Assembly (NCBI GenBank): GCA_019163335.1
Contig: JAFLKM010000054.1
Span: 1 to 32,789 of the forward strand
Direction of reading: 5' to 3'
Length of the DNA stretch: 32,789 nucleotides
Origin: Desulfobulbaceae bacterium
Lineage (GTDB): Bacteria > Desulfobacterota > Desulfobulbia > Desulfobulbales > Desulfocapsaceae
The first letter of the stretch is position 1; each line of letters opens with the position of its first letter. Below, piece by piece: positions 1 through 32,789 of the stretch. A program made the translations under genes and the position numbers. The notes below the pieces were generated by a model that was given only the letters and a program-made list of their open reading frames with translations, was not told the DNA's origin and made no database searches.

Positions 1-73
1 GCTCAACCAATGTCATCCTTGGTTGTTTTCAGACTTTTTTAAACCGACTCACACATCACTCTGGGAAAAGTTC

Positions 74-790
74 ATGGCCAGCCATCAGCGATCAAAAGTC
101 ACTGCGGATCTAAAAAACAACAGACTCAATATCATTATCCCCACCACCGCCAGCCAAAAAGAAGTGGAAAAAGTTTATAGCGACATTCGGTTTTGCGTAG
201 CGGACCTCAAACCCGGCTTTAATGTCGTTACAGATTATTCTCACTGCACCTTTGCCCATTTGAGTGCCATTTCCCCCATGCGACAGATTATGGACTATCT
301 TGTCAGCAAGCAGCCAGGGAACATTATCCGGGTTATGGGAGAAACAGGGCTGATCGCCAAACAACTCCTTCGCTTTGCCGATAAATTTCAAAGTTATACA
401 CCGGCTTACGTCAACACGCAGGAGGAGGCCGAAGAGTATCTGGCAAATAACACCAAACGCAAAGGACTTCGATTCAAGCTTCATGGACATCCGATTGAAT
501 GTACCATTGATCAAAAGACAGAAACCGGAGCCCTCATTGACATCTCCGTAAGTGGATTTGCGGTGCAAGGCCTGACGATACCACTCTCCCCGGAGCAAGA
601 GATCTCCATTGCCATTCCCATGAATCATGGCAAGGACCTGACCTCATCCTTTATATCCCTGGCAAACGTCGTTCGGGTACAGGAGGATATGTTCGCCGCT
701 CAATTCCATGATCTTGATGAGGATCAGATTGCAGTGCTGTTCAAGTGGCTGGCCTATGAAGTGGGAAAAAACAAACCGGCTAAAGAATAA
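74..790 (+). CDS. PilZ-domain protein
   Basis: A 238-residue soluble protein. The C-terminal half, from about residue 128, looks like a PilZ domain: a basic KRKGLRF stretch is followed by a DISVSGFAV segment that matches the conserved D/NxSxxG element of c-di-GMP-binding PilZ domains. The N-terminal 110 residues resemble a small alpha/beta STAS-like fold but have no catalytic motif I can name. The ATG at 74 is preferred because a GGGAAAAG stretch lies just upstream. A TTG at 23 in the same frame would add 17 residues. The role is inferred as a c-di-GMP-responsive effector; partner and process are unknown. It stands alone, convergent with the trxC gene that follows. Confidence 0.7.
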   Translation: MASHQRSKVTADLKNNRLNIIIPTTASQKEVEKVYSDIRFCVADLKPGFNVVTDYSHCTFAHLSAISPMRQIMDYLVSKQPGNIIRVMGETGLIAKQLLRFADKFQSYTPAYVNTQEEAEEYLANNTKRKGLRFKLHGHPIECTIDQKTETGALIDISVSGFAVQGLTIPLSPEQEISIAIPMNHGKDLTSSFISLANVVRVQEDMFAAQFHDLDEDQIAVLFKWLAYEVGKNKPAKE

Positions 791-836
791 CCCCCAGATG
801 GCGGAGTAAAGTGCTGACCCGTTCGCTACCTTTCAA

Positions 837-1289
837 TCACTTGCGGGCTTGTGCCAGCTGCTCCAGTTTCTGACGGAGTTGGGGCTCGGGCGGTGCGCCC
901 ACCAGCTGATCAATGAGCTGGCCATTCTTGAAAAAGAGCAGGGTCGGCACGCCCCGGATCTGATAATGACCGGCGGTGCCTGGATGGAGGGAGGTGTTGA
1001 GGGTGCCGATCTGGACCCGGCCCAGATATTCCCTGTTTAACCGGAAAACCAGCGGGGCCAGGGCCTTGCAGGGGCCGCAGGTGGGGGAGTAGCAGTCCAC
1101 CATCACCGGCAGGGTGGCCTTCTTGATAAAGTTCTGGAATTCATGATCGGTGAGCTCAACGGGCTGGGCGCTTCCGCGAAGGTCCAGGGGCACGCCGCAT
1201 TTACCGCACTTTGGCTGCAGATGCTGGCGATCGGCTGGAATCCGGTTCTTCGCGGAGCAGGACGGGCAGGGCACGATAAAGGTATTCAT
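837..1289 (-). CDS. trxC: Thioredoxin 2 (zinc-ribbon thioredoxin)
   Basis: A 150-residue cytoplasmic protein-disulfide reductase. The N-terminus carries a zinc ribbon (C8-x2-C11 and C28-x2-C31) typical of TrxC. A thioredoxin fold follows with the redox motif C71-G-P-C74, the cis-proline segment RGVPTLL and the late FKNGQ strand. The usual Trp before the CGPC is replaced by Thr (SPTCGPC). It starts 4 bases after the cooC stop, with an AGAGGAA ribosome site inside the end of cooC, so the two are almost certainly co-transcribed. Family knowledge: Trx2 reduces oxidised proteins and is often tied to oxidative stress. Its link here to a CODH maturation ATPase is inference. Confidence 0.9.
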   Translation of the reverse strand: MNTFIVPCPSCSAKNRIPADRQHLQPKCGKCGVPLDLRGSAQPVELTDHEFQNFIKKATLPVMVDCYSPTCGPCKALAPLVFRLNREYLGRVQIGTLNTSLHPGTAGHYQIRGVPTLLFFKNGQLIDQLVGAPPEPQLRQKLEQLAQARK

Positions 1290-1293
1290 GGTT

Positions 1294-2088
1294 CTATTCC
1301 TCTGGAGATGAGTATTCTAAAGGGGGGCTGCTGATTGATCCGATCAATGCTTTCATCAGCAGTTGCGGGGTATCTTCAGCCGGGGCAGATATGTGGGTGA
1401 GCGGAATCTCGGCTCGCTCCGCGTCCCGGATGGCCTGAGAATCGGCAAAAAAGGCGATGGGCACAACCCCAAGGCCCTCACTTAAAAATGCCTGATCCTT
1501 CTCGTCTCTGATCAGATTGCCGACGAAATCAATCCTGGCAATCTTGACATCCTCGGCCAGTTTCTTGATCTTGAGGGCGGTTCGGATGGAGGAACGCGAG
1601 GGGATGACGACAATTAAAAGCTGGTCGACGCTTGCGATGGTGCCTCGCCCGAGATGCTCAACCCCTGCCTCCATGTCGAGGAGAACAATCTGTTCCGGTG
1701 ACAGCAGGAGTTTGGTCAGCATCCGGCGCAGGACGTTGTTTTCCGGGCAGGCACAGCCCTTGTCCCCGGTCTGGATGGCACCCAGCACCATGAGTTTGAA
1801 CCCCTCATGACTGATCATGAAGTCCTGCAAAAGATCATTTACCTGGGGGTTCATATTGTAAAATGGAGACCCTTCCACCTTGCCGGAGCGTTCAACGAGA
1901 AGCCTGGTCATCTCGGCAATGGGCCGGATGGCAGCAACATCCTTGACCCCCAGGGTCTCCGCCATGTGCGGGCTGGGATCGGCATCTATAATCAGAACAT
2001 CCTTGCCGGCCTTTTTGAATTCATTGCCAAGCAAGGCCATGATCGTGGTCTTGCCCACTCCCCCTTTTCCGCTGATCGCAATCTTCAT
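1294..2088 (-). CDS. cooC: CooC-type ATPase for CO dehydrogenase nickel insertion
   Basis: A 264-residue P-loop ATPase of the MinD/ParA (SIMIBI) class. The deviant Walker A GKGGVGKTT is at residues 7-15, IIDADPS is at 33-39, and LLDMEAGVEHLGRG is the switch II region. The decisive mark is the C112-x-C114 pair in GCACPENN, which matches the metal-binding CxC of CooC proteins that dimerise around nickel for CO dehydrogenase maturation. The start at 2088 has a GGAG ribosome site; an in-frame ATG at 2118 would add ten residues. Transcription is leftward into trxC. No CODH or ACS gene lies in the window, so the client is inferred. Confidence 0.85.
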   Translation of the reverse strand: MKIAISGKGGVGKTTIMALLGNEFKKAGKDVLIIDADPSPHMAETLGVKDVAAIRPIAEMTRLLVERSGKVEGSPFYNMNPQVNDLLQDFMISHEGFKLMVLGAIQTGDKGCACPENNVLRRMLTKLLLSPEQIVLLDMEAGVEHLGRGTIASVDQLLIVVIPSRSSIRTALKIKKLAEDVKIARIDFVGNLIRDEKDQAFLSEGLGVVPIAFFADSQAIRDAERAEIPLTHISAPAEDTPQLLMKALIGSISSPPLEYSSPEE

Positions 2089-2366
2089 TCCGTCTCCATC
2101 CCTTTCTTTTATATGCAAGATACCCTTGAATCGTTCGACCTTGTTCAGTATAGTCCTGCAAGCATAGTTCCTCCGGTGTCATCCGGGTTCTTCTCATAAT
2201 AATCAGCACTGAGGGGCAATGCCCTTCTTTTTTATCCGATTTTCATAAATTCTGTTTCAGGCAGGAATGGGCGCCACAATAAATGCCCGTTTGAGACAGC
2301 AACTAATGCCACTCCCCGGGAATAAAAAGACCCCGTAAAAACATCCTAGCCGGCACATCACCCACC
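2089..2366. other. Divergent intergenic region between cooC and waaA
   Basis: About 280 bases between two divergently oriented genes. It should hold the promoters of both. I see no clear sigma70 pair and no coding signal. It contains one terminator-like hairpin on the plus strand at 2211-2232, described separately. Confidence 0.5.
2211..2232 (+). terminator. Orphan terminator-like hairpin
   Basis: A 7-bp stem GAGGGGC/GCCCTTC with one G-T pair and loop AAT is followed by a run of T residues. This has the form of a rho-independent terminator reading rightward. No plus-strand gene ends before it, so it may end a short leader or small RNA upstream of waaA, or be fortuitous. Confidence 0.35.
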
Positions 2367-3653
2367 ATGCTTGCACTCTACAACCTCATCCAGATCCTCC
2401 TGCTGCCCATCGCCCTGCCCTTCCTGCTGGTCTTTGTTCTCTTAACGCCCCGATACCGCCATCGCACCTGGCGGCGGCTGGGACTTGGCATTGGAGCGCG
2501 GGTCCGAGAGAAAAGGCCGAAGGGGAGACAGACCATCTGGATACACGCCCTCTCGGTGGGTGAGGTCACCTCGGCCCTCCCCCTTATCTGCGGCATCCGT
2601 GAACGGTTCCCGGATATTTTTCTCGTCTTTTCCGCCACCACCACTTCAGGTTCCAAGGTCGCGGAAGACCTCATGGCCGACCGGGCCGACCTTGTCATCC
2701 CCTTTCCCCTGGACATCCTGCCGGTGACGGCCGCCTTTGTCAGACACATCAGGCCTGATCTTTTTATCCTGGTGGAGACCGACTTCTGGCCCAACCTCCT
2801 GACCTGCCTGCAACGCCGCAACATTCCCGCGATGCTCGTCAATGGCCGAATCTCACGCCAGTCCATGGCCTCCTACCGCCGCTTCACCTTTTTCTTCCGG
2901 CCCCTGTTTCAAACCTTCCGCCACCTCTGCATGCAAACCGAGGGCGACCGGCGCAACATGATTGATCTCGGCGTGCCGGCTGACCGGGTCCATACCCTGG
3001 GAAACCTCAAATTCGATACCCCGAGCATCACCGCCGGCAGCCACTTTCTACCCTTTCCCATGTCTCTGCCGGATCAACACCTGCTGTTTGTCGCCGGTTC
3101 TACCCATAAAGGGGAAGAAGAAATCATCCTGAACGTCTTTGTCCGGCTGCGGGCATCCTATCCTGATCTATATCTGGTCATCGCCCCGCGCGATATCAGC
3201 AGAGGCAAGGAGATTCAAGGGCTGGCCGCCTCCAGAGGCATCAGCTCCTCATGCCGCTATGAGAAAAACAGTGAAAATCGCCAACTTCTGGTCCTTGACA
3301 CCATTGGCGAACTGGCGGGCTGCTACCGTTTTGCCGACATCGCCTTTGTCGGCGGCAGCCTGGTGGCCTTGGGCGGCCACAATCCCATTGAACCGGCGGT
3401 CATGCAGACCCCGGTGCTCTTTGGCCCGCACATGGAAGACTTTGCCGAGATCAGCGCCGAGCTCCTGGCCGATGGCGGCGCTCAACGCATTGATGATGAA
3501 GAGAGTTTTTTTCAGGCAGCCAACGGCTGGCTTGGCAACCCCAGACTCCGCGAGGAAGCAGGGCTTGCCGCCCTGTCCTGTGTAAAAAAACAGCAAGGGG
3601 TCATAGAACTTCACCTCCAACTCATCCAGACGCTCATCCATCCGGCGCCATGA
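2367..3653 (+). CDS. waaA: 3-deoxy-D-manno-octulosonic acid transferase (Kdo transferase)
   Basis: A 428-residue GT-B glycosyltransferase, GT30 family, that adds Kdo to lipid A precursor on the inner face of the cytoplasmic membrane. An N-terminal hydrophobic anchor spans about residues 4-27. Family motifs in order are ALSVGEV near residue 61, LVETDFWPN, LVNGRIS, GNLKFD, and the C-terminal FVGGSLVALGGHNPIEPA that binds the CMP-Kdo nucleotide. Length is normal for the family. The product implies a Gram-negative cell with LPS. comEC follows 18 bases later on the same strand, so the two probably share a transcript. Whether it adds one or several Kdo residues cannot be read from sequence. Confidence 0.93.
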   Translation: MLALYNLIQILLLPIALPFLLVFVLLTPRYRHRTWRRLGLGIGARVREKRPKGRQTIWIHALSVGEVTSALPLICGIRERFPDIFLVFSATTTSGSKVAEDLMADRADLVIPFPLDILPVTAAFVRHIRPDLFILVETDFWPNLLTCLQRRNIPAMLVNGRISRQSMASYRRFTFFFRPLFQTFRHLCMQTEGDRRNMIDLGVPADRVHTLGNLKFDTPSITAGSHFLPFPMSLPDQHLLFVAGSTHKGEEEIILNVFVRLRASYPDLYLVIAPRDISRGKEIQGLAASRGISSSCRYEKNSENRQLLVLDTIGELAGCYRFADIAFVGGSLVALGGHNPIEPAVMQTPVLFGPHMEDFAEISAELLADGGAQRIDDEESFFQAANGWLGNPRLREEAGLAALSCVKKQQGVIELHLQLIQTLIHPAP

Positions 3654-3671
3654 TGGCTCTGTGAAAATTCT

Positions 3672-6194
3672 GTGATCACCAGGCTCTCGCAGCTCCTTTC
3701 CACCCACCTCCTCCTGGCTGTCACCTTCTGTTTTGCCCTGGGCATCCCCTGCGCCCTCGCCTGCAAGGAGATCGGCTGTACCCCGGGCCAGCTTCTTGTC
3801 CTGCCTCTGCTCACCGGCGGCTGCGCCTTTTTTTTCCACCGGCGCTGCCATCCCCGGGCAGCGCTCCTGTTTCTCCTCGCCTTTCTGTTCAGCTCAGGGC
3901 TTGTGCATGGATTGCTGGCCGCTCGTACGCCGCCGGATGCCCGCCATATTTTCAATCTGATCAAGGAAGAACAGGAGACGGTGCTGATCTGCACCCTGGA
4001 GCAGCTCCCCGGATTTAACGGCAAAAACAGCACCTTGCTGGTGGATGTCCACTCCCTGCGGATGAAAGACGATGCCGGGTTCATCGGCACCCGTGGCCTT
4101 GTCCAACTGAGACTCAAAGATCCCTGGCCCAAAGCATTGATGCCGGGAGACCAGCTTGCCATCCGGGCCCGCCTGAGTCCTCCGTCCACCTTTCAGAACC
4201 CGGGCGGTTTTGACTATCCCGCCTATCTGGCCCGGCAGGATATCTGGGTTACGGGCTGGATCAGCTCTCCCCTTTTTATCCAGCAGATCGCAAAAGAGCA
4301 GACCGTCCTGCACCGCCTGCGCTTCCTGCCCGAGAAACTTCGCACCCGCATCAGCACCTTTATTGAACAGAGGGCCGATCCTGAAATCAGCAGTGTCTAT
4401 AAGGCGCTGCTGATCGGCGAGGCCTCGGGCATCAGCGAGGAAATCCTTGAGGCATTCAAGGGCTCGGGCACCATGCATATCCTCAGCATCTCCGGGGCTC
4501 ATCTCTCCATCCTTGCCGCCTTTCTCTTCTTTTCCTTTTACTGGCTGCTGCGAAGATCGGAATATCTGATCCTCCATTTCCCGGTCAAAAAAATCGCGGC
4601 CATTCTCTGCCTGCCGCCCCTGACCATTTACTCCCTGCTGGCCGGGGCCGGCACCCCGATCATCCGTTCGTTGATCATGGTCTTCGTCTTTATGGCCGCC
4701 CTCTGTGCCGACAAACAAAAGTCGCTTTTCATCCCCCTGGCACTGGCCGCACTCATCATCCTTGTCTGGGATCCCAACAGTCTTTTCACCGCCTCGTTTC
4801 AACTCTCCTTCATGGCGGTGGCCTCCATGGCCATGACGGCGCCGCTCATAGCCGGAATCAGTCGAACAGAGGAAAAGGCAGAGAGTACAGGGGCCAGATT
4901 CAAACAAGGAATTCTTCGCTATCTCCTTGCGGCCCTCACCGTTTCAATGGCCGTCACCATTGGCACAGCCCCCCTGCTGCTCTATTATTTTAACCGTCTC
5001 TCAGTAATTGGGCCTGCGGCCAACCTGCTGATTGAAGGGCTGATCTGTTTCTGGAGCCTGCCCATAGGCTTTCTCGCCTGCCCGCTTATCTTTATTGCCC
5101 CACCCGCCGCCGCCCTGCTCCTGCATCTTGGCGGTTATGGCCTTATCCTTTCGCTGAAACTGGCAACTTTTTTTAACGACCTTCCATTTTCCACCCTCTG
5201 GCTGCCAACACCTACGCCAGGCTTGATTGTTCTGTACTACGCGGCCATCCTTCTCTGTTTATCCGCAATGACGGCCACAAGAGGTGCCTCCGAGAATCCT
5301 TTCCTCCGCAAGACCGCCATGGCTGTCGGCGGCAGTGTCTGGTTGCTGATTCTTTTCCTCTTCTTCCTGCCGCCGGGGGAGCTTTTTAAACAAAAAATTA
5401 CATCCAGTGCGATCACCTTCCTTGATGTGGGCCAAGGCAGCTCAACCTTCCTGGAGCTGCCATCCGGCAAACGGGTCCTCATCGACGGCGGCGGCGCTGA
5501 GTCTCCAAGGTTTAATGTCGGTGAAGATATCATCGCCCGCTTTCTCTGGCAGCGGGGCATCAAGCATCTCGACGGGATCATGATCACCCATAGCGACGCC
5601 GACCACTACAACGGCATCCCCTTTCTGCTCCATCATTTTAGACCGAATATCCTCTGGATCAATGACTTTAGCGGCCATGACCATGACTGGGAGAAGCTGC
5701 TGCAACTGGCCGACAGGCTCCATGTCGCAGTCAGAATTCCACAAGCCGGGGAACAGTTAATCCAAGGCGGGACAGCCCGGGTAGTCTCCCTGGGCAACCC
5801 AGTGGGAGCGGAAATTACGGAAACAAACGACAGCAGCCTGATCCTGCGCTTTGACGAGGGCGGAGCAAAAAACTTCTCCTGCCTCTTTGCAGGCGATATC
5901 GGCCGCAAGACAGAAGCCCGGTTAGTGAACGAGAATTTCCCTTTGCAATCAAGCCTCCTGCTCTCCCCGCACCATGGTTCCTCCACCTCCAACTCCGAAG
6001 CCTTCTTGAAGGCAGTGAACCCGCACACCATCGTGGTCTCGGCCGGACGTTTTCGGCCCAACAACTTTCCCACGCCTGAGGTCCGGCAGCGCTGCACAGC
6101 CCTTGGGATTACCATGGTTGTCACCGCCGACCATGGCGCCATCACCATCACCGACAAGGAAATAAAATGGCAAGGCACAAATAAAGACTTGTGA
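3672..6194 (+). CDS. comEC: ComEC/Rec2-family DNA-uptake channel protein
   Basis: An 840-residue polytopic membrane protein. The first two segments and a soluble OB-like DUF4131 region occupy about residues 1-220. The Competence domain, rich in hydrophobic segments and containing GSGTMHILSISGAHL, runs from about 230 to 520. A metallo-beta-lactamase-like domain from about 575 to 835 contains THSDADHYNG (HxDxDH, near residue 638) and SPHHGSS. This is the full domain order of ComEC, which carries single-stranded DNA across the inner membrane in natural transformation. The GTG start at 3672 lies 18 bases after waaA. No other competence gene is in the window, so active transformation is not shown. 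Confidence 0.92.
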   Translation: MITRLSQLLSTHLLLAVTFCFALGIPCALACKEIGCTPGQLLVLPLLTGGCAFFFHRRCHPRAALLFLLAFLFSSGLVHGLLAARTPPDARHIFNLIKEEQETVLICTLEQLPGFNGKNSTLLVDVHSLRMKDDAGFIGTRGLVQLRLKDPWPKALMPGDQLAIRARLSPPSTFQNPGGFDYPAYLARQDIWVTGWISSPLFIQQIAKEQTVLHRLRFLPEKLRTRISTFIEQRADPEISSVYKALLIGEASGISEEILEAFKGSGTMHILSISGAHLSILAAFLFFSFYWLLRRSEYLILHFPVKKIAAILCLPPLTIYSLLAGAGTPIIRSLIMVFVFMAALCADKQKSLFIPLALAALIILVWDPNSLFTASFQLSFMAVASMAMTAPLIAGISRTEEKAESTGARFKQGILRYLLAALTVSMAVTIGTAPLLLYYFNRLSVIGPAANLLIEGLICFWSLPIGFLACPLIFIAPPAAALLLHLGGYGLILSLKLATFFNDLPFSTLWLPTPTPGLIVLYYAAILLCLSAMTATRGASENPFLRKTAMAVGGSVWLLILFLFFLPPGELFKQKITSSAITFLDVGQGSSTFLELPSGKRVLIDGGGAESPRFNVGEDIIARFLWQRGIKHLDGIMITHSDADHYNGIPFLLHHFRPNILWINDFSGHDHDWEKLLQLADRLHVAVRIPQAGEQLIQGGTARVVSLGNPVGAEITETNDSSLILRFDEGGAKNFSCLFAGDIGRKTEARLVNENFPLQSSLLLSPHHGSSTSNSEAFLKAVNPHTIVVSAGRFRPNNFPTPEVRQRCTALGITMVVTADHGAITITDKEIKWQGTNKDL

Positions 6195-6392
6195 ACTCAG
6201 AGATCCGGTCAGAAGAGACCTGCGAAGGTATGGGGCCATTTTCAACCCATGAAGCGCGGTTGACGGACCTATGCTGGCTGAATATTCAACTGAATCGGCA
6301 CGGAGATGGGCACAGTTCTGGACTCAATGGCACGGGGGGGAGGAGAAAGGGGAAAAAGAATGTTCTTAATGTGTAAAACTATTTGGCTTGCC

Positions 6393-6423
6393 AACTCCAG
6401 AACCCCTGGATGGATCTGGAGTT
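6393..6423. terminator. Convergent-gene hairpin, possible bidirectional terminator
   Basis: A perfect 9-bp stem AACTCCAGA/TCTGGAGTT with a 13-base loop lies between the convergent ends of comEC and the beta-helix gene. It has no T run on either side, so a terminator role is inferred only from position. The rest of 6195-6441 shows nothing I can assign. Confidence 0.3.
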
Positions 6424-6441
6424 TCAAGGTTGCTGACACCT

Positions 6442-7863
6442 CTACGGCTGTATCCTGATGTTTGGATACATGCCTTCATTAACCCCAAACTGAAAAGGCT
6501 GGATGGTGTTCAAGGACAATCGTTGATTTTTCTGGGCATGTCCCGCATTTTCCCAGTTTTTATAAAAGGCACCATTGGCGTGAAGAATATGGTGGATACG
6601 CTCCTTGAACGCCCCCACAAACATTGCGCCGTTACCTTCAAAACACATTTTTCCCTGGGAAAAAATGGACTTGATTTCACTCAGCTTTTTCAGGGAGATA
6701 CTGTTTTCTGCAAGCTCTTCTTTGTTTCTCACCAGCCCCCACACCAGATGCTCGGCCGGGATTTCCAGCGGCACTTCGATGTCGATAATAGTGTGAGGCA
6801 TAATTACACACCCTTCATTAATTGTCAGTCTGCTTTCTTTCTTGCCAAACAAAAAACTGTTAAAGCCAACAAAAACGTTTGGTTTCAGGTCTGCTTCAAT
6901 GATCTTTGCGCCATGGGCGGTGACATTGTTCCCTTCAAGGGTGGAATTGATGATAAAACAGTTTTCCTGGGCATTTGCCCCTTTGCCAAGGTTCGAATTT
7001 TCGATATAGGCCCTCTGAGCAACGAGCACATTGTCAGCAATCTTAATAACCGGCAGCACCACGGCATAGCGGTCCAAGGAAGCTGTTTTAGGAATTGATT
7101 CAATGACCTCAAGATTGACATAATCAAAAACCCGTTGGAATTCGCTTTTCCTTTCGTCAATAAAATCAATAAGAATGCCCCAAGGCACCTTGTCCGGGGA
7201 CAGGGAAACATAGTGTTCCAGCGCCTCTGCTGGATATTTATAGAAGAAGTTGAAATTATTGTGGCTGTTCACCCAGATTGTGCCGGGGTCAACCTTGAGA
7301 TGAGAAATTTCTCCAGCCTGGACATACGAATATGCACCAATGACACAGTCACGCATGGTCGTCAGATCCACGGTGGCAAAAGGACCCAGGAAACAACCGT
7401 CGGATGGTGAGCCATGAATATTTACGTAATCCATGGCAAGTGTATCCTTGATAAAAAACTTCTCAGGTGTTTCCGGATCATGGGAATAATTGTGCACCAG
7501 AGTTTTAATAAGAACGCTGTCTTCAATGTCGATGATTTCATCTTTTGTCAGGGTCAAGATGAACTTGTTGAAATTAACATCGCACCCTTTACGCTTGAGT
7601 TCATCCCCCCGGATATCACTTTTATAGAGAATAGAATTTCTCACCCGGCTCTTGCCCAGGAAATAACTGCCGGCTATGGCAGAATGCTCGAAATGAAGGT
7701 CAAGGGGATGATCCGGAGTGATCCCGTAAAAGGCATAAAACTTACTCATCTGATCAAGGGGGATGAGCTCAACGGCAAATGGGCTCACATCAAAATTCAG
7801 CTCACGAAGGTTGATATTCACCCTCTGCACAATTCTATTAAAAAGTTTGTTCAGCTCTTTCAT
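6442..7863 (-). CDS. Left-handed beta-helix (hexapeptide-repeat-like) protein of unknown function
   Basis: A 473-residue soluble protein. Two stretches, about residues 55-200 and 265-370, have the alternating hydrophobic/turn pattern of left-handed beta-helix acyltransferases and sugar-phosphate transferases (for example VFVGFNSFLFG, DCVIGAYSYVQAG, NVLVAQRAYIENSNLG). No catalytic histidine context of a named acyltransferase stands out. The C-terminal region of about 100 residues is not repetitive. It lies 28 bases downstream of the CBS-domain gene on the same strand, which suggests an operon and possible adenylate control, but that is inference. A gamma-carbonic-anhydrase-like or nucleotidyltransferase-associated helix cannot be excluded. 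Confidence 0.6.
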   Translation of the reverse strand: MKELNKLFNRIVQRVNINLRELNFDVSPFAVELIPLDQMSKFYAFYGITPDHPLDLHFEHSAIAGSYFLGKSRVRNSILYKSDIRGDELKRKGCDVNFNKFILTLTKDEIIDIEDSVLIKTLVHNYSHDPETPEKFFIKDTLAMDYVNIHGSPSDGCFLGPFATVDLTTMRDCVIGAYSYVQAGEISHLKVDPGTIWVNSHNNFNFFYKYPAEALEHYVSLSPDKVPWGILIDFIDERKSEFQRVFDYVNLEVIESIPKTASLDRYAVVLPVIKIADNVLVAQRAYIENSNLGKGANAQENCFIINSTLEGNNVTAHGAKIIEADLKPNVFVGFNSFLFGKKESRLTINEGCVIMPHTIIDIEVPLEIPAEHLVWGLVRNKEELAENSISLKKLSEIKSIFSQGKMCFEGNGAMFVGAFKERIHHILHANGAFYKNWENAGHAQKNQRLSLNTIQPFQFGVNEGMYPNIRIQP

Positions 7864-7891
7864 AGCATATCCTGATGTCTGTTATTTGTTT

Positions 7892-8503
7892 TCACGACAC
7901 ATCCGAGATTTTGAACCCAAGCGGAGATGCAGGAAAACCTGGATGGCCCTCTTCAAGTGACACAATTTCATGGAAAAGCGCTGCAAAGACGTCAGCAAGC
8001 CTGATAATGCCGACTATTTCTTCGTTCCGAGTCACCAGCAATGATGTATGTGCTCCGGCAACCAGTTTACTGATAGCGGTATCAATAGCGCTATCCTCAG
8101 AGACATATTCCCCAGGAGTGAGTGTCTGCATGAATTCTTCTACTTTTTTTGCTGCGACTTCTCGCAATATATCTTCTTTAATAATCTTTTTTTGGGTTGA
8201 AAATTGATCGCGGATATGCGCAATAAAGGCTTCGCTGAATTTGAATTTTCGCATCTCCTCTATTTCATTGTCGAATTCACGTTCATTTTCCAAAGCCTTC
8301 AGCACCCGGAGCTGGCTTATTTTTCCGACTACGTGTCCATCCAGATCAAAAACGAGGATAACCCTGTGCTGAAACTTACTCACCGCATAGACCTCCTGGG
8401 CTCGCTCAAGCACCCAGATAGCCTCAACAAGGGATGTCCCCACCGGGACGGCCGCATATTCAGAGATGGGAACCATAAGGTCTTTCACAAGATAGTTTTT
8501 CAC
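7892..8503 (-). CDS. Tandem CBS-domain protein
   Basis: A 203-residue protein with two CBS modules: the first at about residues 5-70 (KDLMVPISEYAAVPVGTS), the second at about 120-185 (EFMQTLTPGEYVSEDSAID and VTRNEEIVGIIRLADVF). A charged helical linker lies between them. CBS pairs bind adenosine nucleotides and usually regulate a partner. There is no attached enzymatic domain, so this is a stand-alone sensor. The gene is first in a leftward pair with the beta-helix gene. A second, unrelated-looking CBS protein lies at 21031-21651. Confidence 0.8.
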   Translation of the reverse strand: MKNYLVKDLMVPISEYAAVPVGTSLVEAIWVLERAQEVYAVSKFQHRVILVFDLDGHVVGKISQLRVLKALENEREFDNEIEEMRKFKFSEAFIAHIRDQFSTQKKIIKEDILREVAAKKVEEFMQTLTPGEYVSEDSAIDTAISKLVAGAHTSLLVTRNEEIVGIIRLADVFAALFHEIVSLEEGHPGFPASPLGFKISDVS

Positions 8504-8769
8504 AATACCCCCTCAGCGACAAAACGGATTTTCAAGTAGTTATTACCCAAGCTCAACCTCACTGTCCCACTGTCAATAACTAATAATCTAAAAAATATTC
8601 AGGCGCGTGTCAACAACTCTTCAGGGATGCCTCAGTAGCAAGGGGTAGAAGCCTCTTCAAGCAAATCAATCGGCAAAACACTTGACCCGTTCATCTGGGT
8701 TAGAAAAAAAACTGACAAGGGGCAACATCTTCACAGTTTCCCCATTGTCTCTTCCACACAGATAAGTAG

Positions 8770-8799
8770 TTGACATTTAAAGCCACTCATACTTACTAT
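8770..8799 (+). promoter_or_regulatory. Predicted sigma70 promoter of the PEPCK-family gene
   Basis: A perfect -35 TTGACA at 8770-8775 is separated by 18 bases from TACTAT at 8794-8799, a 4/6 match to the -10 consensus. Transcription from here would place the long hairpin at 8824-8879 inside the 5' untranslated region of the downstream gene. Confidence 0.5.
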
Positions 8800-8823
8800 A
8801 GAAAACCAGAAGGACAATTTTTT

Positions 8824-8896
8824 AGTGCCTTACAGATTATCTTCTTGTAAAAAAACAAGAAGATAATCTGTAAGGCACTCATCCCGTTTATCGGGG
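8824..8896 (-). repeat. Long-hairpin repeat, copy 1 (inverted)
   Basis: A perfect 24-bp inverted repeat, arms 8824-8847 and 8856-8879, with loop TAAAAAAA. The companion small hairpin CCCGTTTATCGGGG lies at 8883-8896. The whole unit is reverse-oriented relative to copies 2-5. It sits between the predicted promoter and the PEPCK-family start. No T run follows, so it is not a plain rho-independent terminator. Confidence 0.9.
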
Positions 8897-8949
8897 GTCA
8901 GCATTTTATACTTTTAACAATTCCACATCCACGAGAGGAGCTATAATTC

Positions 8950-10623
8950 ATGGCCACTGTGCAACAAATTCCCCAATCCCCCTGGCGTGCCATCATCGAG
9001 ACCGGTCTGCATGCCAATTCGGTCTCCAGAACCACCATGGCCCAACTGTATGACCTTTCGCTGCATCAGTCCGAAGTCATAGCCACCTCCCATCCGATGT
9101 ATAATCCCGGCCTGTTTGGACTTCCAAAGAACGCGGTGGTTCTCGTCTCCAATGATGGCTCCGTGGTGGGACGCACGGCCCGTGCCCGCCTGCTGGTACG
9201 GACCTTTGACAAACACCGGAGCGACCAGATCCAGGCTCTTCTGCGTGAGGCGGTCTATCAGTTCAACAAACGACCGGGCCTGCATCTGGAAGGGATGATT
9301 GGACTGCATCCGGATTTCATGATCAAGGCGCACCTTTTAAGTCCGGTCACCGATGCCAAAAACATGTTCGACTGGGGAATCAATTTTTGCCCCTTTATGA
9401 AACCCTGGAGTGATACCTACGCTAAATCAAGGATTATCAATGAGCCCGACATTTTAGCCTTTGCCGACCCTGAGTGGAGCCATCCGGAGTATCCCAATGG
9501 CTGTGTCATCATTGACGAGATGACCAACTGTATTGCCATTCTCGGGCTCCGCTATTTCGGGGAGCGCAAAAAAGGAACTCTGACCCTGGCCTGGACCATC
9601 GGGGTTCGCCATAACATGGTGGCCTGTCATGGCGGCATCAAGAAGATCGGCGATAAACCACCGGTGGCCGTCTTTGGCCTTTCCGGTTCCGGCAAGTCTT
9701 CCATAACCAACAGTCTCGACCATGAGGGCCTGCTCACCGCCAAAGAAAAGGTCACAGTGATTCACGATGACGCCTTTCTCATCGACCTGGAGAGCGACCT
9801 GGCTATGGCCCTCGAGCCCTCTCTCTTTGATAAAACCGATGCCGTGACCGCCGACGACCCGCTGCTCAAGTATTTCTACTCAGCCCAGAATGTCGGGGTC
9901 ATGAGCACCGCCGATGGCGGCAAGAAGATGGTGAACGCAGATATCCGCAACAGCAATGGCCGCTGCCTGAAAAGCCGCGACATGTTCCGTCATGCCGAGT
10001 CCTGTCCGCGCCCCGGAACCTTGATCTGGCTGCAGAAGGATACCAGTCTGCCGCCCATATCAAAGGTCGTGGGCAGTTCTCTGGCCGTGGCTATGGGCGC
10101 TTCGCTTTCCACCTTACGAGCCAAGGGAGTGGAGAATGTTGATTCCCGTGAGCTCGAGAAACTGGTCATCGAACCCTTTGCCAATCCCTTTCGGGTTCAC
10201 TCCCTGCTTGAGGATTGCGAGCAGTTTCGAAAACTGTTCAAAATGGGATGTGAATGTTTCATCATGAATACCCACGCCTTCGGAATCACTGATGATCTGG
10301 AGAACATCCCGAAAGAGCTGTCGCTGGCCATTGTCACTGAATTGGTACGGGGTAATATTGAGTGGCGGGAATGGCGCACCTTCAAGGGCCTTCTGGTACC
10401 GAAAAACGGCAATGCCCTGTTTGGGCAGGATTTTGACCGGAAATATAAACCAACCCGGAATCTGGACTTCCTCTGTTTTCAGCGTGACCGGATGCAGGAT
10501 CGCATCACCTTTCTTTCCCGGAAACGAGACGATGAGCAGGACATGGCCAATACCTATATCGCCCCTCTGGTTTCAGCGAGATTAACCATCGACCGGATTC
10601 TTCAACCGGATCTGTATCAGTAA
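8950..10623 (+). CDS. Divergent phosphoenolpyruvate carboxykinase (ATP-type) family protein
   Basis: A 557-residue protein. Family signatures in order: RYFGERKKG near residue 201, matching the YxGExKK segment of ATP-type PEPCK; the P-loop GLSGSGKSS at 243-251; an acidic metal-site-like HDDAF near 272; and PPISK in the place of the usual PPVSR. The oxaloacetate loop, normally GRSPKDK/R, reads GRTARAR near residue 75. The fold assignment is good. Whether it still interconverts oxaloacetate and PEP is uncertain, because the substrate-loop and post-P-loop motifs deviate. The start has GAGGAG nine bases upstream. The gene is flanked by outward inverted copies of the long-hairpin repeat, and the next gene starts about 180 bases later. 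Confidence 0.75.
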   Translation: MATVQQIPQSPWRAIIETGLHANSVSRTTMAQLYDLSLHQSEVIATSHPMYNPGLFGLPKNAVVLVSNDGSVVGRTARARLLVRTFDKHRSDQIQALLREAVYQFNKRPGLHLEGMIGLHPDFMIKAHLLSPVTDAKNMFDWGINFCPFMKPWSDTYAKSRIINEPDILAFADPEWSHPEYPNGCVIIDEMTNCIAILGLRYFGERKKGTLTLAWTIGVRHNMVACHGGIKKIGDKPPVAVFGLSGSGKSSITNSLDHEGLLTAKEKVTVIHDDAFLIDLESDLAMALEPSLFDKTDAVTADDPLLKYFYSAQNVGVMSTADGGKKMVNADIRNSNGRCLKSRDMFRHAESCPRPGTLIWLQKDTSLPPISKVVGSSLAVAMGASLSTLRAKGVENVDSRELEKLVIEPFANPFRVHSLLEDCEQFRKLFKMGCECFIMNTHAFGITDDLENIPKELSLAIVTELVRGNIEWREWRTFKGLLVPKNGNALFGQDFDRKYKPTRNLDFLCFQRDRMQDRITFLSRKRDDEQDMANTYIAPLVSARLTIDRILQPDLYQ

Positions 10624-10632
10624 TTTTTTTAA

Positions 10633-10704
10633 CCCCGATAAACGGGCTAAGTGCCTTACAGATTATTTTCCGGTAAAAAACAAGAAAATAACCTGTAAGG
10701 CGCT
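10633..10704 (+). repeat. Long-hairpin repeat, copy 2
   Basis: Begins 9 bases after the PEPCK-family stop. The small hairpin CCCCGATAAACGGG is at 10633-10646. The large stem has arms 10650-10673 and 10681-10704 with an A-rich loop. The arms have diverged from perfect pairing at a few positions, several of them G-T. The remaining sequence to 10791 holds only a small CCTCA/TGAGG hairpin. Confidence 0.88.
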
Positions 10705-10803
10705 CATGGGCAAATGGCTGAAGCAAAGGCATGCAATCGACCGTTCTGGCCATTTCCTCATAGTCTGAGGATATTTTATGGTCGTTTTCTCAGGAGAATA
10801 ACC

Positions 10804-11412
10804 GTGCCTGTTTCTCCCATGAATCGAAAATGGCCGCTATCGCTGTCCCTTGCCGCTCTACCGCCGAAATCCTTCTTCCGACGTTTTGCGGAATTGAATC
10901 ACCTGGGACACATTTCCCTCTTTCTCTTCCCACCAGGCATGCTCTTTAATGATGCGCAATTCTGGTGGGGAGACAAGCATAATCGGCCAGCCTTGCATGA
11001 AGGAGTGGACATTTCCTTCATGCAAGGCTTTGACCGGAAGACCTCAAGCGTTGCCGCTCAGATGCTGGTCCCGGCCTTTCTGTCGGGACGGCTGGTCCAC
11101 TTTCATCGTGATTTTTTGGGAGAAACCATCTATATTCAACACCCAGAGATGCGAAAGAATGGCGCTGTTTTGCATACCCTCTATGGTCATCTCCACCCCG
11201 GAAGCGCTCCTCTTCATCCTTTCGTTATCAATAAGGGACAGGAACTGGGAACCATCAGCTCCCCTCCTGAATCAAGCGTTGTCCCTGCCCACCTGCATAT
11301 CAGCTGTGCCTGGATAAAAGAAGATCGGCCGCTGAATGGACTCAACTGGGACACCATGGCCGTAAACAACAGTGCTGTTTTTATTGACCCCCTCCCTTTT
11401 CTTCTCCAATAG
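10804..11412 (+). CDS. M23-family (LytM-like) metallopeptidase domain protein
   Basis: A 202-residue protein. The M23 zinc site is complete: HEGVD (HxxxD), the strand motif LYGHLHPG, and AHLHIS (HxH). The family cleaves peptide cross-links in peptidoglycan or acts as an amidase activator. The GTG start at 10804 is chosen because AGGAG ends seven bases before it; an in-frame ATG at 10714 would add 30 poorly conserved residues, and ATG at 10819 would trim five. I see no clear signal peptide, so export is uncertain. It stands alone between two hairpin-repeat-marked units. Confidence 0.75.
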   Translation: MPVSPMNRKWPLSLSLAALPPKSFFRRFAELNHLGHISLFLFPPGMLFNDAQFWWGDKHNRPALHEGVDISFMQGFDRKTSSVAAQMLVPAFLSGRLVHFHRDFLGETIYIQHPEMRKNGAVLHTLYGHLHPGSAPLHPFVINKGQELGTISSPPESSVVPAHLHISCAWIKEDRPLNGLNWDTMAVNNSAVFIDPLPFLLQ

Positions 11413-11463
11413 AATCGAGAGAAGAACGGCAATTATCAACCCATCTTGTCAAGAACCCTAACC

Positions 11464-11913
11464 ATGCATATCCTGGTGGACGCCGATTCCTGTCCCGGAA
11501 TCATCAAGAACATCCTCTACAAGGCTGTGGAAAGAACCGGGACCAGAATGACCCTGGTGGCTGATCGTCCCCTGACAACTCCACCCTCCGCGCACATCCA
11601 GAAAATCCAGGTCAAGCCGGGTCTCAATGCGGCAGATATCCGGATCATCACTCTGGCGCAAATGGGCGATCTGGTCATCACCGATGACATCCCCCTGGCC
11701 TCAGCCGTCATTGCAAAGGGAAGCCTGGCACTGAACCAGCGGGGGGAGATGCTGCGGGAAGAAAATATCGCCGAACGGCTCTCAGCCCGGGACTTTATGA
11801 CCGAACTGCGGGAAAGCGGCATTGACACCGGCGGCCCGGCGCCGCTGACACAGAGGGATCGGCAATCGTTTGCCAACCAACTGGACCGCTTGCTGGTTCA
11901 GCAAAAAATCTAG
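11464..11913 (+). CDS. yaiI: YaiI/YqxD (UPF0178) family protein
   Basis: A 149-residue soluble protein matching the UPF0178 family along its whole length: ILVDADSCP at the N-terminus, DLVITDDIPLA in the middle, LNQRGE, then ARDFMTELRESG and TGGPAPLTQRDRQSF at the C-terminus. The conserved acidic residues suggest a PIN-like nuclease fold, but no function is established. ATG 11464 aligns with the family start; a TTG at 11446 would add six residues. It is followed immediately by copy 3 of the long-hairpin repeat. Confidence 0.88.
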   Translation: MHILVDADSCPGIIKNILYKAVERTGTRMTLVADRPLTTPPSAHIQKIQVKPGLNAADIRIITLAQMGDLVITDDIPLASAVIAKGSLALNQRGEMLREENIAERLSARDFMTELRESGIDTGGPAPLTQRDRQSFANQLDRLLVQQKI

Positions 11914-11988
11914 CCCCAACGAACGGGATACGTGCCTTTTGCAGATTATTTTCTTGCAAAAAAACAAGAAAATAATCTGTAAGGCACT
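11914..11988 (+). repeat. Long-hairpin repeat, copy 3
   Basis: Starts at the base after the yaiI stop codon. The short leader CCCCAACGAACGGG is at 11914-11927. The large stem has arms 11931-11956 and 11965-11988 with loop CAAAAAAA. The right arm is the 24-nt consensus. The left arm has two extra bases, giving a small bulge. Confidence 0.88.
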
Positions 11989-12023
11989 AACCTTTACTTT
12001 CATACATACCAACAAGAAATATC

Positions 12024-12785
12024 ATGGAATGGTTAACCTCCCCTGAAGTCTGGATGTCCCTTATCACCTTGACCGCCCTGGAGATAGTCCTCGGCGTTGA
12101 CAATATTATCTTCATCGCCATCCTTGTTGGCCATCTTCCCCAAAAACAACAGGCCCGAGGCCGAACCATAGGCCTGGCCCTGGCCATGCTCACCCGTATC
12201 GGCCTACTCTTTTCCATCACCCTGATCATGCGGCTGACCCATCCCTTTGTCACCCTGTTCGGTCATGGAATCTCGGGGCGTGATCTGATCCTGATCGGCG
12301 GCGGCCTGTTTCTGCTTGCCAAAAGCACCCTGGAGATCCATGAAAGCCTGGAGGGCGACGAACTGGAAGAACACACCACCCAAAAAAAATTCGCCTCCTT
12401 CTGGCCCACCATTGTCCAGATCATGATTCTCGATATCGTCTTTTCTCTGGATTCCGTCATTACCGCAGTGGGGATGTCGGACAAGCTGGCTATTATGGTT
12501 GCGGCCATTGTCATTGCGGTGGGAGTGATGCTCTTTATGGCCGGCACCATCTCCAAATTTGTTGAAGATCACCCCACCATCAAGGTGCTGGCCCTGAGCT
12601 TTCTGCTCCTGGTGGGGATGGCCCTAATCGGGGAAGGCTTTACCCTCCATATCCCCAAAGGCTACATCTACTTTGCCATGGCCTTCTCCGTCTTTGTGGA
12701 GATGCTCAATATGCGGCTCCGAAAGAAAAAGATGGCACCGGTGCGGCTGCGAAAGTCAGTTCCCATGGAACTCGACGTCGAATAG
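12024..12785 (+). CDS. TerC-family integral membrane protein
   Basis: A 253-residue protein with about seven hydrophobic segments. It carries the two TerC acidic membrane motifs, EIVLGVDNIIF near residue 21 and DIVFSLDSVITAVGM near 138, which are thought to bind metal ions. The central loop is charged. Members act in manganese or other metal export or in tellurite resistance operons; the substrate here is not known. No C-terminal CBS or CorC domain is attached, so it is the short form. The next gene starts 17 bases after its stop. Confidence 0.88.
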   Translation: MEWLTSPEVWMSLITLTALEIVLGVDNIIFIAILVGHLPQKQQARGRTIGLALAMLTRIGLLFSITLIMRLTHPFVTLFGHGISGRDLILIGGGLFLLAKSTLEIHESLEGDELEEHTTQKKFASFWPTIVQIMILDIVFSLDSVITAVGMSDKLAIMVAAIVIAVGVMLFMAGTISKFVEDHPTIKVLALSFLLLVGMALIGEGFTLHIPKGYIYFAMAFSVFVEMLNMRLRKKKMAPVRLRKSVPMELDVE

Positions 12786-12802
12786 TTACCGCCACCCCAT
12801 CC

Positions 12803-13834
12803 ATGCATGCGCATACCCTCATTGTCGGTGCAGGTCCTGGCGGTCTGGCCTGCGCCAGAATACTTGCAGAGCATGGACTCAAGCCTCTGGTCATTGAGCG
12901 CAAAGAGAGCATCGGGGCCAAGGTATGCGCCGGCGGGATCACCTGGGGAGGACTCATCAGCCGGGTACCCGCGGGTCTTGCCGAGAAAACCTTCCCGGTG
13001 CAGCACATTATCACCCCCCTGCAAAGGGTGCGCATCGAAGAACCAACGCCCATCATCGCCACCGTCAATCGCATCAAGCTGGGCCGGCACATGGCCCTGC
13101 AGGCCACGGAGGCCGGGGCTGAGATCATGACCGGATGGCAGGTCAAGCAGATTCATGAACAGAAATTGGTCATTGAGCAGAAAGACGGTCGACACCAACA
13201 GGACATCACTTTCGACCATCTGGTCGGGGCCGACGGATCAAGTTCGCTTGTGCGAAGACATATCGGGCTGACCAGCACCAGGGTCGGTATCGGCATCAAC
13301 TATCAGATCAGCGGCGATTTGGCCGACATGGAGTGGCACCTGAACAACCGCTATTTCGGCAACGGCTATGGCTGGATTTTCCCCCATGGCGAGACCGTCT
13401 CCATTGGCGCCTATGCGATCAAGGGCACCATGTCCGCCAAGCTGCTGAAAAAAGGACTGCTCACCTGGGCAGAACGTTCAGGATTCTCTCTGGCACAGGA
13501 ACAGGCCCGGGCCGAATATATCAACTTCGATTATCAGGGGTGGAGATACGGCAGGATTTTTCTTGTGGGTGATGCGGCAGGCTTGGCCTCCGGCTTGACC
13601 GGCGAAGGAATCTACCCGGCGATCCTCTCCGGTGAAGAAGTGGCCCGCACCATCATTGAGCCGGATTACAAAAGCGTGGTCATGGAAAAGCTGATTCACA
13701 AACACCGGCTGCACAGCCGCATGGTTCGCGTGACAAGCCTCAACTCCGCGTTCAACTGCCTTGCCGGAGAAGGTGTGGCATTGGGACTCCGATGCGGAGT
13801 AATCAAATTCAATAAACTGGAAATGGCGGTGTAG
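12803..13834 (+). CDS. Geranylgeranyl-reductase-family FAD-dependent oxidoreductase
   Basis: A 343-residue flavoprotein. The FAD-binding dinucleotide fold opens with VGAGPGGLACA near residue 8, followed by the ribose-binding VIERK. ADGSSSLVRR and the late FAD motif VGDAAGLASGLTGEGIYPA are characteristic of the geranylgeranyl reductase/digeranylglycerophospholipid reductase family. Relatives saturate isoprenoid chains of lipids, quinones or chlorophyll; the substrate here is unknown. It lies 17 bases after terC and is followed by a diheme cytochrome gene about 70 bases on, so an electron donor link is possible but unproven. Confidence 0.85.
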   Translation: MHAHTLIVGAGPGGLACARILAEHGLKPLVIERKESIGAKVCAGGITWGGLISRVPAGLAEKTFPVQHIITPLQRVRIEEPTPIIATVNRIKLGRHMALQATEAGAEIMTGWQVKQIHEQKLVIEQKDGRHQQDITFDHLVGADGSSSLVRRHIGLTSTRVGIGINYQISGDLADMEWHLNNRYFGNGYGWIFPHGETVSIGAYAIKGTMSAKLLKKGLLTWAERSGFSLAQEQARAEYINFDYQGWRYGRIFLVGDAAGLASGLTGEGIYPAILSGEEVARTIIEPDYKSVVMEKLIHKHRLHSRMVRVTSLNSAFNCLAGEGVALGLRCGVIKFNKLEMAV

Positions 13835-13905
13835 AGGCCTCTGCTCTCCAAATGAGCCCCTCTCGCTCTCCCCTTCCATCTTTCAGCCTTCAGACATTCA
13901 ACGCC

Positions 13906-14178
13906 ATGCCCCAAACGCCGAAAAGAAGAATAAAATCACTGTATCTCAACATCGCGTTTCTGGTCACCGGCGCCGCCATCCTCCTCTTTCTTTTTAACGC
14001 GCCGAAGGAAACCACGGCAAAACTGCCCAACGACCCGGACCATAGCCGTTTCCAGAACATGAAGAAAAAAGAGGCGGAAAAATTCTGCACCGAATGCCAT
14101 TCTCCGGAAGGCGGCTATCCCCTTCCGGAGGGCCATCCTCCCAAATATCGGTGTCTTTTCTGCCATAAACGTAACTGA
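13906..14178 (+). CDS. Small membrane-anchored diheme c-type cytochrome
   Basis: A 90-residue protein with a basic N-terminus, one hydrophobic segment at about residues 12-30, and two haem c motifs, CTECH (61-65) and CLFCH (83-87), close together at the C-terminus. The topology suggests an inner-membrane anchor with the haem part in the periplasm. It is too small to be a full NrfH or NapC protein. The start at 13906 is chosen because the anchor follows directly; an in-frame ATG at 13852 would add 18 residues, and neither has a clear ribosome site. It probably carries electrons, perhaps with the flavoprotein upstream. Confidence 0.7.
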   Translation: MPQTPKRRIKSLYLNIAFLVTGAAILLFLFNAPKETTAKLPNDPDHSRFQNMKKKEAEKFCTECHSPEGGYPLPEGHPPKYRCLFCHKRN

Positions 14179-14182
14179 CCAA

Positions 14183-14381
14183 CCCCGATAAAGGGGATAA
14201 GTGCCTTTCGCAGATTATTTTCTTGCAAAAAAACAAGAAAATAATCTGAATTCCATTTCTAAATCAAGATGTACACGAGGAGAAAAGTGAGCCGCGACGA
14301 AGCAGTACAGCGAGTACGGTGAGGAGCGGCGTAGCGCATTCGACGAAGTGAACGCTTGATTGAGAAATGGAATAAGGCACT
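14183..14381 (+). repeat. Long-hairpin repeat, copy 4, split by an insertion
   Basis: Starts four bases after the cytochrome stop. The small perfect hairpin CCCCGATAAAGGGG is at 14183-14196. The left arm is 14200-14225 and the right arm begins at 14234. The right arm is interrupted after 14248 and resumes at 14373-14381. Joining 14234-14248 to 14373-14381 gives exactly the 24-nt arm of copy 3. Confidence 0.88.
14249..14373. mobile_element. 124-bp MITE-like element nested in hairpin repeat
   Basis: It has 19-bp terminal inverted repeats at 14250-14268 and 14355-14373 that match at 18 of 19 positions. The interior is about 86 bases and codes for nothing. It interrupts copy 4 of the long-hairpin repeat, so it arrived later. 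No target duplication longer than one or two bases is visible. The parent transposase is not in the window and the family is not identified. Confidence 0.75.
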
Positions 14382-14464
14382 AAAACGGGGAGTTCAATGC
14401 AGGACAAAGCGGACGGATCGGGCTTCGACCCGGAAACCCTTCTTTTGATATGAGGACAGACAAC

Positions 14465-15109
14465 ATGACACAAACACAGTGGAAGATTCCGGCACTCGAG
14501 ATCCTGCAGGCCGGACCGGTGGTGCCGGTCATGGTGATCCATGAACTGGAACATGCCGTTCCCCTGGCCCGGTCCCTTGTGGCAGGAGGGGTCAAGGTTC
14601 TTGAGATTGTCCTGCGCACGCCGGTGGCTGCAGCGGCCATCCGTGCCATTGTAAGCGAGGTGCCGGAGGCCCTCACCGGTGCCGGGACAGTGATCAACGC
14701 CAGGGATCTGGCAGCCGTCACCGAGGCCGGCGCCCTCTTTGCCATCAGCCCCGGCCTGACCCGGGAACTCCTCGATGCCGCTCTGCTGGGACCCATAGCC
14801 CTGATTCCGGGAATTTCCACCATCTCCGAGCTGATGCTTGCCATGGACAAGGGCTATCGGCAGTTCAAATTTTTTCCGGCCGAGGCTGCAGGCGGCATCG
14901 AAATGCTCAAGTCCATCGGCGGGCCCTTCCCCCAGATCAGCTTCTGCCCCACTGGCGGCATCTCCGCCGTCAACTACCGTGACTATCTGGCCCTGAAAAA
15001 TGTGGCCTGTGTCGGCGGTTCCTGGTTCGTCCCTGCCCATCTGATTGCCGAGAAAAACTGGGACGCCATCAGCGAACTGGCGGCAGTAACCGTGGCAGCT
15101 GCCCGTTAA
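14465..15109 (+). CDS. eda: KDPG/KHG aldolase
   Basis: A 214-residue TIM-barrel class I aldolase that splits 2-keto-3-deoxy-6-phosphogluconate into pyruvate and glyceraldehyde 3-phosphate and can act on 4-hydroxy-2-oxoglutarate. The Schiff-base lysine lies in FKFFPAE (K135). [34 protein letters not shown] and CPTGGIS are all present. ATG 14465 has a GAGGA site eight bases upstream; ATG 14450 would add five residues. No Entner-Doudoroff dehydratase is nearby. Its own promoter region would contain the nested repeat and insertion. Confidence 0.93.
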
Positions 15110-15132
15110 ATCCGGCTGCTTCTCCTTGTCAC

Positions 15133-15149
15133 TCCCCTGAAGCAGGGGA
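15133..15149. terminator. Hairpin between convergent eda and psiE
   Basis: A 7-bp perfect stem TCCCCTG/CAGGGGA with loop AAG lies in the 68-base gap between two convergent genes. No T tract follows on either strand, so termination is inferred from position only. Confidence 0.35.
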
Positions 15150-15177
15150 AGCATTTAGAAATCTGTAAAACTGCCGG

Positions 15178-15612
15178 TCATCCCTCATCTGTTTTAAAGA
15201 GCTTCTTTGTTTCTGGTTCTCGCTGTATCAGATAATAACCGATGGACAGCGCCAGAATGATCGCAGCTATTCCCATCAGAGCCTGCCCGGAGTGGTTATC
15301 AACGTCCAGAATGATGACCTTGCGGGCGATGGCGATAATGGCAATGGCCATGACAATTTTTGTATGGTTAGCGTTTTGGTTAGTGTAGGTCTTGACAATG
15401 GTTTCAAGGAGTTCGATGCCGATAAGCACCAGCATGAACAATCCGAATATCTCGAAAAGCTCATTGATTTCGAGAAGGAAAATTGGTGGGGTAAAAATGT
15501 CTTTGATGATGATCCATCCCAGTTCGATGGTTGCGAGGAGCACAACCAAGGACATCATGATCACCAGAGAGAAAAAAATGAATCTCTTGAATTTATTAAT
15601 GGCTCTGATCAT
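15178..15612 (-). CDS. psiE: PsiE-family membrane protein
   Basis: A 144-residue protein with four hydrophobic segments and the phosphate-starvation-inducible PsiE pattern: a membrane pair around LLEINELFEIFGLFMLVLIGIEL and the conserved IIAIARKVIILD stretch. The biochemical role is unknown for the family. The ATG at 15612 has a strong AGGAGG site seven bases upstream and overlaps the stop of the P-type ATPase as ATGA, which implies translational coupling. Confidence 0.82.
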   Translation of the reverse strand: MIRAINKFKRFIFFSLVIMMSLVVLLATIELGWIIIKDIFTPPIFLLEINELFEIFGLFMLVLIGIELLETIVKTYTNQNANHTKIVMAIAIIAIARKVIILDVDNHSGQALMGIAAIILALSIGYYLIQREPETKKLFKTDEG

Positions 15613-18377
15613 CTCGCCTCCTCTGTTTTCCTGTTCTCGCTTGCACTCCTGCGATTTCTGATCCACTTATCAAACGATATTACTGGGAGCACAGTTGCTC
15701 CCACCGCCATAGCAAACATCCAGGCCCGGCCATCAAGTGGCGCCGAGTTAAAAAGCGCCTGCAGAGGCGGCAGATAAATGAAGCATGCCTGGAGCACGAG
15801 CAGGGTGCCGATACCGATAAACACCGAAGGGTTGCTGAAAAAACCTTGGGAAAAGAGCGATGAGTGAAGAGACCTGCAGTTAAGCAGGTAAAAAATCTGG
15901 GTAAAGGTGATGCTTGTCACGCAGAGGGTCTGCGCTTCGGAGAGAGCCAGAGCATGCCGGGCGCTCGTTACTGGTTCTAGACCGATGATACGATAGTACT
16001 CCCAGAGGAACAGCCCGCAAGCACCTGCCGCCATGAGCATTCCAACGATTATCAAGCGGGCGACAATGAAAGCCGAAAACACAGGTTCGTCAGGAGAGCG
16101 AGGACGTCTCCGCATAGCGTTAGGCTCGAGCACCTCAAAGGCCAAAGGGATTGACAGGGTAACACTTGCCACCAGATTGATCCACAGGGTTTGGCTAGGG
16201 GACATGGCCATAAGAAGTTCATTGACAGCATCAACCTGAATTGTCGGGAAGAAAAACATGGCAACTGACAGGGTGCAGGCCAGGCCGAGATTGGTGGGCA
16301 GGATAAAGGCCAAGGATTTAATGAGATTGTCATAGACCCGGCGTCCTTCCTCCACCGCTGCGGTAATGGAAGCGAAGTTGTCATCCATAAGCACAACCTT
16401 GGCTGCTTCTTTTGATACCGCTGTGCCGGTTATACCCATGGCAATGCCGATGTCGGCACGCTTGAGGGCCGGTGCATCATTGACACCGTCACCGGTCATG
16501 GCAACAACGTGGCGCTGTGCCTGCAGGGCCTCGACAAGCTGGATCTTGTGCTCCGGGGCCACCCTGGCAAAGACGTTGGTGCTTAAGGCCGCATCCTGAA
16601 GTTGCTTTTCCGATAGACCGTCAAGGTCACGGCCCGACATGGCACTTTGTCCCTGCGGCAGCAGACCGAGCTGGCGCCCAATTGCCTCGGCGGTCACTGG
16701 ATGGTCGCCGGTAATCATTTTTACAGTAATTCCGGCGCGATGGCAGACCCGGATCGCGTCCATAGCCTCTGTTCTTGGTGGGTCGATCATGCAGAGCAAA
16801 CCTGAAAACTGCAAGCCATGACGGACGGATTCCGGTTGGATTTCTGCCACAGAGACGTTTTTCTTTTGTGCGAAGGCGATCACCCGCATGCCCTGGCGGG
16901 CGTAAGTGGCCATAGCGTCATTTATTCGGCCCAACTCCGTTTCACTCAAGGTGCATCGTTCAAGAACAGTTTCCGGAGCGCCCTTCAGGAGGATATGGTT
17001 TTCCCCGTCAATCTTATGCAGGGTGGCCATGAATTTGCTGTCCGATTCAAACGGGATGACGTCCAGGCGGGCATGGCGACTGCGAAGATCTTGGCTCGAA
17101 AGGCCTGCCTTTTCAGCGGCAGCTATCAGCGCTGCCTCGGTTGGGTCTCCGGTGATGGTCCAGGTGTTTTCCTCAAGACGCACTACCGCATCATTGCAGA
17201 GAATGGCTATGGTGAGCAGATCATGCAGAGCGGTCGGGAGTTCAGTCAGGCGGGTACCATCGCGTTCGATTTCCCCGTTTGGAGAATAGCCGATGCCGGA
17301 AAACCGGTATTCCAACCCGGCCAGCCATGCCACCTGCACCGTCATCTCATTGCGGGTCAGTGTGCCGGTCTTGTCAGAACAGATAACAGTGGTGGAGCCA
17401 AGGGTTTCCACCGCCGGGAGATGCCGGACCACCGCATGTCTTTCGGCCATACGCCGAACGCCTACGGCGAGGCAGATGGTAATCACTGCCGGCAGCCCCT
17501 CAGGGATTGCCGCCACTGCCAGAGAAACAGCAACCATGAGAGATTCGCCTAAAGGGGCACCTTTGACCCATATACCAAAACTAATCAGGACGGCTACTAC
17601 AGCCACTACGGCAGCAGTAATGCCATTACTGACCTTGGTAAGTTGACGAGTCAAAGGGGTCTCCAGTTGCCTCGTCTGGTTAAGCAGAGCATTGATCCGG
17701 CCCAGTTCTGTGCTGCCACCGGTTGCGACTACGACCCCGGTGGCAGTACCTTGTAAAATAAGCGTCCCGCTAAAAGCCATGCTGACCCGGTCGCCGAGAG
17801 GCGCATCATGGACAACGGCATCGCTTCTCTTTGACACAGGCAGCGACTCACCAGTGAGGGCGGCTTCTTCAACCAAGAGGTTTTTCACCTTGATCAGCCG
17901 CAGATCTGCAGGGACCTTGTCGCCGCTCTGCAAGGTCACGAGGTCACCAGGAACCAGGCTTTCAGCGGGAACGGCTATTGACTCCCCGCCCCGAAGTACG
18001 GTTGCAAATTCCGGCATCATATCGGCAAGTGCTTCTATCGCCTTTCCTGCCCGGTACTCTTGCATAAAACCGATAATAGCGTTAACACCGACCGCACTGA
18101 AAACCACCAAGGCATCGGTGATTTTTTGAAGCCCGATCGCCAATCCACCAGCAGCAATCAGGAGCCAGCCAATCGGGTTGTTTATCTGACGCCAGAAAAT
18201 CAGCCAAGGATTATCAGTTCCTTTACGAAGGAGGATGTTGGCGCCATAGCGTTGCAACCTTTCTTCTGCTTCACCGCCAGTCAACCCACTGATACTTGTT
18301 TGTAACTCAGATATGACATCCTGTTCTGATGAAGCATACCACGGCATACCGTCTGGTTTTGTAATGTTATCTTGCAT
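15609..18377 (-). CDS. Type II P-type cation-transporting ATPase
   Basis: A 922-residue ion pump. It has the actuator TGES at 175-178, PEGLP in M4 at 292-296, the phosphorylated D335 in DKTGT, the nucleotide-domain KGAPE, and the hinge TGDGVNDAPALK. Cation ATPase N- and C-terminal domains are present, giving about ten membrane segments. This layout is the Ca2+/SERCA-like group, but M6 reads NLVASVTLS rather than the calcium-site NLVTDG, so the transported ion is uncertain. The ATG at 18377 gives the normal length; 18479 would add 34 unlike residues. It is coupled to psiE. Confidence 0.9.
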   Translation of the reverse strand: MQDNITKPDGMPWYASSEQDVISELQTSISGLTGGEAEERLQRYGANILLRKGTDNPWLIFWRQINNPIGWLLIAAGGLAIGLQKITDALVVFSAVGVNAIIGFMQEYRAGKAIEALADMMPEFATVLRGGESIAVPAESLVPGDLVTLQSGDKVPADLRLIKVKNLLVEEAALTGESLPVSKRSDAVVHDAPLGDRVSMAFSGTLILQGTATGVVVATGGSTELGRINALLNQTRQLETPLTRQLTKVSNGITAAVVAVVAVLISFGIWVKGAPLGESLMVAVSLAVAAIPEGLPAVITICLAVGVRRMAERHAVVRHLPAVETLGSTTVICSDKTGTLTRNEMTVQVAWLAGLEYRFSGIGYSPNGEIERDGTRLTELPTALHDLLTIAILCNDAVVRLEENTWTITGDPTEAALIAAAEKAGLSSQDLRSRHARLDVIPFESDSKFMATLHKIDGENHILLKGAPETVLERCTLSETELGRINDAMATYARQGMRVIAFAQKKNVSVAEIQPESVRHGLQFSGLLCMIDPPRTEAMDAIRVCHRAGITVKMITGDHPVTAEAIGRQLGLLPQGQSAMSGRDLDGLSEKQLQDAALSTNVFARVAPEHKIQLVEALQAQRHVVAMTGDGVNDAPALKRADIGIAMGITGTAVSKEAAKVVLMDDNFASITAAVEEGRRVYDNLIKSLAFILPTNLGLACTLSVAMFFFPTIQVDAVNELLMAMSPSQTLWINLVASVTLSIPLAFEVLEPNAMRRRPRSPDEPVFSAFIVARLIIVGMLMAAGACGLFLWEYYRIIGLEPVTSARHALALSEAQTLCVTSITFTQIFYLLNCRSLHSSLFSQGFFSNPSVFIGIGTLLVLQACFIYLPPLQALFNSAPLDGRAWMFAMAVGATVLPVISFDKWIRNRRSASENRKTEEAR

Positions 18378-18858
18378 AATTAGTTTCCATCCAGAACAAC
18401 TCAAAGATTGAAATTGTTTAACAGTCAAGACAGAATGTGGTGAATATTTTGCTGCAATCTGACAAGCTGTATGAGTCAACAGGCTGAGATAACATTTATT
18501 TATTTAAATCAGCGGTGATCCCATCCGCTAAATACATAATCCTCCAATAACCATTTATACAGTTCTCGACAAGCATCCATGCGTCAAGGACGCTGAAACG
18601 GATTTCCTGTACTCTTGACGCCAACCATGAAATTTTTGAGCAGTCATATGCTGGCTTAGTCAAAAACCTTCGAATTGATGTAAGCGCCTAAACCAACCAC
18701 TTGTCTTGTCCCAGCAACTGAGCTTGCATTAGCGTCAAGTTTTAGGGGAGGAGAGTCAGATGGGTGGTTTATCAGGCGCTTACGAATGATCTTTCGGCAT
18801 TGTCAAACATCCTTTAGCTTGGCTGAGAAGGGCTTCCCATCCATACCAAACTATTTAA
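18378..18858. other. Intergenic region with a mini-element
   Basis: About 480 bases without a credible gene. It contains the 104-bp IS66-like element at 18680-18783 and an inverted GCGTCAAG/CTTGACGC pair around 18582-18625. A third GCGTCAAG lies inside the element near 18732. I see no clear promoter, though the ATPase promoter must lie here. Confidence 0.5.
18680..18783. mobile_element. Short non-autonomous IS66-like element
   Basis: The ends are inverted repeats: both begin GTAAGCGCCT, and the next 14 positions match at about 11 after a 3-base gap. GTAAGCGCC ends are typical of the IS66 family as I know it. The flanks read GAATTGAT (18672-18679) and GAATGAT (18784-18790), which fits an eroded 8-bp target duplication. 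It encodes no protein. Confidence 0.6.
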
Positions 18859-19638
18859 TCAAATACCCGCAGCTGAATGAACGTGAGGGCCAAAATCCAC
18901 CTTCATACCCACCCCTCCTGCAAGATATAATGCACCAAAGCTATCGGCAAACATCTTTCTAGCAAGGTCTCCGGTACAATGGGTGGGACAGAGACGTCGG
19001 ACACCATGACTTTTCAGCGAGACAACAAGTCTTTCCATTGCATCATTGTCGCTTTCGGAAAGATGAAAACCTCCCATCAGCAGTAAAATATCCTTGCCCA
19101 GCATCTCCTGCGCCCTCGCCACGATCATGTCGATCCCTGGATGGGCACAGCCGGTAATAACAATCAGCCCTTCTTCCGTGTCAATCACCAAGGCCTGCTC
19201 GCCGATTTCACCCATCACCCCGGTGGAGTAGAGATTTTTACCGATCTTGGTCGGCATTCCATCGATCACGCTCAGTTTCCTGACCGTCCCTCGCAAGTCT
19301 CGAAGATAGAGCTTGGAAAGGGAATCTGGGGCAACGATTTCCAGATGAGGGGCAAGCTCAATCACCGAATCAAGCCCGCCGATGTGGTCCCAGTGGGGAT
19401 GGGAGACAAAGAGCATCTCCACTGAAGCCGGATCAAGGCCCATTTGCTCCATGTTCTGCAGAAGGACACGGCCATTGCTTCCGGTATCAAACAGAACGGT
19501 CTGACCCGCCATCTCGATCAAACAGGAAAATCCCCACAGTGACTGCAAGCCCGGATTGCAGGGATAGTTATCAAACACGATATTCAACCTGATTCCGCGG
19601 GTATCAGGAGTCGTTAGCGGATCATTTATTGTGTGCAT
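18859..19638 (-). CDS. Metallo-beta-lactamase-fold hydrolase
   Basis: A 259-residue soluble enzyme. The metal site SHPHWDH (HxHxDH) is near residue 80, with later ligands in TGCAHPGI and GGFHLS. This spacing and the GCAHPGI/GGFHL pair match the subgroup often annotated as 7,8-dihydropterin-6-methyl-4-(beta-D-ribofuranosyl)aminobenzene 5'-phosphate synthase. That activity is established only for methanopterin makers, so the substrate is unknown here. A GGGG site lies five bases before the ATG. A perfect 11-bp tandem repeat lies upstream at 19690-19711. Confidence 0.82.
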   Translation of the reverse strand: MHTINDPLTTPDTRGIRLNIVFDNYPCNPGLQSLWGFSCLIEMAGQTVLFDTGSNGRVLLQNMEQMGLDPASVEMLFVSHPHWDHIGGLDSVIELAPHLEIVAPDSLSKLYLRDLRGTVRKLSVIDGMPTKIGKNLYSTGVMGEIGEQALVIDTEEGLIVITGCAHPGIDMIVARAQEMLGKDILLLMGGFHLSESDNDAMERLVVSLKSHGVRRLCPTHCTGDLARKMFADSFGALYLAGGVGMKVDFGPHVHSAAGI

Positions 19639-19689
19639 TTATTCCCCAAAAATCGACTCAAGCATAGAGCTTGCTTGAACTTTCACAAA

Positions 19690-19711
19690 AGTTATTAACA
19701 AGTTATTAACA
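19690..19711. repeat. 11-bp tandem direct repeat upstream of the MBL-fold gene
   Basis: AGTTATTAACA occurs twice head to tail with no mismatch, one helical turn apart, about 50-70 bases upstream of the divergent-free start at 19638. The layout suggests a regulator site, but no regulator is known. Confidence 0.5.
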
Positions 19712-19854
19712 TTTTGACTTGTTCAAAGTGTGCGCCACAACTTTTCCAGCAAGTCGAGCCTCTTGCAAAATGTTCAGTTTGAGAAGAACAATGCGTTAAG
19801 CTCTTGTTAGGCCTTCAAAATGGCCGGTTGCCGGGTTCGATCATGTCGTCGAGA

Positions 19855-20385
19855 CTAAAGACCTTTTTTCTCAAACCAGAAGAACAAAGAGATTGTTCCG
19901 GTCCAGAATAAGGGAATTATCACCCATTGTGAGACGCTAAGGACGTCCAGTAACCCTATCTTGCCAAAATCTTTCCATGTGAGAACCGTCGTTTTGAACA
20001 ATGGAAAAAGCTCCGCGTAGAGGGCGGCTCCTGCCACCATTCCAGCAACTGCAAACATGGCATGCCAGCGCCCTTCACCCAGTGCGCCGATTGATGTGCC
20101 CGGACAGAATCCCATCACTGCCCATCCAGCTCCAAACAGAGAACCTCCCAGAAGCACGGCGCCGAGGTTCATCGGTTTGTGGCTTAAGGTGATAATCCCT
20201 GCATCCTTGAGTAGAGCTATCCCGACCATGCCGACCAATATGGCGGAAAGCATGAACTTGAATATCGTCATGTCCTTGAGCAACATGGCGCCGACTTGTT
20301 TCTCAAAGCGCAGAACCCGACCTTTCTGCAGCAGGAAACCGAACAGTATCCCAGTGATGAGACCAAGCATCTGATCTATATTCAT
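19855..20385 (-). CDS. YeeE/YedE-family sulfur transporter half, second subunit
   Basis: A 176-residue membrane protein with about five hydrophobic segments. It carries the GWAVMGFCPGTSIGALGEG motif, whose cysteine is the sulfur-handling residue in YeeE/YedE (Sulf_transp) proteins. It is half the length of YeeE and matches the PmpB-like half in split systems. The ATG overlaps the upstream gene's stop as ATGA, and its GGAAGGAGG ribosome site lies inside that gene's last codons. It is inferred to import thiosulfate or another reduced sulfur species together with its partner. Confidence 0.82.
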   Translation of the reverse strand: MNIDQMLGLITGILFGFLLQKGRVLRFEKQVGAMLLKDMTIFKFMLSAILVGMVGIALLKDAGIITLSHKPMNLGAVLLGGSLFGAGWAVMGFCPGTSIGALGEGRWHAMFAVAGMVAGAALYAELFPLFKTTVLTWKDFGKIGLLDVLSVSQWVIIPLFWTGTISLFFWFEKKGL

Positions 20386-20927
20386 AATGACCTCCTTCCA
20401 TAGACAAGGATGGCAACAAGGACGCCGACGCTGAAGAACATCGTAAGGGCGACAAAGGAACTGACCGAGAGCTGCATCATGCCGCTTAATCCGTGTCCGC
20501 TCGGGCAGCCGTCGGCCATTCGTGCGCCTACCATGGCGACGATGCCTCCAAAAAACGCCCCCATCGCCCGTTTGCCGATGGATGGGCCGAAACGCTTTTT
20601 CCATATCGGCGGGATACTCTCCAGCTTAAAGCTTTTATCCGTCGCGGAAGAGATCAGCGCCCCCAGGAAGACACCGAGAACAAGCATAAACTGCCAGTCA
20701 ACGCGCACCTTCTCCTTGGTAAAATACTCATTTGCTGCTACGTGATCTGGAAGCACCGTTCGCTCTAGAAGGCCGGCTGCACGGACAAAAGTTGTCGATG
20801 CACCCAGATAATTGGATTTCCCCATCCACTGGGTGGTTGCGTACACGGAAGCAATGGCCAACAATCCGACCAGGGCCCCTGCGAGGTAAGGACTCCATCC
20901 GTTATCCTTTGTTTTCCATTTCATCAT
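20382..20927 (-). CDS. YeeE/YedE-family sulfur transporter half, first subunit
   Basis: A 181-residue membrane protein with about four or five hydrophobic segments. It carries the ADGCPSGHGLSG motif typical of the first half of YeeE/YedE proteins, complementary to the CPGTS motif of the next gene. An extended periplasmic-type loop lies near residues 35-75. Start ATG 20927 is followed at once by a second ATG; AGAGGAA lies just upstream. No rhodanese or TusA gene lies beside the pair. The substrate is inferred as a reduced sulfur compound. Confidence 0.82.
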   Translation of the reverse strand: MMKWKTKDNGWSPYLAGALVGLLAIASVYATTQWMGKSNYLGASTTFVRAAGLLERTVLPDHVAANEYFTKEKVRVDWQFMLVLGVFLGALISSATDKSFKLESIPPIWKKRFGPSIGKRAMGAFFGGIVAMVGARMADGCPSGHGLSGMMQLSVSSFVALTMFFSVGVLVAILVYGRRSL

Positions 20928-21030
20928 GCGTTCCTCTTTTGTTATTGGAATCGAATAAGCAATTCTGCTTAGCCATCTGTTGAACAGTCGCTGGCTTGTC
21001 CTTCGGAGCCTTTGCAAGCCCGAAGGTTAT

Positions 21031-21651
21031 CTAGGCCCTCAGGGTTAAACCTGGGAAATTGGAAACGGCGAAAATAAGATCGGTTCGTGTGATGATGCCA
21101 ACAAACATATCGGCTTCATTGGTAATGGGGATACAGTTCAAGTCATGGTCATACATTATTTTCGCCACTCGTCGAATATCGGATAAGGGGTCAGCGGTAA
21201 TCATTGGATAATCCATGAGCTCCCTGACAGAGGCTGCCTTGGCTTCTTGAATGACATTGTCTTCAATGATAAGTTTTTCGAGGATTTTTTCCTTGCCGAT
21301 CAACCCAACCGGACTGTTGAGTGCATTCATGACAGGAAGTTGGCGGATCCGTTTTTCTTCGAGAAGCCTGTAGCAATCAATGATCGGTGAGGTGTCAAGG
21401 ACTGTGACGACTGGGCGCTTCATGATTTGATAGGCGTGGTAAATGATTTCCTCTTGTTTAGCCTTGATCATTTCCTTGTAGGCTCTGATAGCTTCATTGG
21501 TGGAATAGGATTGCGAGGCAGGTTCTTTCTCATCGCTGATGCTTGGTGTCACCGGCTTCAATCCCTTGATCTGTTTTATGCCTTTCAGAAGATAAAGGTC
21601 TTCGAGAGAACTACGGAAGGTTCGCCCCTGTTCATTATAGACAGCAAACAT
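21031..21651 (-). CDS. Tandem CBS-domain protein with N-terminal extension
   Basis: A 206-residue protein. About 60 non-CBS residues, including YLLKGIKQIKGLKPVTPSI, precede two CBS modules: QIMKRPVVTVLDTSPIIDCYRLL and RELMDYPMITADPLSDIRRVAKIMYDHDLNCIPI. There is no enzymatic domain. The start has AGAGGTG five bases upstream; an ATG at 21708 would add 19 residues. It lies about 100 bases upstream of the YeeE/YedE pair, with a 7-bp CCTTCGG/CCGAAGG hairpin in the gap. Control of the transporter is possible but not shown. Confidence 0.78.
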   Translation of the reverse strand: MFAVYNEQGRTFRSSLEDLYLLKGIKQIKGLKPVTPSISDEKEPASQSYSTNEAIRAYKEMIKAKQEEIIYHAYQIMKRPVVTVLDTSPIIDCYRLLEEKRIRQLPVMNALNSPVGLIGKEKILEKLIIEDNVIQEAKAASVRELMDYPMITADPLSDIRRVAKIMYDHDLNCIPITNEADMFVGIITRTDLIFAVSNFPGLTLRA

Positions 21652-21832
21652 ATGGCACCTCTTGAGCGGAAAGTGTTTTTGTGGTTTCTGTCTCCTGTTC
21701 CCAATCAATTTCAGGCTAAACAGTGTGATTATTTTATCATCTGGAGCTTGGAGTTTCAGCGCACAAAATAGCTAAAACCATACCATATATAAAATAAATG
21801 TTTGAGCGGGTAAAGGCAGCGGACAGGGGCAG

Positions 21833-22333
21833 TTAATTGAGTATATGCTTTTGTCTCCGTTTTTTACTGATTTTCACAAAGAAACGCAAGGAGAAAAAAT
21901 AACTGGGAACAGCACAGGGAAGGGCCAGCGCCACCCCCCCGACAAGAAGGACGATCACCGCCTCATACCCCAGGCTGGCAACAATCTTCATGGATTGTGC
22001 CAGGCCGGGATGTTGCAGGAGAAGTTCCAGCACCTCCTTGATCCCCGACCAGGTGAGTTCGTATGGGGTGAGGGCATTGCCGACAATTGTGGAAAGATAA
22101 TACTGGGGGACATAGGTGACGGGGTTACAGACCAGAAAACTTGCCAGAATACCGGCAAAGGTTGAGCTTCTGGTGGCAACCGTGGCCATGACAATAAGAA
22201 TGGTATGAAGCGGCATGCTGGGGGTGATGCCGACAAAAACCCCAATGGCGGTGCCAAGGGCCAAAGAGTGGGGATCACCTTTCAACCTTAAAAATTTCAA
22301 ATAATAATATTTACTGGTTCGCTTTGGGTTCAT
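21833..22333 (-). CDS. DUF2062 family membrane protein
   Basis: A 166-residue protein with three or four hydrophobic segments. The DUF2062 pattern is clear: a basic N-terminus, GDPHSLALGTAIGVFVGITP, then CNPVTYVPQYY. The function is unknown. The start lies five bases after the tsaD stop, so it is co-transcribed with tsaD. The 181 bases after it, to the CBS gene, hold an A/T-rich stretch and nothing I can name. Confidence 0.82.
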   Translation of the reverse strand: MNPKRTSKYYYLKFLRLKGDPHSLALGTAIGVFVGITPSMPLHTILIVMATVATRSSTFAGILASFLVCNPVTYVPQYYLSTIVGNALTPYELTWSGIKEVLELLLQHPGLAQSMKIVASLGYEAVIVLLVGGVALALPCAVPSYFFSLRFFVKISKKRRQKHILN

Positions 22334-22338
22334 CTTGG

Positions 22339-23565
22339 CTACTTTTCCTGAAGTTGAGAACGTGAATACACGTCCTGATCGTACTGCCCCGGCCCTGACT
22401 TCTTAAAATAATAAAAACCGGCCAGGGCTATCATTGCCGCATTGTCCGTACAGAAAGAGGGCCGTGGAATACAAAGGTTTATCCCCTCCTGCCGGCAATA
22501 CTCGCCCATGACTTCACGAAGACGGGGATTGGCCGACACCCCGCCACCAAGCACAATCGTCCCGACACTATATTTTCTTGCCGCAAGCAGGGTCTTTGCC
22601 ACGAGAACGTCGACGATCGCCTCCTGGAATGAGGCACAGACATCCGCAAGCTGCAGGGGAACACTCTTCTGCCGCGCTCCATTGCAATGATTCAGCACAG
22701 CAGTCTTCAAACCAGAAAAGCTGAAATCCAGAGATCCCTCCTCATCGGTCGGTGACGGCTCAGTATTGTTTGATCCAGGGAGGGATATAGAGCGGCTGCC
22801 AGCCAAGGATGGCTTGGCGCCGTTCGCTCCAGGTGTAGATAAAGAACGGCCGCCGGCCAGGGATAGCCTAGTGCCGTTCGCTCCAGGTGTTGATAAAGAG
22901 CGGCCGCCGGCCAGGGATGGCCCAGTGCCGTTCGCTCCAGGGATGGATAAAGAACGGCCAAGCCAGGCCCGGGGAAATGCAATGGCGCACCGGTCACCGG
23001 TACCGGCCTCAGATGACACATGCGGGCCGCCCGGATAGGGCATTCCCAGGATTTTTGCGACCTTGTCAAAGGCCTCACCGGCGGCATCATCGCGGGTTCT
23101 GCCCAGCAGGGTAAAAGAGGTATGGCTGTGCGCCAGATAGATGGAGCTGGTGCCGCCGGAAACAATGAGGGCGATATAGGGAAATTCCGGTTTTTCCTCT
23201 TCCAGAAACGCCGCCAGCAGATGTCCGGCCATATGATCCACCCCGACAAAGGGAATCCCGGCAACATAGGACAGGGCCTTGGCATAGGAAAAGCCGACGA
23301 GCAGGGAGCCAATCAGTCCCGGTCCCTGAGTGACCGCAATAAGATGAATATCAGCTAAAGTGACATCCGCCCGTTCCAGAGCCTCCTGGACAATGGGGAC
23401 GATGGATTCCAGATGTTTGCGTGAGGCAAGTTCCGGCACCACTCCGCCAAAACGGGTATGAATCTGATCCTGGCTGCTGAGGACACTTGCCAGCAGGAGA
23501 CTGTCGTCCTGCATCACTGCGGCAGCCGTATCGTCACACGAAGTTTCTATTCCCAGGATAAGCAT
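22339..23565 (-). CDS. tsaD: tRNA N6-adenosine threonylcarbamoyltransferase with in-frame repeat insertion
   Basis: A 408-residue ASKHA-fold enzyme that makes t6A at tRNA position 37. Present are ILGIETSCDDT at the start, the metal-binding H111-x3-H115, IVSGGTS, GEAFDKVAK, FSFSGLKTAV, VLGGGVSAN and CTDNAAMIA. Between FPRAWL and GSLDFSFSG it carries about 72 extra residues made of four 18-residue repeats. Removing them gives about 336 residues, the normal TsaD length. ATG 23565 matches the family N-terminus; 23631 would add 22 residues. All catalytic segments are intact, so the protein is probably active with a surface loop expansion. Confidence 0.92.
   Translation of the reverse strand: MLILGIETSCDDTAAAVMQDDSLLLASVLSSQDQIHTRFGGVVPELASRKHLESIVPIVQEALERADVTLADIHLIAVTQGPGLIGSLLVGFSYAKALSYVAGIPFVGVDHMAGHLLAAFLEEEKPEFPYIALIVSGGTSSIYLAHSHTSFTLLGRTRDDAAGEAFDKVAKILGMPYPGGPHVSSEAGTGDRCAIAFPRAWLGRSLSIPGANGTGPSLAGGRSLSTPGANGTRLSLAGGRSLSTPGANGAKPSLAGSRSISLPGSNNTEPSPTDEEGSLDFSFSGLKTAVLNHCNGARQKSVPLQLADVCASFQEAIVDVLVAKTLLAARKYSVGTIVLGGGVSANPRLREVMGEYCRQEGINLCIPRPSFCTDNAAMIALAGFYYFKKSGPGQYDQDVYSRSQLQEK
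22744..22959 (-). repeat. Four tandem 54-bp in-frame units inside tsaD
   Basis: Units at 22906-22959, 22852-22905, 22798-22851 and a degenerate 22744-22797. Each encodes an 18-residue unit such as GRSLSTPGANGTRLSLAG. On the plus strand each unit contains GCCGTTC and GAACGGC or GAGCGGC as hairpin arms. Stops are absent from two minus and two plus frames across the block. Confidence 0.9.
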
Positions 23566-23836
23566 AGTTAAGTCAGGTGGAGCAAGACGTTCATGGAGTT
23601 CTGCGTAACTCGTAAGGACATGCAGGGACAAAAGGAGCTGACGAACAAAAAAGCGTCAATTTACACTGCCCTTGAACCCCTTCTCCTCTAACCGAAAAAA
23701 GGAGCAGAAAGGGACTTGTCATCGGCACCAGATTTTCTTGGCAGAAAAAGACAATTCAGGGTATTACTTTCTCCGTTTATATGGTCTCTTTTCTCAAAAA
23801 AGTCAACATCCACCGCTATCAGCTATCCCATTCATC
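23566..23836. other. Divergent region between tsaD and moaA
   Basis: About 270 bases. A TTG-initiated extension of moaA to 23672 is open but unlike the family, so I treat it as leader. I see no clear sigma70 promoter and no molybdenum-cofactor riboswitch architecture. Confidence 0.4.
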
Positions 23837-24988
23837 ATGGTTTTATCATCACTCCAGGACATACACCAGCAAGAGCGGAATGACCTCATAAGAGATCGAT
23901 TTTCCCGAACCATCTCCTATCTCCGCCTCTCCATTACCGATCGCTGCAACCTGCGCTGTATCTATTGCATGCCGCCTTCTTCCATCATTCAGCACGCAGA
24001 CCTGCTCAGTTATGAAGAGATGCTGCGGGTTGTGGGCATCGCTGTGGGCATGGGCATGAACAAACTGCGCCTGACTGGCGGCGAACCTCTGGTGCGCAGG
24101 GGAATCATGGATTTCATCCGTAGCCTGACCGCAATCCAGGGCCTGGAAGAAATCCGTCTGACCACGAACGGCGTCCTATTAAACGACAAGGCAGCCGAAC
24201 TGCGGCGCATAGGGATCAGGAATCTGAACATCTCCCTTGACTCCATGCAACCCGAGAAATTTCTCAAAATCACTGGCGGTGATTTTTTTGATCAAGTCTG
24301 GCAATCCATTCAGACTGCCTGCGATCTGGGATTCAATGTGAAAATCAATGTAGTGGCGATGAAGGGAATCAATGACGACGAGTTTATCGACTTTGCCAGA
24401 TTGGCACTGCAAAAACCCGTCCAGGTCCGATTCATCGAATTCATGCCCATCGGCAACAAGGAAAACTGGGACAAAAGTCGGTTCATCAGTGCCGGCGAAC
24501 TCCAAACACTCATCTCCACCCTGGGAACTTTGGAACCCGCAGGCCAGGGACGGCCCAGTGTCGCGGGCACCAAGGACGGTGCAGGAGCGACCGCAGGCCA
24601 GGGACGGACAAGGGTCGCGAGTACCAAGGACGGTGCAGGAGCGACATCTTCTGCTCCTCGACTGGAAGGACCAGCGCGGGTTTATCGGCTGACCACGCCG
24701 GACGGCCAGACGGGAAAGGTCGGTTTCATCAGTCCCATCAGTCACCACTTCTGCGATCAGTGTAACCGGCTTCGCCTCACCTCAGAGGGACGACTACGCG
24801 CCTGTTTGCTCCACAACCATGAAACCGATCTGAAAACTCTGCTCCGCCAAGGCGGCACCGACAGTGAGATTCAAGCGGCAATCCGAGAGACCATTCTCGA
24901 CAAACCAAAAGGACATACCCTGCAAAATGACCTGACAGAATCAGGTATGGCAAACTGTGTTGGCCAGATGTCGCAGATTGGGGGATGA
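23837..24988 (+). CDS. moaA: GTP 3',8-cyclase with in-frame repeat insertion
   Basis: A 383-residue radical SAM enzyme for the first step of molybdenum (or tungsten) cofactor synthesis. The SAM cluster is C37-x3-C41-x2-C44, with LTGGEPL following. The second cluster is C306-x2-C309 and C323. The C-terminus ends in Gly-Gly as in the family. Between residues 235 and 270 are 36 extra residues, two 18-residue repeats, in a variable loop before the second cluster. Without them the length is 347. ATG 23837 fits the family; no clear ribosome site is seen. The enzyme is probably active. Confidence 0.92.
   Translation: MVLSSLQDIHQQERNDLIRDRFSRTISYLRLSITDRCNLRCIYCMPPSSIIQHADLLSYEEMLRVVGIAVGMGMNKLRLTGGEPLVRRGIMDFIRSLTAIQGLEEIRLTTNGVLLNDKAAELRRIGIRNLNISLDSMQPEKFLKITGGDFFDQVWQSIQTACDLGFNVKINVVAMKGINDDEFIDFARLALQKPVQVRFIEFMPIGNKENWDKSRFISAGELQTLISTLGTLEPAGQGRPSVAGTKDGAGATAGQGRTRVASTKDGAGATSSAPRLEGPARVYRLTTPDGQTGKVGFISPISHHFCDQCNRLRLTSEGRLRACLLHNHETDLKTLLRQGGTDSEIQAAIRETILDKPKGHTLQNDLTESGMANCVGQMSQIGG
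24539..24646 (+). repeat. Two tandem 54-bp in-frame units inside moaA
   Basis: Units 24539-24592 and 24593-24646, encoding AGQGRPSVAGTKDGAGAT and AGQGRTRVASTKDGAGAT. They share their period and the GGCCAGGGA-x-GGCCCAGTG core with the tsaD units. A GTCGC/GCGAC stem encloses a GCACC/GGTGC stem in the first unit. Confidence 0.9.
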
Positions 24989-25142
24989 GGTCCGGAAAAC
25001 CGGAGGCTGAGGCCGGAAATCAGATAAATGAACTCCACCTGCCTTCAACCACCCTCTCCCCTTCCTTTACGTTTCACCATCCATCATCCGTTGTCTGTTC
25101 TTTCGTCTCCTGAATTCTCCTCTTCTCCCACCGGATTTTCTG

Positions 25143-26237
25143 TTACTTCCCTTCCAACACCTGGCAGGGATACGAGCCAAGCCATTCAAAATAGGAACAG
25201 ATATCTTTCAGACGATCACAGCCGCGCTTGATTTTGTCGTCCTCAATGTGCCCCATCATATCGAGAAAAAACAAATACTTCCACTGCTTTCCTTTAATAG
25301 GACGAGATTCAATCTTGGCCAGATTGATATCTTCTTCAGACAGGATGGTCAACACCTCATTCAAGGCCCCGGGCCTGTCCATGAGCCCTAAGAGCAGGGA
25401 AGTGCGATCAGCGCCGCTGGGCGAAGGAGACTGATTACCGATGACCAGAAACCTGGTGGTATTCCCCTGATAATCCTCAATACCTTTGACCACCACCTGC
25501 AGGTCATAGGTTTTAATGGCCAGGGATGAGGCAATGGCCCCGATATTGGGGTTGTTGGCGGCCATCTGGGCGGCAGCACCGGTGGAGAAAACCGGCAGGG
25601 TGGGCACCTGCGGCAGATTTTTTCGCAGCCACTCACGACATTGAGCCAGAGGCTGAGCATGCGAGGCAACGGTCTGAATGTCTTCCATATTGCCGGAACG
25701 GCAGACCAGGTTATGGCTGATTTCAAGAAGCACTTCACCACAGATCTTGATATTGTGCTTCATGAATGCGTCAAGGGTATTGAAAACCGAACCTTCGATA
25801 GAATTCTCCACCGGCACAATTCCATACTGGGTTCGATTTTTTTCCACCTCGGCAAAAACATCATCGATGGAATCCATGGGCTTAAAGACCGCAGAATGCC
25901 CAAAATATTTTACACCGGCCAGATGGGTAAAGGTTGCCTCAGGCCCCAGATAGGCCACTGCGATATTTTTCTGGGAGAGCCGGCAACTGGTAATAATCTC
26001 ATTAAAGATCGAACGCAGAGGAGTCTCGGGAAAAACGCCGCTGTTCATCTCAATAAGCCGCTCATAGATCTGCCGTTCGCGCAGAGGATCCCACTTGGCG
26101 CGATTGCTCTCGCTTTTCAGCCTGCCGATTTCCTTGGCGCAACCGATTCGATCCTTGAGCAACGAAAGAATCTGATTATCAATGGCGTCTATCTTGTCCC
26201 GCACCTGGGGGATATCTGATTTTTTCTCGCTTACCAT
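25143..26237 (-). CDS. pheA: Chorismate mutase/prephenate dehydratase (P-protein)
   Basis: A 364-residue bifunctional enzyme taking chorismate to phenylpyruvate. An AroQ-type chorismate mutase helix bundle is at about residues 1-90 (DKIDAIDNQILSLL, KSESNRAKWDPLRE). Prephenate dehydratase is at about 95-275 (YLGPEATFTHLA, VPVENSIEGSVFNTLD, GNTTRFLVIG), and a C-terminal ACT domain with KIESRP binds phenylalanine for feedback. ATG 26237 has AGGACAGG just upstream; ATG 26264 would add nine residues. The gene is monocistronic and convergent with moaA. Confidence 0.93.
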   Translation of the reverse strand: MVSEKKSDIPQVRDKIDAIDNQILSLLKDRIGCAKEIGRLKSESNRAKWDPLRERQIYERLIEMNSGVFPETPLRSIFNEIITSCRLSQKNIAVAYLGPEATFTHLAGVKYFGHSAVFKPMDSIDDVFAEVEKNRTQYGIVPVENSIEGSVFNTLDAFMKHNIKICGEVLLEISHNLVCRSGNMEDIQTVASHAQPLAQCREWLRKNLPQVPTLPVFSTGAAAQMAANNPNIGAIASSLAIKTYDLQVVVKGIEDYQGNTTRFLVIGNQSPSPSGADRTSLLLGLMDRPGALNEVLTILSEEDINLAKIESRPIKGKQWKYLFFLDMMGHIEDDKIKRGCDRLKDICSYFEWLGSYPCQVLEGK

Positions 26238-26316
26238 GGCCTGTCCTGAAGATAAATGCTGCATTTTAAGTGATAACTAACGAACATCTTTGTACAACAA
26301 TACTTTTAACCGAAAG

Positions 26317-26345
26317 AACTTAGGTGAAAGAAAAAAAGATGTCAA
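26317..26345 (-). promoter_or_regulatory. Predicted sigma70 promoter of pheA
   Basis: On the minus strand TTGACA (26345-26340) is followed after 17 bases by TAAGTT (26322-26317). The -35 is perfect and the -10 is weak. It would give a leader of about 75 bases. Confidence 0.4.
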
Positions 26346-26495
26346 GCTGTAAAAAGATTGATTTAAGATAGCGGTGTACGATAAGATCATAAACTTGCCT
26401 CATCATTAATTCAAATCTGATTGATAAGCATCGACGATATGGCAAAGCTTCTTTTACCTTCCGTCATGAAACAATAACTTTCTGGAGAGTGGAAT

Positions 26496-27683
26496 ATGAG
26501 TAATATTCAGAAGACCTATGAAGAGATTAACGCCAGGATCAAATCCGGCGAGGCAGTGGTGGTCACTGCCGAAGAAATGGTGGACATTGTTCGGGCTAAA
26601 GGGCCTGAACAGGCAGCCCGAGAGGTTGACGTGGTGACCACCGGCACCTTTTCCCCCATGTGTTCCTCCGGCGCATTTTTCAACTTCGGCCAGATGACTC
26701 CCACCATCAAGGCCTCAAAGGTCTGGCTGAACAAGGTCTCTGCCTATGCGGGACTGGCGGCTGTGGATGCCTATATCGGCGCAACAGAGCCTTCGGAGGA
26801 CGACCCGCTCAACAAGGTCTATCCTGGCGAATTCCGCTATGGTGGCGGCCATGTCATTGAAGATCTGGTGGCCGGCAGAAAGCTCTTTCTTGAAGCCAAG
26901 GCCTATGGAACGGACTGCTATCTGGCCCGCAAGATGCAAAAGGAGATCACCCTGGCCGACCTGCCCTATGCCCTGTTGTGCAACCCGCGCAACTGCTATC
27001 AGAACTACAATTGCGCCGTCAATCTCTCGGACAAGACCGTTTACACTTATATGGGCATGCTCAAACCCCATTGCCGCAATGCCAACTATTGCAGCGCCGG
27101 TGAACTGAGCCCTCTCATGAATGACCCCCATTATCAGACAATCGGCATGGGCACCCGGATTTTCCTGGGCGGCGGTATCGGTTATGTCACCTGGCAGGGC
27201 ACTCAGCACAACCCCAATGCCCCGCGCACCGAAGGAGGCGTACCTCGCAAGCCGGCCGGCACCCTTATGGTTCAGGGTGATCTCAAACAGATGTCCGCAA
27301 AATGGCTGCGTGGAGTTTCCATCCTTGGGTATGGCAACACCCTTGCCGTTGGACTTGGAATCCCCATCCCGATTTTAAACAGTACCATGGCTGCTTATAC
27401 CGGGGTCTCAGACGCTGAGATTTTCACCCAGGTCGTTGATTATGGATATGACTACTCCAATGGTATTGCCCGTAATTATGGCGAGGTCAGTTACGCCCAG
27501 TTAAAATCAGGCTCCATTGAGGTCAATGGCAAACAGGTTCCCACCGCCCCGCTCTCCAGCATGGTCAAGGCACGGGAAATCGCTGAAACCCTCAAAGGAT
27601 GGATCAGGGATCGCAAATTCCTGCTGAGTCAACCAATCCAGTTACTGCCGGATGCAGATGACGAACGAGGAACTGGAAAATAA
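26496..27683 (+). CDS. Homocysteine biosynthesis protein (COG1900/HcyBio, DUF39)
   Basis: A 395-residue protein matching the HcyBio family, which in methanogens converts aspartate semialdehyde and sulfide to homocysteine with an NIL/ferredoxin partner. Candidate catalytic cysteines are C56 in FSPMCSSGAFF and C141 in YGTDCYLAR. Other family stretches are GEFRYGGGHVIEDLV, IFLGGGIGYVTWQGTQHN and GYGNTLAVGLGIPIPILN. The usual NIL-ferredoxin partner is not adjacent. A GGAGAG site lies seven bases upstream of ATG. The end overlaps the next gene by 32 bases. A direct-sulfide route to methionine is inferred. Confidence 0.88.
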   Translation: MSNIQKTYEEINARIKSGEAVVVTAEEMVDIVRAKGPEQAAREVDVVTTGTFSPMCSSGAFFNFGQMTPTIKASKVWLNKVSAYAGLAAVDAYIGATEPSEDDPLNKVYPGEFRYGGGHVIEDLVAGRKLFLEAKAYGTDCYLARKMQKEITLADLPYALLCNPRNCYQNYNCAVNLSDKTVYTYMGMLKPHCRNANYCSAGELSPLMNDPHYQTIGMGTRIFLGGGIGYVTWQGTQHNPNAPRTEGGVPRKPAGTLMVQGDLKQMSAKWLRGVSILGYGNTLAVGLGIPIPILNSTMAAYTGVSDAEIFTQVVDYGYDYSNGIARNYGEVSYAQLKSGSIEVNGKQVPTAPLSSMVKAREIAETLKGWIRDRKFLLSQPIQLLPDADDERGTGK

Positions 27684-28461
27684 AACAACCAGGCTTCAGG
27701 CATTGCTCCATTCCTATGGAAAGGTAGCTGTTGCCTATTCCGGCGGAGTGGATTCCAGTCTGCTTGTCCGCATGGCCTGCGACAGCCTTGGTCCAGATCA
27801 GGTCCTCGCACTGCATGCGGTGTCCTGCCTCACCTCAGAAGTTGACCAGGAAAAGGCGGCAAGGGCTGTGTCAAGCCCAAATGGTGGAGGTTGTTCGTAC
27901 CGGGCCATCGAACTTACCCCTTTACGTTGGCCGGAATTTGTCGCCAACACCGCACAGCGCTGTTATTTCTGTAAAAAAAGAATGTATAACGCCTTGCTTA
28001 CAGAGTTGACACAGGAAGATCATGTCCTGCTTGATGGCACCAACAGTGATGATCTTAAGACAGATCGACCGGGACTTGCAGCCATCCGTGAATTTTCCAT
28101 TCATACCCCCCTGGCGCTGGCAAAACTCACCAAGTTGGACATCCGGATTCTTGCCAGGCACAGGGGATTGGCCAATTGGGATCAGCCGTCCAATTCCTGC
28201 CTAGCCACCCGTATCCCGCGGCCGCAAAAGATCACCTCAATTCTGCTCAAGCAAGTCATGAAAGCGGAACATTTTCTTCACCAAAATGGATTTACGGCAT
28301 GTCGGGTCAAGCCTGGACACGATGCGATAACGATAGAGGTACCCAGCCACGATCTAAAAAGATTAGCTGGAGATTATACAACCTTTAAACTGGGCGAGTA
28401 TCTGCAGCATCTTGGGCTTACTCAATTACCCCTGAATTTTAGAACTCGTGATCATTTTTAA
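27652..28461 (+). CDS. larE: LarE-like PP-loop sulfur transferase
   Basis: A 269-residue N-type ATP pyrophosphatase. The PP-loop SGGVDSS is at 30-36, GTNSDDLKTDRPGL is at 129-142, and CYFC (C104, C107) and C183 in SNSCLATR complete three conserved cysteines. In LarE the last cysteine is the sacrificial sulfur donor for the nickel-pincer cofactor. CxxC plus C183 resembles the three-cysteine variants that hold an Fe-S cluster. No LarB or LarC is present, so the true substrate is uncertain. The start lies within hcyBio; a second ATG follows at 27658. Confidence 0.82.
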   Translation: MQMTNEELENKTTRLQALLHSYGKVAVAYSGGVDSSLLVRMACDSLGPDQVLALHAVSCLTSEVDQEKAARAVSSPNGGGCSYRAIELTPLRWPEFVANTAQRCYFCKKRMYNALLTELTQEDHVLLDGTNSDDLKTDRPGLAAIREFSIHTPLALAKLTKLDIRILARHRGLANWDQPSNSCLATRIPRPQKITSILLKQVMKAEHFLHQNGFTACRVKPGHDAITIEVPSHDLKRLAGDYTTFKLGEYLQHLGLTQLPLNFRTRDHF

Positions 28462-28511
28462 TCACTTTTTCCTTGATTCGTCCCCTGCGTTCAACTATCA
28501 TTTTTTTTAAA

Positions 28512-28697
28512 ATGATTTCTTACCTGAGTAACAAGAATGGAAAAGAGAAAAGTCAATGGTCAAACTCCGTCCTTGGCCTCCTCGTCATTGGATCTTTTTT
28601 GATCTCCATATTGCTCTTACCCCTTACAGACTCGGTATTTCATCAGGGTTTCAAAAAGATTCTGGTAATTTTTCTTTTTCTTTTGACAATTCAATAG
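28512..28697 (+). CDS. Possible small two-helix membrane protein
   Basis: A 61-residue reading frame with two hydrophobic segments (about 22-36 and 47-59) between a charged N-terminus and a polar joint. No family match comes to mind and there is no ribosome site. A TTG at 28473 would add 13 residues. It may be chance in A/T-rich sequence between larE and hup. Confidence 0.25.
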   Translation: MISYLSNKNGKEKSQWSNSVLGLLVIGSFLISILLLPLTDSVFHQGFKKILVIFLFLLTIQ

Positions 28698-28788
28698 GCT
28701 TCTATTAAAGCAGTATCAGGTATCAGGAGGAAGGGGGATGATGTTCACTATCCCTGAAGGTATAAATTGATTTTTCTGGGAGGAATCC

Positions 28789-29061
28789 ATGAACAAGAAG
28801 GAATTAGTTGAAAGCATTGCAGAGGCCGCCGATATCAGTAAAGCAGCAGCAGAGAAAGCATTGAATGGAACTCTTGCTGCCATTGCCGAGGCTATGAAAA
28901 AAGGTGACAAGGTTACCTTGGTTGGTTTTGGAACCTTTTCCGTTTCAAAACGCGAAGCTCGTACCGGCCGCAATCCTCAATCGGGAAAAACCATTAAGAT
29001 CCCCGCCAAAAATGTTGCCAAGTTTAAAGCCGGATCAAAACTTTCCGAGGCTATCAATTAA
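28789..29061 (+). CDS. hup: HU-family nucleoid DNA-binding protein
   Basis: A 90-residue histone-like protein. It has the full HU pattern: MNKKELVESIAEAADISK, helical dimer region, GFGTF, the beta-arm with RTGRNPQSGKTIKIPA, and the C-terminal helix FKAGSKLSEAIN. HU dimers bend DNA non-specifically and bind kinks. GGGAGGAA lies close to the ATG. TTGACA at 28683-28688 is a candidate -35, but no good -10 is at the right distance. A terminator follows at 29175. Confidence 0.95.
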   Translation: MNKKELVESIAEAADISKAAAEKALNGTLAAIAEAMKKGDKVTLVGFGTFSVSKREARTGRNPQSGKTIKIPAKNVAKFKAGSKLSEAIN

Positions 29062-29174
29062 TCTCCTATAACTATAGGATTCTATTCTCCATTGGCCTAC
29101 AACAGCTATTTCAGAAAACTATTAGATATAAAAAAGTAATCTTTTATACTTTTCCATAGCGCCATGTTAGAATA

Positions 29175-29210
29175 AAAAGCCGTACAGTGCTCCTGCTCTG
29201 TACGGCTTTT
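29175..29210 (+). terminator. Rho-independent terminator after hup
   Basis: A perfect 13-bp stem AAAAGCCGTACAG/CTGTACGGCTTTT with a 10-base loop. The 3' arm ends in TTTT followed by CTTATTT. It lies 114 bases past the hup stop. Confidence 0.82.
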
Positions 29211-29327
29211 CTTATTTCCCCCAGTCTTGCCGAAAGAAACTTCAAGGCTGCAGACCTCTGAAGTGACGGGACGTTAACTGACATGGACTTCCCGCCATAT
29301 CCAAACTCTATGACAAGGAAGTCAACC

Positions 29328-29891
29328 ATGACAGCCGATCTGCCAAATGAGCAAAAATCACCCACAAGAAAAACCACAGGACTGATTGCGCTCTTTACCG
29401 GAAACGGCAAAGGCAAAACCACAGCGGCTCTGGGCCTGGCATTCCGGGCCCTTGGCCACGGCCATCGAGTTTGTGTCATCCAGTTTCTCAAGGGAAGCTG
29501 GAAGTACGGAGAACTCGATGCCGCCGAGAGATTCAAACCACTGCTCGAATTTCATGTAATGGGACGGGGATTTACCTGGAAGTCCGAGGATCTTGAAAAG
29601 GATAAGGAAGCAGCCAGAAATGCCTGGGATTTTGCCGTCAAAACAATCAAGGAAAACAGACATGAGCTGATTATCCTCGACGAACTCACCTATCTCTGCC
29701 GCTACCAGATCATTGAGGAGGAAGCGCTTCTGACCGTTCTCAAAAACAAGCCGGCTTCCATGCACATTGCCATCACCGGTCGGCACGCCTCAGAGGCACT
29801 GATTCAACAAGCCGATCTGGTCACCGAAATGTGCGAGATCAAACATCCCTATCAGAATGGGGTTCAGGCCCAGAAAGGAATGGAGTTCTGA
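29328..29891 (+). CDS. cobO: Cob(I)yrinic acid a,c-diamide adenosyltransferase
   Basis: A 187-residue CobO/BtuR-type enzyme that adds the 5'-deoxyadenosyl ligand to cobalamin precursors. The P-loop GNGKGKTTAALG begins near residue 25; FLKGSWKYGE, IILDELTYL and ITGRHAS are typical. ATG 29328 is chosen because AAGGAAG lies seven bases upstream; ATGs at 29283 and 29310 are in frame. A corrinoid need fits the CODH/ACS pathway hinted at by cooC. The diverged copy of the hairpin repeat follows directly. Confidence 0.92.
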   Translation: MTADLPNEQKSPTRKTTGLIALFTGNGKGKTTAALGLAFRALGHGHRVCVIQFLKGSWKYGELDAAERFKPLLEFHVMGRGFTWKSEDLEKDKEAARNAWDFAVKTIKENRHELIILDELTYLCRYQIIEEEALLTVLKNKPASMHIAITGRHASEALIQQADLVTEMCEIKHPYQNGVQAQKGMEF

Positions 29892-29961
29892 CGCCGACGA
29901 ACGGGACAATGGTCTTATCAGAAAGATTTCTTTGAAAAAACAAGAAACTTTTCTGCAAGCC
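29892..29961 (+). repeat. Long-hairpin repeat, copy 5 (diverged)
   Basis: Starts right after the cobO stop. It keeps the leader GCCGACGAACGGG, the A-rich loop with ACAAGAAA, and an imperfect stem of about 13 pairs, but the outer arms have decayed. Order and placement match copies 2-4. Confidence 0.6.
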
Positions 29962-30015
29962 ACGAAAGCCAGGTTGCAAACACATGCACAAAAGACAGCG
30001 CTGCCACTCCGCTTA

Positions 30016-30044
30016 TTGACACATGAATGGTGCAGAAGTAAGAT
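30016..30044 (+). promoter_or_regulatory. Predicted sigma70 promoter of fmdE-hisHF
   Basis: TTGACA at 30016-30021, a 17-base spacer, and TAAGAT at 30039-30044. It would give a leader of about 90 bases before the TTG start of fmdE. Confidence 0.5.
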
Positions 30045-30140
30045 TATATTTTTTCGCTTTACCATTTTGAAAATGTTACCATACGCCTTCCTCTTTAGGA
30101 AAGTAGTCACAACAGCACCAGTTCCCCAGGAGAAATCACA

Positions 30141-30734
30141 TTGGAATCATTTGACGTATTACTTGAAAGATCAAGCACTATTCATGGTCATCTCTGCGCA
30201 GGCCAAGTGATCGGCGTTCGAATGTCGATGATCGGCCTTGCGGCCATCGGCATTGACGATCCCAAAGGACTTGGTCGAAAAAAACTCTATGTCCTGGTGG
30301 AGATTGACCGCTGCGCCACCGATGCCATCCAGTCCGTTACCGGATGCAGCCTTGGAAAACGCTCCATGCGTTGGATTGATTACGGGATCATGGCAGCCAC
30401 CTTTGTCAATCTTGACACCGGTAAAGCAGTACGGATTCTTGCCCGTGAGGAGTCCCGGGAGCTTTCCAAGAAATATTGTCCGGAAATTGAGAACAAATAC
30501 AAACAGCAGCTTGAGGCCTACCGGGTCATGCCCGAGGACGAGCTTTTCACCATCGAAGAGGTCCAGGTGTCCATCCCCGAAGAGGATATGCCGGGCCGTC
30601 CGATAAAACGTATTCAGTGCGAGTCCTGTGGCGACTGGGTCCAGGACTGTCGTGATGTAGAAATGGACGGCAAGTTGCTCTGCCGGGGATGTGCCCATGG
30701 AAAATATTACTCCAGAATCGAGAAAAAGGATTAA
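30141..30734 (+). CDS. FmdE-family (formylmethanofuran dehydrogenase subunit E-like) protein
   Basis: A 197-residue protein. The FmdE core begins with HGHLCAGQVIGVRM (H15, H17, C19) and contains a second cysteine pattern around RCATDAIQSVTGC. A C-terminal zinc ribbon has CESC and CRGC. FmdE-like proteins occur widely in anaerobes without methanofuran, where the role is unknown but often linked to molybdenum or tungsten enzymes. The TTG start at 30141 is well supported by AGGAGA seven bases upstream. It lies nine bases before hisHF, so they form one operon. Confidence 0.82.
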   Translation: MESFDVLLERSSTIHGHLCAGQVIGVRMSMIGLAAIGIDDPKGLGRKKLYVLVEIDRCATDAIQSVTGCSLGKRSMRWIDYGIMAATFVNLDTGKAVRILAREESRELSKKYCPEIENKYKQQLEAYRVMPEDELFTIEEVQVSIPEEDMPGRPIKRIQCESCGDWVQDCRDVEMDGKLLCRGCAHGKYYSRIEKKD

Positions 30735-30743
30735 GGATTAGCG

Positions 30744-32360
30744 ATGATAACACTGCTTGACTATGGCGCCGGCAATGTCCGCAGCGTCAGAAATGCCATA
30801 ACCCGCCTGGGCCATACCGTACGCGACGTTCAGGGTCCACAGGACATCCTTTCTGCCGAGAAGCTGATCTTCCCGGGAGTCGGCAGCTTCGGCTCGGTGA
30901 TGCAGCGCCTGCACCATGATGGCCTGGTGGAACCCCTCATTGAGCGCATCCGCCTCAACAAGCCCTTCCTCGGCATCTGTGTTGCCTTGCAGGCGATGTT
31001 TGAAGGCAGTGAAGAATCACCCGGCGTGGCTGGGCTTGCCATCCTGCCTGGTCAGGTCAAACGGTTCACCAACCGGAATCTCTCCGTCCCCCAGATTGGT
31101 TGGAACGGCATTATCGCCCATAAAGAATCGCCCATCCTCAAGGACTATCAAGGGCAGAAACTCTACTTTGTCCACTCCTATCGGGCATCGGTGGCCGATG
31201 TTGAGCCTGAGTGGCTCCTTGCCACCACCGATTACGGCGACTCCTTTGTCAGCGGCGTTGAACGTGGTAATGTAGCGGCATTTCAGTTTCATCCTGAGAA
31301 GAGTGGAGAGGCCGGGCTTTCCATCCTCAACAATTTCCTCAATGCCCAGGGCCGCGAAACCATTGAAGTCCGCCCCGCAATCCAAACCGGCAGCCGGAAA
31401 ACACACATGGCAAAACGGATTATCGCCTGCCTCGACGTGCGCACCAACGACCAGGGCGACCTGGTGGTGACCAAGGGTGATCAGTATGATGTGCGGGAGC
31501 GCGGACCAGGAAGGGAAAAAGACGGGGGGGATGTGCGCAATCTGGGCAAACCGGTTGAACTTGCCCGCCGCTATTATGAAGAGGGGGCCGATGAAATCAC
31601 CTTTCTCAACATCACCGGCTTTCGCGACTTTCCCATGCAGGATCAACCCATGCTTGAAGTCCTGCGCAAGACCTCGGAAAATGTCTTTGTCCCGCTCACC
31701 ATCGGCGGCGGCATCCGTGAGTTTACCGATTCCGAGGGCAAACATTATTCCGCCCTCGATGTGGCTGCCGAATATTTCCGCTCCGGGGCAGACAAGATCT
31801 CCATCGGCAGTGACGCGGTTTACGCGGTGGAAGAGTTTCTGCAGACCGGTAAAAAAAGCGGCAGGAGTGCCATCGAGCAGATCTCTTTTGTCTATGGCGC
31901 CCAGGCTGTGGTGATCTCCGTTGATCCGCGGCGGGTGTACGTCCAAGCCCCGGAAGCAACCAGCCATCACACCATCGAAACCGCAACGCCTGGCCCGCTG
32001 GGTGAAAAATTTTGCTGGTATCAATGTACCGTCAAGGGCGGTCGGGAAGGACGCGACATTGATGCTGTCCAACTGGCAAGCACCTGCGAGCTCCTGGGCG
32101 CAGGCGAAATCCTGCTCAACTGCATTGACAAGGACGGAACCAACAGCGGTTTTGACCATGAGCTGATTAAACAAGTCCGAGGGGCGGTGTCTATTCCAGT
32201 CATAGCCTCTTCAGGTGCCGGATCAGCCCAGCATTTTGTCGATGTTTTCATGCAAACCGATGCCGAGGCAGCCCTCGCCGCCGGCATCTTCCACCGGCAG
32301 GAGGTGCCGATCAGCGAGGTTAAAGAGGCCTTGCGCAGAAACAACATCGAGACCCGCTGA
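30744..32360 (+). CDS. hisHF: Fused imidazole glycerol phosphate synthase (HisH-HisF, HIS7-like)
   Basis: A 538-residue fusion. The N-terminal class I glutaminase at about 1-205 has catalytic C79 in FLGICVALQ and the FHPEKS His-Glu pair. The HisF barrel from about 221 has the catalytic aspartates in CLDV and VISVDPRR, with IGGGI and IASSGAG phosphate loops. It includes long insertions (TKGDQYDVRERG, NLGKPVELARRYY, FCWYQCTVKGGREGRDID) that I recall from fungal and plant HIS7, not from short bacterial HisF. It makes imidazole glycerol phosphate and AICAR in histidine synthesis. Other his genes are not nearby. Confidence 0.92.
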   Translation: MITLLDYGAGNVRSVRNAITRLGHTVRDVQGPQDILSAEKLIFPGVGSFGSVMQRLHHDGLVEPLIERIRLNKPFLGICVALQAMFEGSEESPGVAGLAILPGQVKRFTNRNLSVPQIGWNGIIAHKESPILKDYQGQKLYFVHSYRASVADVEPEWLLATTDYGDSFVSGVERGNVAAFQFHPEKSGEAGLSILNNFLNAQGRETIEVRPAIQTGSRKTHMAKRIIACLDVRTNDQGDLVVTKGDQYDVRERGPGREKDGGDVRNLGKPVELARRYYEEGADEITFLNITGFRDFPMQDQPMLEVLRKTSENVFVPLTIGGGIREFTDSEGKHYSALDVAAEYFRSGADKISIGSDAVYAVEEFLQTGKKSGRSAIEQISFVYGAQAVVISVDPRRVYVQAPEATSHHTIETATPGPLGEKFCWYQCTVKGGREGRDIDAVQLASTCELLGAGEILLNCIDKDGTNSGFDHELIKQVRGAVSIPVIASSGAGSAQHFVDVFMQTDAEAALAAGIFHRQEVPISEVKEALRRNNIETR

Positions 32361-32509
32361 GAAATCCCTGCGCACACCATCTGCATTACCGGGCCGACAA
32401 AGCCATCCCGCATCTCAAGGGGGCAAGAAACCTGGAAATGCGGGTGGTTTAAAAAGATGAGCCTTGCCAGCCTCCCTGGAACGCCCCATAAAAAAAAAGG
32501 TTGCCATGC

Positions 32510-32789
32510 TTAATCCTCTATCATGGCGGGTTGATGAGCAGCAAAACGCTTGTCACTGCGGTGGTGGGTCGCATTACGGGATTTCCCCTCAAACCAGCCA
32601 AATCGATCGGCATCGCAGCAGTCAAAATCAGCCACATAGGGCTTGATATCAATCACCGGTGTCTGGTCGAGGACATCAATGCCTCCAAGATAAACAAAAA
32701 GGCCCTCGACTCGTTTGAGGCGCATGACGGAGAGGCCTATGGAGTTAGGACGTTTGGGGGATCGAGTGGCAAAAACCCCGTGCCGTTTA
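32510..32789 (-). CDS. trmO: tRNA (t6A37) N6-methyltransferase TrmO/TsaA family, 5'-partial
   Basis: The visible C-terminal 92 residues enter from the window edge on the minus strand. They contain GVFATRSPKRPNSIGLS and GGIDVLDQTPVIDIKPYV, the signature stretches of the YaeB/TrmO fold, which methylates t6A at tRNA position 37. The N-terminal part and start are outside the window. The stop at 32510 ends a polar tail after DFDC. The gene is convergent with hisHF; the 149-base gap holds a CCCGCAT/ATGCGGG pair. It is functionally related to TsaD, 9 kb away. Confidence 0.85.
   Translation of the reverse strand, partial: KRHGVFATRSPKRPNSIGLSVMRLKRVEGLFVYLGGIDVLDQTPVIDIKPYVADFDCCDADRFGWFEGKSRNATHHRSDKRFAAHQPAMIED

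Follow-up and report, generated by a model that had tools for sequence, protein, structure and literature searches.

The window, the whole stretch of 32,789 nucleotides that was analysed, carries two arrays of a repeat with a 54-base-pair (bp) unit, one inside moaA and one inside tsaD. Its features are as follows.

23837 to 24988, + strand: moaA (GTP 3',8-cyclase), identified by a match to NCBIfam moaA.
24538 to 24591, + strand: moaA repeat unit 1 (CGCAGG...GCGAC), placed by alignment and the family boundary.
24592 to 24645, + strand: moaA repeat unit 2, placed by alignment, with a decayed first hairpin (GGCC...GGAC).
22754 to 22959, + strand: tsaD array of four units (+72 residues), found by family match inside the tsaD open reading frame (ORF) 22339-23631 (- strand).

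The insert in moaA consists of two head-to-tail copies of 54 nucleotides that are 91% alike (24537-24644 by self-alignment; 24537-24645 by Tandem Repeats Finder, score 183). Ends taken from alignment alone are uncertain by 1-2 bases; the boundary common to the family, ^CGCAGG...GCGAC, sets the insert at 24538-24645, which confirms the span 24539-24646 of the original prediction with a shift of one base. The first half of unit 1 contains the hairpin GGCC-N6-GGCC and the second half the hairpin GTCGC...GCACC-N6-GGTGC...GCGAC. The reading frame of moaA is unbroken across the array, and the net gain is exactly 36 residues, as expected from an in-frame insertion of 108 bp: two conserved motifs are separated by 71 residues in the window MoaA and by 35 in 29 insert-free MoaA proteins.

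The window MoaA matches the NCBIfam family moaA (TIGR02666) in two stretches with 363.6 bits, compared to a cut-off of 284.05. The radical SAM and C-terminal clusters and the GG tail had been predicted to be kept, and C37/C41/C44, C306/C309/C323, and G382-G383 are indeed invariant across 31 aligned MoaA sequences. In the solved MoaA structure 1tv7, which we take to be that from S. aureus, residues 228 and 249 correspond to positions on either side of the insert; this agrees with the proposed position in a variable loop before the second iron-sulfur cluster. In the predicted structure, the insert sits between two strands, ahead of the cysteines of the second cluster. The AlphaFold pLDDT is about 25-29 over most of the insert, with 209 of the 383 residues of the protein at 90 or above. 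Residues 237-277, nearly the whole insert, have pLDDT values below 50, and elsewhere only the two termini are so low; however, low values are expected here because the insert has few homologues. The model indicates that the insert probably gives the enzyme an extra, floppy or disordered loop. The other MoaA matches listed in the window's genome (99.4% complete) either have less than 40% identity or are due to the repeat, and the window gene looks intact from its sequence.

Thirty-eight MoaA loci were found in named genomes, of relatives in what we take to be the order Desulfobulbales, several labelled Desulfocapsa or Desulfocapsaceae. Thirty-five were aligned (L120, L121, and L126 were left out), and 33 reach the insert site; two stop short of it, L124 and L122, the latter on a contig that starts within the repeat. 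Comparison of the sister genomes shows that the number of units varies: the window has 36 extra residues, L119 has 18, L090 has a decayed 30, L092 has three, and the remaining 30 of the 33 relatives have none. The length of the insert-free site could be measured in 29 of these 30, and all 29 are equal. An ancestral segment of MoaA, which was looked for as the finding that would contradict an insertion, is rejected because the insert is missing from 30 of the 33 relatives and because of its placement in the tree. In the tree of 34 MoaA sequences, calculated with the insert columns removed, the window and L090 group together and L119 is placed elsewhere; the well supported forks require at least two changes of insert state. 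The three residues in L092, GCAGGAGCAACC, resemble the right end of the unit and look like a deletion scar. Since L092 also neighbours L119 (support 84/77), a gain followed by a partial deletion would fit the sequences of this clade. Two gains at one site and one old gain with several losses are indistinguishable as histories of the MoaA insert.

The species of the window and of L090 are close and both carry the insert, and the separate lineage of L119 carries one at the same site; this would fit an insert that has a function in MoaA, as a loop for binding or regulation maintained by selection. However, the 54-bp unit also occurs in unrelated enzymes and in three frames, L092 retains only the apparent scar, and MoaA of most genomes of the genus does without the loop. 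This region of MoaA is covered in 14 of the 17 genomes of the genus: the match continues across the insert in G000, G003, and G014, whereas in the other 11 the insert is absent and the match consists of two pieces that abut or nearly do so. In G005 only the segment following the insert is matched, and G007 and G012 have only weak radical-SAM matches. A functional loop is therefore considered very improbable.

The 54-bp unit represents a genus-wide dispersed family, found in a group of sulfur-cycling bacteria that are uncultured, and MoaA is one host of many. Close copies were found by BLAST at about a dozen further sites in the window's genome, and thus the moaA array is not a chance repeat. 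A local tandem duplication within moaA, with no mobile element involved, would account for the tandem arrangement, but it leaves unexplained the close copies that many other genes of the window's genome contain, and insert-free MoaA has nothing that corresponds to the unit. Local duplication as the only cause is contradicted by the dispersed copies and was rejected; we give it almost no credence. A covariance model built from 20 units of G000, the window's genome, has 22 unit matches at E < 1e-8 in that genome, 20 of which are the training units, and it has matches in 14 further genomes of the genus outside its training. The repeat is present in 15 of the 17 genomes of the genus, and the two misses are 55% and 63% complete. 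A first sample of other groups gave none in 20 genomes from other genera of the family and four in 21 from other families. With the stricter filters applied to scans over 40 genomes, the repeat was detected in 33 of 257 genomes of the class (15 from the genus, 4 from other genera of the family, and 14 from other families) and in 15 of 395 genomes of an even sample of the phylum, in scattered families. A search of five repeat loci at the Rfam gathering thresholds gave no match to a known RNA family. The repeat lies at or beside the end of several contigs (L122, the moaA piece of G005, G000:C4:111, and G005:C282:4); draft assemblies therefore probably undercount copies and units, and unit counts in draft genomes may be collapsed.

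The repeat has consistent ends. In 58 arrays located in genes, the left end is CGCAGG and the right end is GCGAC, mostly followed by CG. To the left of CGCAGG, the likeness to a continuing array is weak, at 16-41% per base, except for a G at position -5. This G is found in 71% of the 58 genic arrays compared to 15% of the non-genic ones, and it may mark a target preference. To the right of GCGAC, C is present in 83% and G in 64%, after which the values drop to 22-60%; some arrays end in a partial unit. Pairing in each of three helices is kept in 123 distinct units above all 500 shuffles, and double changes include CG to GC in 14 units and TA to CG in 12; both this statistic and the counts of reading frames given below use related sequences, which inflates them, and the controls correct for this only partly. 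Compared with shuffles, folding as DNA gives z-scores of -0.23 and 0.24 for the moaA units and -0.48 for both together, and -3.18 and -0.90 for tsaD units. Because single moaA units fold no better than shuffled sequences, the claim of a palindrome rests on the alignment.

The tsaD array belongs to the same family as that in moaA, in line with the proposal that the two insertions have a 54-bp period in common. Unlike the moaA array, it is read from the strand opposite to that of the repeat. Empty sites were found in orthologues of three genes, MoaA, TsaD, and Tmk. Independent insert lengths come from comparison with these orthologues, since the multiples of 54 in the coordinates of model matches are not independent. 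The single TsaD site is empty in 9 of 21 rows; it has 18 extra residues in two identical rows, 36 in three, and 72 in the window. Other lengths (+17, +28, +29, and +32) are distributed across five rows, and L090 has an assembly gap. Tmk (loci L240-L253) has 0 to 75 extra residues in 14 genomes: none in six, 21 in G003 and G005, 75 in G000 (insert at G000:C2:78398-78624), and 16 to 29 in the other five. The difference between the insert of G000 and those of G003 and G005 is exactly three units. The Tmk insert is presumably located in the LID loop next to the active site. Steps of whole 18-residue units, such as +18 and +36 in MoaA, are thus common but not universal, and other inserts have decayed to odd lengths.

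To describe where copies are located, 107 arrays were examined out of 123 found (16 scoring below 20 were dropped), taken best-scoring first and not at random; 17 are from G000, 65 from G014, where they represent the stronger part of 131 matches, and 25 from other genomes, two of which lie outside the genus. An array was called genic if it lay within an open, coding-like ORF judged by the score of the whole ORF; a score of the 150-bp flanks was too strict and missed Tmk. By this rule, 14 of 17 arrays are genic in G000, 25 of 65 in G014, and 19 of 25 in the other genomes. Random placements of 58 bp are genic in 1481 of 1896 cases in G000 and 1248 of 1748 in G014. Genes are therefore not preferred, and G014, with all forms of the repeat pooled, is below random.

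The repeat has a second form. Most non-genic copies in G014 are the core of a longer element with a consensus of 160 bp and conserved outer arms (27 copies aligned), and tandem cores are present inside the armed form too. Of 71 arrays consisting of the core only, 57 are genic, compared with one of 36 copies that carry outer arms; the arm motifs were defined on G014, and arms may have been missed elsewhere (one armed copy in G000 and none among the 25 arrays of other genomes). The only armed copy called genic, G014 C52:27013, is probably a false call; it was excluded from the count of host families and frames and retained in the counts of genic arrays, ends, array frames, and the two forms. The 27 aligned armed copies have the common ends TTAGGAGCCG... 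...CGGCTTA, which form an imperfect inverted repeat. A MITE is recognised by terminal inverted repeats together with a target-site duplication; here, the TTA at both ends may represent such a duplication or belong to the element. The window also contains a second hairpin repeat, unrelated to the first, at 8822-8896, 10633-10707, 11912-11991, and 14181-14260, in both orientations; one copy has a perfect 25-bp stem, and the repeat has a CCCCGATAAACGGG-like end. At G014 C17 near 11930 it is contained within an armed copy of the 54-bp family, and at G014 C63 near 67116 it is immediately adjacent to one, which suggests that it is mobile too.

Thirty-eight host families have genic copies in open frames, among them TsaD, Tmk, MurE, MutL, RecB, RecD, and IlvD. 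According to NCBIfam matches, the hosts in G000 include TsaD, MoaA, MurE, GlgA, Tmk, RecB, and a TatD-family protein. One further host, on contig C9, has no NCBIfam match at E 1e-20 and is assumed by us to be MqnD, and one array lies where the genes for an RhlB-like helicase and an ABC-F protein meet. Hosts in G014 include MurE, PurF, RecB, RecD, Mfd, HypE, HypF, PepN, IlvD, HolB, Nfo, MutL, and a Kdo-transferase-like protein; those in other genomes include MutL (three genomes), RecD, MurG, CbiE/CbiT, ABC-F, and HsdR. The NCBIfam match spans or flanks the insert in many hosts, including MutL (four genomes), RecD, PepN, IlvD, HypE, HypF, Nfo, and MurG. A position near a terminus, beyond the stretch that best matches the family, is seen in GlgA, PurF, Mfd, HsdR, CbiE/CbiT, and the TatD-family protein; some of these inserts may lie upstream of the real start or in a tail. 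Two copies lie at gene junctions (G000:C3:50907-50971 and G000:C22:32782-32846), where they appear to supply the terminal part of one gene and the start region of its neighbour. Many of the hosts are DNA repair proteins: MutL (G001, G004, G013, and G014), RecB (G000 and G014), RecD (G001 and G014), and Mfd and Nfo (G014).

The choice of reading frame is not even. In the 53 of 58 genic arrays that score at least 35, three frames are used 26, 16, and 8 times, two others are used twice and once, and the sixth is unused. Of 86 genic units, 48, 73, and 83 are open in the used frames and 75, 83, and 72 in the rarely used ones. With each combination of host family and frame counted once, 38 of 40 fall in three of the six frames (chi-square p = 3e-7 against openness), a grouping that was chosen after seeing the data. 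The used frames encode hydrophilic peptides rich in Gly, Ser, Pro, and Asp, and the others are richer in Arg, Trp, or Leu. This bias argues that the inserts are translated and undergo filtering as proteins; alternatively, the machinery of insertion may itself favour a strand and codon position. Mitochondrial bypassing elements are segments that are skipped by the ribosome. If the insert were likewise absent from the working protein, through ribosome skipping or removal from the mRNA, the conserved pairing of the hairpins would fit. However, the frame and the peptide should then not matter, yet the three hydrophilic frames are used almost exclusively, and whole units preserve the frame unaided. 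Skipping is thus a highly improbable explanation.

What is observed is a dispersed family with consistent ends, open frames, empty sites, varying unit number, conserved pairing, and a frame bias. Very probably, the 36 additional residues in MoaA derive from a short palindromic element of the RPE/REP kind that is mobile but non-autonomous; it would be present there in two tandem copies, which the enzyme would tolerate as a disordered loop. The element would be 54 bp long and able to form two small hairpins. It would enter genes as whole units of 18 codons and, because most of its frames are open, an insertion could leave the frame of the host intact. Copies would persist wherever they encode a hydrophilic loop compatible with the host enzyme. 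Subsequently, arrays would gain or lose units, often whole ones, and old inserts would decay. Movement would be by a transposase or another DNA mechanism, and the MoaA loop would be translated, disordered, and close to neutral for MoaA.

A more specific form of the mobile-element reading can be offered tentatively, as an unlikely possibility: the core form is cut at GCGAC^CGCAGG and moves in complete 54-bp monomers, so that every insertion or amplification step adds exactly 18 codons, its sequence is shaped to encode harmless peptides in three frames, and the armed non-genic form serves as a reservoir. If so, the element would be a parasite adapted to life inside essential genes, not merely filtered by selection. 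Several of the host enzymes are essential in other bacteria. As to the machinery, the paired short hairpins and their grouping resemble BIMEs, and PF01797 genes were detected in 36 of the 38 genomes searched, with seven matches in the window's genome, so that a REP/BIME element mobilised in trans by a RAYT (Y1 transposase) of the genus can be envisaged. This is doubtful, however, since the consensus contains neither GTAG nor CGTC, PF01797 genes are present also in genomes where the repeat was not found, and 24 stretches around PF01797 genes (15 distinct ones in the genus, with one place represented twice) have no repeat unit, the best E-value being 8.8.

Sister species with empty, one-unit, and multi-unit versions of the same enzyme provide a natural series in which the tolerance of enzymes to new loops can be tested. 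The series also bears on the origin of disordered segments and on how mobile elements spare the genes that they enter. Users of the marker genes TsaD, Tmk, MutL, and RecB should be aware of lineage-specific inserts.

In-frame palindromic elements have been described from Rickettsia, Wolbachia, Neisseria, enterobacteria, and several REP-rich species, according to sections of PMC2229807 and PMC3733652. The RPEs, palindromic repeats found in frame in Rickettsia genes, and the protein-coding palindromes of Wolbachia are 105-146 bp long, and a guanylate kinase bearing an RPE is active with a changed substrate affinity, as sections of PMC2229807 report. The 54-bp family resembles them as a short palindromic repeat located between genes and in frame in conserved genes: it is dispersed in and outside genes, is in frame where orthologues are empty, and is palindromic with compensatory changes. 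It differs, as far as the descriptions in these sections allow comparison (PMC2229807), in its host group, in a 54-bp two-hairpin unit as opposed to 105-146 bp, and in head-to-tail arrays that change by unit steps. The hosts in the Desulfobulbales would, judging by the source of the records, be free-living.

REPs of the GTAG and CGTC super-families occur inside genes, many of which function in DNA synthesis and repair, including recBCD, according to parts of PMC3733652. The 54-bp family is similar to these intragenic REPs in its small hairpins with complementary stem changes, in its single, paired, or grouped copies, and in its repair genes (recBCD there; recB, recD, mutL, mfd, and nfo here), but it forms same-orientation arrays with a 54-nucleotide period and its consensus lacks a GTAG or CGTC end (compared with parts of PMC3733652), for which reason it was not filed under these REPs. 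The consensus contains neither motif on either strand; somewhere in the unit, on either strand and with positions uncounted, GTAG occurs in 24 and CGTC in 88 of 123 units. GACG in the printed units falls within the first hairpin, and the fixed ends are CGCAGG and GCGAC. The flanking RAYT gene typical of GTAG REPs was not seen for the 54-bp family in the 24 stretches around PF01797 genes. The string 'Desulfo' is absent from the main text of PMC3733652, and the literature searched, which covers only a minority of subscription papers, shows no earlier report of the repeat in the Desulfobulbales group.

The Correia/NEMIS elements of Neisseria, as characterized in sections of PMC2229807, have a shorter open-frame form in genes and a longer form with stops that is found almost only between genes. 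The 54-bp family likewise has two forms, a short genic and a long non-genic one; by description in the same sections (PMC2229807), it differs in that the 54-bp short form constitutes the core of the long one (consensus of 160 bp in G014) and occurs in tandem arrays. The 54-bp family appears to be new, although the kind of element that it represents is known and has rarely been described.
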